NCBI RefSeq assembly: GCF_001592045.1
Contig: NZ_BCWB01000014.1
Span: 18,919 to 82,918 of the forward strand
Length of the DNA stretch: 64,000 nt
Source: Thermobifida fusca NBRC 14071 = JCM 3263
Lineage (GTDB): Bacteria; Actinomycetota; Actinomycetes; Streptosporangiales; Streptosporangiaceae
Direction: 5' to 3'
Part shown: positions 1 to 64,000 of the stretch, in pieces
Position numbering within the stretch: position 1 is the first letter of the stretch
Layout: each line of letters starts with the position of its first letter
Made by a program: the position numbers and the translations under genes
Notes under the pieces: model-generated
Database searches by the model: none
What the model was told of the DNA's origin: nothing
The model's input: the letters and a program-made list of their open reading frames with translations, nothing else

Positions 1-62
1 TCGTGCTGGACCCGGGGCAGAGTATCGAGTCGTCCTTCGGCATCACCTCTACCCCGGAGTGA
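1..62 (+). CDS. 3' end of an unidentified gene (partial)
   Basis: The first 62 bases contain an open frame that enters from outside the window and stops at TGA 60-62. The visible tail is 19 codons ending in ...SFGITSTPE. 17 of the 19 third positions are G or C, like the confirmed genes here, which is the main reason to call it coding. No domain can be recognised in so short a piece. It converges on the small minus-strand ORF at 102-218. Confidence 0.45.
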   Translation, partial: VLDPGQSIESSFGITSTPE

Positions 63-101
63 CGCGGCACGTCATGCGGGGCGTCCGCGGCTCCGGGGCT
101 C

Positions 102-218
102 CTAGGTCAGGATCGAGGTCAGCGCCAGGACGATGATCGTCAGCCACAGCAGAGTGATGACGATCCGGTCGATCCGGCTCTGATGGCGGTACTTCCTTCC
201 CCAATGTTTGGAGCCCAT
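102..218 (-). CDS. Small single-pass membrane protein (38 aa)
   Basis: A 38-residue ORF starts at ATG 218 and stops at TAG 104-102. Residues 1-18 are strongly basic (GSKHWGRKYRHQSRIDR) and residues 19-37 are an uninterrupted hydrophobic stretch rich in Ile, Leu, Val and Thr, so an inside-positive single-pass membrane peptide is predicted. About 87% of third codon positions are G/C, supporting real coding. An AAGGA sequence lies just before the start but unusually close, and a GGAG lies about 18 bases upstream. It follows the PH-domain gene at 336-836 on the same strand with a 117-bp gap. Function unknown; I do not recognise a family. Confidence 0.5.
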   Translation of the reverse strand: MGSKHWGRKYRHQSRIDRIVITLLWLTIIVLALTSILT

Positions 219-335
219 GTCCTTAGGACGTTTCCGCTCCACGGAAGGTTCTCAGTTTCGGCCAGGTTTTTACCTCGTTATGACAGGAATTGAAGGATCC
301 CTACCGCCCTGGCCGGGGCCGGGACGCCCGCGGAC

Positions 336-836
336 TCAGCCGCGGCTGGGTTCTGCTGCTTCGCCGCGCTCCCGCAGGTGGTGCCGGAACTCTTCGAGGT
401 AGGCCCGGGCCAGTTCCCCGTCGTTGCTCTGGATCCCCATCACCGCCAGGGTGGAGCCGTCGGCCAGGTCGATACTCGGCCACGGCTCCCCCACCGGCAT
501 TCGGGCGTCGATGATCTCCGGCCACACCAGGACGTGGGTGCGGATCACATTGACCACGGTCACCCGGTGCTCGGTCAGCTCGAGCCGGGGCCGGGCCAGG
601 AAACGCAGCCCGCCCCCGATCAGCGCGCCCACCAGGATCAGCGAGATGCGGTCCTGGATCCCCCAGTTCGGGGGCATGATGACGGCGAGGAACACCATGG
701 TCGCCATGATGAGCGCGGCGAGTCCGTAGGCGACGATGCGGAGGTTGCGTGGTCGGAAGGTCACCGGCAGCGCACGCGGCGCCTGCCGGTTCATCCCGTT
801 CACCATGCCCCTGTCTCCCGCATCCTGGATCGGCAC
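336..836 (-). CDS. PH domain-containing membrane protein
   Basis: A 166-residue protein with two predicted membrane helices (about residues 32-54 and 62-80) followed by a bacterial PH-like fold segment (about 82-150: LELTEHRVTVVNVIRTHVL through DGSTLAVMG). This is the architecture of the small PH-domain proteins that sit beside riboflavin genes in many actinobacteria. The GTG start at 836 has a GAGGGGA Shine-Dalgarno about 8 bases upstream; an ATG at 806 is an alternative. It lies 30 bp after ribH and is probably co-transcribed with it. The biochemical role is unknown. Confidence 0.75.
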   Translation of the reverse strand: MPIQDAGDRGMVNGMNRQAPRALPVTFRPRNLRIVAYGLAALIMATMVFLAVIMPPNWGIQDRISLILVGALIGGGLRFLARPRLELTEHRVTVVNVIRTHVLVWPEIIDARMPVGEPWPSIDLADGSTLAVMGIQSNDGELARAYLEEFRHHLRERGEAAEPSRG

Positions 837-866
837 GCCTGGCTTCCCCTCTGTGCTCTTCTTCCG

Positions 867-1400
<534 letters not shown>

Positions 1401-2633
1401 TCAGGAGGCCAGACCCGGCAGGTCGTGGCCCATACGGTCGCGTTTCGTACGCAGGTAGCGCAGGTTGTCGGGGGTGATGGCGGCGGGGAGCGGGATCCGC
1501 TCGTCGACCACGACGCCGTGCGCGGCCAGCCCGGCGGCCTTGTCCGGGTTATTGCTCAGCAGCCGCACCGACCGCACGCCCAGGTCGAGGAGGATCTGCG
1601 CTCCGGTGCCGAATTCGCGGGCATCGGCGGGCAGCCCCAGTTGCAGGTTGGCGTCCACCGTGTCCGCACCCTGGTCTTGGAGCCGGTAGGCGCGGAGCTT
1701 GTGCAGCAGGCCGATGCCGCGGCCTTCGTGGCCGCGCTGGTAGACGATCACTCCGGCACCGGTTTGGGCGATCCGCGCCATGGCCGCGTCCAACTGGTCG
1801 CCGCAGTCGCAGCGGTACGAGCCGAACGCGTCCCCGGTGAGGCATTCAGAGTGGAGCCGGACCAGCGCCCGCTCCCCGGTGCCGAGGTCGCCGTAGACGA
1901 GGGCCACGTGCTCGGAGTCGTCCACGACGGAGCGGTAGCCGACCGCCCGCCATTCGCCGTAGCGGTTGGGGATCCGGGTCTCCACGACCCGTTCGATGAG
2001 GGTCTCCGTGCGGCGGCGGTAGGCCACGAGCTGTTCGATGGAGACCAGGGCGAGGCCGTGCTCGTCGGCGAAGGCGCGGAGTTCCGGCAGCCGGGCCATG
2101 GTGCCGTCGTCGTTGACGATCTCCGCGATCACCCCGGCGGGGCGGCGGCCAGCGAGCCGGGCCAGGTCCACGGCGGCTTCGGTGTGCCCGCGCCGCACCA
2201 GCACCCCGCCGGGACGGTAGCGCAGGGGGAAGATGTGGCCGGGCCGGACGAAGTCGCCGGGCTCGCTGGCCTCGTCGGCGAGCAGCCGGATCGTGCGGGC
2301 ACGGTCCGCGGCGGAGATGCCGGTGTGCACCCCGGTACGGGCGTCCACGGTCACGGTGTAGGCGGTGTGCAGCCGGTCCTCGTTGCGCGGTGTCATCAAC
2401 GGCAGGTTGAGCCGGTCCAGGTCTTCGCCAAGCATCGGCACGCACACCACCCCGGAGGTGTGGCGGATCATGAAGGCCAGCAGTTCGGGGGTGGCCGCAT
2501 CGGCGGCGAAGACCAGGTCGCCCTCGTTCTCCCGGTCGGCGTCGTCCACGACGACGACCGGGCGTCCCGCGGCGATGGCTTTGAGCGCCTCGTCGATGTC
2601 GTCCAGCGGGATGGGGCTGGCGGTGCGGTTCAC
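1401..2633 (-). CDS. ribBA: Bifunctional DHBP synthase / GTP cyclohydrolase II
   Basis: A 410-residue fusion supplying both precursors of riboflavin. The N-terminal half (about 8-205) is 3,4-dihydroxy-2-butanone 4-phosphate synthase, with the acidic metal/substrate loop [10 protein letters not shown] at 30-39 and RHTSG at 57-61. The C-terminal half is GTP cyclohydrolase II with the zinc cysteines in [18 protein letters not shown] (about 264-281) and the [10 protein letters not shown] substrate motif. I chose GTG 2633 because a GAGGAG lies 6 bases upstream and it matches where the family begins; an in-frame upstream codon at 2669 would add 12 non-conserved residues. It lies 41 bp after ribM. 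Confidence 0.97.
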
Positions 2634-2674
2634 GGCAAACTCCTCTGTGCGGCAGGAACGGTAGGTCACGACGG

Positions 2675-3337
2675 TCAGGCGAACGAGTGCACTGCTGGGG
2701 CCTCAGCGTTGCGGCGGGCCCGGTAGTGGCGCATCCAGTTGCGGAGCCCGAGGACGGCGAGCACGAAGAACACGCCGTAGACGACACCGCTCACCCACAG
2801 GCCGGACAGCACGGTGATGGGGATGCCCACCATGTCCACGACGATCCACACCACCCAGAAGTCGACGAGCCCGCGGCTTTGGGCGTACATCGCCACTGCG
2901 CTTCCCACGAAGATGAACGCGTCCAGCCACGGCGCCCAGGACCAGCCGGTGACGGTGAAGAACCAGCCCACGGCGGCGGTTCCTCCGGCCAGGACGGCGA
3001 TCAGGCGGAGTCGTTCTGCCCGGTGGGCGGGGCGTACCGCGAGGTCTCCTTCGTCGCGGATTCCGCGCGCCCAGCGGTACCACCCGTAGACGGCGAGCCC
3101 CGCGACGACCACCTGTTTGAGCGCGTTGCCGACCAGGTGGGCGTCGACCGAGACCACGAAGAGCAGGAACGTGCCGGTGAGCTGGACGGGCCAGGTCCAC
3201 AGGGTGCGGCGGATCGCCAGCGCCACGGTGGCCAGGGCCGCGAGGTTGCCGATCAGGTCGGCCCAGCGGACATGCTCACCGAACAGCGTGAACCCGGCGT
3301 AGGCCCACTCCAGCCATGCGCTGCCGGGGCCGCTCAT
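2675..3337 (-). CDS. ribM: PnuC-family riboflavin transporter (RibM-like)
   Basis: A 220-residue polytopic membrane protein with about seven hydrophobic helices. The PnuC family pattern is visible: a WPVQLTGTF segment near residue 49 and the tandem tryptophan/aspartate region around [19 protein letters not shown] and [16 protein letters not shown]. PnuC proteins are facilitators for vitamins. In actinobacteria a member lodged between ribE and ribBA under FMN-riboswitch control is known as RibM (PnuX) and imports riboflavin, and that is exactly this context. Its ATG overlaps the ribE stop codon (ATGA), so it is translationally coupled. Nicotinamide riboside transport is the alternative but less likely here. 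Confidence 0.85.
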
Positions 3338-3951
3338 CGGATACCGCCCACCCGGTCGCCCAGCAGGCGCTCCACGTATTTGGCCAGGGTGTCGACCTCG
3401 ATGTTGACTTTCGTGCCTACCGTGGCGAACCCGAGGGTGGTGGCTTGCAGCGTGGTAGGGATCAGGCTGACCGTGAACGAGGAGTCGGTGCAGGCGGCAA
3501 CGGTGAGGCTCACCCCGTCCACGGCGATGGACCCTTTTTCCACCACGTAGCGGGACAGGCGGGCGGGCAGGGAGAAGGTGACGGTTTCCCAGTCCGTGCC
3601 GGGAACCCGCTCGGTGACGACGCCGGTGCCGTCCACGTGCCCTTGGACGATGTGGCCGCCGAGCCGGGAGGAGACTTTGAGGGCGCGTTCCAGGTTCACC
3701 GGGGAGCCGACGGTGAGCGCGCCCAAGTTGGAGCGGTCCAGGGTCTCCTTCATCACGTCGGCGCTGAACCGGCCGTCGGCCAGTTCGGTCACGGTCAGGC
3801 AGACCCCGTTGACCGCGATGGAATCGCCGGGAGACGCGTCTGAGGTGACGTCAGGACCGTGGATGGTGAGCCGGATCGCATCCGCGGAATCCGATCCCAC
3901 CGGGGTGACCTCGACAACCGTGCCGAGTTCTTCAACGATGCCGGTGAACAT
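3334..3951 (-). CDS. ribE: Riboflavin synthase, alpha subunit
   Basis: A 205-residue riboflavin synthase that dismutates two lumazine molecules into riboflavin. It begins with the diagnostic MFTGIVEELG and consists of two homologous beta-barrel lumazine-binding repeats (about 1-97 and 98-200), each with a GDSIAVNGVCLTV or KGSIAVDGVSLTV element. It is the first gene of the rib operon. The ATG at 3951 is preceded by a GGGGGAAGG Shine-Dalgarno which lies inside a possible hairpin (3956-3983) downstream of the FMN riboswitch, so translation of the whole operon could be gated here. Confidence 0.97.
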   Translation of the reverse strand: MFTGIVEELGTVVEVTPVGSDSADAIRLTIHGPDVTSDASPGDSIAVNGVCLTVTELADGRFSADVMKETLDRSNLGALTVGSPVNLERALKVSSRLGGHIVQGHVDGTGVVTERVPGTDWETVTFSLPARLSRYVVEKGSIAVDGVSLTVAACTDSSFTVSLIPTTLQATTLGFATVGTKVNIEVDTLAKYVERLLGDRVGGIR

Positions 3952-3955
3952 GCGA

Positions 3956-3983
3956 GAGCCTTCCCCCTAGCCAGGTCAGGCTC
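3956..3983 (-). promoter_or_regulatory. Possible SD-sequestering hairpin, rib leader
   Basis: In the transcript, GAGCC (3983-3979) can pair with GGCTC (3960-3956), placing the GGGGGAA of the ribE ribosome-binding site in the loop and next to the stem. A second possible stem (GCGGCA/TGCCGC, 3993-4020) lies between this and the aptamer. There is no T-run that would make an ordinary terminator, so a translation-level expression platform is inferred. Confidence 0.4.
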
Positions 3984-4060
3984 CGGGGTAAGGCGGCATC
4001 AGACGCCATCGGACTGCCGCGGCACACAGCAGCGAGTACCGCACAGATCCACCACGTACT

Positions 4061-4175
4061 ACCTCCCATCCGGACTTTCACCGTCGGTACCGGAGTTTCA
4101 CCGGTTCCACCAGCCGATGGCTTCGACTGGGTCGCGGACTGTCACCGCCGGTTCGGACTTTCACCGACCCCGGAG
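4061..4175 (-). promoter_or_regulatory. FMN riboswitch (RFN element)
   Basis: Read on the minus strand, the region contains in order the RFN hallmarks GGTCGGTGAAAGTCCGAACC, GGCGGTGACAGTCCGCGACC, CCGGTGAAACTCCGG, CGACGGTGAAAGTCCGGATG and GGGAG, which form the closing stem and the symmetric arms of the FMN aptamer. It lies 110-220 bp upstream of ribE and should turn the rib operon down when FMN is abundant. Confidence 0.95.
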
Positions 4176-4270
4176 CACGCGTGTGTACTTCTTGCCCAAC
4201 AGTGTGCCACGGAGGGGTATTCCGCGGCCAGACCAGGGTGGGGAACCGAATCCCGCACTATTCACTCTTC

Positions 4271-4318
4271 GTTGCAGGAAAAATACTTTTTGTTCTTATT
4301 GCGTTCATCACCTGCAAC
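4271..4318. repeat. 8-bp inverted repeat upstream of rib leader
   Basis: GTTGCAGG (4271-4278) and CCTGCAAC (4311-4318) are perfect inverted arms separated by 32 AT-rich bases, in otherwise GC-rich DNA between the rib leader and rpe. The spacer could hold the rib promoter. Possible operator or long-spaced hairpin; no known regulator assigned. Confidence 0.35.
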
Positions 4319-4364
4319 AAAAGTGACGGAAAGGAAACGGATCGTGCGGGCGGGATGCCGCGGT

Positions 4365-4399
4365 GGTCGGACCAGTCGGGTGCGGGAGCCGGTCCGACC
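4365..4399 (-). terminator. Hairpin terminator after rpe
   Basis: GGTCGGACC (4365-4373) and GGTCCGACC (4391-4399) form a perfect 9-bp stem with a 17-base loop, starting 7 bases after the rpe stop. No U-run follows on either strand. Confidence 0.5.
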
Positions 4400-4405
4400 G
4401 CGGGT

Positions 4406-5074
4406 CTAGCGGGCGGTGGCCCGCTCTGCGAGGGCGCGCAGGTGCTCGACGGCGGCCGCCGGGTCTTTTTCGCCGTAGACCGCGGAGCCTGCCACGAAGA
4501 CGTCGGCCCCGGCTTCCGCGCACCGTTCGATCGTCTCCGCGCTCACTCCGCCGTCGACCTGGAGCCACACCGAAGCGTCGGCGTTGCGGATGAGTTCGCG
4601 GGCGCGGCGGATCTTCGGCAGCACGAGGTCGAGGAACTTCTGGCCGCCGAAACCGGGTTCGACCGTCATGACCAGCAGCATGTCGATCTCACCCAGGAGG
4701 TCGGCGTACCCGTCGACCGGGGTGGCGGGGTTGAGTGCCAGCCCGGCGCGGGCCCCGGCCGCACGGATCGCCCGGAGCGTGCGTACCGGCGCCTTGGCGG
4801 CTTCGGCGTGGATGGTGACGCTCTGCGCGCCCACTTCGGCGTAGGCCGGGGCCCACCGGTCCGGGTCCTCGATCATCAGATGGCAGTCCAACGGCAGCGG
4901 CGCCACCTTGAGCAAGGACTCCACGACGGGCAGGCCCAAGGTCAGGTTGGGCACGAAATGGTTGTCCATGACGTCGACGTGCAGCCAGTCGGCGGCACCG
5001 GCGACGGCCTCGACTTCGTCGGCCAGGCGCGCGAAGTCGGCGGAAAGGATGCTGGGTGAGATCTGGATTGCCAC
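4406..5074 (-). CDS. rpe: Ribulose-phosphate 3-epimerase
   Basis: A 222-residue TIM-barrel enzyme interconverting ribulose 5-phosphate and xylulose 5-phosphate in the pentose phosphate pathway. Family motifs: SPSILSADF at 6-14, [12 protein letters not shown] at 32-43 (metal-binding His and Asp), the HLMI segment, [12 protein letters not shown] around 140, and VDGGV near 173. Length is normal for the family. It sits downstream of rsmB (43 bp) on the same strand and may be read from the fmt-rsmB transcript. Confidence 0.97.
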
Positions 5075-5117
5075 GGAAGGAGAGTGTATTGGGGCCGAAT
5101 CTCAAGGTCAGACCGGC

Positions 5118-6548
5118 TCAGCGTTTCCGCAGCAGCGCCAGGAACATCGCGTCGGTGCCGTGACGGTGCGGCCAGAACTGCACGAAGCGGTCGGCGGCGA
5201 CGTCGGGGACTTCCGGCAGGTGGCGGGCAGCGTTGAGCAGGTCCGCGTCGTCGCGTCCGGCGAGGACGTCGGTAACGACGCCGCGGGTCTCCGCGAGGTG
5301 CGGTGAGCAGGTGACGTAGCCGACCACTCCGCCGGGGCGGACCGCGTCCAGGGCCCGGTTGAGCAGGGCGCGCTGCAGCGGGACGAGTTCGGCGAGGTTC
5401 TCCGGGGTGCGCCGCCACCGCGACTCGGGGCGGCGGCGCAGCGCGCCCAGGCCGGTGCACGGCGCGTCGACGAGCACCCGGTCGAAAATGCCGTCCCGCC
5501 ACGGCGGCTGGGTGGAGTCGGCCACGATGACGCGGGCGGAGTTGCCGAGCGACCGGTGGACGGCGCGGGCGACCAGTCCGGCCCGTGCGGGCTGCACTTC
5601 GGCGGCGAGCAGGCGTCCGCCGCGCTCCCCCACGAGTCCGGCCATGAGGGCGGCTTTTCCGCCCGGTCCGGCGCACATGTCCAACCACTGCTGGTCAGGG
5701 CCGGAGACCGGCACCCGGCTCAGGGCCAGAGCGACGAGCTGGCTGGCTTCGTCCTGCACGACGGCGCGGCCTTGGCGGACCAGGCGCAGCATGCCGGGGT
5801 CCCCTTCCGGGAGGACCGCCCCGTACGGCGAGTAGCGGGCGGCGACAGCGCCTTCGTCGACCAGGTCGGTGACGGTGGCGCGCCCGGGTTTGGCGAGCAG
5901 GGTGACGCGGGGCCGCTCGTTGTGGGCGGTGAGGAGCCGTTCGGTCTCTTTCAGGCCGCTGCTGGTCTCGTCGCCGAGCGCTTCCGCGAACGCCTGGACC
6001 ACCCAGCGGGGATGGCTGTGGGTGATCGCGAGGTGTCCGACAGGGTCGGTCTTCCGGTCGGGGGCGAGCACGCTCAGCCATCCGGTGAGGTCGCGTGCGG
6101 TGACTTTGCGCAGGACCGCGTTGACGAATCTGGCGCGGTGGTGGCCGACGATCCGGCGGGCCAGGTCGACGGTGCTGCTGACCGCGGCGTGCGGGGGGAC
6201 GTCCATGGACAGCAGTTGGTGGGCGCCCATGCGCAGCAGGGGGAGGACTTCGGTGTCGACGGAGCGCAGGGAGCGGTCCACGCAGGCGTCCAGGACAGCG
6301 TCGTAGGAGCCTTGGAGGCGCAGAGTCCCGTAGGTCAGCTCGGTGGCGAGCCCGGCGTCCCGTCCGGTGATCCCCCGTTCGCGGAGGAGGACGGGCAGCA
6401 GCAGGTTGGCGTAGGCGTCGCGGGTCTGGACTGCGTACAGCACGTCGTAGGCGACGCGGCGGGCCGGGTCCCGGGGGCGGGTCCGCGACGCGGAACCGCG
6501 AGGGCTGCGCCGGGTCGTGCGGTACGGGGATGAGAATCTCTGGGTCAC
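5118..6548 (-). CDS. rsmB: 16S rRNA (cytosine-967) C5-methyltransferase, RsmB/Fmu family
   Basis: A 476-residue protein with an N-terminal NusB-like RNA-binding domain (about 25-150) and a C-terminal Rossmann SAM methyltransferase. The SAM motif LDMCAGPGGK lies near 287. The two cysteines of RNA m5C methyltransferases are present: motif IV VDAPCTGLG and motif VI YVTCSPH, the latter being the nucleophile. The first 25 residues are basic and low-complexity. The GTG start at 6548 has a GAGG 11 bases upstream. It is 88 bp after fmt; an fmt-rsmB pair is conserved across bacteria. Confidence 0.93.
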   Translation of the reverse strand: MTQRFSSPYRTTRRSPRGSASRTRPRDPARRVAYDVLYAVQTRDAYANLLLPVLLRERGITGRDAGLATELTYGTLRLQGSYDAVLDACVDRSLRSVDTEVLPLLRMGAHQLLSMDVPPHAAVSSTVDLARRIVGHHRARFVNAVLRKVTARDLTGWLSVLAPDRKTDPVGHLAITHSHPRWVVQAFAEALGDETSSGLKETERLLTAHNERPRVTLLAKPGRATVTDLVDEGAVAARYSPYGAVLPEGDPGMLRLVRQGRAVVQDEASQLVALALSRVPVSGPDQQWLDMCAGPGGKAALMAGLVGERGGRLLAAEVQPARAGLVARAVHRSLGNSARVIVADSTQPPWRDGIFDRVLVDAPCTGLGALRRRPESRWRRTPENLAELVPLQRALLNRALDAVRPGGVVGYVTCSPHLAETRGVVTDVLAGRDDADLLNAARHLPEVPDVAADRFVQFWPHRHGTDAMFLALLRKR

Positions 6549-6636
6549 GGTTGAGCCGCCTCGTCCCTGATCGTGGTGACGCTGTGTCTTGCGGTACGTC
6601 CCTCACCAACGAGGGTATCGGTCTGCCTCGGCATTC

Positions 6637-7569
6637 TCAGTCGTCTCCGAAGCGTTCCCCGTCGCCGATCCGGGCACCGCGGGCCCAGTCGGCGGCGGGC
6701 ATGGCTTTCTTGCCTTGCGGCTGGACTTCGCCGAGCCGCACCGGGTGGGTGGCGGTGCCGACCAGCACGTCCCGGCTGGTGGCGACGAGCTGGCCGGGGG
6801 GCAGGGGTGCAGCGTCGGGAAGGGGTTCGACGGGGCCGAGTTTGATCCGGGTACCGCGGAAGCGGGTCCACGCGCCCGGGGCAGGGGTGCAGGCGCGGAT
6901 GAGGCGGTCGACGCGCAGGGCGGGGGCGGTGAAGTCGACCCGGGCGTCGTCGGGGGTGAGTTTGGGGGCGTAGCTGACGCCTTCGCTGCCCTGCGGGCGG
7001 GGGACGAGCTCGTTCTTGGCGATGCCGTCGATGGTGCGCACCAGGAGTTCCGCGCCCGATTTCGCGAGGCGTTCGAGCAGGTCTCCGCTAGTGTCGCGGG
7101 GGCCGATGGGCTCGGTGACCGTGCCGTAGACGGGGCCGGCGTCGAGTTCCCGTTCGATCTGGAAGGTGGTGGCTCCGGTGATGTCGTCGCCGTGCAGGAT
7201 GGCGTGTTGCACGGGGGCAGCGCCGCGCCAGGCGGGAAGCAGGGAGAAGTGCAGGTTGACCCAGCCGTAGCGGGGGATGTCGAGGGCTTCTTGCCGGAGC
7301 AGTGCGCCGTAGGCCACCACAGGGCAGCAGTCGGGGGCGAGCTCGCGGAGCCGGTCGAGGAAGGCGGGGTCGTCGGCCCGCGCGGGTTTGAGGACTTCGA
7401 TTCCGGCTTCGGCGGCGCGGCGCGCAACCGGGCTGGCGACGAGGCGGCGGCCCCGTCCTGCGGCCGCATCGGGCCGGGTCACGACCGCGACGACCTCGTG
7501 CTCGGAGGCGAGTAGCGCATCCAGGGACGGCACGGCCACCTCGGGCGTGCCCGCGAAGACCAGTCTCAT
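6637..7569 (-). CDS. fmt: Methionyl-tRNA formyltransferase
   Basis: A 310-residue enzyme that formylates initiator Met-tRNA from 10-formyltetrahydrofolate. It starts [16 protein letters not shown] as family members do. The catalytic loop [15 protein letters not shown] (with the preceding Asn as NLHFS) and LDAGPVYG are intact, and the C-terminal tRNA-binding OB-like domain is present. I chose ATG 7569 because GAGGGGG lies 6 bases upstream and because the sequence upstream of it is not conserved; the open frame extends 29 codons further. It is divergent from cel6A. Confidence 0.95.
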
Positions 7570-8014
7570 GTACGACCCCCTCATCCGCGATGGTGAGACC
7601 ACGGCCGCTGCACCGCAGGGCTCTCCTGCTGCCGGTTCTGTCCGACCGTGGTCCAAGCGTATTGATCTTCGCGGGTGTCTCGGTCCTGCTGTGCCACGGC
7701 GTCGGGGAGTGCGCCGGTGTCCTCCCGCTGCCCGGCACTACCCTGCCCGGCCGGTAGTTACGCCACGCGTTTTTCTCCGGCGGGTTTCCGGAGTTCTCCT
7801 ACCTCCGACCACCACGGGTTTTCCCCTGTGTTTCCGCGTTTTTTCTGCTATTTTCCTCCGACTCCGTTGTGACGCCCATTATCGATATGGATGATCTGAC
7901 GTCTGAATCCCCTTGTCACCCTAGACATTCACCCATTTTGTCGCTTTTACGGCTTTCTTTGGGAGTTCTCCGTTTCACCAAGGAACAAAACCGCAACGGA
8001 GAGTAGGCGCGGTC
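7570..8014. other. fmt/cel6A divergent intergenic region
   Basis: No convincing gene. The plus strand is markedly pyrimidine-rich from about 7757 to 7870, with several T-tracts, then AT-rich to 8014. The fmt promoter should lie here but I cannot place it with confidence. Confidence 0.6.
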
Positions 8015-8043
8015 TTTACAGCTCCCTTGCCAATGGTTATCGT
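8015..8043 (+). promoter_or_regulatory. cel6A promoter
   Basis: TTTACA (8015-8020) and TATCGT (8038-8043) are separated by exactly 17 bp, a good match to a vegetative promoter. The predicted start point near 8050 puts the CelR operator at about +11 to +24. Confidence 0.55.
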
Positions 8044-8060
8044 CCGAACGGAAAACGATC

Positions 8061-8074
8061 TGGGAGCGCTCCCA
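8061..8074. promoter_or_regulatory. CelR operator
   Basis: The perfect 14-bp palindrome TGGGAGCGCTCCCA is the known binding sequence of CelR, the LacI/GalR-family repressor of T. fusca cellulase genes that is released by cellobiose. It lies 62 bp upstream of the cel6A start codon, downstream of the proposed promoter. Confidence 0.95.
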
Positions 8075-8127
8075 GCCATGCGCTCCTCTTCGTGCCCCTC
8101 ACTTCTTTTGAGCCTTGTGCTCGTTAG

Positions 8128-9462
<1,335 letters not shown>

Positions 9463-9481
9463 CCCCTCCTGGCAGTGCACT

Positions 9482-9523
9482 GGGTGGCTTAGGCCGTGCT
9501 GGGGCCTAAGCCACCCCTTTTTT
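9482..9523 (+). terminator. Intrinsic terminator of cel6A
   Basis: A perfect 14-bp stem (GGGTGGCTTAGGCC, 9482-9495, with its complement at 9503-9516), a 7-base loop and a TTTTTT run at 9518-9523. It begins 20 bases after the cel6A stop. Confidence 0.95.
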
Positions 9524-9569
9524 GTGACCTCCGCTGCACCACCAGCGGCTCTGGTAAGACAGAGAAGCC

Positions 9570-11603
9570 ATGTCTGACCAGACCGATCCCGCTGAGGAAG
9601 CCCTCTTCGAAGCGCCGCGCGCCTCCAAGCCCTCGCGTCCCCGCAGCCGCCGCCCAGCCCCCACCCGGTCCGTGGCGCGCGTCGTCGTGGACACCCCGCT
9701 GCCCCACCTGGACCACCCCTTCGACTACCGGGTCCCCGAATCCTTGGACCAGGACGCCGTGCCCGGCTGCCGGGTCCGGGTCCGCTTCAACGGGCAGCTG
9801 CTCGACGGCTTCCTGCTCGAGCGGGCAGACACCTCCGACTTCCCCGGCCGGCTGGCCTACCTCCACCAGGTGGTCTCCCCCGAACCGGTCCTCACCCCGG
9901 AGATCGCCGCACTGGCCCGGATCGTCGCCGACCACTACGCGGGCACGCTCAGCGACGTGCTCCGGCTGGCCATCCCGCCCCGGCACGCCCGCGTCGAGAA
10001 AGAAACCCCGCACACCCCGCCCCCACCACCCCCGCTCCCCGAACCCGACCCCGACCCCGGGCCTTGGGCCGACTATCCGACCGGCCCGGCGTTCCTCACC
10101 GCACTCCGCGACCAGCGAGCCCCGCGCGCCGTGTGGACCGCACTGCCCGGGCCCCAGTGGCGCGACGCGATCGCGGCGGCCGCCCACACCGCGGCCGTCG
10201 CGGGACGCGGAGTCCTCATCGTCGTGCCCACCGGGCGCGACGTGGCGAGCCTCGACGCAGCGCTGACCGCGCGGCTCGGCCCCGGCCACCACGTCGCGCT
10301 CACCGCCGAGCTCGGTCCCGCCGAACGCTACCGGCGCTGGCTGTCGGTCCTGCGCGGCCACGTGCGGGTCGTGGTCGGCACCCGCGCCGCCATGTTCGCC
10401 CCCGTCCGCGACCTGGGCCTGGTGGTGCTGTGGGACGACGGCGACGACGTGCACAGCGACCCGCACGCCCCCTATCCGCACGCCCGCACCGTGCTCTCGC
10501 TGCGCGCCCACTACAGCCGCTCCGCGGTCCTCATCGGCTCCCACACACGGACCGCGGAAAGCGCCCTCCTCGTCGAATCGGGGTGGGCGCACCCGATCGT
10601 CGCCGACCGGGCCCTCGTCCGGCGCCGCGCCCCCCTGGTGCGAGCCGCGGGCGACGACGCGGAACTCGCCCGCGACGAGGCGGCCCGCACGGCCCGGCTG
10701 CCGAGCCTCGCGCTGCGGGTAGCCCGACAGGCCGCACGCCACGGCCCCGTCCTGTTCCAGGTGCCGCGGCGCGGCTACCTCAACGCGCTGGCCTGCGCCC
10801 GCTGCCGCACTCCGGCCCGCTGCGCCGCCTGCCGGGGGCCGCTCGCCCTGCGCAGCGCCCACGCCATCCCCTACTGCCGCTGGTGCGGGCACATCGCCGG
10901 AGACTGGCGCTGCCCGTCCTGCGAATTCCCCCGGCTGCGCGCCACCGTGGTGGGGGCGCGCCGCACCGCCGAAGAACTGGGGCGGGCCTTCCCTGCCCTG
11001 CCGGTGCGCACGTCGGGCCGCGACGAAGTGCTCACCGAAGTCCCCGCCACCCCGGCACTGGTCGTGGCGACACCGGGAGCCGAGCCGACAGTGCCTGGAG
11101 GGTATGCGGCGGCGGTGCTGCTCGACGGCTGGGCCCTGCTGGGACGGGCCGACCTGCGCGCCGCCGAGGAGGCGCTGCGCCGCTGGTGCAACGCTGCCGC
11201 GCTAGTGCGCCCCGCAGCCGAGGGAGGCCAGGTCGTCGTGCTGGCGGATGCGGCGCTCCCCGCCGTGCAGGCGCTCATCCGGTGGAGCCCGGCGGCTTTC
11301 GCGGAACGGGAGCTCGCGGAACGGCGGGAGCTCGGCTTCCCGCCCGCGGTCACCATGGCGTCGGTCACGGGGGACCCGGAGCGGGTGCGGGAGTTCCTCG
11401 CGCAGCTCGACCTGCCCGAAGCAGCGGAACTGCTCGGCCCGGTCCCCGTCGGCACCGACGGAACCGAACGCGCCCTGCTGCGCATCCGGCGGGCCGCGGC
11501 CCGGGAACTGTCCGCGGCCCTCAAAGCGGCGAGCGCGGCCCGCAGCGCCCGCCGGGAAGAAAAATCGGTGCACGTGCGAGTGGACCCGCTCGACGTGCTG
11601 TAG
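9570..11603 (+). CDS. priA: PriA-like primosomal protein lacking helicase motifs
   Basis: A 677-residue homologue of replication-restart protein PriA. The N-terminal DNA-binding domain (about 33-135) and the eight-cysteine zinc region (about 409-455, e.g. CARC, CAAC, CRWCG, CPSC) are intact. The ATPase core is not: where PriA has a GxTGSGKT P-loop there is TALPGPQWRD (about 190), and the DEEH box is replaced by LWDDGDD (about 285). Actinobacterial PriA proteins are known to have lost helicase function, so this is probably a structural restart factor. A proline tract (residues 149-165) breaks the first linker. The RlaP-type gene follows 68 bp downstream. Confidence 0.88.
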   Translation: MSDQTDPAEEALFEAPRASKPSRPRSRRPAPTRSVARVVVDTPLPHLDHPFDYRVPESLDQDAVPGCRVRVRFNGQLLDGFLLERADTSDFPGRLAYLHQVVSPEPVLTPEIAALARIVADHYAGTLSDVLRLAIPPRHARVEKETPHTPPPPPPLPEPDPDPGPWADYPTGPAFLTALRDQRAPRAVWTALPGPQWRDAIAAAAHTAAVAGRGVLIVVPTGRDVASLDAALTARLGPGHHVALTAELGPAERYRRWLSVLRGHVRVVVGTRAAMFAPVRDLGLVVLWDDGDDVHSDPHAPYPHARTVLSLRAHYSRSAVLIGSHTRTAESALLVESGWAHPIVADRALVRRRAPLVRAAGDDAELARDEAARTARLPSLALRVARQAARHGPVLFQVPRRGYLNALACARCRTPARCAACRGPLALRSAHAIPYCRWCGHIAGDWRCPSCEFPRLRATVVGARRTAEELGRAFPALPVRTSGRDEVLTEVPATPALVVATPGAEPTVPGGYAAAVLLDGWALLGRADLRAAEEALRRWCNAAALVRPAAEGGQVVVLADAALPAVQALIRWSPAAFAERELAERRELGFPPAVTMASVTGDPERVREFLAQLDLPEAAELLGPVPVGTDGTERALLRIRRAAARELSAALKAASAARSARREEKSVHVRVDPLDVL

Positions 11604-11671
11604 CCTGCTTCGCTCGCTGTCTCCTGCCCAGCCCGGCCACAGCGGCCGAGCCCGCCCCCCGGGGAGGTCCC

Positions 11672-12466
11672 GTGAAGCATTCCACACCGGAGTTCGCCGC
11701 TATCGCCGAACGCGGCACCGTGCTGCGGTGCCAGGTCGGCTCCGAAGTCCACGGCATTGCCGTGCCCGGGCACGGCGACCGCGACGAGATCGGCATGTGC
11801 ATCGAGCCGCCCGAATACGTCATCGGGCTGCGCTCGTTCGAACAGTACCTCTACCGCACCCAGCCCGAGGGGTCCCGCTCCGGTCCGGGCGACCTCGACG
11901 TGACCGTGTACTCCCTGCGGAAATGGACCCGGCTCGCGTTGGCAGGCAACCCCACGGTGCTGATCCCGCTGTTCGTGCCCGACACGGCGATCGTCCGCAT
12001 CACCGACGTGGGACGGGAGCTGCGGGCCCATGCGGACCGGTTCGTGTCCCGGACTGCCGGCCGCCGGTTCCTGGGCTATCTGCGCGACCAGCGGGACCGC
12101 CTGCTGGGCCGCCGCGGCGGACGGCACACCAACCGTCCCGAGCTCGTCGACAGGTACGGTTTCGACGTGAAATTCGCCGCCCACCTGGTCCGGTTGGGCA
12201 TCCAAGGGGTGGAGCTGCTGGAGACCGGACGTCTCACCCTGCCGATGCGGGAACCGTGGCGGACCTGGCTGCGGGACCTGCGCCAAGGACGGCACAGCCG
12301 CGACGAGGTGCTGGACGTGGCCGCCGACTACGAGCAGCGGCTGGTCGACCTCATCGCCCGTTCCGACCTGCCCGATCAGGCCGACCATGCGTGGGCGGAC
12401 GCCTGGCTGGTCCGGGTCTACCGGGAGACGTGGCGCTCCTGGGAACAGCAGGGCGCCTCCAGGTGA
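11672..12466 (+). CDS. RlaP-type predicted nucleotidyltransferase
   Basis: A 264-residue member of the DNA-polymerase-beta-like nucleotidyltransferases of the RlaP type (PF10127). The active-site pattern is visible: GSEVHG at about residues 27-32, followed by GDRDEIG carrying the metal-binding acidic pair. The domain then has the family's helical region with RFLGYLRDQRDRL and YGFDVKFAAHLVRLG. The GTG start has GGGGAGG directly upstream (spacing 4). Family members were named for occurrence with RNA ligases, but no ligase is present here. It follows priA on the same strand and faces the DUF574 gene, stop codons 7 bp apart. Substrate unknown. Confidence 0.75.
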   Translation: MKHSTPEFAAIAERGTVLRCQVGSEVHGIAVPGHGDRDEIGMCIEPPEYVIGLRSFEQYLYRTQPEGSRSGPGDLDVTVYSLRKWTRLALAGNPTVLIPLFVPDTAIVRITDVGRELRAHADRFVSRTAGRRFLGYLRDQRDRLLGRRGGRHTNRPELVDRYGFDVKFAAHLVRLGIQGVELLETGRLTLPMREPWRTWLRDLRQGRHSRDEVLDVAADYEQRLVDLIARSDLPDQADHAWADAWLVRVYRETWRSWEQQGASR

Positions 12467-12473
12467 CCGCCGA

Positions 12474-13193
12474 TCAGCAGCGGCGGGCCAGCCCGGCCAG
12501 TATCCCGGTTCCTTCAGCGACGACTTCCTCATCCGGGTAGGGCCACCAGGCGAGGTCGGCCACCCCCGGTTCCACCAGGCAGAAAGGGTCGAAGAGCGCG
12601 GCGGCGAGCGCTCGGGCGTACGGGTCGGCGGGGTTGGCGGGGCGCTGGCGGAGCACCAGGTGGCTGCCGGGCGCCAGGACGCGGTGCAGCGCGGGGACCA
12701 GGTCGCGGACGTCCCCGCCAGGCAGCAGGTCGACGTCGATGAGCACTGCCACCGGCTCCCCCAGGTCGATACGGCCGCGCAGGCTGAGGTGCGCGGCCAC
12801 GTCGTCGGGGCGCACCTGCTCCAGCCAGAGCATGGCGGGCTGAAGCGCCGACGCCCGCGGATGCAGCGGCACCGCGGTTCCGATGCCGACCTGCACCACG
12901 CGGGCGTCGGGACACTGCTCCGTGACCAGGGCGTGGACCCCGGTAGTGTGCGGTACCCGGGACCCGAAATCCACGTACTGCCGGATGCCCACGTCGACGA
13001 TGAGGTAACTGAGACAGCGGGTGAGGAAGCGGCGCTCGGCTTCGGCCAGGCGGAGGTTCTGGGCGCGTTTCTGGGCGTCCGCCGGGGGGCGGCTGCCGGT
13101 GCGGTGGTCGTCGAGGGGGATCACCCGGGGGGCGTGCCCGCCCAGGGAGCGGGGTTCGTCGTCGAAGGGCAGTGCCTGCCGCTGTTCGATCAC
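12474..13193 (-). CDS. DUF574-family SAM methyltransferase homologue, degenerate
   Basis: A 239-residue protein aligning with the actinobacterial DUF574 (Methyltransf_19) family: AEAERRFLTRCLSYL, GIRQYVDFGS, PDARVVQV, PVAVLIDV and LAPGSHLVL occur in family order. Two features expected for SAM binding look damaged: the glycine loop is DFGSRVP rather than D-I-G-T-G-I-P, and the acidic residue after beta-2 (normally YVDNDP) is VGIG. It may therefore not methylate. The GTG start at 13193 has an excellent GGGGGAAGG 5 bases upstream. Role unknown. Confidence 0.7.
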   Translation of the reverse strand: MIEQRQALPFDDEPRSLGGHAPRVIPLDDHRTGSRPPADAQKRAQNLRLAEAERRFLTRCLSYLIVDVGIRQYVDFGSRVPHTTGVHALVTEQCPDARVVQVGIGTAVPLHPRASALQPAMLWLEQVRPDDVAAHLSLRGRIDLGEPVAVLIDVDLLPGGDVRDLVPALHRVLAPGSHLVLRQRPANPADPYARALAAALFDPFCLVEPGVADLAWWPYPDEEVVAEGTGILAGLARRC

Positions 13194-13417
13194 GATTACC
13201 TTCCCCCAACCGTCGGCCGGCGAGGACGCGGCCGACGAGCGGGTGGCTCAACTCCGCGCTCGCCCACCGTGACCTCGGTCACTGACCTCCTGATCGTAGC
13301 GTCTCCGCGGAGAATCCCCTATCGGGCAATTCTCACGGTGTTTCCCACTATGCTGCCTACCCGCTCTTCGGCCGCACCGCCCCCGCCTTATGGGCATTTC
13401 TCTAGGAACCCCGACCC
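13194..13417. other. Intergenic region between DUF574 and DUF3870 genes
   Basis: No gene seen. The part next to 13194 must hold the promoter of the minus-strand DUF574 gene; the right part leads into the plus-strand promoter at 13418. Confidence 0.55.
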
Positions 13418-13460
13418 TTGACAATGATCGGCGGCGCGCAGGCATACTGAAAAAGCCTGC
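13418..13460 (+). promoter_or_regulatory. Promoter of DUF3870 operon with dyad over -10
   Basis: TTGACA (13418-13423) is a perfect -35; a CATACT -10 (13443-13448) follows after 19 bp. GCAGGC (13438-13443) and GCCTGC (13455-13460) form an inverted repeat around the -10, a plausible repressor site. Confidence 0.5.
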
Positions 13461-13581
13461 CCTCTCGCCGAGGACGCCATCGAGAAGTCCCGCACTACTT
13501 CCCGCCGACGTCCTGCCAGGCGTGAGACTCCAGCGCGAGAGTCCCGTATGCCTTCCTGTGTCATGAAAGAGGGCTTTGCTC

Positions 13582-13950
13582 GTGCTTGAGCATGCACGCC
13601 GTCTCCTGGACAACCCTGACGTCGTCCTCATTTCCGGATACGCCCGGCTGCCGGACACCGTGGCAGGCCGACACCAGTACGAACGGCTCGGTGTCGTCTT
13701 GGCGGTAGAGCGGTCCACCGGCCGGATCGTGGCCGCAGACAGCACCCTGATCACCGAGCTGGCCCGGGAGTTCTTCCGCGTCCTCGTCGAAGGCCTGTCG
13801 ATCTACGACGACCTCGCGGAGATCGTGCACCGCGTGCAGACCCGCTACGCGGGACAGTCCGGTGCCGCCCTAGCCACTGCGCTGCGCCGCTGCCTGGAGT
13901 CCGGGCTGCACCTGCGCACCACGCAGCGTGCGGGGGAGGACCGGCCGTGA
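13582..13950 (+). CDS. DUF3870 domain protein
   Basis: A 122-residue protein made of a single DUF3870 domain: an N-terminal beta-rich half (VVLISGYARLPD, YERLGVVLAV, TGRIVAADSTLIT) and helical C-terminal half ending in RYAGQSGAALATALRRCLESG. I chose GTG 13582 because GAGGG lies 8 bases upstream; TTG 13576 is in frame but too close to that site. The stop codon overlaps the start of the CoA-transferase gene (GTGA at 13947-13950), so the two are translationally coupled. The family has no established function to my knowledge; coupling suggests a role with acyl-CoA metabolism. Confidence 0.8.
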   Translation: MLEHARRLLDNPDVVLISGYARLPDTVAGRHQYERLGVVLAVERSTGRIVAADSTLITELAREFFRVLVEGLSIYDDLAEIVHRVQTRYAGQSGAALATALRRCLESGLHLRTTQRAGEDRP

Positions 13951-15182
13951 CCGCACCGCCTGCCCCGTCCTCCGCCCCGCTTTCCGGGATGCTCGTCGCC
14001 GACCTGTCCCGGGTACTCGCCGGGCCCTACGCCACGATGCTGCTGGCCGACCTGGGCGCGGACGTGGTCAAAGTGGAGCATCCCGAGCGCGGGGACGACA
14101 CCCGCGCATGGGGCCCGCCGTGGGCGGGCGACCAGTCCGCCTACTATCTCGCGCTCAACCGGGGCAAGCGGAGCCTGGCCGTCGACCTCAAAGACCCGGA
14201 CGGGCTGGCCGCGGTGCGGACCCTGTGTGCGCGGGCCGACGTGGTCGTGCAGAACTTCCGGCCTGGCACGGCCGAACGGCTGGGCCTGGGGTATGCCGAC
14301 GTGGCCGCCGACAACCCCGGGGTGGTCTACTGCTCGATCAGCGGGTTCGGTCCCGGGCACCTCCGCCCCGACCGTCCCGGGTTCGACGTGGTCATCCAAG
14401 GTGAGAGCGGTCTGATGAGCACCACGGGCACGCCGGAGGGCGGGCCCACCAAGATCGGGATCCCGCTCGCGGATGTGCTCACCGGCCTCAACGCCACCAC
14501 CGCGGTCTGCGCGGCCCTGGTGCGGCGCGCCACTACGGGGCGCGGGGAGCACATCCACGTCTCGCTGCTCAACTCGGCGCTCTCCGCGCTCGTCCAAGTA
14601 GGCCAGTCTGCGCTGGTCACCGGGGCAGAACCGGAGCGGGTCGGGCACGCGCACCCGTCTATCGTCCCCTACCAGACGTTTCCCACTGCTGACGGCGACA
14701 TCATCATCGCCGCCGGCAACGACGCGCTCTACCGCGCCCTGTGCACGGTCGTGGAGCGCCCCGACCTCGCCGAGGATCCGCGGTTCCGCCGCAACGCGGA
14801 CCGGGTCGCGCACCGGGACATCCTCGTGGCGGAGCTCACCGCCGCTTTGGCGAAGCGCAGCGCCGAGGAGTGGACCGCGCTGTTGAGCGACGCCGGGGTG
14901 CCCGTGGGGAAGGTGCGCGGGGTGGCTGAAGCGCTCCGCACCGCCGACGCCTCCGGGGATGAGGCGACCATGACCGTCGACCACCCCGTGCTGGGCGCAG
15001 TGGAGCTGATCCGCCCCGGGTTCCGCTTCACCGGCGCAGCCCCGCAGCACGGTCCTGCCGTGCTGCCTCCCCCGCTGCTGGGGCAGCACTCGGTGGAAGT
15101 CCTCCGCGAGCTCGGCTTGTCGGAGGAGCGCATCACCGCCCTGGTGGAGCGCGGCACTGTCGTCCAGCACCCCGTCCACTGA
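13947..15182 (+). CDS. CaiB/BaiF family (type III) CoA-transferase
   Basis: A 411-residue type III CoA-transferase. Hallmarks are DLSRVLAGPYATMLLADLGA near the N-terminus, KVEHPERGDDTR, NFRPGTAERLG at 103-113, and RPGFDVVIQ at 143-151 with Asp147 as the expected catalytic aspartate that forms the acyl/CoA adduct. Substrate cannot be read from sequence, but the next gene is a glutaryl-CoA dehydrogenase homologue, and eukaryotic glutarate-CoA transferase (SUGCT) is of this family, so activation of glutarate with succinyl-CoA is a reasonable inference. Starts with GTG overlapping the DUF3870 stop. Confidence 0.9.
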   Translation: MTAPPAPSSAPLSGMLVADLSRVLAGPYATMLLADLGADVVKVEHPERGDDTRAWGPPWAGDQSAYYLALNRGKRSLAVDLKDPDGLAAVRTLCARADVVVQNFRPGTAERLGLGYADVAADNPGVVYCSISGFGPGHLRPDRPGFDVVIQGESGLMSTTGTPEGGPTKIGIPLADVLTGLNATTAVCAALVRRATTGRGEHIHVSLLNSALSALVQVGQSALVTGAEPERVGHAHPSIVPYQTFPTADGDIIIAAGNDALYRALCTVVERPDLAEDPRFRRNADRVAHRDILVAELTAALAKRSAEEWTALLSDAGVPVGKVRGVAEALRTADASGDEATMTVDHPVLGAVELIRPGFRFTGAAPQHGPAVLPPPLLGQHSVEVLRELGLSEERITALVERGTVVQHPVH

Positions 15183-15256
15183 CCGCGCCATTCCGGCCAG
15201 TCGGTACCGTGCTGTTCTGCTGTCGCTGTCCGAATGTGTGGAGGAGTTGAGTTCTC

Positions 15257-16447
15257 GTGTCCACCAGTCACGGCCCTGCCGCCCCTGACCCGCTGGATTT
15301 TCTGGCCGTGGACTCTTCGCTCAGCGCGGAGGAGCGTGCTGTGCGCGACACGGTGCGCGAGTTCGGCCGTCGCGAGCTGCTGCCGCACGTCGCTGAATGG
15401 TTTGCGGCCGGCACAATCCCCGACCCGCACGGCCTAGCCCGGAAGTTCGGGCAGCTCGGCCTGCTCGGCATGCACTTGGACGGGTACGGGTGCCCGGGGG
15501 CGGGCGCGGTCGCCTACGGGCTGGCCTGCCGGGAGCTGGAAGCGGTCGACTCGGGGCTGCGCAGCTTCGTCTCCGTGCAGGGGTCGCTCGCCATGACCGC
15601 CATCCACCGCTACGGCTCGGAAGAACAGAAGCAGCAGTGGCTGCCCCGCATGGCCGCGGGGGAGGCGATCGGCTGCTTCGGCCTGACGGAACCGGACTCG
15701 GGGAGCGACCCCGGGGCGATGCGGACCCGGGCCCGCCGGGTGGGTGCTGACTGGGTGCTCACCGGCACCAAGATGTGGATCACCAACGGGTCAGTCGCCG
15801 ACGTGGCCGTGGTGTGGGCGGGCACCGAAGAGGGGATCCGGGGGTTCCTCGTCCCCGCCGGCACCCCCGGGTTCACGGCCACGGTGATTGAACGCAAGCT
15901 CTCCCTGCGGGCGTCGATCACCGCCGCGCTCTCCTTGGACGAGGTCCGGCTCCCCGACTCCGCGCGGCTGCCGCTCGCAGCAGGGCTGCGCGCTCCCCTG
16001 TCGTGCCTGACCGAGGCCCGGTACGGCATCGTCTGGGGTGCGGCGGGCGCGGCCCGCGCCTGCTACGAGGCAGCACTGGAATACGCCACCTCCCGCGAAC
16101 AGTTCGGCCAGCCCATCGCCGCGTTCCAGCTCACCCAGCGCAAACTCGCGGAGATGGTGGTGGACGTCAACCAGGCGTCGCTGACCGCCCTGCATTTGGG
16201 GCGGCTCAAAGAAGCGGGGGCATGCCACCACTACCAGGTGAGTTTCGGCAAACTCGCCAACGTGGCCGCGGCCCAGCGGGTAGCCGCCAAGGCCCGATCC
16301 GTGCACGGCGCCAACGGCATCACCTTGGACTACCCGGTGCTGCGGCACCTGCTGAACCTGGAGACGGTCGCCACCTACGAGGGCACGGAGGAGATCCACA
16401 CGCTCAGCCTCGGCCAGGCGGTCACCGGAATCTCCGCGTTCCGGTAG
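15257..16447 (+). CDS. gcdH: Glutaryl-CoA dehydrogenase-like acyl-CoA dehydrogenase
   Basis: A 396-residue FAD-dependent acyl-CoA dehydrogenase. Segments line up closely with glutaryl-CoA dehydrogenase: RELEAVDSGLRSFVSVQ (the Arg expected to bind the gamma-carboxylate), GCFGLTEPDSGSDPG, KLSLRAS, REQFGQPIAAFQLTQ, GANGI and ETVATYEGTEEIH with the catalytic Glu. It would oxidise and decarboxylate glutaryl-CoA to crotonyl-CoA in lysine/tryptophan degradation. A GTG start has GGAGGAG about 10 bases upstream. Lies 74 bp after the CoA-transferase, likely one operon. A general short-chain dehydrogenase is the alternative. Confidence 0.82.
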   Translation: MSTSHGPAAPDPLDFLAVDSSLSAEERAVRDTVREFGRRELLPHVAEWFAAGTIPDPHGLARKFGQLGLLGMHLDGYGCPGAGAVAYGLACRELEAVDSGLRSFVSVQGSLAMTAIHRYGSEEQKQQWLPRMAAGEAIGCFGLTEPDSGSDPGAMRTRARRVGADWVLTGTKMWITNGSVADVAVVWAGTEEGIRGFLVPAGTPGFTATVIERKLSLRASITAALSLDEVRLPDSARLPLAAGLRAPLSCLTEARYGIVWGAAGAARACYEAALEYATSREQFGQPIAAFQLTQRKLAEMVVDVNQASLTALHLGRLKEAGACHHYQVSFGKLANVAAAQRVAAKARSVHGANGITLDYPVLRHLLNLETVATYEGTEEIHTLSLGQAVTGISAFR

Positions 16448-16523
16448 CGGATTGCCCGGGTATGCCGCAGAGGCGAAGCATTCCACCACCCCCCACAATA
16501 GGGGTGTGAGAGGAAGGGGTGCG

Positions 16524-16988
16524 ATGGAGCACGGGACGAAACGGTTCAGAATGACCCGGGTGCGGCGGGTCCTCAACGCCGTCATCGGCGGGGCGGTCGC
16601 CTACGGACTAGGCACTCGGGACCTGCATCTACTCACCACTCGAGGGGCGAAGACCGGGTTCCTCCGCACCGTTCCCGTCAGCGTGGTGGACAACACCGAC
16701 GGCCGTTTCCTGGTCGCTCCCTACGGGGAGGTGGGCTGGGTGCGCAACCTCCGCAAAGAGGGGTATGCGACGCTGCGCCGCGGTGGCTGGATTGAGCTGA
16801 TCAGCGTGGAAGAGGTCGGTCCGCAGCGGGCCGCCCCGGTCTTGCGGGACTACCTCAACCATCCTCGTGCTGCCGTCGTCGGCCCCTATTTCCGGGTCGG
16901 CCCGGACGCGTCCCTGGAAGAGTTCGAACGGGAGGCGGTGCACCACCCGGTCTTCGAGATCGTGCGCAGCACCGTGGTCCGGATCTGA
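16524..16988 (+). CDS. DDN-type (F420-dependent) oxidoreductase family protein
   Basis: A 154-residue member of the deazaflavin-dependent nitroreductase family (PF04075). The split beta-barrel signature reads TTRGAKTGFLRTVPVSVV, then GRFLVAPYGEVGWVRNLRKEG, matching the GRKSG...R...P...NL pattern that contacts F420 phosphate. Members use reduced F420 to reduce quinones and similar acceptors, but some bind other flavins. The start at ATG 16524 has AGGAAGGGG just upstream; the frame is open further upstream without support. It is 76 bp downstream of the dehydrogenase and may be the last gene of that operon. Confidence 0.8.
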   Translation: MEHGTKRFRMTRVRRVLNAVIGGAVAYGLGTRDLHLLTTRGAKTGFLRTVPVSVVDNTDGRFLVAPYGEVGWVRNLRKEGYATLRRGGWIELISVEEVGPQRAAPVLRDYLNHPRAAVVGPYFRVGPDASLEEFEREAVHHPVFEIVRSTVVRI

Positions 16989-17046
16989 CCTTCCCCGGGT
17001 CCGGGCAGGGGTCTGCTGCCCCGGGCAGCAGCAGTGCGGCGTGCCA

Positions 17047-17080
17047 CCGTGCCGCGCTTCCTTGCGGAGTGGCGGCACGG
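17047..17080 (+). terminator. Hairpin after the F420-type oxidoreductase gene
   Basis: CCGTGCCGC (17047-17055) and GCGGCACGG (17072-17080) form a perfect 9-bp stem with a 16-base loop, about 60 bp after the stop at 16988. No U-run. Probably ends the 13582-16988 operon. Confidence 0.4.
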
Positions 17081-17207
17081 TCCGGCACACACTCCGCCTC
17101 TGTCCTCCGAAAGTAGTACGCGGTTTCCTTCCTCTTCCTGATGTGCCGGGGACCGCGGCCCCGCGATCATCGCGGTGTCACTTGCATGCGAGAGGGGCCG
17201 CTGACAC

Positions 17208-18413
17208 ATGACCGCAACGGAACACCGATCGACCGCGCTCGCCCACGATTCTCCTCCTGTCAGCCGTCTGCCGCTGCTCGATGTGCTGCGCGGGACAGCG
17301 ATCCTCGGCACGCTCGCCACGAACGTGTGGCTGTTCACCGCCCCGCTGGGGGAGGTCACGCCGCTGTATTCCACCGAGTTGACGGTGTCGGCCTCCGGGG
17401 TCGGGCAGGTGGTGGAGAGCGTCTTCCGTTTCCTCGCCAACGGCAAGTTCCTTGCCCTGCTGGCCATCCTGTTCGGCGCTGGGCTCGCCATCCAATACGG
17501 TTCCGCGGCCCGCCGCGGCCGGCGCTGGCCGGGCACGTACCTGGCCCGAGCCCTGTTCCTGCTGGTGGAGGGGGCCCTCCACTTCGTGCTGGTGTTCGCG
17601 TGGGACGTGCTCATGGGGTATGCGGTGACCGGCCTGGTCGTCGCCTGGCTGCTCACCCGCTCTCCGCGGACGCGCCGCATCGTCCTGTGGACGGCGGCCA
17701 CCGGGCACGTGCTGTTCATGACGCTGGTCACCGCGGCGCTGGCTACCGCCAACGTCCAGGAGCCGAGCGCCCGCGAAACCGCTGAGCTCACCGCGCTGTA
17801 CGCCGAGGGAAGCTACCTGGAGCAGGTGCTGTTCCGCCTGGACCATGCGCTGCTGCTGCGCATCGAGCCGATCATCACTTTCGGGCTGCTGGTGGCGCTC
17901 TTCCTCATCGGCGTGGGCCTGCTGCGTGCCGGGGCGTTCCACCCGGACGTGTCCGGCCGACGGCTGCGGGTCCGGCTGGCCTGCTGGGGTCTGGGTGTGG
18001 GGCTTCCGCTGAACCTCGCCACCGCGCTCGGGGGTGCTGAGCTGTTCCTGCTCGACCGCTACGTGGCTGCCCCCGTGGTGGCGGTGGGCTACATCGGCCT
18101 GATCGGGGTCGTCGTGGACCGCCTGTCCAAATTCGGGGTGGTGGCGAACGCCTTCTCCGCCCTGGGCCGCACCGCTATGAGCGGCTACATCGCCCAGAAC
18201 GTGGTGTGCGCCCTGCTGTGCTACGGGTTCGGGTTGGGGCTCGCGGCCCAGCTGGGCGGGGCCCAGCCGTGGTGGACGTTGGGCCTGTGGACCGCGGTCA
18301 GCCTGGGCCTGCTGGTCGGCGCTTCGCTGTGGCTGCGGCGCTTCCGGTACGGACCGCTGGAGTGGGTGCAGAAGTCCGTCGTCTCGCGGTTCACCGGTAG
18401 CCCGCGGCGTTGA
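17208..18413 (+). CDS. DUF418 family integral membrane protein
   Basis: A 401-residue polytopic membrane protein with roughly ten hydrophobic helices. The N-terminus LLDVLRGTAILGTLATNVW is the typical opening of DUF418/YeiB proteins, and the C-terminal DUF418 signature is present as LGRTAMSGYIAQNVV and FRYGPLEWVQKS. Proteins of this group resemble membrane acyltransferases in topology but have no settled function. It is preceded by a 219-bp gap and converges on metK across a bidirectional terminator, so is probably monocistronic. Confidence 0.88.
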   Translation: MTATEHRSTALAHDSPPVSRLPLLDVLRGTAILGTLATNVWLFTAPLGEVTPLYSTELTVSASGVGQVVESVFRFLANGKFLALLAILFGAGLAIQYGSAARRGRRWPGTYLARALFLLVEGALHFVLVFAWDVLMGYAVTGLVVAWLLTRSPRTRRIVLWTAATGHVLFMTLVTAALATANVQEPSARETAELTALYAEGSYLEQVLFRLDHALLLRIEPIITFGLLVALFLIGVGLLRAGAFHPDVSGRRLRVRLACWGLGVGLPLNLATALGGAELFLLDRYVAAPVVAVGYIGLIGVVVDRLSKFGVVANAFSALGRTAMSGYIAQNVVCALLCYGFGLGLAAQLGGAQPWWTLGLWTAVSLGLLVGASLWLRRFRYGPLEWVQKSVVSRFTGSPRR

Positions 18414-18427
18414 TCCGGCACCACCGT

Positions 18428-18456
18428 CGGTGGGGTCCCGTAACGGGGCCCCACCG
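18428..18456. terminator. Bidirectional terminator between DUF418 gene and metK
   Basis: A 13-bp stem with one G-T wobble (GGTGGGGTCCCG at 18429-18440 against 18444-18455, closed by C18428-G18456) and a 3-base TAA loop. It lies 14 bp after the DUF418 stop and 23 bp after the metK stop on the other strand. It has no T-tract. Confidence 0.7.
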
Positions 18457-18479
18457 GCGTTACGGCAGGAAACTCTGGA

Positions 18480-19673
18480 TCAGGCGCCCACGGCAGCCTT
18501 GAGAGCGTCGACGCGGTCGGTGCGCTCCCAGGTGAAGTCGGGCAGCTCCCGGCCGAAGTGGCCGTAGACCGAGGTCTGGGAGTAGATGGGGCGCAGCAGG
18601 TCCAGGTCGCGGATGATCGCGGCGGGACGCAGGTCGAAGACCTCCAGCACCGCCTTCTCCAACTGCTCCGGGGCGACCTTCTCGGTGCCGAAGGTCTCCA
18701 GGAACACGCCGACCGGGTGGGCTTTGCCGATCGCGTAGGCGACCTGGACTTCGACTCGGTCGGCGAGCCCGGCGGCGACGATGTTCTTCGCGACCCAGCG
18801 GGTGGCGTACGCGGCGGAGCGGTCCACCTTGGACGGGTCCTTGCCGGAGAACGCGCCACCGCCGTGGCGGGCGTAGCCGCCGTAGGTGTCGACGATGATC
18901 TTGCGGCCGGTCAGCCCGGCGTCACCCATCGGGCCGCCGATCTCGAACCGTCCGGTGGGGTTGACGAGCAGTCGGTAGTTGTCGGCCTCCAGGTTGTAGC
19001 GGGCCACTACCGGGTCGACCACGTGCTCCTTGATGTCCGGGGTGAGCAGTTCCCGCAGGTCGATGTCGGGCGCGTGCTGGCTGGAGACCACCACGGTGTC
19101 CAACCGGACGGGCCGGTTCCCGTCGTACTCCACGGTGACCTGGGTCTTGCCGTCGGGCCGCAGGTAGGGGATGGTCCCGTCGCGGCGCACTTCAGCGAGT
19201 CGCTGCGACAGGGCGTGGGCCAGCGTGATCGGCAGCGGCATCAGCTCCGGGGTCTCGTTGTTGGCGTAGCCGAACATGAGGCCTTGGTCGCCTGCGCCCT
19301 GCCGGTCGAGGTCGTCGAAGATCTCTTCCTCCCGGGCCTCGTAGGCGTTGTCGACGCCCTGGGCGATGTCGGGTGACTGCCCGCCGATCGACACGGACAC
19401 TCCGCAGGAGGCGCCGTCGAACCCCTTGGCCGAGGAGTCGTAGCCGATCTCCAGGATCTTCTCGCGGATGATGGTGGGAATGTCGACGTAGGTGGATGTG
19501 GTCACTTCGCCGGCGACGTGGACCAGGCCGGTCGTGATGAGGGTCTCCACCGCGACCCGGCTGTGGGGGTCATCCCTGAGCATCGAGTCGAGGATCGCGT
19601 CACTGATCTGGTCAGCGATCTTGTCGGGGTGGCCTTCGGTGACCGACTCGGAGGTGAAAAGTCGACGGGACAC
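18480..19673 (-). CDS. metK: S-adenosylmethionine synthetase
   Basis: A 397-residue enzyme forming SAM from methionine and ATP. Diagnostic motifs: [19 protein letters not shown] at 8-26, [12 protein letters not shown] around 118 (the conserved GxGDQG element) and [19 protein letters not shown] near 268 (P-loop-like, with the catalytic lysines). I chose GTG 19673, which gives the standard [18 protein letters not shown] start and has AAGGAG 9 bases upstream; the open frame reaches 19874 with non-conserved sequence. It is the last gene of the block pyrR...metK and lies 231 bp after coaBC, so may have its own promoter. Confidence 0.97.
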
Positions 19674-19904
19674 GGTGTGGGACTCCTTGCAGCGGCTGCT
19701 GGCTGACTTGTCGGTGCCGGCCGGTCCGGGGGCCCGGGAGAGCGCCTCGGCTGTTCCCGACCGACGCAGTTGGTTTACTGGTTCACTGTAGTGGGGATCA
19801 GCACATGCCGGACCGATTGTGCGGGTCGGATTGTGGATCGTGGCGCACTTCTCGCGCGCCCCGGCTCCCGGCAAACCTCCTCCGGAGCTGGCCGAGCTAT
19901 TGTG

Positions 19905-21143
19905 CTACCGCCCAGTATCAGGGGTTTTGCTCACGGAGCCAAGACGTTCCACGACAAGATCCCATACCCGGTCGGCAAGGTTTTCCTTAGGACCGCGGGG
20001 GATCTCCACGGCTCGGCCGTCCCGGTCGAGGACCACCGCCTCGTTGTCCGGGGTGCCGAACGCGATCCCCTCTCCGACCTGGTTGACCACGATCAGGTCG
20101 CACCCCTTGCGCTGGAGCTTATTGCGGCCGTAGGCGACCGCGTTCTCCGTTTCCGCGGCGAAGCCGACGATGACCTGGTCCTTGCGGGGGCGGTTCCGGC
20201 TGAGTTCCGCGAGAATGTCCGGGTTCTCTACGAGGGTAATCGTGGGGGGCGGTCCCCCGGTCTTCTTGATCTTCCCGGCGGCCTTCGTGTCGGGGCGGAA
20301 GTCGGCGACCGCGGCAGCCATGACGACCGCGTCGGCGTCGGCAGCCGCAGCCAGCACTGCTTCGCGCATCTCCACAGCCGAGGTGACCGGAATCACGTCG
20401 GCTCCTGCCGGGGCGGGAAGCGCCACGTTCGCAGAGACGAGGGTGACGCGGGCGCCGCGCGCCACCGCGGTAGCGGCCAGTGCGTACCCTTGCCGCCCGC
20501 TCGACCGGTTCCCCAGGAAGCGGACCGGGTCGAGGGCCTCCCGCGTCCCGCCCGCGGAGACCACCACGTGCCGCCCGGTCAGGTCCGCGGCGAGGGTGCC
20601 GCGGGCGAGCACCCTGCGGGCCACGTCGAACAGCTCGGCGGGCTCCGGCAGCCGTCCTTTGCCGGTGTCGGCCCCGGTCAGCCGTCCCGTCGCCGGTTCC
20701 AGCACGATCGCTCCGCGCGCGCGGAGCGTGGCGACATTCTGCTGGGTGGCCGGGTGCTCCCACATCTCGGTGTGCATGGCGGGAGCGAACACGACCGGAC
20801 AGCGCGCGGTGAGCAGCGTGTTGGTCAGCAGGTCGTCGGCCATGCCGTGGGCGGCGCGGGCGAGCAGGTCGGCGGTGGCGGGAGCCACGAAGACGAGGTC
20901 TGCCTGCTGTCCCAGCCGCACGTGGGGGACTTCGTGCACGTCCTGCCACACCTCGGTGGCGACCGGCTGGCCGGAGAGCGCCGCCCAGGTGGGCTCGCCC
21001 ACGAAGCGGAGCGCGTCCCGGGTGGGGACCACCCGGACGTGGTGCCCGGACTCGGTGAGACGGCGCAGCAGTTCGCAGACCTTGTAGGCGGCGATCCCCC
21101 CGCCTACACCGAGAACGACCCGGGGTGCGCGCTGAGCCGCCAT
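19905..21143 (-). CDS. coaBC: Bifunctional phosphopantothenoylcysteine synthetase/decarboxylase
   Basis: A 412-residue CoA biosynthesis enzyme. The N-terminal CoaC flavoprotein domain (about 1-185) has VLGVGGGIAAYKV at 9-21, the PAMHTEMWEHPATQ loop (His where E. coli has Asn; this is usual in actinobacteria) and LTGADTGKGRLPEP. The CoaB domain (about 190-405) has SAGGTREALDPVRFLGNRSS, AAAVADFRP and NKLQRKGCDLIVVN, the CTP-binding elements. I chose ATG 21143; GTG 21173 is in frame and adds 10 residues. It follows rpoZ by 133 bp on the same strand. Confidence 0.95.
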   Translation of the reverse strand: MAAQRAPRVVLGVGGGIAAYKVCELLRRLTESGHHVRVVPTRDALRFVGEPTWAALSGQPVATEVWQDVHEVPHVRLGQQADLVFVAPATADLLARAAHGMADDLLTNTLLTARCPVVFAPAMHTEMWEHPATQQNVATLRARGAIVLEPATGRLTGADTGKGRLPEPAELFDVARRVLARGTLAADLTGRHVVVSAGGTREALDPVRFLGNRSSGRQGYALAATAVARGARVTLVSANVALPAPAGADVIPVTSAVEMREAVLAAAADADAVVMAAAVADFRPDTKAAGKIKKTGGPPPTITLVENPDILAELSRNRPRKDQVIVGFAAETENAVAYGRNKLQRKGCDLIVVNQVGEGIAFGTPDNEAVVLDRDGRAVEIPRGPKENLADRVWDLVVERLGSVSKTPDTGR

Positions 21144-21276
21144 CGGTGGCACCGTCCCTTCTTGTCGCTGCACAACTAGTTCGGCTTCCCGCCGACCGTG
21201 ACCTTATCCACCGCCCGTCTGGCGGAAACGGGCGGGGTGAGGTTCTCCGGTCGGGGGAAGCCGGCAGCGGGTACGG

Positions 21277-21543
21277 CTACGCTTCCTCCTGGGTTTCCGC
21301 GGTCAGGAGTCCTTCCCGGATCTCGCGCAGCGCAATGGACAGGGGCTTCTCCTGGGGCTGCGTCTCGACGAGCGGGCCCACGTACTCCAGCAGCCCCTCG
21401 CCCAGCTGGGCGTAGTAGGCGTTGATCTGCCGGGCCCGCTTGGCAGCCATGGTGACAAGGCTGTACTTGCTGTCGACGACCTCGAGGAGCTCGTCGATCG
21501 GCGGGTTGGTAATGCCTTCGGCAACAGGTGGTGTACCAGCCAA
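21277..21543 (-). CDS. rpoZ: RNA polymerase omega subunit
   Basis: An 88-residue omega subunit that helps assemble the beta-prime subunit. It is nearly collinear with streptomycete omega: [20 protein letters not shown], then [29 protein letters not shown] and [11 protein letters not shown]. The only start that includes the whole conserved region is TTG 21543, with GAGGGG about 10 bases upstream; an unusual start codon, possibly limiting expression. It lies between gmk and coaBC, a gene order conserved in actinobacteria. Confidence 0.95.
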
Positions 21544-21688
21544 GGTGCCTAACCCCTCGACGATCGGTCGGCCCCGCGCGCACAGCGCGGCGGCCGGGAG
21601 TGCGGACGGAAGAAGGTTGCGAGGCGCGGACCGCTCCAGCGGTCCCGTGCCTGGAGTGGTCAGGCCGAGCGCCCCGGGACGCGCCTGG

Positions 21689-22279
21689 TCACTGTGTTGA
21701 CGGCGCAGCTATCAAAGCTAGCAGTTCGTCGCAGACTTCGTGTACTGACGTGTTGACCAGGGTGACGTCGAATTCTTTTTCGGCGGCGAGTTCGATGCGG
21801 GCGGTCTCCAACCGGCGCTGGATGACCTCGGGGGATTCGGTGCCGCGCCCGGTGAGTCTGCGGACCAGCTCCTCCCAGGACGGCGGGGCGAGGAACACCA
21901 GGAACGCGTCGGGCATGTTGGCGCGCACCTGGCGTGCGCCGTTGAGATCGATCTCCAGCAGCACGGGCTGTCCGGCGGCGAGCCGCTTGAGCACCGGTTC
22001 GCGGGGGGTGCCGTAGCGGTTGCCGGCGAACTCGGCCCACTCCAGCAGTTCGTTCTCGGCAACCAGCCGGTCGAACTCGGCGTCGTCGACGAAGTAGTAC
22101 TCGACCCCGTCGGTCTCGCCGGGACGCGGGGGCCGCGTGGTGACCGACACCGAGAGCCACACTTCGGGACGGCGGCGGCGCAGCTCTTTGACGACGGTGC
22201 TCTTTCCTACCCCGGAGGGACCAGACAGGACTGTGAGACGTTTCGGCTGGTCGTTACCGGCTCCGGACTCAACAGGCAC
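21689..22279 (-). CDS. gmk: Guanylate kinase
   Basis: A 196-residue kinase converting GMP to GDP. The P-loop GPSGVGKST is at 20-28; the GMP-binding segment [32 protein letters not shown] and [13 protein letters not shown] follow as in the family. It is 182 bp after mihF and 145 bp before rpoZ on the same strand. A hairpin of CCGCGGC/GCCGCGG (around 22333-22351) sits in its leader, downstream of a TATAAA that could be a -10 element. Confidence 0.96.
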
Positions 22280-22378
22280 TGATTCTCCGATTCCCGGCTC
22301 CCGCTGCGCACGGGATGGACGGTGGTTCGTCGCCGCGGCTTCGCGCCGCGGTGGATCTTTTTATACCAGTTCAACGGG

Positions 22379-22415
22379 GACCGGCTCGTCACCGCCGTGC
22401 AGCGACGAGCCGGTC
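22379..22415 (-). terminator. Hairpin between mihF and gmk
   Basis: GACCGGCTCGTC (22379-22390) pairs perfectly with GACGAGCCGGTC (22404-22415), a 12-bp stem with a 13-base loop, 47 bp after the mihF stop. No U-run, so it may attenuate rather than end transcription into gmk. Confidence 0.5.
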
Positions 22416-22461
22416 CACACAGTAGCGGCGCGCACAGTGGGCGCGCCGTAGCTCCCCTGAA

Positions 22462-22779
22462 CTACTGGCCGCCGAATTCGCTTTCCAGCGCGGCACGCTG
22501 GTTGGCGCCCAGGCCGCGGATCCGCCGCGACTCGGCGATGTTGAGCCGCTCCATGATCTGCTTGGCGCGGACTTTGCCTACGCCGGGGAGCGACTCGAGC
22601 AGGGCGGAGACCTTCATCTTGCCGATGACCTCGTTGGTCTGGCCGAGCTTGAGGACCTCGGTCAGCGAGATACCGCCGTGCTTGAGGCGGTGCTTGACCT
22701 CCGCGCGCTCTTTTCTGGCCTTCGCGGCCTTCTCAAGAGCCGCGGCGCGCTGTTCAGGAGTGAGGGGAGGAAGGGCCAC
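22462..22779 (-). CDS. mihF: Actinobacterial integration host factor
   Basis: A 105-residue nucleoid protein of the mycobacterial/streptomycete IHF type, unrelated to HU-like IHF. It begins with a basic helix (EQRAAALEKAAKARKERAEVK), followed by the H2TH region with LPGVGKVRAKQIMERL, the hairpin motif that grips the DNA backbone, and RRIRGLGANQRAAL. It bends and compacts DNA and is generally essential in this phylum. Position between pyrF and gmk is the conserved one. Confidence 0.96.
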   Translation of the reverse strand: MALPPLTPEQRAAALEKAAKARKERAEVKHRLKHGGISLTEVLKLGQTNEVIGKMKVSALLESLPGVGKVRAKQIMERLNIAESRRIRGLGANQRAALESEFGGQ

Positions 22780-23085
22780 GCCGGGTCACCTCGGTTTTCT
22801 CTCGTTTTCAGAGGGCGGACGCCTGCGCAAGTTAGTAGGTTCCGCCCCTCTTCGGCAACGCAAAGGCGCTTTTCATGCGCTATTTCCTTCAAGGAATTAC
22901 GCTAAGCACCCTACCAATTACCCAATGTCGTCAATTTGTAGGTTTTCTGCCTGCTTGACAATCCGGACAGAGCCCCGGACACCACTGACGACATTGACGT
23001 GAGGTTCGCCACATCAACGCCAGAAAACCGTATTTCGGACGAAGAAACCGGGAACCGATGGATGACCGTAACAGATCCTGGCCGG
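22780..23085. promoter_or_regulatory. mihF upstream region with candidate promoter and inverted repeat
   Basis: No gene. On the minus strand a TTGACG (22934-22929) and TAGGGT (22913-22908) are spaced 15 bp, a possible but short-spaced promoter. CAATGTCGTCA (22923-22933), overlapping that -35, is repeated in inverted orientation as TGACGACATTG at 22986-22996. A small dyad TTCCTTcAAGGAA lies at 22884-22896. Confidence 0.4.
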
Positions 23086-23787
23086 TCAGGAGGGGGACGC
23101 CCCGGTTTTTTGGAGCTCTGCGGCGAGCGCCGCAGCCGCCGCCCCCGGATCCGGTGCGCGGGTAATGGGCCGTCCGATGACCAGCAGGTCCGCCCCGGCC
23201 GCCAGCGCCGCCTCGGGAGTCGCCACCCGCGCCTGGTCCCCCTGGGCGGCCCCGGCCGGCCGCACCCCCGGGGTGATGAGCGTGACGTCCGGGCCGACCT
23301 CGGCGCGGACCATAGCCGCCTCCTGCGGGGAGCACACCAAGGCCCGGGCCCCCGCCTCCACTGCGAGCACCGCAAGCCGGCGCACCGCGTCCCTCGCCGG
23401 GCCGCGCATCCCCACCGCGCCGAGCGCGGCCTCGTCCAGCGACGTCAGCACGGTCACCGCGGCGATCCGCGTCTCGGGTGCCGCCTCCACCGCGGCGCGG
23501 ACCATGTCGGCGCCTCCGGCCGCATGCACGGTGAGGAACGCCGGAGCAAGCCCGGCCACCGATCGGGCAGCGCCCGCGACCGTGGCGGGGATGTCGTGCA
23601 GTTTCAGGTCGAGGAACAGCGCGGTCTCCCGCGCACCGCGCACGGCCTCCACAACCGCGGGCCCGTAGCGCAGGTACAGCTCCAGCCCGACTTTCAGGGT
23701 GCTGACGTGCGGGGCGACCGCGGCGGCCCAGCGGGAAGCGGTCTCCACATCCGGGGCGTCGAGCGCGACGGCGATGGGTGCGGCCAA
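23086..23787 (-). CDS. pyrF: Orotidine 5'-phosphate decarboxylase
   Basis: A 233-residue TIM-barrel decarboxylase making UMP, the last de novo pyrimidine step. The catalytic [10 protein letters not shown] is at 58-67 with Lys62 and Asp65, preceded by [11 protein letters not shown] at 7-17, and ITPGVRP and [12 protein letters not shown] form the phosphate-binding end. It is separated from pyrD by 307 bp that contains a strong hairpin, so it may be transcribed partly on its own. Confidence 0.96.
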
Positions 23788-24094
23788 CAGTGGTCCTCCT
23801 TCGTGTCGTGGTTGTTTTCCGCGTCCCGCCGCACGCGGCAGGGCACGGAACAGGCGCGCCGCTGGATACGGCGCTCCGGCCTCCTAGCGCATCGGGCGCG
23901 GCGGACGGCAGCAGTCCGCCCGGGACACCGTATGCCGCATCCCGACCGCGTGCCGCAGAGAACCCGCTCAACGCGTTCTCTGCGGCACGGCATCCGGCGG
24001 CAGAGGAAAAAACTCGCGCGCAGCAGCGCAGGACGTTACCGCGCGTTTCAGCGCGGTGTGGGTGCCCGCCACGCCGGGGGAAGCGGCAGGCCGC
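23788..24094 (-). other. pyrD-pyrF intergenic region with strong hairpin
   Basis: No gene. A 15-bp perfect stem (arms 23949-23963 and 23975-23989, core GCCGCAGAGAAC) with an 11-base loop dominates, and a smaller CCGCGC/GCGCGG hairpin is nearby at about 24040-24057. Neither is followed by a U-run. They could terminate or attenuate transcription leaving pyrD, or stabilise the pyrD 3' end. Confidence 0.6.
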
Positions 24095-25093
24095 TCATCC
24101 CGCGGCCACACCGAGGCCTCCCATCCCGTGGTGGGCGGCCCCGATCAGCGACTCGACCCGCTCCACTCCCCGGTCGATCAGCTCCCGCTCCAGTTCCCGC
24201 AGCACGCGCATGCACGCCGAAGGGTCGTGGAAGAGCGCGGTCCCGACCGCTACTGCGCTCGCCCCGGCTAGCAGGAACTCCAGCGCGTCCCGGCCGGTGC
24301 CGATCCCGCCCATCCCGATGATGGGCACCTCCGGGTATGCGGCATGCACCTGGTAGACGCAGGCGACCGCGATCGGCCGGATCGCGGGACCGGACAGGCC
24401 GCCCATCCCCCCGGCCACGGCGGGACGCATCGTGTCGACGTCGATGACCATGCCCCGCACCGTGTTGACGAGGGCCAGCCCGTCGGCGCCCGCAGCCACG
24501 CACTTGCCGGCGAGCGCCACCAGGTCGGCGACGTCCGGGGAGAGTTTCGCGAACACCGGGATGTCGGACCGTGCGGTCTCCCGCACCGCCGCCACCACCT
24601 GGGCTGCGGCCTCGGGGTCCGCGGTGAAATGCTCGCCCCCGCGGCTCAAGTCCGGGCTGGACAGGTTCACTTCGATCGCGGTGACCCCGGGAGCTTCGGA
24701 GAGCCGCTGGGCGAGCGTGACGTACTCGTCGACACTCCCCCCGGCCACCGACACCACGGCACGCGCCCCGCGGGAGAGCAGCCACGGCAGGTCCCGCTGC
24801 ACGAACACGTCGATGCCTGGCCCCTGCAAGCCAACCGTGCTGAGCACCCCGCTCGGGGTCTCGGCGATACGCGGCGCAGGCCAGCCGGCCCGCGGCTCCA
24901 CGGTGACCGACTTGGTGACCACCGCGCCGATCCGCGCAATGTCGAAGAACCGCGCCAGCTCCCGCCCGGCCCCGGCGCATCCGGCCGCGGTCACCACCGG
25001 GTTGGCCAGCTCCAGTTCCCCCAGCCTGACCCGCAGATCGGGAATCATCGCCGCTGTCTCCGCCACCGTCTCCGCGTCCAAGGGCATCGTCAC
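24095..25093 (-). CDS. pyrD: Dihydroorotate dehydrogenase, PyrK-associated type
   Basis: A 332-residue FMN enzyme oxidising dihydroorotate to orotate. The class-1 fold signatures are present: [36 protein letters not shown], and [19 protein letters not shown] near the C-terminus. Its neighbour is pyrK, which marks a class 1B (NAD-linked) enzyme. The catalytic-base position, normally Cys in class 1 (NxSCPN), is Ser146 here (NLSSPD), as in class 2. GTG 25093 directly follows the pyrK stop; ATG 25087 is an alternative. Confidence 0.92.
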
Positions 25094-25984
25094 TCACCCA
25101 GCCTCGCGGGCCTGGTCCTCGACGCTCCGCGCCTTCCAGCCAGGGGCTCCTAGAGCGTCGAACGGAACTGTACCGACGTCGTCGAACCGCACCCGCTCGC
25201 CCCGGAACACGGGGCCGTCCACGCAGGCGCGCGCCATCCGGGTGATCCCGTCCTCGCCGACCACCGGGACCACGCACGACATGCAGATCCCGGTGCCGCA
25301 GGCCATGGTCTCCTCCACGGACACCTGGATCGGGATGCCGTAGTGCATCGCGATCGCAGTGACTTCGCGCAGCATCGGCATCGGGCCGCACGCGTACACC
25401 ACGTCGGAGTAGGCTTCCTCGATCACCTGGGCGAGCACGTCGGTGACCCGGCCCTTGGTGCCCAGCGAACCGTCGTCGGTGGTGAAAGTCGCGGTCTCCG
25501 CGATCCGGCGCGCGGTCATCGCGTTGAACACCCGTGAGGCGGTGGCCCCGCCCAGGACGAAGTCCACGCGGCAGCCGCGCCGCCGCAGCGCGTGGGCGAG
25601 CGGGAACAGCGGGACACTGCCGGAGCCGCCGCCGACGAGGACGCAGTTGACCGGGTCGCGCGGCAGCGGGAACGGCCGCCCCAGCGGGCCGATGATGTCG
25701 AGCAGGTCGCGGGAGCGCCGCTCCGCCAGCCAGGCGGTCCCCTTGCCGCGCACCGTGAACAGGAACTCCACGGTGCCGCCGTAGTCGGGTTTGACCTCGT
25801 GGATCGCGAACATCCGCCGGGTGAGCATGGCGGAGTGCTCGCCGCCGACCGCCACAGCCACGAACTGCCCTGACCGGAACCGCTCCGCAATCCCCGGAGC
25901 GACCACCGTGATGGCGTGGTAGGCGTCCACCTGCCGCACCGTCAGTACCGGGCTGCTCATCTGCACCGGCCGCACGTCACTCAC
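25094..25984 (-). CDS. pyrK: Dihydroorotate dehydrogenase electron transfer subunit
   Basis: A 296-residue ferredoxin-reductase-like subunit carrying FAD and a 2Fe-2S cluster, passing electrons from PyrD to NAD. The FAD segment has RRMFAIHEV, the NAD region VLVGGGSGSVPLFPLA, and the cluster ligands are CGTGICMSC plus a later Cys in RACVDGPVF. I chose GTG 25984 because GGAGGGG lies 9 bases upstream; the frame is open to 26110 but that extension is Arg/Gly-rich and unlike the family. A hairpin at 26114-26158 separates it from carB. Confidence 0.93.
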   Translation of the reverse strand: MSDVRPVQMSSPVLTVRQVDAYHAITVVAPGIAERFRSGQFVAVAVGGEHSAMLTRRMFAIHEVKPDYGGTVEFLFTVRGKGTAWLAERRSRDLLDIIGPLGRPFPLPRDPVNCVLVGGGSGSVPLFPLAHALRRRGCRVDFVLGGATASRVFNAMTARRIAETATFTTDDGSLGTKGRVTDVLAQVIEEAYSDVVYACGPMPMLREVTAIAMHYGIPIQVSVEETMACGTGICMSCVVPVVGEDGITRMARACVDGPVFRGERVRFDDVGTVPFDALGAPGWKARSVEDQAREAG

Positions 25985-26113
25985 TGAGAGGGTCCCCTCC
26001 CGGTCTCCACCATCGCTTCGAGCGCTTCCCGGACGTCGTTGCGACGGGCCGCGAGGGGGCCCGCGGAGAAACCCCGCTCCCCGGGCGCTCGCTGTCCCAT
26101 TGTTCCGCAACCG

Positions 26114-26158
26114 GCTGCCCCTCGGGGACGGGAATGCCCGCCCGCCCCGAGGGGCAGC
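26114..26158 (-). terminator. Hairpin between carB and pyrK
   Basis: GCTGCCCCTCGGGG (26114-26127) pairs perfectly with 26145-26158: a 14-bp GC-rich stem with a 17-base loop, 9 bp after the carB stop. No U-run. It could reduce read-through from carB into pyrK-pyrD. Confidence 0.55.
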
Positions 26159-26166
26159 GGTCGACC

Positions 26167-29478
<3,312 letters not shown>

Positions 29479-29570
29479 AGTCGTCGGTATTCCTCAGGTA
29501 TCGCAAATCACGTCAGGGGTGGCGGCCCGCCAGCAGTCCCGGCGGGCAACGCCGAGCTGCGCGACACAGG

Positions 29571-30710
29571 TCAGGCGCGCGCGGCCTCGCGGGCCTGCCG
29601 GTGGGCGGTCATCATCTCCACGAAGGTGTCGAACACGTCCGCGGCGTCGTGGGGCCCGGAGGCGGCCTCCGGGTGGAACTGGGTGCTGAGCGCGGGGCGG
29701 TCGAGCAGCCGCAGTCCTTCCACCACGCCGTCGTTGAGGCCGATGTAGCTCACTTCGGCGCGGCCGTAGGGAGTGTCGAACGGGCCGTCGAGGGGCGCGC
29801 GGACCGCGAATCCGTGGTTCTGGCTGGTGATGTAGACGCGCCCGGTCCGGGTCTCGCGGACCGGGTGGTTGGCGCCGCGGTGGCCGAAGGGCAGCTTGTA
29901 GGTCTCCAGGCCGAGGGCGCGTCCCAGGATCTGGTTGCCGAAGCAGATGCCGAGCAGCGGGGTGCCCGCGTCCAGGATGCCGCGCATGGTCTCCACCACG
30001 GCGTCGGCGGCGGCAGGGTCGCCGGGGCCGTTGCTGAAGAACACGCCGTCCGGGTTGAGGGCGAGGATCTGCTCGGCCGTGGTGTGGGCGGGCAGCACCC
30101 GCACTTCGCAGCCGCGTTCGGCGAGCCGCTGCGGGGTCATCGCTTTGATGCCGAGGTCGACCGCTGCGACGGTGAAGCGGACGGGGACGCCGTCCGGCGG
30201 GCGGACCGTGTACGGCTCGGCGGTGGTGACCTCTCCGGCCAGGTTCGCGCCGACCATCTGCGGGCTGGCGAGGACGCGTTCCCGCAGCTTGTCCGGGTCG
30301 GTTTCCACGGTGCTGATGGCGGCGCGCATCACGCCCTTGTCGCGCAGGTGGCGGGTGAGCGCCCGGGTGCCGGAGAGGGCGATGCCGACGACTCCTTGGC
30401 GGCGCAGTTCCTCTTCGAGGGTGCGCTGGGCCCGCCAGTTCGAGACGATGCGGGAGGGTTCGCGGACGACGTATCCGGCCACCCAGATCCGGTGGGATTC
30501 GGCGTCGTCGTCGTTGACCCCCGTGTTGCCGATGTGCGGTGCGGTCATCACCACGATCTGGCGGTGGTAGGAGGGGTCGGTGAGGACCTCCTGGTATCCG
30601 GTCATTCCGGTGTGGAACACGATTTCACCGAAGGTCTCCCCTTCTGCACCGAAGGAGACCCCGTGGAAGACTCGGCCGTCCTCCAGGACCAGGATCGCGG
30701 GTACCTGCAC
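29571..30710 (-). CDS. carA: Carbamoyl-phosphate synthase small (glutaminase) subunit
   Basis: A 379-residue class I glutamine amidotransferase feeding ammonia to CarB. The N-terminal CarA domain has [19 protein letters not shown]; the glutaminase domain has the nucleophile in [18 protein letters not shown], and the His/Glu pair in [11 protein letters not shown] chose GTG 30710 ([11 protein letters not shown] start): GAGGGGA is 8 bases upstream and length fits the family. Alternatives in frame are ATG 30734 and GTG 30821; the last overlaps the pyrC stop (GTGA) and would add 37 residues, so coupling to pyrC is possible. Confidence 0.95.
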
Positions 30711-30817
30711 GTTCTTGTTCCCCTCTGCGGGCATGGTGGTTGTCTGGTCGCTCTGGCGCTGGGCGTCCGCTGCTGCGGTGGGCAGGCGGACGGCTGCTGG
30801 GGCGTGGTGACTGGTGC

Positions 30818-32113
30818 TCACTGAATCTTCCCGTCGAGAACGGTGGGTACCCCGCGGAGGAAGGTGGCGAGGACACGTCCGGGCAGGGTCATTCCGGCGA
30901 AGGGCGTGTTGCGGCTCTTCGACACCATCGTCGCAGGGTCGATCACGCGCGTCGCCGTGGGATCGTACAAGGTGAGGTTGGCGGGTTCTCCCACGGCGAT
31001 GGGGCGGCCCTGGTCGGTGAGGCGTCCGATGCGGGCGGGGGTGGCGGACATGCGCTGCGCCACTCCGGCCCAGTCGAGGAGGCCGGTGTCGACCATGGTG
31101 TGCTGGACCACCGACAGCGCGGTTTCCAGGCCGATCATGCCCATGGCGGCCTGGTTCCACTCGGTTTCTTTGGCTTCGCTGGGGTGGGGGGCGTGGTCGG
31201 TGGCGACGATGTCGATCGTGCCGTCCGCCAGTCCTTCACGCAGCGCTTCGACGTCTTCCGCGGTGCGCAGGGGCGGGTTGACCTTGTAGACCGGGTCGTA
31301 GCTCTCGGCGAGCTCGTCGGTGAGCAGCAGGTGGTGCGGGGTCACTTCGGCGGTGACGTCGCAGCCGCGGCTCTTGGCCCAGCGGATGATCTGCACCGAC
31401 CCCTTGGTAGAGACGTGGCAGACGTGCAGCCGCGAGCCGACGTGCTCGGCGAGCAGGCAGTCCCGGGCGATGATCGCTTCTTCGGCGACGGCGGGCCAGC
31501 CGGCGAGCCCCAGGCGGTCGGAGACGACGCCTTCGTTCATCTGGGCGCCTTCGGTGAGGCGCGGTTCTTGGGCGTGCTGGGCGATGACGCCGTCGAACGC
31601 TTTGACGTATTCCAGGGCGCGGCGCATGAGCTGGGCGTCGGAGACGCACATGCCGTCGTCGGAGAAGACCCGGACTTTGGCCGGGGAGTCCGCCATGGCG
31701 CCGAGTTCGGCGAGGCGTTCGCCTTTCAGGCCGACGGTGACCGCCCCGACCGGGTGGACGTCGCAGTATCCGGCGTCCCGGCCCAGCCGCCAGACCTGTT
31801 CGACGACGCCGGCAGTGTCGGCGACGGGGTCGGTGTTGGCCATGGCGAAGACGGCGGTGTAGCCGCCCATGGCGGCGGCCCGCGACCCGGTGGCGACGGT
31901 TTCTGCGTCTTCGCGTCCAGGCTCCCGCAGGTGGGTGTGGAGGTCGACGAGGCCGGGCAGGGCAATGGCCCCGGCGGCGTCGACCACTTCGGCGCCGTCA
32001 GCGGGGAGGTCGGGGCCGATCGCGTCGATACGGCCGTGGGCGAGCAGCAGGTCGGTGGGCTCGCCCCCGAGGATGCGGGCGTTGCGGATCAGGTAGCGCG
32101 TGGTGGTCGTCAT
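30818..32113 (-). CDS. pyrC: Dihydroorotase
   Basis: A 431-residue amidohydrolase closing carbamoyl-aspartate to dihydroorotate. Metal ligands appear in [10 protein letters not shown] at 57-66, [10 protein letters not shown] and ATDHAPH. It is the long, bacterial class I (Bacillus-like) type. The ATG overlaps the pyrB stop (ATGA, 32113-32110), a sign of tight coupling in the pyr operon. Confidence 0.97.
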
Positions 32114-33051
32114 CGGGGCTCCCCCTGGTTTCCCGGTCTGTGGATGGCACCGCCGAGCAGCAGGTACAGCACGGCCATGCGGACGCTGACACCGTTGGTC
32201 ACCTGTTCGGTGACGGTGGAGCGGGCGGAGTCGGCGACCTCCGCGGAGATCTCCATGCCGCGGACCATGGGGCCCGGGTGCATGACGATGGCGTGGTCGG
32301 CCATCCGTGCCAGGCGGTCGGCGTCCAGGCCGTAGCGGCGGCTGTATTCGCGCGCGGAGGGGAAGAACGAGGAGTGCATCCGCTCGGCCTGCACCCGCAG
32401 CATCATGACGACGTCGCTCTTGGGCAGGACTTCGTCGAGGTCGTAGGAGACCGCGCAGGGCCAGGTGTCGACGGAGACGGGCAGCAGGGTGGGCGGGGCG
32501 ACCAAGGTGACCTCGGCGCCGAGGGTGGTGAGCAGCAGCACGTTGGAGCGGGCGACGCGGCTGTGCCGGATGTCGCCGACGATGGCGACCCGCAGGCCTT
32601 CGACGCGGCCGAGCCGTTCCCGCATGGTGTAGGCGTCGAGCAGCGCCTGGGTGGGGTGCTCGTGGGTGCCGTCGCCGGCGTTGATGACGACGCCGTCCAC
32701 CCAGTCGGCGAGGCGGCGCGCCGCTCCGGGGGCGCTGTGCCGGATGACGACCCCGTCGGCGCCCATGGCCTGCAGGGTCAGCGCGGTGTCTTTGAGGCTT
32801 TCTCCTTTGGAGACGCTGGAGCCGCGTGCGGAGAAGTTGATGACGTCCGCCGACATGCGTTTGGCGGCGGCTTCGAAGGAGATCCGGGTGCGCGTGGAGT
32901 CTTCGTAGAACAGGTTGACGACGGTGCGGCCGCGCAGGGTCGGCAGCTTCTTCACGGAGCGTTCGCTGACCTGGGAGAGTTCCCGCGCGGTGTCGAGGAT
33001 GAGCAGGGCCTCGTCTCGGGTGAGGTCTCCGGCGGAAAGCAGGTGCTGCAT
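32110..33051 (-). CDS. pyrB: Aspartate carbamoyltransferase catalytic chain
   Basis: A 313-residue transferase joining carbamoyl phosphate to aspartate. The carbamoyl-phosphate loop [11 protein letters not shown] is at 50-60, the HPTQALLD segment near 137 and the MLRVQAER aspartate-binding region near 215. There is no pyrI gene nearby, so it is probably unregulated at the enzyme level or regulated by PyrR through transcript control. Its ATG shares an A with the pyrR TGA (TGATG). Confidence 0.97.
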
Positions 33052-33674
33052 CAGCGTGCTCCTCCCGGGGTGGCTGCGGCGGACTCGGGCGCTCCGGGAC
33101 GGGGCTTGGCGGGGCCGATGAGGACCGCGTCGCGCCCGTGGAGTTCTTCGAGCAGCACGGTGACGCTTTCGCGGAGCGAGGTGGGCAGGTTCTTCCCCAC
33201 GTAGTCGGCGCGGATGGGGAGTTCCCGGTGGCCGCGGTCGACGAGGACCGCCAGTTGCACGGCGCGCGGGCGTCCCAGGTCGTTGAGGGCGTCCAGGGCG
33301 GCGCGGACCGTGCGGCCGGAGAAGAGCACGTCGTCGACGAGGACTACGGTCCGCCCGTCGACGCCTTCGGGGGGAATGTCGGTGCTGCCGAGGGCGCGGG
33401 CCGGGGCGAGCCGCAGGTCGTCGCGGTACATGGTGATGTCGAGGGCGCCCCAGGGGACCGGGCGCTGTTCGACGCGTTCGATGCGTTCGGCGAGCCGCTG
33501 CGCGAGGGGCACGCCTCCGGTGCGGATGCCCAGAAGGGTGAGGTCGTGGCCCCCTTTGGTGCGTTCGAGGATCTCGTGGGCGATGCGGGTCAGCGCCCGG
33601 GAGATCTCGGGGCCTTCCAGAACCGCTCGTCGCTGGTCTGGTCGCTCACCGCCGGCATGGTTGTGGGCATGCAC
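33051..33674 (-). CDS. pyrR: Bifunctional pyr operon regulator / uracil phosphoribosyltransferase
   Basis: A 207-residue PRPP-binding protein. The PRPP loop [18 protein letters not shown] lies around 109-126, and [13 protein letters not shown] and TMYRDDL are typical of PyrR rather than Upp. PyrR binds a defined mRNA hairpin when UMP is high. It is the first gene of the operon; the GTG start at 33674 has an ideal AAGGAGG 7 bases upstream, and a PyrR-type loop lies directly upstream of that (33690-33707), suggesting autogenous translational repression as described in Mycobacterium smegmatis. Confidence 0.96.
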
Positions 33675-33689
33675 AAGCGGACCTCCTTC

Positions 33690-33707
33690 CCTGCCTCACT
33701 GGACAGG
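33690..33707 (-). promoter_or_regulatory. PyrR-binding hairpin in the pyr leader
   Basis: The transcript contains GUCCAGUGAGGC (33704-33693), a full match to the core RUCCNGNGAGGY of the PyrR binding-loop consensus, closed by CCUG/CAGG arms (33707-33704 and 33693-33690). The pyrR Shine-Dalgarno (33688-33681) begins one base later. Confidence 0.8.
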
Positions 33708-33788
33708 TCGTTAAAGGACGTCGGACGGCTCTCACGGTACCAGCGACGACTTTCCGCGCATGACGTAGCATGGGCCCAACATCCAGGG

Positions 33789-33794
33789 ATTATG
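33789..33794 (-). promoter_or_regulatory. Candidate -10 of the pyr operon promoter
   Basis: Minus-strand CATAAT at 33794-33789 would start transcription near 33782, giving a leader of about 108 bases containing the PyrR loop. I see no good -35. The element overlaps one copy of an 18-bp repeated motif (33791-33808; second copy 33951-33968). Confidence 0.4.
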
Positions 33795-33968
33795 AGAGTA
33801 ATCACACTCTTAGATCTTGACTCTGCGCAATCTTTCGGATTCGGAAGGTACGCTTTCTTTACGTGGTGACGAGATGAGCAGGGAAGGAACCTCGCAGGAG
33901 GTGACATTCAGGAAAAATCGACCAGGGTGTTATGTCCTGTTGAGGAGACCTATGAGAGTCGTCTCACT
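33791..33968 (+). repeat. Two copies of an 18-bp direct repeat in the pyr-bldD gap
   Basis: 33791-33808 and 33951-33968 both start TATGAGAGT and end TC-CACT/TCTCACT, agreeing at 15 of 18 positions, spaced 160 bp. The rest of 33675-34013 holds no convincing gene; a 21-codon ORF (33952-34017) with a GAGGAG site is noted separately. Confidence 0.5.
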
Positions 33969-34013
33969 TACACACAGTTTGGCCACTGAATCGTCGCGTT
34001 TTCACCCAACGGC

Positions 34014-34043
34014 TTGACCTGAGCACTCTTCCCGCCCTACCGT
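34014..34043 (+). promoter_or_regulatory. bldD promoter
   Basis: TTGACC (34014-34019) and TACCGT (34038-34043) are 18 bp apart, a credible housekeeping promoter 150 bp upstream of bldD. Confidence 0.55.
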
Positions 34044-34056
34044 CACTGTGCGTAAC
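34042..34056 (+). promoter_or_regulatory. BldD box (autoregulatory operator)
   Basis: GTCACTGTGCGTAAC matches the published BldD operator pattern NTNACNC(A/T)GNGTNAN at 8 of 9 informative positions and overlaps the -10 and start point of the bldD promoter. A weaker 7 of 9 match lies at 33967-33981. Confidence 0.65.
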
Positions 34057-34192
34057 CATTGTGGGGGTGTGATGCCGCGAGTCGCCGACTGAGCCGCACT
34101 AGGTCGGTGTGATGCGACGGGGTTCTCCACCGGACCCGCAGCGGATCCCGCCTCCTGTTTCAGCCACTTTTCATGCCGGGGAGCACGAAAGA

Positions 34193-34690
34193 ATGCCACC
34201 ATCGGAATACGCGAAAGCTCTGGGTGCCCGACTGCGTGCCATCCGTACGCAACAGGGACTGTCCCTGCACGGAGTAGAGGAGAAGTCGCAGGGGCGGTGG
34301 AAGGCTGTCGTCGTCGGTTCCTACGAGCGCGGTGACCGCGCGGTCACGGTCCAGAAGCTGGCCGACCTCGCCGAGTTCTACGGCGTGCCGATGTCGGAGC
34401 TTCTGCCGGGCGAGCCCGCACCCGCCCCGCTGGGTCCGACGCCCAAGCTGGTCATCGACCTGGAGCGCATGCAGCAACTGCCCAAGGAGAAGGCCGGGCC
34501 CCTCGCCCGTTACGTGGCCACCATCCAGAGCCAGCGCGGCGACTACAACGGCCGGGTGCTGTCCATCCGCCAGGAGGATCTGCGTTCGCTGGCGGTCATC
34601 TACGACCGGTCGCCCGCTGAACTGACCGAAGAGTTCATCAACTGGGGCGTCCTCGACCCCGAGGCGCGGCGCGCAGTGGAAGCCTTCTAA
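34193..34690 (+). CDS. bldD: BldD, c-di-GMP-responsive developmental regulator
   Basis: A 165-residue transcription factor. Residues 4-72 are an XRE-type helix-turn-helix almost identical to Streptomyces BldD (TQQGLSLHGVEEKSQGRW). The C-terminal domain keeps the c-di-GMP signature RxD-x8-RxxD exactly: RGD at 115-117, eight residues, RQED at 126-129. In Streptomyces, BldD bound to tetrameric c-di-GMP represses sporulation genes and itself. ATG 34193 is chosen by homology; GGGGAG lies 10 bases upstream. It is divergent from the pyr operon and monocistronic. Confidence 0.96.
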   Translation: MPPSEYAKALGARLRAIRTQQGLSLHGVEEKSQGRWKAVVVGSYERGDRAVTVQKLADLAEFYGVPMSELLPGEPAPAPLGPTPKLVIDLERMQQLPKEKAGPLARYVATIQSQRGDYNGRVLSIRQEDLRSLAVIYDRSPAELTEEFINWGVLDPEARRAVEAF

Positions 34691-34742
34691 GGCTCGCGCA
34701 CGGCCCGGGCACCATACCGCTGAGGGCGTCCGGGACAACGCC

Positions 34743-34798
34743 GCAAAGCATGGTAAAGGCGGCTGGCTGTGCAGCCAGCCGCCTTTACCATGCTTTGC
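34743..34798. terminator. Very long perfect inverted repeat, bidirectional terminator
   Basis: 27-bp perfect arms (34743-34769 and 34772-34798) with a 2-base TG centre. The inner part is a GC stem (GGCGGCTGGCTG) flanked by AAA on the left and TTT on the right, the layout of a terminator active in both directions; the outer 12 bp extend it further. It begins 52 bp after the bldD stop. Confidence 0.75.
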
Positions 34799-34970
34799 CT
34801 GCATACCCCGCAGGGGGCCGTTGGGAGGGTCGGGCGAGAGGCTTCCCCTCCTCCCGCCCGACCGGCGAGGTTTCGGGACGTCAGGGGGGCGCCGCCCCGA
34901 AACGACGACCGCGGGAGCCTTCCTCACCGGCAGCGAGGAAGCCGCCGCGCACACTCCCAGTGAACACCTT

Positions 34971-34984
34971 CGAACACATGTTCG
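34971..34984. promoter_or_regulatory. LexA/SOS box, apparently orphan
   Basis: CGAACACATGTTCG is a perfect palindrome fitting the Gram-positive/actinobacterial SOS box CGAAC-N4-GTTCG. It lies 281 bp after bldD and 110 bp after the end of the prenyl synthase gene, with no gene start next to it. Confidence 0.6.
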
Positions 34985-35093
34985 TCAACCCTGGCGGAAA
35001 GAGCCCCGCAGCGCACGCAGAGTGCACGGCACACCGGCAACCCCGCAGCCCGCACGCCCCGACCGCTTCCCGGACAGCAAGCCCCGCGGCAGG

Positions 35094-36164
35094 CTAGTGC
35101 TTACGTGCGGTGGCAGCGACGATGAGGTCCGCCAACGCGGAACGCGCGTCGTCGGCGATCACGTCGTTCTCCAGGGCCTGCGTCGCATCGGCCACATAGT
35201 CGGCGATCCGGGCTTCGCAGGCTTCCAGCGCACCGCTGTCCACGATGACCGAACGCATCCAGGCGATCTCCTCGGCCCCCAGCTCGGGGTCGCCCAGCAG
35301 GCGCCGGAACTGCTCGGCGTCGTCCGCTGCCGCCCGGCGCAGCGTCTCTGCCACCAGCACCGTGCGCTTCCCCTCCCTCAGGTCGTCCCCTGCAGGCTTC
35401 CCCGTCTCCTCCGGGTCCCCGAACACCCCGAGGACGTCGTCGCGCAGTTGGAAGGCGATCCCCAACGGGATGCCGTAGGCGGTGTAGGCGGGGGCCAGCT
35501 CGGCGTACCGTCCCGCCAGCGCTGCACCCAGGTGGAGGGGCTGCTCAATGGTGTACTTGGCCGACTTGAACCGCATCACCCGCAGCGCTGCCTCCACGGT
35601 GTCCGCGCCGCGCGCCTGCTCCACCAAGTCCAGGTACTGGCCGGCCACCACCTCGGTGCGCATCAGGTCGAAGGGGCCCCGCCCCGCAGCGAGCGCTTCC
35701 GCGGGGAGCGCGCTCGACTGGTACATGTCTTCACACCACGCCAGGCACAGGTCCCCCAGCAGGATCGCCGCGCCCCGGCCGAACTCGTCGGGGTCGCCGT
35801 GCCATCCCGACTCCCGGTGCAGGGCGGCGAGCCTGCGGTGCACGGCGGGCTGCCCGCGCCGGGTGTCGCTGTTGTCGATCACATCGTCGTGGATCAGCGC
35901 GCACGCCTGGAGCAGCTCCAAGGCTGCCGCGGCCGTGTAGAGGCCGGGCTCCTCTCCCCCGCCCGCGCCGCGCCATCCCCAGTAGCAGAACGCCGGCCGC
36001 AGCCGCTTGCCGCCGCTGATCATGGCTTCGAGGGCGGCCAGCACCGGTTCCCACTCCGCGCCGATCTCCAGCAGCAGCGGGCGTCGGCTCGCGACGAAGG
36101 CCGCCAGTTCGGCATCGACAAGGGGGCGCACGAAGGCGACGGGAGACAAGTGCGAGGAGCTCAT
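35094..36164 (-). CDS. Polyprenyl diphosphate synthase (trans-prenyltransferase)
   Basis: A 356-residue all-helical isoprenyl synthase condensing IPP with allylic diphosphates. Both aspartate-rich motifs are intact: DDVID at 93-97 (in [14 protein letters not shown]) and DDVLG at 242-246 (in [13 protein letters not shown]), with GGKRLRP at 51-57. Small residues precede the first motif, which would permit products longer than C15, such as geranylgeranyl diphosphate, but chain length is not decided by sequence alone. It is divergent from metF, 85 bp apart. Confidence 0.93.
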
Positions 36165-36249
36165 AAGGGCAGGCTACCGATTGTTCCGCCGCCCGTCTTC
36201 ACCACGACACACCCAAACCCCACCGATATGGTCGATTACAGTGGGAGAC

Positions 36250-37188
36250 ATGCTCGGATCACCCACGCCGCGCCCGGCGCCTCGTCCGCGCCGTATCAGC
36301 GAACTGTTGGCGCGTAAAGAGCCCACGTTCTCCTTCGAGTTCTTCCCCCCGAAAACGCCCGAGGGGGAGCGCATGCTTTGGCGGGCGATCCGGGAGATCG
36401 AGGCCCTACGCCCTTCCTTCGTCTCGGTGACCTACGGTGCGGGCGGCAGCACCCGGGACCGGACCGTGAACGTCACCGAGAAGATCGCCACCAACACCAC
36501 TCTGCTGCCCGTGGCGCACATCACCGCGGTCAACCACTCGGTGCGGGAGCTCCGCCACCTCATCGGCCGGTTCGCGGCGGCGGGGGTGTGCAACATGCTC
36601 GCGCTGCGCGGCGACCCGCCCGGCGACCCGCTGGGCGAATGGGTCAAGCACCCGGAGGGCCTCACCCACGCCGAAGAACTGGTGCGGCTGATCAAGGAGA
36701 GCGGTGACTTCTGCGTCGGGGTGGCCGCATTCCCCTACAAGCACCCCCGCTCCCCCGACGTGGAGACCGACACGGACTTCTTCGTCCGCAAATGCCGGGC
36801 AGGAGCGGACTACGCGATCACCCAGATGTTCTTCGAAGCCGAGGACTACCTGCGGCTGCGGGACCGGGTCGCGGCCCGGGGCTGCGACGTGCCCATCATC
36901 CCTGAGATCATGCCGGTCACGAAGTTCAGCACGATCGCCCGCTCCGAGCAGTTGTCGGGAGCGCCGTTCCCCCACAGGCTGGCGGAAGAGTTCGAACGGG
37001 TCGCCGACGACCCCGAGGCGGTGCGCGCGCTCGGTATCGAGCACGCCACTCGGCTGTGCGAACGGCTCCTCGCCGAAGGGGCGCCGGGCATCCACTTCAT
37101 CACGTTCAACCGTTCGACGGCGACCCGCGAGGTCTACCACCGGCTCGTGGGCGCCACCCAGCCGGCAGCGGTAGCTGCGCTGCCATGA
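36250..37188 (+). CDS. metF: Methylenetetrahydrofolate reductase
   Basis: A 312-residue FAD enzyme reducing methylene-THF to methyl-THF for methionine synthesis. Motifs: [14 protein letters not shown] at about 26-39, [29 protein letters not shown] and [17 protein letters not shown] 36250 is chosen because the family starts shortly before FEFFPPK; GTG 36241 is an in-frame alternative and the Shine-Dalgarno is weak or close. Its last 83 bp overlap the 3' end of the opposing GNAT gene. Confidence 0.95.
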
Positions 37189-37714
37189 TGGTGAACTCCT
37201 GGTCCACTGTGCCCGGGAACCGGAATCCGGTGATCAGATCCACAAACCCTGACGAACGGTAGAGCCCGTGGGCGGGAGTGGCCCCGGTGGGAGTGGACAG
37301 CACCGCGGTGCGCTCCCGCCGGGGCTCCAGCAGCCGGTACAGGAGTGCCCGGCCGATCCCGTTGCCCTGCCACTCCGGCAGCACGTGGACTTCGGCGACT
37401 TCGAACGAGTCGGCGAACCAGCGGCGCACCCCTTCCGGGTCGATGCGCCCCAGTTCCGCGGTGACCACGTCGTGCCACCACTGCCCGGGGCAGCCGTGGA
37501 ACCCGTAGGCGAACGCGACCGCGTTGCGCTCCCCGGTCACCGCGACCACGGAATGGAACCGGGGATAGTGGGCGTGCTGGCGCATGATGGCCTGCCGCCC
37601 CGGCAGCTGCCGTGGGGGCGGTGCCATGGCAGCCGCGTAGATCTCCATCAGCGCGGGCAGGGCGCGGATGAAGGCTGGCGCGGCCAGTTCCCAGAACTCG
37701 ATCTCGGTTTCCAC
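37106..37714 (-). CDS. GNAT family N-acetyltransferase
   Basis: A 202-residue acetyltransferase with the acetyl-CoA pyrophosphate loop [10 protein letters not shown] in [21 protein letters not shown] (about 130-150) and the typical later strand [12 protein letters not shown]. Substrate not recognised. The GTG start at 37714 gives [15 protein letters not shown]; a GGGGG run precedes it. The C-terminal 27 codons lie antisense to the end of metF, an 83-bp convergent overlap. It follows the YbaK gene by 25 bp and is probably co-transcribed. Confidence 0.8.
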
Positions 37715-37739
37715 ACCGCCCCCAGGTGTTCCCGGTCTC

Positions 37740-38246
37740 TTAGGACGACTCTTGCCCCACGTCAGCCGGTCTTCCCCCGGTGAGGCGGCAGAGTTCCGTA
37801 AACGAGGTGGGGAATACCGCGTTGGGGTGGCCTGCGGCGGCCCACACAGTCTCGTAACGCTCCAGCCACTCGTCGACCAGGGTGGGAAGCGGCTTGGGGT
37901 GGCCGATCGGAGCGACCCCGCCGATGGGCTGGCCGGTGTGTTTCCGGACGAACTGCGGGGTGGCGCGGACGACCTCCGCTGCGTCGAGGAGGGCGGCGAC
38001 TTTGCCGGTGTCGACCCGGTGGGCGCCGCTGGTGAGGACGAGTACCGGGTGGAGCGTATCGGGGGAGGTGTCCGCCGAGTCGTAGCGCGCGGCGAAAACA
38101 AGGCTGTTGGCGATCGCGCCGATCTCGCAGCCCAACTGTGCCGCGGCGTCCGCGGCGGTCCGGGCAGAGTCCGGCAGCTCTTTGACGGTGCCGGAAGCGC
38201 CGTGGGCAGCGAGCAGTTCGGCGACAGCGCGAACATTGGGGTGCAT
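37740..38246 (-). CDS. YbaK/EbsC family aminoacyl-tRNA deacylase
   Basis: A 168-residue trans-editing domain of the YbaK/ProX type that hydrolyses mischarged tRNA, usually Cys-tRNA(Pro) or similar. The pattern fits: an N-terminal VKELPDSARTAADAAAQLGCE, the invariant lysine region IANSLVFAA (Ser in place of the more usual Lys), and GGVAPIGHPKPLPTLVDEWL, the signature loop. First gene of a pair with the GNAT gene at 37106-37714. Confidence 0.87.
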   Translation of the reverse strand: MHPNVRAVAELLAAHGASGTVKELPDSARTAADAAAQLGCEIGAIANSLVFAARYDSADTSPDTLHPVLVLTSGAHRVDTGKVAALLDAAEVVRATPQFVRKHTGQPIGGVAPIGHPKPLPTLVDEWLERYETVWAAAGHPNAVFPTSFTELCRLTGGRPADVGQESS

Positions 38247-38430
38247 GGCGCGATCCTAGGACATAGCCCCCGGGTTGTGCTCAGCTTCCGGCAGGCGTGC
38301 GGGCATCCCGCGCGTGTGGGGGATTCCCGGTGCCGGGGCCGCGTTGCGCGGGGCGGTACCGGCACGTTTCGCGCGCGGTCCGGCGCGCCGGTCAGTGCAC
38401 GTCCGGGACTGTTTGCCGAAGATAAACACT

Positions 38431-39348
38431 ATGGGTGAGGATCTGAGAGCGGAACGTGTTATCGCGACGACTGGGGCGACCGGAGCCGTCGGCGGCAAAG
38501 TAGCCGCCCAGTTGGCACGGCTGGGCCTTGCGCAGCGGCTCATTGTCCGTGACCTCAACCGCGCCCCCGAACTCCCGAAGTCGAGCGCGGTCCTGGCCGC
38601 CTACGAGGATCCTGCCGCTTTCGGCCGCGCAGTCCGCGGCGCCGAGGTGCTGTTCCTCGTCGCCGCGGACCACGCGGAGAACCGCGAGGAACTCCACCGG
38701 GCCGTCATCGACGCGGCCGTGGCCGAAGGGGTGCGCCACATCGTCTACCTGTCGTTCCTCAACGCGAGCGCCGCCGCGACCTGCGTCCTCGGCCGGGAGC
38801 ACTACGCCACCGAGGAGTACCTGCGCACCACCGGGGTGGCCTACACCTTCCTGCGGCCCAGCCTGTACCTGGACCTCCTGCCCGAGTGGATCGGCGAGGA
38901 CGGCACGATCCGCGGCCCGGCCGGGGAAGGCACCGTGGCGTGGGTGTCGCGGGACGATGTCGCCGACGTCGCCGCCGCTGTGCTGCACGCCCCGGAAGAG
39001 CACGTCAACCGCATCTACAACGTGACCGGTCCGGAAGCCGTCTCGCTGGGGCAGACCGCGACCCGCCTGTCCACGCTCACCGGACGCACCATCGTCTACG
39101 TTCCGCAAACCCCGGAGGAGGCCATCGACTTCCTCTCCTCGCAGGGGTTGACCGCCCGGGAAATCGCGGAGCGGGTGAGCGCCTGCACGGCGATCGCCGC
39201 CGGGGAACTCAGCACCGCCAACCGCACCGTACTGCGGCTGACCGGCCACCCTGCCCGCTCCCTCGAGGGCTACCTGCGGAAGAATCCGAGCGCGCTGTCC
39301 CACGCGCCGCTCTTCAGCGGCTCCGGTAGCGCGCTCGGCCCCCGCTGA
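38431..39348 (+). CDS. NmrA-like NAD(P)-binding oxidoreductase
   Basis: A 305-residue atypical short-chain dehydrogenase of the NmrA/QOR2 type. The dinucleotide loop is TGATGAVGGKV at about 14-24, followed by RDLNRAPEL where NADP-type enzymes have a basic residue, then LFLVAADHAENREE and YLSFLNASAAAT. The usual SDR YxxxK is not obvious, as in this group. Members act as redox sensors or quinone reductases. The Shine-Dalgarno before ATG 38431 is poor. It stands alone between YbaK and the thiE terminator. Confidence 0.8.
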   Translation: MGEDLRAERVIATTGATGAVGGKVAAQLARLGLAQRLIVRDLNRAPELPKSSAVLAAYEDPAAFGRAVRGAEVLFLVAADHAENREELHRAVIDAAVAEGVRHIVYLSFLNASAAATCVLGREHYATEEYLRTTGVAYTFLRPSLYLDLLPEWIGEDGTIRGPAGEGTVAWVSRDDVADVAAAVLHAPEEHVNRIYNVTGPEAVSLGQTATRLSTLTGRTIVYVPQTPEEAIDFLSSQGLTAREIAERVSACTAIAAGELSTANRTVLRLTGHPARSLEGYLRKNPSALSHAPLFSGSGSALGPR

Positions 39349-39359
39349 GCGCCCTTTCC

Positions 39360-39383
39360 GGCCCGCCCGGGCGGGGGCGGGCC
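39360..39383. terminator. Bidirectional hairpin between NmrA-like gene and thiE
   Basis: GGCCCGCCC (39360-39368) and GGGCGGGCC (39375-39383), a 9-bp GC stem with a 6-base loop, fill the 39-bp gap between two converging stop codons. No T-run. Confidence 0.6.
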
Positions 39384-39387
39384 GCGG

Positions 39388-40053
39388 TCAGGCTGCGGCC
39401 GCTGCCACGAGGCGGCGTTTGAGCTCCGCCGCCGCCGCACGCGGGTCTTCGGCTTCGGTGATGGCGCGGACCACGACAGCCCGGCGGGCGCCCGCGGCCA
39501 GCACCTGGTCCAGGTTGTCCTCGTTGATCCCGCCGATCGCGAACCAGGGGCGCTGCGGGTGCAGGGCGGCGACCCGCGCCACCTCGTCGAGCCCGGCAGC
39601 GGGCCGTCCCGGTTTGGTCGGGGTCGCCCACACCGGGCCGATACAGAAGTAGTCGACGCCTTCTTCCCGGTCGGCGGCCGCAGACAGCTCCGCCGCGTTG
39701 GTGGAGCGGCCGATCAGCGGCCGGTCCCCGAGGATCGCGCGGGCGTAGCGCACGGGCAGGTCCCGCTGTCCCAGGTGCAGCACGTCGGCGTTGACGGCGT
39801 GGGCTATGTCGGCCCGGTCGTTGACCGCGAGCAGCGCCCCGTGGCGGTCGCACGCCTCACGCACGACTTCCAGCGCGGCGAGCTCGTCCCGCGCGTCCAG
39901 GGTCTTGTCGCGCAGTTGCACGATGTCCACGCCCCCGGCGAGCGCCGCATCAAGGAACTCGGCCAGGTCGCCTCGGTCGGCGCGGGCGTCCGTGCACAGG
40001 TAGAGCCGGGCGGATTCCAACCGCTTTCGCAGAGTCTCGTCCACGGCTCCCAC
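39388..40053 (-). CDS. thiE: Thiamine-phosphate synthase
   Basis: A 221-residue TIM-barrel enzyme joining HMP pyrophosphate to the thiazole phosphate. Motifs: [32 protein letters not shown] (pyrophosphate and Mg site), [32 protein letters not shown] and [11 protein letters not shown]. It lies 63 bp after the Rv2175c-like gene on the same strand and is divergent from the TPP-riboswitch-controlled thiOSG genes; no second riboswitch was seen in front of it. Confidence 0.95.
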
Positions 40054-40116
40054 CCTAGATCGTCGCCGAGCGCCTGTCCCGCGGGGCGGGTGCAGCGTAC
40101 CCGGCGACGGGGTGTC

Positions 40117-40494
40117 TTACAGCAGCATCGCCTGGGCGCGGCGGCGCACCTCGGTGCCGCGGTTGCCGCGGATCGCATCGAGCGGAGTGCCGGGCAGGCT
40201 GTCGTCTGCGGTGAACATCCAGCGCAGCGCCTCCTCCGGAGAGAAACCGCTGTCCGCGAGCACGGTGAGGGTGCCTTGGAGGCCTTTGAGGATGGTGCCG
40301 TTGGTGATGAACGCCGCGGGAATCGCCAGTTCTCCGCCGCGGACCACGCCGAGGAGCCGGTGGTTGCGGATCATCTGCCGGACCTGGTTCTGGCTCACAC
40401 CGAGGGCCGCGGCCGCTTCCTGGAGAGTGAGCCACTCTCCGACGAGCGCGTCGAGGTCGCGATCGATCTGTGTCACGGTCCCAATCTTCCACAT
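40117..40494 (-). CDS. Rv2175c-family DNA-binding protein
   Basis: A 125-residue protein with an N-terminal winged helix-turn-helix (GEWLTLQEAAAALGVSQNQVRQMIRNHRL, about 19-47) and an Rv2175c-type C-terminal domain (FITNGTILKGLQGTLTVLADSGFSPEEALRW). In Mycobacterium tuberculosis Rv2175c is a DNA-binding substrate of kinase PknL encoded next to it; here a PASTA kinase lies 2.5 kb away. The start at ATG 40494 has GAGAGGA 13 bases upstream; GTG 40476 is a good alternative by homology. It may be co-transcribed with thiE. Confidence 0.8.
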   Translation of the reverse strand: MWKIGTVTQIDRDLDALVGEWLTLQEAAAALGVSQNQVRQMIRNHRLLGVVRGGELAIPAAFITNGTILKGLQGTLTVLADSGFSPEEALRWMFTADDSLPGTPLDAIRGNRGTEVRRRAQAMLL

Positions 40495-40601
40495 CTGGCG
40501 CGCGCCGAATCCTCTCGACCGACCGTGATCGCTTTAGGCGTACATGTCGGACCTTTGGCTTCCCCAGTCACGGGCGACCTAGAATGCGGACGAAAGCGAA
40601 A

Positions 40602-40692
40602 ACCCGCGGGAGCCGGGGCGGAACCCGGCTGAGAGGGAGGCTGTCCGCCTCCGACCGCAGAACCTGATCCGGGTCATACCGGCGAAGGGAGT
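40602..40692 (+). promoter_or_regulatory. TPP riboswitch (THI element)
   Basis: The THI-box landmarks occur in order: GGGAGCC, GGCTGAGAGGGAGGC, GACCGCAGAACCTGATCC, GGGTCATACCGGCGAAGGGA. The 3' closing part (GGCGAAGGGAG) also supplies the ribosome-binding site of thiO, whose GTG is at 40701, so TPP binding probably blocks translation directly. Confidence 0.93.
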
Positions 40693-40700
40693 GGCGCGCC

Positions 40701-41872
40701 GTGCAGTTGCGCTCAGCCCCGGACGTCCTTGTCGTTGGGGGCGGACTTATTGGCCTGGTCACCGCATGGCGTGCTGCCCGCCTCGGGATGCGGGTGACCG
40801 TCGTGTCCGCGGAGAAGGCGGGCGCCGCGTCCGGGGTGGCGGCGGGCATGCTGACCCCCGCAACCGAAGCGGTGTTCGGGGAAGAGTCGCTGATCCGTCT
40901 GGGGCTGCGGTCCCAGCAGCGCTACCCCGATTTCATCGCCGAGCTCGCAGAAGACACCGACGTCGACCCGGGCTACCGCACCGAAGGCACCCTGCAGGTG
41001 GGGTTCGACCCGGACGACATGGCCACGCTCGCGGAACTGCAGCAGCTACGCGACCGTCTCGGTATCCGCACCGAACGGCTCACCTCACGCGAATGCCGCC
41101 GGCTCGAGCCGATGCTGGCTCCCACTGTGCGGGGCGGCTTCCTGGCCCCTGACGACCACTCGGTGGATCCGCGCCGCCTGTCTGAGGCGCTGCGTGCCGC
41201 CGCCGCTGCCCGCGGCGCACTGTTCGTCGCCGGGCACGTCCGGGAGGTGGTCGGGGGCGAGGACGCCGTGCGCGGCGTCGTGCTGGACAGCGGCGACACT
41301 CTCGACGCGGGCCAGGTGGTGCTCGCCGCGGGCGTGTGGAGCTCCGACATTGTCGGACTGCCCGAGGGAGTGGTGCCCCCGCTGCGCCCGGTCAAGGGGC
41401 AGCTGCTGCGGCTGCGCACCCCCGTGGGCGCCGAGCCGCTGGTGACCCGCACCGTGCGCGGCTTGGTCACCGGCTCCCCCGTCTACCTGGTGCCGCGGGC
41501 CGATGGCGAGGTGATCCTGGGGGCCACCCAGGAGGAGATGGGCTTCGACACCCGGTTGACCGTCGGCGGGGTCTGGGAGATGCTCCGCGACGCGCGCGAG
41601 CTCGTACCCGGGGTCACGGAACTGGAGATCGTCGAAACGTGCGTGGGGCTGCGCCCCGGGCCGCCGGACAACGAGCCGCTGCTGGGACCCACCCGTGTGC
41701 GCGGGCTGCACCTTGCGGTCGGCCACTACCGCCACGGGGTGCTGCTGGCCCCGGTGACCGGAGATGTCATGGCCGAAGTCTTGAGTACGGGGCGGCTGCC
41801 CGACTATGCGAGCCATCTCGCCGCAGACCGCTTCCTTCCCTCATCCTCACCATCGAAAGGGGTTGAAACATC

Positions 41873-41876
<4 letters not shown>
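40701..41876 (+). CDS. thiO: Glycine oxidase ThiO
   Basis: A 391-residue DAO-type FAD enzyme that oxidises glycine to the imine used to build the thiazole of thiamine. The FAD-binding VLVVGGGLIGLVTAWRAA is at about 10-27, the glycine-rich AGMLTPATEA follows at 50-60, and GLRPGPPDNEPLLGPT and GHYRHGVLLAPVTG are the C-terminal FAD/substrate motifs. It starts with GTG directly after the TPP riboswitch, and its stop overlaps the thiS start (GTGA), so thiO-thiS-thiG is one coupled operon. Confidence 0.95.
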
Positions 41877-42874
<998 letters not shown>

Positions 42875-42875
<1 letters not shown>

Positions 42876-42910
42876 AACCCGGGGCGGGACCGTGGTCCCG
42901 CCCCGGGTTT
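42875..42910 (+). terminator. Intrinsic terminator of thiOSG
   Basis: A perfect 16-bp stem (42875-42890 with 42895-42910, core CCCGGGGCGGGAC) and 4-base loop; the arms carry AAA and TTT at their outer ends and CTTT follows. It starts in the thiG stop codon. Confidence 0.92.
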
Positions 42911-42965
42911 CTTTACTGCTGCGTGCCGAAACTGTGGTGAGACCGTCAGTTTCCGCTTTCCCCCG

Positions 42966-42971
42966 TAAACT
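42966..42971 (+). promoter_or_regulatory. Candidate -10 for a leaderless kinase transcript
   Basis: TAAACT lies 7 bases before GTG 42979 and no Shine-Dalgarno is visible, which fits transcription starting at the start codon. I see no convincing -35. Confidence 0.35.
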
Positions 42972-42978
42972 TCCCCTC

Positions 42979-44910
42979 GTGGACATGACGGCTGCGGACG
43001 CGCTAGTGGGAACGACCCTCGCCCATCGGTACCGGGTCGAATCGAAGATCGCCAACGGCGGTATGGCGACTGTCTTCCTCGCTCACGATCTCCGGCTGGA
43101 CCGCCGTGTCGCGCTGAAGGTGATGCATGCCAACCTGGCGCGCGACCCGCAGTTCGTCCAACGGTTCATCAACGAGGCGCTCGCGGTCGCCAAGCTGTCG
43201 CACCCCAACGTGGTCCAGGTCTACGACCAGGGCAGCGACCAGGGGCACGTGTACTTGGCGATGGAGTACGTGGCGGGCCAGACGCTGCGCGCCGCGTTGA
43301 AGGCGCGAACCCGGTTCTCCCCCGCCGAGGCGCTGCGCATCATGGTGCCGATCCTCGCCGGGCTGGGCGCCGCCCACCAGGCGGGCATGGTGCACCGGGA
43401 CATGAAACCGGAGAACGTCCTCATCACCCACGACGGCCAGATCAAGGTGGCCGACTTCGGGCTGGCCCGGGCCGCGGAGGCCAGCCAGCAGGGGCTGACC
43501 AAGACCGGCACGCTCATGGGGACCGCCGCCTACCTGTCCCCGGAGCAGATCACGCACAGCACCGCGGATGCCCGCAGCGACGTCTACGCGTGCGGCATCA
43601 TGCTCTACGAGCTGCTCACCGGCCGCCAGCCGCACACCGGTGACTCTCCGATCGCCGTGGCCTACCAGCACGTCAACGAGGACGTCCCCCGCCCGTCCCG
43701 GGTGGTGCCGGGGATTCCCCCGGAAGTGGACTCGCTGGTGGTGCGCGCCACGGAACGCGACCCCGCCTACCGGCTCGCCAACGCCGGCCAGTTCCTTGCC
43801 GCGGTCTTCGCCGCGCGGAAAGCGTTGGACGAGCAGCCGTCCGCCGCGGTGACCTCTGTGATGGAGATGGCGCCCGCCCCTGCCGGGGACACGGCGGAAG
43901 ACTCGGACAACGCCACCCGCACCCTGCAGGGGGTCGAGCTTCCCCCCGTGGAGTACGACGACTACGAGGACGACCGGCCGCCGCGGCCGAGTCTCCGCAC
44001 GCCGCTGCTGGTCGCCACCGTGCTGCTGCTGGTCGTGGCGGTCGGGTTCGGCTGGTGGATGGTGGACGGCCGCTATGAGACGGTTCCCGACCTGGTCGGC
44101 GTAGAAAGCGACGAGGCCCGCCGGGACCTGCGCATGCTGGGTTTCCGCGTGCAGACCGCGGAAGAGCCCGCCTACAGCGACGAGGCGCCGCCCGGTACGG
44201 TCGCTGCCACCGACCCGGAGGCTGGGAGCAGGCTGCTGCCGGACACGCTCGTCACCCTCATCCTGTCGGCGGGGCCGCAGTATGTGGAGATGCCCGACGT
44301 CGAAGGTGCTTCGGTGGCGGAGGCCCGGGACGCCCTCAAAGAGGTGGGGCTGACCGACATCGTGGAAGACGAGATCACCTCGTTTGACAACCCTCCGGGC
44401 ACGGTGATCACCACCAAGCCGGCCCCGGGCGAGAAGGCCAACCGCGAGGAGAGCGTGACGCTGACGATCAGCGCCGGGTTCCCCATGCCCAACGTGGTCG
44501 GCCAGAAGGTGGACGATGCGCGCCGCCTGCTGGAGTCCAGCGACTTGGAGGTGACGGTCGTCGAGGAGCACCACGACGAGGTCCCCGAAGGCCATGTCAT
44601 CTCCCAGGACCCGGAGGCGGAGACCACCGTGGGGGCGGGGCAGAGCGTCACCCTCACCGTCTCGTCCGGTCCGGAACTGGTGGAGGTTCCCGACATCCGC
44701 GGGTGGAAGGTGGACAAGGCCCGCAAGGAGCTGGAGGAGCGGGGCTTCGAGGTCACCGTGCACCAGGTGATCGGCAACCGGGTCGGCGACTACAACCCCA
44801 AGGGCGAGGCGCCGAAGGGCTCCACGATCGAGATCTGGACGTCCCCCTTCGGCCGGGAGCGGGATCGGGACCGGGGCAGGGAGGACCGGCTCTGGATCGG
44901 GCTGGACTGA
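42979..44910 (+). CDS. PASTA-domain Ser/Thr protein kinase (PknL/PknB type)
   Basis: A 643-residue membrane kinase. The cytoplasmic kinase domain (about 10-275) is complete: glycine loop NGGMATVF, Lys47 in VALKVM, HRDMKPEN with Asp141, DFG at 159-161 and GTAAYLSPEQ. After an acidic linker comes one membrane helix (about 341-361) and four extracellular PASTA repeats to the C-terminus (starting VPDLVG, MPDVEG, MPNVVG, VPDIRG), which sense muropeptides or lipid II. The start is GTG 42979 or ATG 42985, without a ribosome-binding site. Closeness to an Rv2175c homologue and aroF recalls the pknL locus of mycobacteria. The stop codon lies in a palindrome shared with the next gene. Confidence 0.95.
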   Translation: MDMTAADALVGTTLAHRYRVESKIANGGMATVFLAHDLRLDRRVALKVMHANLARDPQFVQRFINEALAVAKLSHPNVVQVYDQGSDQGHVYLAMEYVAGQTLRAALKARTRFSPAEALRIMVPILAGLGAAHQAGMVHRDMKPENVLITHDGQIKVADFGLARAAEASQQGLTKTGTLMGTAAYLSPEQITHSTADARSDVYACGIMLYELLTGRQPHTGDSPIAVAYQHVNEDVPRPSRVVPGIPPEVDSLVVRATERDPAYRLANAGQFLAAVFAARKALDEQPSAAVTSVMEMAPAPAGDTAEDSDNATRTLQGVELPPVEYDDYEDDRPPRPSLRTPLLVATVLLLVVAVGFGWWMVDGRYETVPDLVGVESDEARRDLRMLGFRVQTAEEPAYSDEAPPGTVAATDPEAGSRLLPDTLVTLILSAGPQYVEMPDVEGASVAEARDALKEVGLTDIVEDEITSFDNPPGTVITTKPAPGEKANREESVTLTISAGFPMPNVVGQKVDDARRLLESSDLEVTVVEEHHDEVPEGHVISQDPEAETTVGAGQSVTLTVSSGPELVEVPDIRGWKVDKARKELEERGFEVTVHQVIGNRVGDYNPKGEAPKGSTIEIWTSPFGRERDRDRGREDRLWIGLD

Positions 44911-44930
44911 GCGGGCCCGCTCAGTCCAGC
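44901..44930. terminator. 30-bp perfect palindrome containing two stop codons
   Basis: GCTGGACTGAGCGGG (44901-44915) is followed immediately by its exact reverse complement (44916-44930). Each half carries the codons Leu-Asp-stop of one of the two convergent genes (kinase and molybdopterin oxidoreductase). Likely terminator in both directions. Confidence 0.75.
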
Positions 44931-45523
44931 GGCGGCCCGTCCCCGGGGTCCTCCTGGTAGGAGTAGCGCTGCTCCAGCCACGGGTTGGCGAGGTTGTGGT
45001 AGCCGCGCTCCTCCCAGAAGCCGCGCCGGTCCGCGGTGAGGTATTCGATGGCGCGCACCCATTTCACGCTCTTCCAGCCGTAGCGGTGGGGGACGACGAG
45101 CCGCACCGGGTATCCGTGCTGGGGTTCCAGCGGCTTGCCGTCGCGGTGGGTGGCGAGGATGACGTCGGGACGCCGGAAGTCGTCGAGGGGCAGGTTGGCG
45201 CTGTAGCCGTACTCTGCCCAGACCATGACGTGGGTGGCGTCCTCGGCGGGGGGTGCGAGTTTCAGCACGGTGGAGGCGGCCACCCCGCGCCACCGCACGT
45301 CGAGCTTGGTGAATCTGGTCACACAGTGGAAGTCGGTGACCACGTCGACGCGCGGCAGGGTCTGGAACTCGGTCCAGTCCCACCGGTACTGCGTCCCGTC
45401 CGCTGTGGCTCCGTAGACCTGCAGATCCCAGCGGTGCGGGCGGAATTTCGGTACCGGGCCGTAGTGCACAGCAGGCCATTCGTTCGGCACGTACTGCCCT
45501 GGCGGCAGCCGTCGCTCAGACAA
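44921..45523 (-). CDS. Sulfite oxidase-like molybdopterin oxidoreductase
   Basis: A 200-residue protein of the sulfite-oxidase/MsrP-fold molybdopterin-binding group (YuiH-like, soluble, no signal peptide). The expected molybdenum-ligand cysteine lies in DFHCVTRFTKLDVRWRGV; GYSANLPLDD, HGYPVRLVVPHRYGWKSVKW are the conserved cofactor and substrate region. The physiological substrate is unknown; an electron-transfer partner is not encoded next to it. Converges on the kinase gene, 10 bp between stops. Confidence 0.88.
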   Translation of the reverse strand: MSERRLPPGQYVPNEWPAVHYGPVPKFRPHRWDLQVYGATADGTQYRWDWTEFQTLPRVDVVTDFHCVTRFTKLDVRWRGVAASTVLKLAPPAEDATHVMVWAEYGYSANLPLDDFRRPDVILATHRDGKPLEPQHGYPVRLVVPHRYGWKSVKWVRAIEYLTADRRGFWEERGYHNLANPWLEQRYSYQEDPGDGPPLD

Positions 45524-45620
45524 TCGTTCTTCTCCCGATACTCATCCCAGGACCATCTTTTCAGGTGCCCGTGCGCGCGCTCCTACCCCCGTGGGCTTCA
45601 GCGGCGGCGGCGCGGTGCGC

Positions 45621-45626
45621 TATAGT
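45621..45626 (+). promoter_or_regulatory. aroF leader promoter (-10)
   Basis: TATAGT, a near-consensus -10, is 7 bases before the leader-peptide ATG at 45634, so the transcript probably starts at or within a base or two of that ATG. A -35 resembling TTCAGC sits at 45597-45602. Confidence 0.6.
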
Positions 45627-45633
45627 CGCTGCC

Positions 45634-45705
45634 ATGCAGCGGTACTTTTGGCGCTTTTACGGCTACCGGCCCACGGGCCCGGTCGCCCAACGAGCGCTGC
45701 GCTGA
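45634..45705 (+). CDS. Aromatic amino-acid-rich leader peptide (23 aa)
   Basis: ATG 45634 to TGA 45703-45705 encodes 23 residues starting MQRYFWRFYGYR and ending in VAQRALR. Six of residues 4-11 are aromatic (Tyr4, Phe5, Trp6, Phe8, Tyr9, Tyr11). It is followed 15 bp later by an intrinsic terminator and then aroF, the arrangement of ribosome-mediated attenuation: starvation for Tyr, Phe or Trp would stall the ribosome and disfavour the terminator. There is no Shine-Dalgarno and the -10 is 7 bp upstream, so the leader appears leaderless itself. Confidence 0.85.
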   Translation: MQRYFWRFYGYRPTGPVAQRALR

Positions 45706-45720
45706 CACGGACGACTTGGA

Positions 45721-45755
45721 AGCCCTGGGCCGAACGGTCCAGGGCTTTTCTGTTT
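45721..45755 (+). terminator. Attenuator terminator upstream of aroF
   Basis: AGCCCTGG (45721-45728) pairs with CCAGGGCT (45739-45746), followed by TTTTCTGTTTTT. GGCCC segments in the leader coding region (around 45669-45682) could pair with the GGGCC around 45727-45731 as a competing antiterminator. Confidence 0.85.
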
Positions 45756-45815
45756 TTCTGTCCAGGTCACCGCTGCTCCCACACTCTCCACAGCACCTGG
45801 TAAGGACAGCGTTCA

Positions 45816-46862
45816 ATGGTCATCGTTATGGCGCCCGACGCCCCTTCCGACACCATCGACTCCATCGTTGACCTCGTCGCCTCGGTGGGTGGTGAGGCCT
45901 ACGTGACCCGGGGGGTGAGCCGGACCATCATCGGCCTGGTAGGCGACGTGGAACGGTTCGAGACGCTTAATCTGCGTGCCCTCCCCGGCGTCGCCGACAT
46001 CCTGCGCATCTCCACTCCCTACAAGCTGGTCAGCCGGGAAAACACGACTGAGCGGTCGGTCGTGCAGGTTGCTGGGGTACCGATCGGCGGCGACCATATG
46101 ACACTCATCGCCGGTCCCTGCGCGGTGGAAACCCCGGAGCAGACTTTGGAAGCGGCGCTGATGGCGAAGCGTGCGGGTGCCGCGCTGCTGCGCGGCGGCG
46201 CCTACAAGCCGCGGACCTCCCCCTACGCGTTCCAGGGCCTGGGCGAGACCGGTCTGAAGATCCTGTCGGATGTGCGTGCGGAGACCGGCCTGCCGATTGT
46301 GACCGAAGTGGTGGACGCCTCCGACGTGGAGCTGGTCGCCTCCTACGCCGACATGCTGCAGATCGGCACCCGCAACATGCAGAACTTCGCGCTGCTGCAA
46401 GCCGTGGGCGACGCGGGCAAGCCGGTGCTGCTCAAACGCGGGATGAGCAGCACGATCGAGGAGTGGCTGATGGCCGCCGAGTACATTGCGCAGCGCGGCA
46501 ACTTGAACATCGTGCTGTGCGAGCGCGGCATCCGCACGTTCGAGAAAGCGACCCGTAACACGCTGGACGTGAGCGCGGTCGCCGTGGCGCAGCGGCTGTC
46601 GCACCTGCCCGTGGTGGTGGACCCGTCGCATTCGGGCGGCAAGCGGGAACTGGTGCTGCCGCTGTCGCGTGCGGCGATCGCGGTGGGCGCGGACGGCCTC
46701 ATCGTCGACGTGCACCCTGCTCCGGAGACGGCACTGTGCGACGGGCCGCAGGCGCTCACGCACGCAGACTTGGCCGAGCTGGCGCACGTGGTGACGGCGC
46801 TGCCGCCGCTCGTGGGCCGCACGCTCACGCCCAGCGTGGCGCAGGTGGGCGCCGGCGTGTAA
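45816..46862 (+). CDS. aroF: 3-deoxy-7-phosphoheptulonate (DAHP) synthase, type I beta
   Basis: A 348-residue enzyme for the first shikimate step, PEP plus erythrose 4-phosphate. Residues 1 to about 68 form an ACT-like ferredoxin-fold regulatory domain (VIVMAPDAPSDTIDSIVDLV... ISTPYKLVSRE), as in Thermotoga DAHP synthase, implying feedback inhibition by Tyr/Phe. The barrel has AGPCAVETPEQ, LLRGGAYKPRTSPYAFQG, QIGTRNMQNF, LLKRGM and VDPSHSGGKRELV with the metal ligands. AAGGA is 9 bases before ATG 45816. Expression is probably attenuated by the leader peptide at 45634-45705. Confidence 0.96.
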   Translation: MVIVMAPDAPSDTIDSIVDLVASVGGEAYVTRGVSRTIIGLVGDVERFETLNLRALPGVADILRISTPYKLVSRENTTERSVVQVAGVPIGGDHMTLIAGPCAVETPEQTLEAALMAKRAGAALLRGGAYKPRTSPYAFQGLGETGLKILSDVRAETGLPIVTEVVDASDVELVASYADMLQIGTRNMQNFALLQAVGDAGKPVLLKRGMSSTIEEWLMAAEYIAQRGNLNIVLCERGIRTFEKATRNTLDVSAVAVAQRLSHLPVVVDPSHSGGKRELVLPLSRAAIAVGADGLIVDVHPAPETALCDGPQALTHADLAELAHVVTALPPLVGRTLTPSVAQVGAGV

Positions 46863-46911
46863 CCGGACCCGCGCCCGTCGCGGCCGGGTGCGGCGGGCGC
46901 GGAAGGTCCGG
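46863..46911. terminator. Bidirectional hairpin between aroF and thiI
   Basis: Outer arms CCGGACC (46863-46869) and GGTCCGG (46905-46911) plus inner arms CGCGCCCG (46870-46877) and CGGGCGCG (46894-46901) form a 15-bp stem interrupted by a small bulge, filling the whole 49-bp gap between two converging stops. Confidence 0.7.
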
Positions 46912-48180
46912 TCAGGCTGCGGTGTTCTCCTCCTCGCCCAGGAAGCTGGGGCGGTGCAGTTGCACGTTGCTGGCCAGGTGTTCGGCGAGTTCTTCAACGT
47001 CCAGTCGCTTCTCGATCTGCCGCAGATCGGCGATCTTGGCCGCAGTCTCCACCTGCCGCGGGGTGAGCATGGTGCAGCAGTCCTCGTCGGGCAGCTCGGA
47101 GATGGTGAGCGTGCCGATGGCGCGGGCCTGGTCCATGATCTCGGTCTTGTCCATGCCGATCAGCGGACGCAGGATCGGCAGGTCCACAGCGTCGTCCAGG
47201 GCGGTGATGTTGGCCAGGGTCTGGCTGGACACTTGGCCGAGGGCGTCCCCGGTGACCAGCGCGCTGGCGTTGAGCCGGTCGGCAAGGGCTTCCGCGGTTT
47301 TGAGCATGAGGCGCCGCTGGGCGACGATCTGCAGCCGTTCCGCGCCGGAGTTGCGGAGCTGCTGCTGGGCCTTGCCGAACGGCACCACGTACAGCCGGGA
47401 GCCGTTCTGGAAGCGGTCGAGCTGCCGGACCAGGCTGTACGCCTTGTAGATGGACTCCGGTCCGGTGAACGGCATGCCGGAGAAGTGCAGGAAGTCGAGC
47501 CGGAGCCCGCGGCGCATCATGCGGTAGGCCGCGACCGGGGAGTCGATCCCGCCGGACAGCAGGACCAGGCCGCGTCCACTCATGCCTACCGGGAGGCCGC
47601 CCTGGCCGGGGATGCCGTCGGTGAAGACGAACACCTCGTCTTTGTCGACCTCGATCTGGACCGTGTGGTCGGGCTGGGAGAGGTTGACGGTCAGGTGGGG
47701 GTAGGCGCGTTTGATCGCGGCGCCCACGTGCCCGGCCAGCTCCGAGGAGATCATGGGGAAACGCTTGTCCCGGCGGCGGGCCCGCACCGCGAAAGAGCCG
47801 GAGCGGTCGGCCATGGCCTGCACCGCGACCTGGGTGACGGTGTCCACGTCTTTGGCGACCCGGCGCACCAGGTGCACCCACACGATCCCCATGACGTTGC
47901 GCATGCGCTCGGCCAGCTGGGCCACTTCGAGGTCGGAGGCACCGGGCATGCGCAGCATGATGATGCCTTTGCGCTGGGAGAGCCGGAATTCGGGCAGGCC
48001 TTTAGCGGCGGCGCGGATGTTGTTCTGCAGACGGCGCTCGAACAGGTGCCGGTTGCTGCCCTTGAGCACGATCTCCCCGAGCTTCAGGAGCACACACAGC
48101 TCGCCCAGCTCCTGCGCGGCTGTCCCGACCGCGCCGTCCGCACGCGCGTCGACGGTGGTGGAGTCGAGCGAGGCGGACAT
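46912..48180 (-). CDS. thiI: tRNA 4-thiouridine synthase ThiI
   Basis: A 422-residue sulfurtransferase that thiolates uridine 8 of tRNA and, in some bacteria, supplies sulfur to ThiS. It has an N-terminal ferredoxin-like region with LKLGEIVLKGSNRHLFE, a THUMP domain (about 80-185), and the PP-loop LLSGGIDSPVAAY near 203. It lacks the C-terminal rhodanese domain of E. coli ThiI; the DEDCCTML motif near 362 retains the cysteine expected before that domain. The ATG at 48180 has GGAGG 8 bases upstream. Confidence 0.93.
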   Translation of the reverse strand: MSASLDSTTVDARADGAVGTAAQELGELCVLLKLGEIVLKGSNRHLFERRLQNNIRAAAKGLPEFRLSQRKGIIMLRMPGASDLEVAQLAERMRNVMGIVWVHLVRRVAKDVDTVTQVAVQAMADRSGSFAVRARRRDKRFPMISSELAGHVGAAIKRAYPHLTVNLSQPDHTVQIEVDKDEVFVFTDGIPGQGGLPVGMSGRGLVLLSGGIDSPVAAYRMMRRGLRLDFLHFSGMPFTGPESIYKAYSLVRQLDRFQNGSRLYVVPFGKAQQQLRNSGAERLQIVAQRRLMLKTAEALADRLNASALVTGDALGQVSSQTLANITALDDAVDLPILRPLIGMDKTEIMDQARAIGTLTISELPDEDCCTMLTPRQVETAAKIADLRQIEKRLDVEELAEHLASNVQLHRPSFLGEEENTAA

Positions 48181-48292
48181 GGCAATACCTCCGGTGGTTG
48201 CGAGTCGGATGGGATCAGTGCAGAGAAAACTGCTTACCTCCCAGTATCAACCAGGGACGCAAGCGTTTTGTTCTCTTCACGCGGACACGACC

Positions 48293-48323
48293 GCGGCTCC
48301 CAGCATTCTCCGCTGGGAGCCGC
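48293..48323 (-). terminator. Hairpin terminator after pfkA
   Basis: GCGGCTCCCAGC (48293-48304) and its complement (48312-48323) form a perfect 12-bp stem with a 7-base ATTCTCC loop, 18 bp after the pfkA stop. No U-run. Confidence 0.65.
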
Positions 48324-48341
48324 GAGAAATCCTACGGGAAT

Positions 48342-49367
48342 TTAGCCGAAGAAGACTTCGGCTTCCTCGTACCGCTCGACCGGGACAGTCTTGAGCTGGT
48401 CGGTGGCTTCGGACAGGTCAACGCGGACGATTTCGGTGCCGCGCAGGGCGACCATCTTGCCGAAGTCCTTGTCGTGGACCGCGGTGATGGCGTGCAGGCC
48501 CAGCCGGGTGGCCAGCACCCGGTCGAAGGCGGACGGCGTACCGCCGCGCTGCACGTGGCCCAGGACCACCGAGCGGGCTTCCTTGCCGGTGCGCGCCTCG
48601 ATCTCTTCGGCGAGGCGCTGGCCGATGCCGCCGAGGCGGACGTGGCCGAAGGAGTCGCGTTCCGCGCTGGCCAGGGTGAGCTGGCCCTCCTTCGGGTGGG
48701 CGCCCTCGGCGACCACGATGATCGGCGCGTAGTTGGTCTTGAAGCGGCTTTCGACGTAGGCGACGACCTCGTCGATGTCGAATGGGCGCTCGGGGATCAG
48801 GATGACGTTGGCGCCGGCCGCCATGCCCGCGTGCAGCGCAATCCAGCCCGCGTGGCGGCCCATGACCTCGACGACCAGGGCACGGTGGTGCGACTCGGCG
48901 GTGGTGTGCAGGCGGTCGATGGCCTCGGTCGCGATGTTGACCGCAGTGTCGAAGCCGAAGGTGTAGTCGGTGGCGTTGAGGTCGTTGTCGATGGTCTTGG
49001 GCACACCGACCACGTTGACACCGTGGTCGTGGAGCTGGCGCGCGACGCCGAGGGTGTCCTCACCGCCGATTGCGACGAGCGCGTCCACCCCGAGCGCGGC
49101 CATGTTGTCCTTGACCCGCTCGACACCGCCCTCGATCTTCATGAGGTTGGTGCGCGAGGAGCCGAGGATGGTACCGCCGCGCGGGAGGATGCCGCGGACC
49201 GCCTCGATGTCCAGCGGCATGGTGTCGCCTTCCAGGGGGCCGCGCCACCCGTCACGGAATCCGACGAACTCGTATCCGTATTCCTTGATGCCCTTACGGA
49301 CCACCGCACGGATGACCGCGTTCAGGCCCGGGCAGTCGCCACCCCCGGTCAGTACCCCGACTCGCAT
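48342..49367 (-). CDS. pfkA: 6-phosphofructokinase, pyrophosphate-type signature
   Basis: A 341-residue group A phosphofructokinase. TGGGDCPGLNAVIR is the phosphate-binding start; TIDND at 125-129 carries the catalytic Asp127. The two residues that decide the phosphoryl donor are Asp104 (GGEDTLG) and Lys124 (VPKTID), the pair typical of PPi-dependent enzymes, whereas ATP enzymes have Gly at both. So reversible, PPi-linked phosphorylation of fructose 6-phosphate is predicted. ATG 49367 has AAGGAG about 7 bases upstream. A DasR-like palindrome overlaps its likely promoter. Confidence 0.93.
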   Translation of the reverse strand: MRVGVLTGGGDCPGLNAVIRAVVRKGIKEYGYEFVGFRDGWRGPLEGDTMPLDIEAVRGILPRGGTILGSSRTNLMKIEGGVERVKDNMAALGVDALVAIGGEDTLGVARQLHDHGVNVVGVPKTIDNDLNATDYTFGFDTAVNIATEAIDRLHTTAESHHRALVVEVMGRHAGWIALHAGMAAGANVILIPERPFDIDEVVAYVESRFKTNYAPIIVVAEGAHPKEGQLTLASAERDSFGHVRLGGIGQRLAEEIEARTGKEARSVVLGHVQRGGTPSAFDRVLATRLGLHAITAVHDKDFGKMVALRGTEIVRVDLSEATDQLKTVPVERYEEAEVFFG

Positions 49368-49497
49368 TTGCGTGTACTCCTTGAATCGTCTGGAATCCCG
49401 TGTGCCACGGGAGTCACGAAAACGACCGCTCCCGGCCGGGGCGATGCCCCGCGGGCGCGGAACGCACACGGCAGGACCGCGTTCTCACGCAGCAACC

Positions 49498-49517
49498 ATC
49501 GTATGGTCTAGACCATA
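49498..49517 (-). promoter_or_regulatory. DasR-type (GntR/HutC) operator at pfkA
   Basis: TATGGTCTAGACCATA (49502-49517) is a perfect 16-bp palindrome with the core TGGTCTAGACCA found in dre sites bound by DasR, the GlcNAc-responsive GntR/HutC repressor of Streptomyces. A minus-strand TACGAT -10 candidate (49503-49498) overlaps one end. The pfkA start is 135 bp downstream. Confidence 0.75.
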
Positions 49518-49663
49518 GCGCTCGCGAGAGTCGAGGCCAACTCGCGCGTCCGTCCGTTCGTCCCGTGGCTTTTCCCGCGCGGGTCACTACCCGTGATCGG
49601 TCTTCCAAACGACCAGGTTGCGCCGTAGTTTCTGTCCGGCGCAGCCCGGCAGCGTGAGCGGAA

Positions 49664-50482
49664 TCACGGCTGTGCGGACTCCGTTTTCTTCTTCCGCTTG
49701 CGTTCCGCCTTGCGGCGGGCGCGTTCCCGCCGCTTCGCTTCCCGTCGGGCGCGCCGCTGCTCCTTGCGGGACTGCTGCTCCTCTTTCTTCTCCTGCTGGG
49801 CGGCGGCCGCCAGCTCGGCTTTCACTGTCTGGGCGTAGCGGTCCACGTACTCCTGCCCGGACAGTTCCATGAGGGCGTACATGATCTCGTCGGTGATCGC
49901 CCGCAGCACCCGCGGATCCTTCTCCAGCCCGTAGTAGCGGGAGAAGTCCATGGGCTTGCCGAATTTGACGATGGGCCGGATACCGAGCCGCGGAATGATC
50001 TTGCCGGGCGGCATGATCTTGTCCGCGTTAATCATCGCCATCGGGATGACCGGGACTTTTGCTTCCAACGCGAGCCTGGCCACCCCGGTGCGCCCCCGGT
50101 ACAGCCTGCCGTCTGGGGAGCGGGTGCCCTCAGGGTAGATGCCCAGCAGCTTGCCCTGCTCCAGCACGCGCAGTCCGGTGCGGAGCGCCGCCTCGCTCGC
50201 CTTGCCTCCGGACCGGTCGATGGGGATCTGGCCTACGCCGGTGAAGAAGAGGCGACTGAGAAAGCCTTTGATCCCTTTTCCGGTGAAATATTCGGCTTTA
50301 GCGAGAAAGGTGATCTTCCGGGGCAGCGGTAGCGGACCGAAGAAATGGTCCGAGAAGGACAGGTGGTTGCCCACCAAAATGGCAGGCCCGTGGCGAGGGA
50401 CGTTCTCCACTCCGTAGGCACGCGGCTGCCACAGCACCGCGAGCACCGGTCCGAGAGTTGCCTTGAGCACCCAGTAGAACAC
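49664..50482 (-). CDS. 1-acyl-sn-glycerol-3-phosphate acyltransferase, PlsC family
   Basis: A 272-residue membrane-associated acyltransferase for phospholipid synthesis. The catalytic H-x4-D box is in VGNHLSFSDHFF near 37-48, and the glycerophosphate site YPEGTRSPDGRLYRG near 118-132. After about residue 222 the protein ends in an unusual tail of some 45 residues dominated by Lys, Arg, Glu and Gln (KKEEQQSRKEQRRARR, RKAERKRKKK), likely a charged helix contacting membrane or nucleic acid. Converges with nothing; pfkA follows 296 bp away on the same strand. Confidence 0.9.
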   Translation of the reverse strand: MFYWVLKATLGPVLAVLWQPRAYGVENVPRHGPAILVGNHLSFSDHFFGPLPLPRKITFLAKAEYFTGKGIKGFLSRLFFTGVGQIPIDRSGGKASEAALRTGLRVLEQGKLLGIYPEGTRSPDGRLYRGRTGVARLALEAKVPVIPMAMINADKIMPPGKIIPRLGIRPIVKFGKPMDFSRYYGLEKDPRVLRAITDEIMYALMELSGQEYVDRYAQTVKAELAAAAQQEKKEEQQSRKEQRRARREAKRRERARRKAERKRKKKTESAQP

Positions 50483-51072
50483 GGTTCACCTCTGCCTATG
50501 CGGGAGTGCCCGTCCGGCACGGCCATAGTCGTTCTCCCGCTGCCACTGACAATCGTGGTCATCTTCCCATCTGGTGGGGGACACCGCCAAAGCCACCATG
50601 GCGCCACGGACGAAGAGGACTACCGAGTGCCGCGGCGCTTGGCTAGTTTCGTAATTCCAGTGTTCCCCCCGCTGGCCGTCTCACCGCCTGGAAGGGTCTG
50701 CAATGCCGTTGTTCGCGGAAGCTGCGCTGTGCCGGAAGACCAGCACCACCCGGTGCTATGGATCTCCCCGGAGCCCGCGGCCGGCGTGCCCCACACCACG
50801 GCCAGCACCCAGAGCAGCCGTCCCACCCTGTGAGCTGTTCCCCGCTGCCCCGCCCTGGCCGCCACGGGAAGCGCAGGCCGCCGCGCTGCCTGACAGCCTG
50901 TCCTGGACGGTTCCCGGAGCACTGGCGGTGCTCCCGCTCCGGGAGCGCTGCGTATCCTTCACACCGAGGACGGTCCATGCCGCGGTTCCTTCCTGCGGAC
51001 GCGGCACGGGGACCGCCGTCGACGGCTGGGGCGCTTCTGTGCGCGCCGCCGGACGCGGGGAAGGGGCCGGAC
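50483..51072. other. Intergenic region plsC / membrane protein gene
   Basis: A 590-bp divergent gap. Open frames cross it but none has homology or a ribosome-binding site. It holds a GGAGCAC/GTGCTCC hairpin (50916-50922, 50928-50934) and a TATCCT (50953-50958) that could be the -10 for the 51073 gene. I see nothing else. Confidence 0.5.
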
Positions 51073-51813
51073 ATGACTGAGCGCCGCGGCAATGGTCTGC
51101 TTGCTGACTCCTACGTCCCGCTGCTCCTGCTCACCCCCGCGCTCGCCGACACGATGCTCGAAGCGCTCGGCCGGGCCGGGATCGCCGCCTACGCGGTCAC
51201 CGTGGGCCCCGCGGCGGAGTCCGCGGACACGGAGGCCACGGACCGCTTGTACGTGGACGCTAAGGAGCGCGCGGCCGCGGTGGCGGTGCTGCGCGCCGAA
51301 CTTCCGGAGCTCGCCGACCGTGTCACGGAGGGTGCGGACCAGGCGGAGGACGCGGAGCCGTCCCCGAACGCCGACACAGACCCGGACGAGGTCTGGGCGG
51401 ATCTCGTGGCGCGGTACTACACCTCCGATGCTTCCGAGTCCACCTGGCCTGAGATAGAGAACGTCTCCGACCGCCCCGAACCGGAGGATCCGGACGACGC
51501 CGAGGACCACGTGCTGCCGCCTCGGCCGTTCCACCCCCCGGTGGGGGAGCCCGCCGACGTCGACGACAGCGACCAGGAGCGTTACGTCCCTCCTCCCCCG
51601 CCGCCGCTGCCCCGTGGGGACCTGGTCGGCAGGCTCGCCTGGGCCGGTCTGCTGGGCGGGCCCGTCCTGCTGCTGGTCATCACCCTGCTGGGCATGGCGG
51701 TGCCCGGCTGGCTGGTGCTGGTGGCGCTGTGCTCGTTCGTGACGGGGTTTGTCGTGCTGCTGATCCGCATGGGCGACCAGCCCTCCGGTCCGGACGACGG
51801 GGCGGTGGTCTAG
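51073..51813 (+). CDS. Hypothetical membrane protein with acidic cytoplasmic region
   Basis: A 246-residue protein of unknown function. Residues 1-75 look like a small alpha/beta domain (VPLLLLTPALADTMLEALGRAGIAAYAVTVG, then AKERAAAVAVLRAELPEL). Residues 80-170 are acidic and proline-rich, probably disordered. Residues about 177-232 form two membrane helices (LAWAGLLGGPVLLLVITLLG and WLVLVALCSFVTGFVVLLI). ATG 51073 has AAGGGG 6 bases upstream; the frame is open farther upstream but non-coding in character. The N-terminal part could be a DUF2007-like signal-transducing fold, but I am not certain. Confidence 0.75.
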   Translation: MTERRGNGLLADSYVPLLLLTPALADTMLEALGRAGIAAYAVTVGPAAESADTEATDRLYVDAKERAAAVAVLRAELPELADRVTEGADQAEDAEPSPNADTDPDEVWADLVARYYTSDASESTWPEIENVSDRPEPEDPDDAEDHVLPPRPFHPPVGEPADVDDSDQERYVPPPPPPLPRGDLVGRLAWAGLLGGPVLLLVITLLGMAVPGWLVLVALCSFVTGFVVLLIRMGDQPSGPDDGAVV

Positions 51814-51830
51814 GCCCGCGGGCAGGCGGA

Positions 51831-52529
51831 CTATTCCTCGCCCGGTAAGGCGATCTCCGCGAGGACCGGAAGGTGGTCGCTGGCTGCGACGAGGTCGCGG
51901 CGGGCCGGTGCCGCGGGGATTCCTGCGGCGCGCACGGTAAGACGCCGGTCGACGAAGATCGTGTCGATCCGGCTGCGGGGCCGCCAGGACGGGAAGGTCG
52001 GCTCTCCGCCTTCCGGGCCGTGGGCGCCCGCGTCCACCAGGTGGGTGGCGAGCATCTGCCAGGCTGGCCCGTCGGGCCGCTCGTTGACGTCGACGGCCAG
52101 CACCGCGGGGGCGGGCTGCATTCCCAGGAAGGCGAGGAGCTGGGCGGCGTGCGCGTACCGGGCCCGCGCCTGCAGGTCGAGGTGGCTGACGGCCACGGCG
52201 ATGCGGCGGCGGCCCCGGCGGATCAGCGCGATGGCCAAGGCGCGCTGGTGCAGCCGGGGATAGCGGTGCAGCAGGCGGTGGCTGCAGTGGTCGACTGCGA
52301 GGGTGGGGGCGGTGAGGATTTCCAGGCCGCCGGGGCGGCGGCCCACCGCGAGGCGGAGACCACAGCGGCGGGCCAGCCACCGTCGTTTGGTCTGCCACAG
52401 CAGGTGCCGGGGAGCTTCCTGCAGGCAGACCACATCAGGGCGGCACGACCGGATGACCCGCGCGACGGCCAGGGGATCGTCGCGTAGGGACCGGATGTTG
52501 TAGGACAGCACGCGCAGCACAGCGGCCAT
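51831..52529 (-). CDS. Endonuclease/exonuclease/phosphatase family protein
   Basis: A 232-residue EEP-fold metal hydrolase. Motifs in order: VLSYNIRSL (residues 7-15), VVCLQEAP with the metal-binding Glu, VSHLDL, VDVNERPDG replacing the usual GDFN, RIDTIFV and ASDHLPVLAEI with the catalytic His. No signal peptide, so probably cytosolic; substrate (nucleic acid or phosphoester) unknown. It follows the ROK kinase gene with a 47-bp gap and is likely in the same transcript. Confidence 0.87.
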   Translation of the reverse strand: MAAVLRVLSYNIRSLRDDPLAVARVIRSCRPDVVCLQEAPRHLLWQTKRRWLARRCGLRLAVGRRPGGLEILTAPTLAVDHCSHRLLHRYPRLHQRALAIALIRRGRRRIAVAVSHLDLQARARYAHAAQLLAFLGMQPAPAVLAVDVNERPDGPAWQMLATHLVDAGAHGPEGGEPTFPSWRPRSRIDTIFVDRRLTVRAAGIPAAPARRDLVAASDHLPVLAEIALPGEE

Positions 52530-52576
52530 ATCCGGCGGCTACCCCGCCTGGCGCGCCTCTCCCATGCTCTTTTCGG

Positions 52577-53524
52577 TTAGCAGCGCACGAGGTCGGCCGC
52601 ACCCACGATGCCCGCCGCCGACCCGAGTTCCGCGATCCGGATGTCGGCGAGGGTCCGCACCTGGCGGCCGGTGACGTTGCGCGCGAAAGAGTCGCGGATC
52701 GGGCCGAGCAGGATTTCTCCGGCTTCGCAGACCCCGCCGCCGATGACGAACCGTTCCGGGTCGAGGATCGCGGCGAGGTCGGCTAGCCCTTGCCCCACCC
52801 AGGTGCCGAGGGTGGTGAAGCATTCCAGCGCGGCAGCGTCGCCTTCGAGGGCGGCCTGGGTGATGTGGTGCCCTTGGAGGCGTTCCAGGTCGCCGTCCGC
52901 GAAGTCGAGGAGCCGCTTGGCGCGCCGGGGGTCGGTGCGGGCCAGCTCGCGCGCTTCAGCGACGAGGGCGCGTCCGCTGGCGTACTTCTCCCAGCAGCCC
53001 CGGTTGCCGCAGCCGCACAGGCGCCCGTCCGGGACTACGCGGTAGTGGCCGATTTCCGCGCCCACCCCGTAGCGGCCTCTGAACAGTTGCCCGTTGAGGA
53101 TGATGCCGCCCCCGATCCCGGTGCCTAGGGTGACGCACACCACATGGTCGACGCCGCGGCCTGCGCCGAACCGTGCTTCGCCCCACGCCGCCGCATTGGC
53201 GTCGTTCTCGATGATGACGGGAAGGTCGATCCGGCGCCGGATGCGGTCGCGCAGTGGTTCTTTGCACAGGTCCAGGTTGGGGGCAAAGATGACGGTGGAA
53301 CGATTCTCGTCGACGAACCCGGCGATACCCACGCCGACTCCGCCGATGGCGCCGGCGGGGTAATGTCCCGCGAGTTCGTCAACGGTGTCGCAGACCACAT
53401 CGGCGAGGGCGTCGCCGTCGGCGGGAGTGGGGTGCTTGACCCTCGTCAGGATCCGGCCGTCAACATCGACAACGCCGGCGGCCACCTTGGTGCCACCGAT
53501 GTCCACGCCGATCGTCAACCGCAT
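52577..53524 (-). CDS. glkA: ROK family glucokinase
   Basis: A 315-residue sugar kinase. DIGGTKVAAGVVD at 8-20 binds ATP phosphates, ENDANAAAWGE contains the catalytic Asp, LGTGIGGGII follows, and the ROK zinc/substrate signature EIGHYRVVPDGRLCGCGNRG with Cys-x-Cys-x4-Cys is intact. It resembles GlkA of Streptomyces, which phosphorylates glucose and mediates carbon catabolite repression; in a cellulose degrader it would act on glucose released from cellobiose. Starts at ATG 53524. Confidence 0.93.
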   Translation of the reverse strand: MRLTIGVDIGGTKVAAGVVDVDGRILTRVKHPTPADGDALADVVCDTVDELAGHYPAGAIGGVGVGIAGFVDENRSTVIFAPNLDLCKEPLRDRIRRRIDLPVIIENDANAAAWGEARFGAGRGVDHVVCVTLGTGIGGGIILNGQLFRGRYGVGAEIGHYRVVPDGRLCGCGNRGCWEKYASGRALVAEARELARTDPRRAKRLLDFADGDLERLQGHHITQAALEGDAAALECFTTLGTWVGQGLADLAAILDPERFVIGGGVCEAGEILLGPIRDSFARNVTGRQVRTLADIRIAELGSAAGIVGAADLVRC

Positions 53525-53653
53525 GGTCGGCTCCCTTTCACCTCATGCCCGAGCTCACGTCCGAGTGCCCTGGGACTCGCCGAATGGAGTAAACCATTGG
53601 ATTAAACCAGTGTCGACGATCGGCCTGGCCGGTCGACCCTTGCGCTGACGGGT

Positions 53654-54031
53654 CTATTGTTCCCCGTCAGCGGGAGTTCCGGCGGCGCCGTTCCCGGGAC
53701 GGGACCGCAGCGAACGCTCCACCGCGGACAGACTACGACTCATAGCGTCGAACATCAGCGCGCCCGCGGCGCTCAGGTGGCGGCCGATTTCGGGCAGGGT
53801 TTCGCGCGCGATGTCGAGCACCTGGTCGGTCAGCGGGGCCTCCGGCTCTGTCTCCTGCCGGATCGCCTCTGCCCATACATCATCGCTGCGCGGCGGCGGA
53901 GAGGCGGCGTTCTGGACTTGCCGCCGGATGGCGGCGGTGAGCAGCCTGCGCTGCACGGCGTCCACGAGGCGCAGCGCTTCGTCGATGATCTCGCTCGGAT
54001 CCTGGTTGCGGTGGGAACTGGCCATGGTCAT
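53654..54031 (-). CDS. Hypothetical protein upstream of glkA (DUF5304-like?)
   Basis: A 125-residue, predominantly helical, soluble protein (DPSEIIDEALRLVDAVQRRLLTAAIRRQV, DDVWAEAIRQE, and LPEIGRHLSAAGALMFDAMSRSLSAVERSL). Small acidic/helical proteins occupy this place next to glkA in streptomycetes and are filed under DUF5304; the resemblance is loose. Two ATG codons (54031 and 54025) are possible and neither has a good Shine-Dalgarno. Glk follows after 129 bp on the same strand. Confidence 0.6.
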   Translation of the reverse strand: MTMASSHRNQDPSEIIDEALRLVDAVQRRLLTAAIRRQVQNAASPPPRSDDVWAEAIRQETEPEAPLTDQVLDIARETLPEIGRHLSAAGALMFDAMSRSLSAVERSLRSRPGNGAAGTPADGEQ

Positions 54032-54277
54032 CCGTCTGTCGCTCGGTTGCCTCTTCTCACCGTAACCGTCTGCTGCGGTACTGTCTGCGCCAGATTGCCA
54101 ACCGCGCACTGTTGATCCGAGTTCCACGATATGCCCCGAAACCTCCCCTCGCAGGCGAGGTGCGCCATACTTACCTCGCCGGACCCGGCTCACTGGCACG
54201 CGCGGTCACGGACAGTACAACGGTCCAGTTCGGGGCGTGGCAGCCGGATCACCATCCGGTACCAAATAGGCACAAAT

Positions 54278-54300
54278 GCTACCAACCAGTAGCGTAAATT
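54278..54300 (+). promoter_or_regulatory. Candidate promoter and operator of the acyl-CoA synthetase gene
   Basis: GCTAC (54278-54282) and GTAGC (54289-54293) form a dyad with 6-base spacer immediately upstream of TAAATT (54295-54300), a plausible -10. The layout suggests a TetR-type repressor site between -35 and -10. The rest of 54032-54353 shows no gene. Confidence 0.4.
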
Positions 54301-54353
54301 GTTACCGTCGTCACACTCTCTTGCCATGCCCGCACAACATCAGGAGCTGAACA

Positions 54354-56150
54354 GTGCGTGAGTACACCACCCCCGCGGTAAAGGAACTTGACCCGGATAC
54401 ACGACTCACTGACACCGTCTTCACCCGTGCGGCTCAGGAGCCCAACGCCGTGATGTTCCGGCGGCTCGTGGACGGTGCGTGGCGAGACGTGACCTGCGCT
54501 GAATTCCACCGCGACGTCATGGGCGTGGCCAAGGCGCTCATCGCCGCCGGGATCAACCACGGCGACCGGGTAGCGCTCATGTCGCGGACCCGCTACGAGT
54601 GGACCGTCATCGACTACGCCATCTGGACCATCGGCGGAGTGACCGTCCCCATCTTCGACACCTCCTCCGAAGAGCAGGTCGAGTGGATCCTCCGCGACTC
54701 GGGAAGCACGCTCGCCTTCGTGGAGAACGACGAGCACGCGAAACGAGTCCGGGCTGTCTCCGCACAACTCCTGGAACCCGACCGCATCGTGCAGATCGAA
54801 AGCGACAGCTTCCCCGCTTTCGTCGCCACCGGCGCGGACGTGGCTGACTCGGTGGTGGAGGAGCGCCGCGCCGCCACCGGCCTCGACGACCTCGCCACCC
54901 TGATCTACACCTCGGGCACCACCGGCCGTCCCAAAGGCTGCGAGCTCACCCAGCGCAACCTGGCCTTCGACGTCATGAGCGTCAACAGCGGCCCCATGAA
55001 GGACGTCTTCACCATGGAGGGGCGCTCCACCCTCCTGTTCCTCCCGCTGGCGCACTCGCTGGCCCGCATCATCCAGGTCGGCTGCGTGGAGACGAAGACC
55101 GTCATGGGCCACTTCCCCTCCACCGGCCCGGACCTGCTGGACGCGCTCGCTTCGTTCCGCCCCATGTTCCTGCTTGCCGTGCCCCGCGTGTTCGAGAAGG
55201 TCTACAACAAGGCTGAGCAGAAGGCCATCGCCAGTGGCAAGGGCGACATCTTCCGGAAGGCCGCGGAGACCGCCATCGCCTACAGCAAGGCGCTGGACAC
55301 CGGGAAGGTGAGCCTGGGGCTGCGTCTCAAGCGCGCCGTGTTCAGCCTGCTCGTCTACCGCAAGATCCTGGCTGCGGTGGGCGGGCAGGCCAAGTACGCC
55401 GTCTCCGGTGGTTCCGCCCTGGGTGAGCGGCTCGGCCACTTCTTCCGCGGGATCGGCCTGACCGTCCTGGAAGGCTACGGTCTGACCGAGACGTCCGCCC
55501 CCACCACCGCGAACGCCCCCGACACCAACAAGATCGGCACGGTGGGCCGCCCCATCCCCGGCACGTCGATCCGGATCGCCGACGACGGGGAGATCCTCGT
55601 CAAGGGCGACAACGTGATGCGCGGCTACTGGAACAACCCGAAGGCGACGAAGGAGGCGTTCACCGAGGACGGCTGGTACCGCAGCGGCGACATCGGCGAA
55701 CTCGACGAGGAAGGCTTCCTGCGGATCACCGGGCGGAAGAAGGAGATCATCGTCACCGCAGGCGGGAAGAACGTCGCCCCCGCGGTCATCGAGGACCGGA
55801 TCCGCAGCCACGCGATCGTCAGCCAGTGCATGGTCGTCGGCGACAACCGCAAGTTCGTCGCCGCGCTCATCACCATCGACCCGGAAGCCTTCGAGTTCTG
55901 GAAGAAGCAGCACAACAAGACCGGCACCATCGCCGAGCTGGTGGACGACCCCGACCTGCGGGCCACCGTGCAGAAGGCGGTGGACGACGGCAACAAGGCG
56001 GTCTCCCGGGCCGAGTCGGTACGGAAGTTCGCCATCCTGCCGGTGGACTTCAGCGAGGCTGAAGGCCACATGACCGCGTCGCTGAAACTCAAGCGGCACG
56101 TCATCGAAAAGCAGTTCAGCGCGGAGATCGAGGCGCTCTACGCCGAGTGA
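54354..56150 (+). CDS. Long-chain fatty acid-CoA ligase (AMP-dependent)
   Basis: A 598-residue adenylate-forming enzyme activating fatty acids to acyl-CoA. The AMP-binding P-loop YTSGTTGRPKGCEL lies at about 183-196, YGLTETSAPTT near 380 binds the adenylate, YRSGDIGELDEEGFLRITGRKKE near 442 contains the hinge Asp/Arg, and a catalytic lysine region ends the protein (SLKLKRHVIEKQF). It is of the FadD15-like, membrane-associated long-chain type. GTG 54354 has AGGAG 7 bases upstream. Monocistronic, ended by a perfect palindrome. Confidence 0.93.
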   Translation: MREYTTPAVKELDPDTRLTDTVFTRAAQEPNAVMFRRLVDGAWRDVTCAEFHRDVMGVAKALIAAGINHGDRVALMSRTRYEWTVIDYAIWTIGGVTVPIFDTSSEEQVEWILRDSGSTLAFVENDEHAKRVRAVSAQLLEPDRIVQIESDSFPAFVATGADVADSVVEERRAATGLDDLATLIYTSGTTGRPKGCELTQRNLAFDVMSVNSGPMKDVFTMEGRSTLLFLPLAHSLARIIQVGCVETKTVMGHFPSTGPDLLDALASFRPMFLLAVPRVFEKVYNKAEQKAIASGKGDIFRKAAETAIAYSKALDTGKVSLGLRLKRAVFSLLVYRKILAAVGGQAKYAVSGGSALGERLGHFFRGIGLTVLEGYGLTETSAPTTANAPDTNKIGTVGRPIPGTSIRIADDGEILVKGDNVMRGYWNNPKATKEAFTEDGWYRSGDIGELDEEGFLRITGRKKEIIVTAGGKNVAPAVIEDRIRSHAIVSQCMVVGDNRKFVAALITIDPEAFEFWKKQHNKTGTIAELVDDPDLRATVQKAVDDGNKAVSRAESVRKFAILPVDFSEAEGHMTASLKLKRHVIEKQFSAEIEALYAE

Positions 56151-56176
56151 CCGGGCCTCTCCGGCACGGAATGAAC

Positions 56177-56210
56177 CAGGGCTCCCGCCGCACGTGCGGC
56201 GGGAGCCCTG
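56177..56210. terminator. 34-nt perfect palindrome, bidirectional terminator
   Basis: Two 17-bp arms (CAGGGCTCCCGCCGCAC and its complement) meet at CAC|GTG without a loop. It lies between the converging acyl-CoA ligase (stop 56150) and NlpC/P60 (stop 56239) genes. No T-run. Confidence 0.65.
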
Positions 56211-56238
56211 TCATGTTGGCCAGGCCTGGCGGGGCCGG

Positions 56239-57261
56239 TTAGCCGGGACGGACCGCCCCGACGAAGTTCTGCCGGTAGTAGGAGGTGAGCTCCACCACGC
56301 CGATCGGCTTGGACGACGTGGAGGCGTGGATCATCCGGCCGTCCCCGGTGGCCATGCCCACGTGGGTGGGCGCCACACTGTCGTAGAAGAACAGCAGGTC
56401 GCCACCTTGGATGTTCTCCCAGGAGACGCGCTGGCCGGCGTAGAACTGGTCCTGCGAGACCCGCGGCAGGCTCACCCCCGCGGCCGCCCACGCGGCCTGG
56501 GTCAGCCCGGAGCAGTCGTAGCCGTTCGGCCCAGTCCCGCCCCAGATGTAGGGCTTGCCGATCTGGGCGAAGGCGAAGTCCAGGGCGATCTTGGCTTTGC
56601 CGGTGGCCGGACCGGTGTAGGTCGTCCCCGAGGAGCTGACCGTGTTGATCCCGGCCGTCGCCGCAGCCTGCTCTTCCGCGGTGAGCTCTTCGAGCAGGGC
56701 TTCCTGCTCGGCGATCCGCGCCTCGCCCTCCTCACGGGCCTCCTCAGCTTCGTCGAGCTTGGCCTGGGCTTCCTGCTCGGTCTCTTCCGCCTCCTGGCGG
56801 AGCTGCTCCAACTTCTCCCGCTGCTCGGTGTAGCGCTCCAGCTTGTTCTGCTGGCTGACCGACAGGTAGTGCAGGTCCGCTGACTGGACTAGCATGTCGT
56901 CGGGGTTGTCGGAGCCGATCAGGTAGACCAGCGAGCTGTAGTCGACCCCGCTGTAGGCGGTGTTGGCGAGCACCCTGATCGACCCTTGGAGGCCGTCGAG
57001 TTCCTCTTCGGTCTCCTCCAGGTCCTCGGTGATCTCTTCGAGTTTCTCCTTAGCGGCCTCGTGCTCTTCTTTCGCCTTGTTGTAGGCCTCGTTGAGCTCG
57101 GAGAACTCTTGTTCCAGCCGTTCGATCTCCTCGCGGACCTCGTCGGCGGTCGGCTCGGCGTAGGCGACCCCGGGGGTGAGGGCGAGGAGGCTTGCGGCGA
57201 TGACGCCCGCGGCCGTCAGACGGCGGCGCCAGAAGCCACGGTGATGGCGGTCATCATCCAC
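56239..57261 (-). CDS. NlpC/P60 peptidoglycan hydrolase with coiled coil (RipA-like)
   Basis: A 340-residue secreted cell-wall endopeptidase. Residues 1-36 are a Tat/Sec-like signal (basic HHRGFWRRR, then a hydrophobic core, cleavage after AYA). About 37-190 is coiled coil rich in Glu/Lys, as in RipA/EnvC-type regulators. The C-terminal NlpC/P60 domain (about 220-340) has the nucleophile in NGYDCSGLTQ, and THVGMATGDGRMIHA with the catalytic His. Expected to cut D-Glu-mDAP bonds during division. A second gene of the same layout follows upstream at 57961. Confidence 0.92.
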   Translation of the reverse strand: MDDDRHHRGFWRRRLTAAGVIAASLLALTPGVAYAEPTADEVREEIERLEQEFSELNEAYNKAKEEHEAAKEKLEEITEDLEETEEELDGLQGSIRVLANTAYSGVDYSSLVYLIGSDNPDDMLVQSADLHYLSVSQQNKLERYTEQREKLEQLRQEAEETEQEAQAKLDEAEEAREEGEARIAEQEALLEELTAEEQAAATAGINTVSSSGTTYTGPATGKAKIALDFAFAQIGKPYIWGGTGPNGYDCSGLTQAAWAAAGVSLPRVSQDQFYAGQRVSWENIQGGDLLFFYDSVAPTHVGMATGDGRMIHASTSSKPIGVVELTSYYRQNFVGAVRPG

Positions 57262-57796
57262 GGTTGTGGCACACCTTTCTCCCGTTTCCGCCTACCGGTA
57301 GGACTGGGCAGTACAGGGCGGGAGAGACGCCCCGTCAGCAGAAGGACTCTCCGGCACGGTGGAGTGGGGATTACGCGCCGGGAGGGAGGTTCCCCGGTCT
57401 CCGCGGTCTGAAGGTGCGAGAGAGATCGCGGAGTGCGGCGGGAGCGGTCGCTGCCATCGGGTGATGGCGAGAGTCACGACTCCGCTCGGGATGAACATAG
57501 TGCATCCGCGCCAACACTCTCAACCAATTCGTTATGTTCTGCACAAAATTCGTCAAGTCCAAAATCACCGCATGATCGGCCCGAATCCCCGTCTGGCGCG
57601 GAAAAGCGGACGTATCCCGCTGCTGCGGGCCGTGGCCCGGATCAGGCTGGAATAGTCACGGCCATGCGGACGCCACGCCACGGCCAAGCCAGGGCCAAGC
57701 GCGCACCGCTCCCGGGCCGCCGTCCGTCCCGGCCCCGTCGTGGCGGGCTGGGCCAGCGGGACAGCACACAGCCTGCCGCCGGGGAGCAGCCCTCGG
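57262..57796. promoter_or_regulatory. Long leader/intergenic region of the first NlpC/P60 gene
   Basis: No gene. On the minus strand TTGAGA (57523-57518) and TATGTT (57499-57494) are 18 bp apart, a credible promoter giving a leader of about 225 bases; a TTGACG lies a little further upstream. The leader contains CCTACCGGTAGG, a 12-bp palindrome, shortly before the start codon. Confidence 0.5.
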
Positions 57797-57837
57797 AAAA
57801 ACACCTGGGGGTGGCGGCACGTGCCGCCACCCCCAGG
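57797..57837 (-). terminator. Intrinsic terminator of second NlpC/P60 gene (34-nt palindrome)
   Basis: Perfect 17-bp arms (57804-57820 and 57821-57837, core GGTGGCGGCAC|GTGCCGCCACC) without a loop, followed on the minus strand by TGTTTTT. It lies 124 bp after the stop of the gene at 57961. Confidence 0.85.
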
Positions 57838-57960
57838 CAACGACCGGTGCGCGGCGCCCGGTGACGGCGGTTCACCCCACGGGACCGCAGCTCTGCCCGT
57901 GCGGGCACGGCCGTCCCGTTCCCCCAGGGGAACCCCCGTTCCGCTCCCCTCGTGAGCGGG

Positions 57961-58956
57961 CTACGGGCGCACCGCGAACTGGAAGTGCTGGCTCCAGTAG
58001 CCGGAAAGGGAGACCACCTCGATGGTCCGTCCCGAGCTGGGGGCGTGGATCATCTGCCCGTTGCCCACGTACAGTCCCACGTGACTCAGCTCGGGGTAGA
58101 AGAAGACGAGGTCGCCCGGCTGCATGCTGTTGTAGCTGACCCGGGTGCCGACGGTGGCCTGCGCGTACGTGGTGCGCGGCAGGCTCACCCCGGCCGCACC
58201 CCAGGCGCGCATGGTCAGCCCGGAGCAGTCGTAGCCATCCGGACCGGTCCCGCCCCAGATGTAGGGCTTGCCGAGCTGGGCATAGGCGAAGTCGAGAGCG
58301 GTGCGGGCGTTGCCGGAAGCAGGACCGGTGTACGTGCCGCCAGTCGAGCTGGAGCCCGAGGTGAGCGGGTCGGCATCCGGGAACTGGGCGAGCAGGGCCT
58401 CCTGCTCTTCGATCTTCTCTTCGACTTCCTTCTGCTTCTTCTCGACCTCTTCCTTCTTCTCCTCGGCTTCCTTGAGCAGCTCCTCGTTCTCCTCCTTGAG
58501 CTGGATCAACCGCTCGGAAGAGTTGGAGAACTCCTCAAGTTCCGCCCGCTGGGTCTCGGAGAGGTAGCTGAGGTCCGCGGACTGCTCCAGGATGTCCGCC
58601 GGGTCCTCCACGGAGAGGATCGTCGTCACCGCCTCCAGGTCGGGGGACATGTAGGCGGCGCTGGCGAAGCTGGAGACCTTCTCCCGCAGCTCCTCGTAGC
58701 GCTCCTCCTCGTCCCCGAGCTGCTTTTCGAGCTCTTCGACCTTTTCCTTGGCAGCGTCGTATTCCTCTTTGGCCGCGTTGTACTCGTCGACGAGGGCGCT
58801 GGCCTCTTCGTGGAGTTCTTCGAGCTTGGCTTCGACCTCTTCTTTGGTCGGCTCAGCATGCGCGGTCCCATGAGGCAGCACGAGGCTGCTTGCCGCTACG
58901 AAACCAAGTCCGGTCGCGATTCGACGAGCCGCGCGCCGTCCACCTTGACTAGTCAT
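57961..58956 (-). CDS. NlpC/P60 peptidoglycan hydrolase with coiled coil (paralogue)
   Basis: About 331 residues with the same plan as the 56239 gene: signal peptide (RRAARRIATGLGFVAASS, cleavage near AHA), a long Glu/Lys coiled coil (about 35-190), a Ser/Gly/Thr linker, and an NlpC/P60 domain with DGYDCSGLTMRA and SHVGLYVGNGQMIHA. The two proteins share GKPYIWGGTGP and linker TYTGPA, indicating tandem duplication. Start is uncertain: AAGGAG is 1 base before GTG 58968 and 13 before ATG 58956. No recognisable c-di-AMP riboswitch upstream. Confidence 0.9.
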   Translation of the reverse strand: MTSQGGRRAARRIATGLGFVAASSLVLPHGTAHAEPTKEEVEAKLEELHEEASALVDEYNAAKEEYDAAKEKVEELEKQLGDEEERYEELREKVSSFASAAYMSPDLEAVTTILSVEDPADILEQSADLSYLSETQRAELEEFSNSSERLIQLKEENEELLKEAEEKKEEVEKKQKEVEEKIEEQEALLAQFPDADPLTSGSSSTGGTYTGPASGNARTALDFAYAQLGKPYIWGGTGPDGYDCSGLTMRAWGAAGVSLPRTTYAQATVGTRVSYNSMQPGDLVFFYPELSHVGLYVGNGQMIHAPSSGRTIEVVSLSGYWSQHFQFAVRP

Positions 58957-59181
58957 GGCGCGGTACACGCTCCTTAAATCTGGTTCACCGTGAGGGGTTA
59001 GGTGACGTGGGGGGTGCGTCGGGGGGTACGACGCGAGGGAAGTTGTGTGGAGTCGGCAGCACCGGACGGGCGCACAGCCACGACCCCGGTTAGAGAACTT
59101 AGCGGACCAGTTTCCACCCGCTCAACCGTGGCAGAGAATTGCCACTTTCGACACAGGCGTCTTCTCCCAGCTCAGCACCGT

Positions 59182-60531
59182 TCATTCCAAACGGCGGAGG
59201 AGCAGGGGGGACGCGACGGTCCGCGCTTTTTCCCGCCGTACCGCCGCAATGATCTCTTTATCCGAGGTGACCACGGCCACGGGCCGCCCTTCCGGTTCGG
59301 CCCGCACCAGCCGGATGATCAATTCGTCGGCGGTCTCCCCGGGACTGCTGAACAGCACGCGGACCCGACGGGAATTCACCAGCGCGATCGGGGAGTCGAT
59401 TTCCGCGCCGTCGAACACGCACGTGATCTCGGCTTTGGTCTGGGACGCGAGCCCTTCCAGACCGGCGAGCAGCTTGGCGCGCTGGTCGGCGAGCGGCCGG
59501 TCACCGTAGCCGGTCTTGGTGACGTTGTAGCCGTCGACGAGCAGGTGGATCCGCGGGATCGTCAGCAGTTGGTCGATGAACTTGGGGTCGTCGTCCGGCA
59601 GGCCCTGCCCCGGCATCTCCGCGGTGCCTGACCGCGCTTCGGCGGCCACGAGGTCGGCGGGGAGCGTGATCGACGCGGGCAAGGCCAGTTCGCGGCGCAG
59701 TCCTTGCGCGGCTTCTTGGAGCACGTCTAACAGCACCCGCAGGCGGGCTTCTTCGGCGCCGCGCGCCGCGCGGGCCGCCCGGCGGGCGTTCTCCACTTGG
59801 GCTTCCGCGGCAGCGAGCCGGTTGCGTAACCTCCGGTTCTCCGCTTCGACGGCGTGCAGCCGGGCCGCGGCGGCGTCACTGTGCTCCTGGGCTTCGGCAA
59901 TGGAACGCTCTGCGCCGCGGACCGCTTCTTTGGCGCGCTGGCGCTCGTGGTGGAGCTTGCGGCGCAGCTCCGCGATCTCCGCTTTGTGCTCCCGCAGCTC
60001 CGCGCGGAGCCGGAGGACTTCCTGGCGGTGCTGGGTTTTGATCTCGTCCAGTTTGGTCTGCAGTTCGACGAGGGTTTCCGCGGTGTCGTCCGCGGCTTTG
60101 GCCCGGGCTTCGCGCTCCAGTTCGTCGTGGATCTGCTGGACGGTTGCCGCCCACCCTGGGGGCCGCAGCACGTAGAGGACGGCCCCGGCGATGACCGGGT
60201 CCACGGCGGGGGGCAGCTCCCCCTGGTCAAGCTCCGCAACGAGAGACGGCCACGCCTGCCGCATCCGCTCAGCGACGCGGGAACGGAACTCTGCGTCAGC
60301 CTCGAGTTGCGCGGCGATGTCAGGTCCGGCCAGGCGCGCTCGACGGCGCGGTTCGAACTTGGCGATCCTCCGCAGCCTCGGCGGGATCTCCGTCGGGAGC
60401 ATCATGCCGAGGATCTCGGCCCCGTATTCGATGACTCGGGTGCGCACCGCTTCGGGGAGCGGCCGGTCCAAGGTCTCGTCGTCCGCGTGCTCCGGTCCGC
60501 GTTCCTCAGCATTCCCGGAATCGTCTGTCAT
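59182..60531 (-). CDS. NYN-domain (YacP-like) protein with long coiled coil
   Basis: A 449-residue protein. Residues about 10-130 are a helical N-terminal domain (RTRVIEYGAEILGMMLPTEIPPRLR and VIAGAVLYVLRPPGW). About 140-285 is an uninterrupted coiled coil (TLVELQTKLDEIKTQHRQEV through NARRAARAAR). The C-terminal 125 residues are a NYN/PIN-like ribonuclease domain of the YacP type: HLLVDGYNVTKTGYGD, VFDGAEID, FSSPGETADELI and VVTSDKEI provide the acidic metal site. Probably a cytosolic RNA-processing nuclease with an oligomerisation rod. ATG 60531 has GGGG 7 bases upstream. Confidence 0.85.
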   Translation of the reverse strand: MTDDSGNAEERGPEHADDETLDRPLPEAVRTRVIEYGAEILGMMLPTEIPPRLRRIAKFEPRRRARLAGPDIAAQLEADAEFRSRVAERMRQAWPSLVAELDQGELPPAVDPVIAGAVLYVLRPPGWAATVQQIHDELEREARAKAADDTAETLVELQTKLDEIKTQHRQEVLRLRAELREHKAEIAELRRKLHHERQRAKEAVRGAERSIAEAQEHSDAAAARLHAVEAENRRLRNRLAAAEAQVENARRAARAARGAEEARLRVLLDVLQEAAQGLRRELALPASITLPADLVAAEARSGTAEMPGQGLPDDDPKFIDQLLTIPRIHLLVDGYNVTKTGYGDRPLADQRAKLLAGLEGLASQTKAEITCVFDGAEIDSPIALVNSRRVRVLFSSPGETADELIIRLVRAEPEGRPVAVVTSDKEIIAAVRREKARTVASPLLLRRLE

Positions 60532-60760
60532 GACGGTGCCCCATCGTCTCCGGGTGACGCCGTCGCCGCCCACACAGTCTGTTCCCTCCTTATGCTGCTG
60601 CCGGTGTGACTGCCCCTCCCGGCCGCGATCACACCTGGGCGTCCCCGCCGGCTACCGCGGCGCTCCGGGCAGTCTTCCCCATCTTTCCATGCTCTTCTGG
60701 GAAAACCGTGTGCCGCTCCTCGGCGGCCCTCCACCGCTGGCCGGGCCGTACCCTGGCGGG

Positions 60761-62461
60761 GTGACAGTACCCAAGGACCTGGTCCAGGGGTCTTTCGACG
60801 ACCTGGGCCGCCCCCTCGCGGACGTGACGTTCGTGGTGGTCGACGTGGAGACCACCGGCACCCACCCGGCGACGGCAGCGCTGATCGAGGTCGGGGCGGT
60901 GCGTCTCCGCGACGGACAGGTCCTGGACGAGTTCACCACCCTGGTGAACCCGCACGCCCCTGTGCCCGCGTCGATCACCCTGCTCACCGGGATCACCACG
61001 GCCATGGTGGAGTCCGCGCCCTCGCCTGCGGCGGCGCTCTCCGCGTTCCTGGACTTCGCCGGGTTCCGTCCCGGCACCGTGCTGGTCGCGCACAACGCCC
61101 CGTTCGACGTGCGTTTCCTCAAAGCCGCGTGTGCCCGGCACGGGATCCCCTGGCCCTCCCCCGCGGTGCTGGACACGCTGCAGCTCGCCCGCCGCCTCGT
61201 CCCGCGCGGCGAGGTCCGCAATCACCGGCTCGACACGCTCGCCCGGGTCTTCGGTGCCCACCCGCCCGCCCACCGGGCGCTCGACGACGCCCGCGCCACC
61301 GCGGACGTGCTGCGCGGCCTGGTGGGGCGGCTCCGTGCCCGCGGTGTGGACACATGGGAGGAGCTGCGCGCATTCCGCAGCCCTGTCACTTCCGGGCAGC
61401 GCAGCAAACGCCACCTGGCCGACGGGATTCCGGAAGCGCCCGGCGTCTACGTTTTCGAAGACGCCTCCGGCGACCCGCTGTATGTGGGGAAAAGCGTCAA
61501 CCTGCGGGCCCGGGTGCGGTCCTATTTCACCGCCGCGGAACAGCGCGGGCGGATCAAGGAGATGGTGGGCCGGGCCGTCCGCGTGCAGCCGATCGTGTGC
61601 GCCACGGCTGTGGAAGCCGAAGTCCGGGAGCTGCGGCTGATCGCCGCGCGCAAACCGCCCTACAACCGGCGGTCCCGGCACCCGGAGCGCGCCCCCTGGC
61701 TGGTCATCACCGCGGAAGAGTTCCCGCGCCTGGCCGTCGTGCGGCAGGTGGGCGACAACTACCTGGGCGCCCTCGGGCCGTTCTCCAGTTCCCGGACGGC
61801 CCTGCTAGCCCGGGACGCCCTCCACCAGGCGTTCCCCGTGCGCCAGTGCACGCACCGCATCACCCCGCCCCGCCCCGATGCGGCCTGCGCGCTGGCGGAG
61901 ATGGGCCGCTGCGGGGCGCCGTGCACCGGAGCCCAGTCGGCCGCCGAGTACGCCGCGCACGTCCAGGCCGTGGCCCAGGCGATGACTGGTGACGTGTCCG
62001 CGGTGGTGGCGGCCCTCACTGCGCGGATCGACACGCTCGCCCGCGAGCTGCGCTACGAGGAGGCGGCCCTTCACCGGGACCGGCTGTCGGCGTTCCTGGC
62101 GGCTGCGGTGCGCACGCAGCGGGTGCGGGCTCTCAGCGCGGTCCCGCACCTGGTGGCGGCCCGGCCTGCGGGGGCGGACTGGGAGGTGTGCGTGGTGCGG
62201 TACGGCCGCCTGGCGGGCAGCGCCCGCCTCCGTCCCGGTGCTGATCCGCACACGCTGCTGCGCACCCTGGTGCGCACCGCGGAGAGCGTGCCGCCCCCTG
62301 CGGGTGCGCTGCCGCGCGCGGACGCCGCGGAGACCGAGTGTCTGCTGCGCTGGTTGGAGGCGCCCGACGTCCGGCTGCTGGAGGTGGAGGGGTCGTGGGT
62401 CTCCCCCGTCGGCGGCGCGGAACGCTACCGGCAGTGGATCTACCGGCATACGCCGGCATAG
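60761..62461 (+). CDS. DEDDh exonuclease fused to UvrC-like GIY-YIG nuclease
   Basis: A 566-residue fusion. Residues about 22-190 are a DnaQ-type 3'-5' exonuclease: VVDVETTG (Asp28, Glu30), HNAPFDVRF and HRALDDARA supply the DEDDh residues. From about 225 comes a GIY-YIG domain (PGVYVFEDASGDPLYVGKS...LRARVRSYF), then a UvrC-like region with the CTHRI...CALAEMGRCGAPC cysteine cluster and a UvrB-contact-like helix (ELRYEEAALHRDRL). This is the Cho/UvrC-homologue fusion known in actinobacteria, probably for DNA repair. GTG 60761 has no Shine-Dalgarno; a TACCCT lies 6 bp upstream, so the message may be leaderless. Confidence 0.88.
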   Translation: MTVPKDLVQGSFDDLGRPLADVTFVVVDVETTGTHPATAALIEVGAVRLRDGQVLDEFTTLVNPHAPVPASITLLTGITTAMVESAPSPAAALSAFLDFAGFRPGTVLVAHNAPFDVRFLKAACARHGIPWPSPAVLDTLQLARRLVPRGEVRNHRLDTLARVFGAHPPAHRALDDARATADVLRGLVGRLRARGVDTWEELRAFRSPVTSGQRSKRHLADGIPEAPGVYVFEDASGDPLYVGKSVNLRARVRSYFTAAEQRGRIKEMVGRAVRVQPIVCATAVEAEVRELRLIAARKPPYNRRSRHPERAPWLVITAEEFPRLAVVRQVGDNYLGALGPFSSSRTALLARDALHQAFPVRQCTHRITPPRPDAACALAEMGRCGAPCTGAQSAAEYAAHVQAVAQAMTGDVSAVVAALTARIDTLARELRYEEAALHRDRLSAFLAAAVRTQRVRALSAVPHLVAARPAGADWEVCVVRYGRLAGSARLRPGADPHTLLRTLVRTAESVPPPAGALPRADAAETECLLRWLEAPDVRLLEVEGSWVSPVGGAERYRQWIYRHTPA

Positions 62462-62535
62462 ATCCGGAGCTCCCCGGCAATACTGACAGACTTGGACCAC
62501 CACAGGAGTTCCGCAGAAAGCAGGACACGGGGGCA

Positions 62536-63315
62536 ATGGCAGGCATTCCACTCAGCGACGACTATCCGGTACGCCGGGTCCCTGTGGTCACCTACACGCT
62601 GATCGCCGTGAACGTGGCCGTCTACCTGCTGTCCCCCATGTCACTGCTGGCCGTCTGGTACGGGGCGCCGGAGTCCCGGGGCTGCGCGATCGAGGAGTAC
62701 CTGCTGCGGTGGGCCGCTTTCCCCGCCGCGCTGCTCACCGGGACGCGGCTCACCGCTGAGCAGGCGGCCGCTTTCACGCCCTGCCCGCTCCCCTCGACGG
62801 TGATCTGGCCGGGCCTGTCCGCGGTGACGTCGATGTTCCTGCACGCGGACGCCTTCCACTTGACGGGGAACATGGTGTACCTGTTCGTGTTCGGCCCGTG
62901 CGTGGAGGACCGGCTCGGCAGGTTCCGCTACCCGCTCATCTACCTGGGCACCGGGGTGGCGGCGTGCTACGGGTTCTCGCTGGCGGAAGGCCCGGCTGCG
63001 GTGCCGATGGTGGGGGCCTCGGGGGCGATCTCCGGGGTGCTCGGCACCTATCTTGTGGTGCAGTTCCGCAGTAGGGTGACGACTCTGCTCTTCGGTATCC
63101 TCCCGGTGCGGCTGCCGGGTTGGGTGCTGGTCGCTACTTTTTTCGCGCTGGACTACCTGCTCTACCTGAGCAGCCGACTGTCTCCGAACGAGTGGCAGGA
63201 CGGTGGCGTCGCCTACGCCGCACACGTCTACGGCTTCCTCACCGGCCTGGTTGTGGGGCTGCTCGTCTACCGCGTCCGCTGGGGAGCGGGCGCCCGCCTG
63301 TCCGACGTGCACTAG
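62536..63315 (+). CDS. Rhomboid family intramembrane serine protease
   Basis: A 259-residue polytopic protein with about six helices. The rhomboid elements are present: SMFLHADAFHLTGNMVYLFVFG, the catalytic GASG with Ser162, and the catalytic His230 in AYAAHVYGF. The substrate is unknown. ATG 62536 is chosen by homology (PLSDDYPVRRVPVVTYTLI); AGGA is about 10 bases upstream. It lies 74 bp after the nuclease gene and 32 bp before the RAM-domain gene. Confidence 0.92.
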   Translation: MAGIPLSDDYPVRRVPVVTYTLIAVNVAVYLLSPMSLLAVWYGAPESRGCAIEEYLLRWAAFPAALLTGTRLTAEQAAAFTPCPLPSTVIWPGLSAVTSMFLHADAFHLTGNMVYLFVFGPCVEDRLGRFRYPLIYLGTGVAACYGFSLAEGPAAVPMVGASGAISGVLGTYLVVQFRSRVTTLLFGILPVRLPGWVLVATFFALDYLLYLSSRLSPNEWQDGGVAYAAHVYGFLTGLVVGLLVYRVRWGAGARLSDVH

Positions 63316-63347
63316 GGCCGTCGGGCTGTCATCCCTGAGGAGGACAC

Positions 63348-63623
63348 GTGATCACCGCGATCGTGATGCTCAAAGTCGACGTCGGCCGCATTCCCGAAGT
63401 CGCGAAGACGATCGCTGACTTGGAGGGGGTGAGCGAGGTCTACTCGGTCACCGGGGAGATCGACCTGATCGCGATTGTGCGGGTGCGGGAACACCACGAG
63501 CTGGCTGAGGTGATCCCCAACCGGATCAACAAGGTGCCCGGGGTGCTCTCCTCCGACACCCACATCGCGTTCCACACCTATTCGCAGCACGACTTGGAGG
63601 CTGCGTTCTCGCTGGGCCTGTAG
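63348..63623 (+). CDS. Stand-alone Lrp/AsnC ligand-binding (RAM) domain protein
   Basis: A 91-residue protein consisting only of the alpha/beta RAM domain of Lrp/AsnC regulators (AIVMLKVDVGRIPEVAKTIADLEGVSEVYSV, then GEIDLIAIVRV and LSSDTHIAFHTY); the DNA-binding half is absent. Such SraA/SLAM-type proteins form amino-acid-binding oligomers. GTG 63348 has GAGGAGG 4 bases upstream. It may be co-transcribed with the rhomboid gene and sits beside trpD, which hints at aromatic amino acids as ligand. Confidence 0.9.
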   Translation: MITAIVMLKVDVGRIPEVAKTIADLEGVSEVYSVTGEIDLIAIVRVREHHELAEVIPNRINKVPGVLSSDTHIAFHTYSQHDLEAAFSLGL

Positions 63624-63630
63624 CGGCGGT

Positions 63631-63667
63631 CGGCCGCGGCCTGCCCCGCGCGGGCGGACCGCGGCCG
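63631..63667. terminator. Bidirectional hairpin between RAM gene and trpD
   Basis: CGGCCGCGG (63631-63639) pairs with CCGCGGCCG (63659-63667), and inner GCCC/GGGC extend the stem, in the 64-bp gap between two converging stops. No T-run. Confidence 0.6.
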
Positions 63668-63687
63668 GAATGTGTCCGGAAAACCGG

Positions 63688-64000
63688 TCAGAGCTGCTTG
63701 GCTCGGGCCTGGCTGCTCTCCACCCACGCGTCCAGTTTCGCTTTGGCCGCGCCGCTGTCCACGGCTTCCGCAGCCCGCTGGTACTGGGCGCGCAGGGTTT
63801 CGATGAGGGATCCGGTGACCCCCTCGGCGGCGGCGAGCGCCGCAGCCGCGTTGAGCAGGACCGCGTCCCGCACCGGGCCGGGGCGGCCGTCCAGGAACTC
63901 GCGGACGACGCGGGCGTTGAACTCGACGTCTCCGCCGCGCAGCGCTTCCGGGGTGGCCCGCGGAATGCCCAGGTCTGCCGGGTCCAGTTGCTCGTAGCGG
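63688..64000 (-). CDS. trpD: Anthranilate phosphoribosyltransferase (C-terminal part)
   Basis: The frame runs off the right edge. The 104 visible codons match the TrpD C-terminus: LDPADLGIPRATPEALRGGD, then NARVVREFLDG, GPVRDAVLLNAAAALAAAEG and the final helix with GAAKAKLDAWV. TrpD transfers phosphoribose to anthranilate in tryptophan synthesis. No other trp gene is in the window; the rest of the gene lies beyond 64000. Confidence 0.93.
   Translation of the reverse strand, partial: RYEQLDPADLGIPRATPEALRGGDVEFNARVVREFLDGRPGPVRDAVLLNAAAALAAAEGVTGSLIETLRAQYQRAAEAVDSGAAKAKLDAWVESSQARAKQL

Follow-up and report, generated by a model that had tools for sequence, protein, structure and literature searches.

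Analysis of the window, the whole 64-kb stretch of DNA studied here, revealed a short open reading frame (ORF) upstream of aroF. The aroF gene (positions 45816 to 46862, plus strand) encodes a type I DAHP synthase of 348 amino acids with an N-terminal ferredoxin-like domain (PF00793, PF18152, NCBIfam NF006421). The neighboring gene, which encodes a molybdopterin-domain protein (44921 to 45523; PF00174), runs in the direction opposite to aroF, so aroF has an upstream region of its own. The initial annotation had described a promoter, an ORF rich in aromatic codons, a GC hairpin with a T-rich tail, and aroF at this site, and all of these parts were found in place. On the plus strand, the -10 hexamer TATAGT (45621 to 45626) is followed after 7 nt by a 23-codon ORF (45634 to 45705; MQRYFWRFYGYRPTGPVAQRALR), which extends from the start codon ATG (45634 to 45636) to the stop codon TGA (45703 to 45705). 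Six aromatic residues lie among residues 4 to 11, as annotated. The stretch Y4, F5, W6, (R7), F8, and Y9 (45643 to 45660) comprises the putative control codons, an assignment drawn from the sequence, a masking calculation, and codon bias; the codon for Y11 is located at 45664 to 45666. Folding and a terminator scan predicted an intrinsic terminator hairpin of 14 pairs with a loop of 4 (45718 to 45749) and a T-rich tail, CTGTTTTTCT (45750 to 45759). This hairpin was the single terminator-like site between 45480 and 45830 (0.3 in shuffled sequences), and the leader RNA yielded a fold z score of -4.6 relative to shuffles, the folded segment beginning one base inside the ATG.

A consensus scan for paired sigma-70 -35 and -10 elements returned no passing pair at the leader, where only the -10 element is recognizable. 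The -35 element is described as weakly conserved in Streptomyces lividans as well (PMC8079986). Searching Rfam at the gathering threshold revealed no family at the leader site; at E values up to 5, eight matches were obtained between 45580 and 45830, each far below its gathering score and none credible. The 23-amino-acid leader peptide matched no NCBIfam family at E values up to 1. Elsewhere in the window, Rfam detected an FMN riboswitch (4052 to 4182, minus strand) and a TPP riboswitch (40596 to 40708, plus strand).

Distribution and start of the aroF leader

A detector was built that required TANNNT, a spacer of 6 to 8 nt, ATG or GTG, and an ORF of 12 to 32 codons with at least three aromatic residues in nine. 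Applied to both strands of the window, it gave a single match, the aroF leader. For comparison, 180 aroF-related loci were gathered from the best 80 named GTDB records, the genus, and a class sample of 246 genomes, 96 of which had an aroF match at an E value of 1e-60 or better. Eight loci were removed as chimeras, as paralogs, or for having too little upstream sequence, and five because their upstream regions were identical copies, which left 167 distinct regions. The detector matched 87 of these 167, a figure that gives no prevalence since the 80 best loci were picked by similarity. The reverse complements gave no match, and 50 dinucleotide-shuffled sets gave a mean of 0.14 and a maximum of 1. 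The hexamer was mostly positioned 7 nt from the leader start, as in the window.

The class sample contained the leader at 43 of 87 usable distinct loci, and by our reading the matches span 11 family labels (f1, f2, f8, f14, f20, f24, f26, f27, f28, f31, and f38). All 21 sampled aroF-bearing genomes of the window's own family carry it, and the named loci of the group with this arrangement include Nocardiopsis, Streptomonospora, Actinomadura, and Microbispora. No leader was found in the 20 aroF-bearing genomes of family f19 (loci within L151 to L174), 18 of which were tested, the other two having upstream regions identical to tested ones. This family is among the 80 of 167 regions without a detectable leader; therefore, aroF does not need the leader.

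A terminator-like hairpin was present in 79 of the 87 leader-bearing regions and absent from 8 by the criteria used; many hairpin tails are poor in T (0 to 3 of 12). Limits on tail and gap reduced the 79 to 74, which represent 67 distinct peptides. Phe occurs in all 67 of these nonredundant leaders, Tyr in 66, and Trp in 58, and all three occur together in 57. One leader (L065) was removed as a likely false positive, so that 66 entered the fold, masking, pair-count, and codon-structure analyses. Judged by their motif, two Bacillota loci (L073 and L081) have T-box-like sequences ahead of aroF, apparently as a tandem pair.

The position of the start codon points to a leaderless ORF. Among 129 aromatic short ORFs, the distance from TANNNT to the start was 7 nt in 64, 6 nt in 18, and 8 nt in 5, and any other distance occurred at most once. 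The -10 box (TANaNT) of the internal his promoters of Corynebacterium glutamicum is reported to lie 7 ± 1 nt upstream of the transcription start (PMC3896937). Pairing with the anti-Shine-Dalgarno sequence at the 67 loci averaged -1.6 kcal/mol at leader starts, -6.8 kcal/mol at aroF starts, and -3.4 kcal/mol at random sites; values below -5 were obtained for 9, 55, and 17 of 67 sites, respectively. At the locus in the window, the free energy was +0.8 at the leader start versus -5.8 at the aroF start. From the spacing, the weak pairing, and the conservation across families, the leader ORF is predicted to be leaderless, with its start at or beside the first transcribed base. The initial annotation had regarded leaderless initiation as an unusual version of the classical mechanism. 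This view is not supported: seven of the eight leader peptides listed for S. lividans are called leaderless (PMC8079986), and leaderless leader peptides are usual in actinobacteria. Of all S. lividans transcripts, 17% are given as leaderless (PMC8079986).

Alternative pairing of the leader RNA and proposed mechanism

Pairing and folding of the leader RNA predicted an antiterminator (45667 to 45732, plus strand) in which CGGCCCACGGGC (45667 to 45678, codons 12 to 15) pairs with GCCCTGGGCCG (45722 to 45732), a part of the terminator 5' arm. This complementarity has one bulge, and an inner helix surrounds the stop codon. The stop codon lies within the antiterminator because the 5' strand of the antiterminator is located inside the ORF, unlike in the E. 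coli attenuators. Folds of single sequences gave the same position of the stop codon for most lineages inspected, divergent ones included; a few (e.g., L023) differ.

Comparison of the 67 leaders with controls revealed that this pairing is stronger than in synonymous recodings. The duplex between the ORF and the terminator 5' arm averaged -22.0 kcal/mol, compared with -20.1 for synonymous recodings (standard deviation [SD], 0.3; best of 200 sets, -21.1) and -20.4 for swaps between species (SD, 0.3; best, -21.3), and in 51 of the 67 leaders it was stronger than the mean of their own recodings. The control duplex between the ORF and the terminator 3' arm scored -16.4 and was weaker than its recodings (-17.4). 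Folding of the antiterminator segment gave -35.4 for 66 leaders versus -29.9 for recodings (SD, 0.5), with 60 of 66 better than the mean of their own recodings; the window's leader reached a z score of -1.9.

The initial annotation had named a comparison of related aroF leaders for covarying hairpins as a check. In an alignment of 42 of the 67 leaders, which we chose as alignable with near-copies omitted, 90.8% of the cells pair versus 82.7% in shuffles, and the covariation score was 0.239 versus 0.107, a value reached in 0 of 500 shuffles. Registers shifted by 1 to 3 columns failed, with pairing of at most 57%. Two of five covariation measures were not clearly above shuffles (both-sided pairs, 35/500; further pair types, 498/500), and most of the both-sided changes separate two lineages. 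The opposed strands CGGCCC/GGGCCG of one lineage are replaced by GGACCC/GGGTCC in another, and the terminator 3' arm changes as well.

The effect of ribosome position on the antiterminator in the window was calculated by masking, assuming a ribosome front edge 12 nt ahead. The antiterminator retained -38.0 kcal/mol for stalls at codons 4 to 7, -35.8 kcal/mol at codon 8, -25.4 kcal/mol at codon 9, -19.5 kcal/mol at codon 11, -14.7 kcal/mol at codon 12, and -2.3 kcal/mol at the stop codon. Stalls at codons 13 to 17 would allow 5 to 8 weaker, rearranged pairs between the ORF and the arm. A ribosome at the stop codon would have its assumed front edge 2 nt short of the terminator. A stall at the initial aromatic codon left at least 6 pairs between the ORF and the arm in 66 of 66 leaders, but this count proves little because 86% of the synonymous recodings of these GC-rich leaders reach it too; the energies and the covariation discriminate. 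In these models, the antiterminator and the terminator exclude each other, and the antiterminator would be spared by stalls at the control codons.

Directly visible in the compared DNA are the ORF with its codons and the inverted repeats, as well as the conservation and covariation of these features. The region from 45634 to 45757 likely attenuates aroF transcription by a leaderless, ribosome-mediated mechanism, and the initial proposal of ribosome stalling on a leaderless leader ORF is supported by both comparison and prediction. For the start site, translation, stall, termination, and sensed amino acids, we infer the following course. Transcription would begin at the first base of the ATG or right next to it, and the bare 5' end would be loaded by a ribosome. 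Uncharged Phe, Trp, or Tyr tRNA would cause the ribosome to stall at codons 4 to 9; codons 12 to 16 would then be left wholly or partly free to pair with the terminator 5' arm, and aroF would be transcribed. With all three tRNAs charged, the ribosome would reach the stop codon inside the antiterminator, with its front edge about 2 nt short of the terminator; the terminator would fold, and the RNA would end at about 124 nt. A ribosome that has reached the stop codon would lie between the two arms of the antiterminator and cover neither, so its block on the antiterminator would be steric or kinetic and not a direct masking. Folding further predicts that an untranslated leader would pair with itself and that the terminator would still form.

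Control codons and alternatives to tRNA sensing

The Phe and Tyr codons of the leaders are predominantly the T-ending ones. TTT accounts for 75 of 123 Phe codons (61%) and TAT for 62 of 104 Tyr codons (60%) in the 67 leaders; the aroF genes of these loci, as far as fetched, contain TTT at 0 of 289 and TAT at 4 of 267 (1.5%) of the respective codons. Third-base GC content of the other leader codons is mildly lower (0.84 versus 0.95). Frames of the window's own genome, chosen by a third-base GC content above 0.80 and with overlapping stretches counted repeatedly, gave TTT at 41 of 856 and TAT at 77 of 720. By order of the Phe and Tyr codons within the 67 leaders, T-ending codons make up 36 of 67 at the first, 52 of 66 at the second, 45 of 56 at the third, and 4 of 34 at the fourth. 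The window's leader has TTT at both of its Phe codons, within the stretch from 45646 to 45657, and TAT at none of its three Tyr codons.

For attenuator leaders, earlier work attributed codon bias to the selective charging of certain tRNA isoacceptors (PMC1183508). Among 52 tRNA matches, the genome has one tRNA-Phe (GAA), one tRNA-Tyr (GTA), and one tRNA-Trp (CCA), and with a single tRNA-Phe and a single tRNA-Tyr, selective isoacceptor charging cannot explain the TTT and TAT bias. Slower wobble decoding may underlie the choice of these codons. Why the bias is so extreme for Phe and Tyr, each read by a single tRNA in this genome, is a clean question. A substantial minority possibility is that T-ending codons keep the 5' RNA unstructured or pause RNA polymerase and do not serve to slow the ribosome. 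TATGGC recurs in many aligned leaders, and the folds of C-ending variants are slightly stronger, by a median of -0.35 kcal/mol per change in the leader plus 5' arm and 0.00 in the ORF by itself. Against this possibility, the effect on structure is small, and the bias drops at the fourth Phe or Tyr codon, which lies at the antiterminator in leaders of the window's type.

The leader may respond to any aromatic amino acid, as the initial annotation proposed, and Phe, Tyr, and Trp codons are all present. It may instead act by attenuation and yet sense only some aromatic amino acids, namely Phe and perhaps Trp, with the Tyr codons mostly passengers; this is a substantial minority possibility. The AroR leader of C. 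glutamicum, with its F-Y-F motif, is described as answering Phe and not Tyr (PMC11802643). Stalls at Y9 and Y11 would keep a partial and weakened antiterminator (-25.4 and -19.5 versus -38.0 kcal/mol), and the window's leader encodes Phe by the rare TTT throughout and Tyr by the common TAC. Of 20 close leaders, only that of this genome has Y4; the lineage groups behind these leaders were picked by peptide core, so identity inside the core is no evidence. Against such partial sensing stand the occurrence of Tyr in 66 of 67 leaders and the enrichment of TAT in them, 60% versus 1.5%.

Attenuation by tRNA sensing also has to be weighed against an action of the translated peptide itself, through nascent-chain arrest or in trans like peTrpL. 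Trans-acting leader peptides are known (PMC7298713), and the peptides of close relatives have a core in common, RFYGYRP in one lineage and FWYGDGP in a second, but the codons of the shared YRP and DGP fall on the antiterminator strand, and across families the peptides vary widely while aromatic content and RNA pairing are kept, which makes this reading very improbable. Likewise very improbable is a constitutive terminator behind a leaderless small-protein gene, with aroF expressed from another promoter or by low read-through: the hairpin is strong (-25.2 kcal/mol), but its recurrent position upstream of aroF, the aromatic bias, and the complementarity of ORF and arm above synonymous controls speak against it.

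Known attenuators and related leaders before other genes

The trp, his, and pheA leaders of E. coli have a Shine-Dalgarno sequence; in contrast, none was seen at the window's leader, which also holds codons for three different amino acids. The DAHP synthase of the AroR system in C. glutamicum belongs to the E. coli-like type; the enzyme encoded in the window has a ferredoxin-like domain (PF18152). Neshat et al. (2014) are said to call their C. glutamicum attenuators leaderless. Attenuation of aroF by the aromatic leader peptide AroR is known in that organism (PMC4046766, PMC3890552, PMC11802643); the locus studied here shares with it an aromatic leader peptide that precedes a gene for DAHP synthase and, by prediction, transcription attenuation, for which a response to Phe is reported there. 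By its published description, AroR carries F-Y-F, with no Trp mentioned, whereas the window's leader carries F, W, and Y, and the comparison, made by description, is an analogy only. With the E. coli attenuators, the leader has in common putative control codons and a predicted, mutually exclusive antiterminator and U-tailed terminator (trp and his modeled in PMC1183508). The S. lividans leaders trpL1, trpL2, leuL1, leuL2, ilvL, thrL, and metL consist of a leaderless short ORF with control codons and one or more downstream hairpins, as predicted for the window's leader; they are supported by transcriptome sequencing, and the eight leaders listed include none for DAHP synthase or chorismate mutase (PMC8079986). 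The mycobacterial polycysteine ORFs (Canestrari et al. 2020, cited in PMC13236596) are leaderless sensing ORFs, as the window's ORF is predicted to be, but they sense cysteine, and the citing text speaks of translation attenuation. In a 2005 survey, the Actinobacteria yielded candidate structures at genes of Trp, Cys, and Leu metabolism and at ileS, and none upstream of other amino acid pathways (PMC1262725). The literature covered by our search contained no report of a chorismate mutase or Phe leader in Streptomyces and none of a DAHP synthase leader in actinobacteria outside Corynebacterium.

A covariance model built from aroF leaders (R1) gave full-length matches in genomes of two further families, f18 (label g29), which we take to be Streptomyces-like, and f37. 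Phe/Tyr leaders at 13 loci (L215 to L223, L232, L236, L242, and L243) precede a chorismate mutase gene in all 13 cases read, 11 called by motif and two by reading the protein; PF01817 matched both proteins tested. These leaders (e.g., MLTQTTFLFTYGNRPTGCHGRAA) contain Phe and Tyr in 13 of 13 and Trp in 0 of 13, compared with Trp in 58 of 67 aroF leaders (Fisher P = 1.6e-9, relatedness ignored). The presence of Phe and Tyr without Trp before chorismate mutase fits a role of the codons in sensing the products of the pathway. The leaders have a CCCCGGG-type terminator and a -10 element CATACT or CATAAT located 6 to 7 nt from the start, for which the hexamer rule was widened. TTT makes up 13 of 26 and TAT 11 of 18 of their Phe and Tyr codons; long flanking frames gave 1 of 143 and 3 of 88, figures that are lowered because these frames were selected by a third-base GC content above 0.88.

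A trpE-like gene in the window's own genome (L184, contig C5; 726-amino-acid frame; TIGR00564, 289.7 bits, below the model cutoff) has a leaderless-type leader, MRPALTFQQWWRRW, 7 nt downstream of TACACT. A hairpin whose tail is rich in T was also noted there by eye. The leaders before aroF carry F, W, and Y codons, those before chorismate mutase F and Y, and the one before the trpE-like gene WW; therefore, the codon set follows the pathway node. A broader reading is put forward tentatively and with somewhat less than even confidence: actinobacteria may possess modular leaderless aromatic attenuators in which the codon set tracks the pathway node, the control codons are deliberately rare, wobble-read UUU and UAU, and sensitivity is set by decoding speed on the leaderless-initiated ribosome. 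New here are the F/W/Y leader of aroF, the F/Y sister elements of chorismate mutase in two other families, and the rare control codons. Across a large group of actinobacteria, which is known for natural products, the aroF leader is a conserved and testable candidate for control of the first step in aromatic synthesis, and with the sister elements such control would reach chorismate mutase in two further families.

Other aromatic pathway genes of the same genome were also inspected. A second type I DAHP synthase gene (L181, C53:20584 to 21471; PF00793) has no TANNNT-led start upstream, no type II DAHP synthase was found in a check of the genome, and no CM_2 chorismate mutase was detected at an E value of 0.001, possibly because it is a diverged short protein. 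Weaker R1 matches in this genome were rejected as leaders; they are partial and cover the 3' part of the model around the terminator. R1 was also rejected as an aroF-specific model because it matches before chorismate mutase and at leaders with Thr runs: 20 further matches in the class comprised four Phe/Tyr leaders before chorismate mutase, eight Thr-run leaders, and eight sites without such a leader. The leaderless-type leaders with runs of Thr codons (L224 to L229, L234, and L237; e.g., MKRAAVTTTPECVPAR) have a CCCCGGG-type terminator. A threonyl-tRNA-synthetase-like frame (one tested against Pfam) follows six of the eight, an arrangement akin to thrL of S. lividans.
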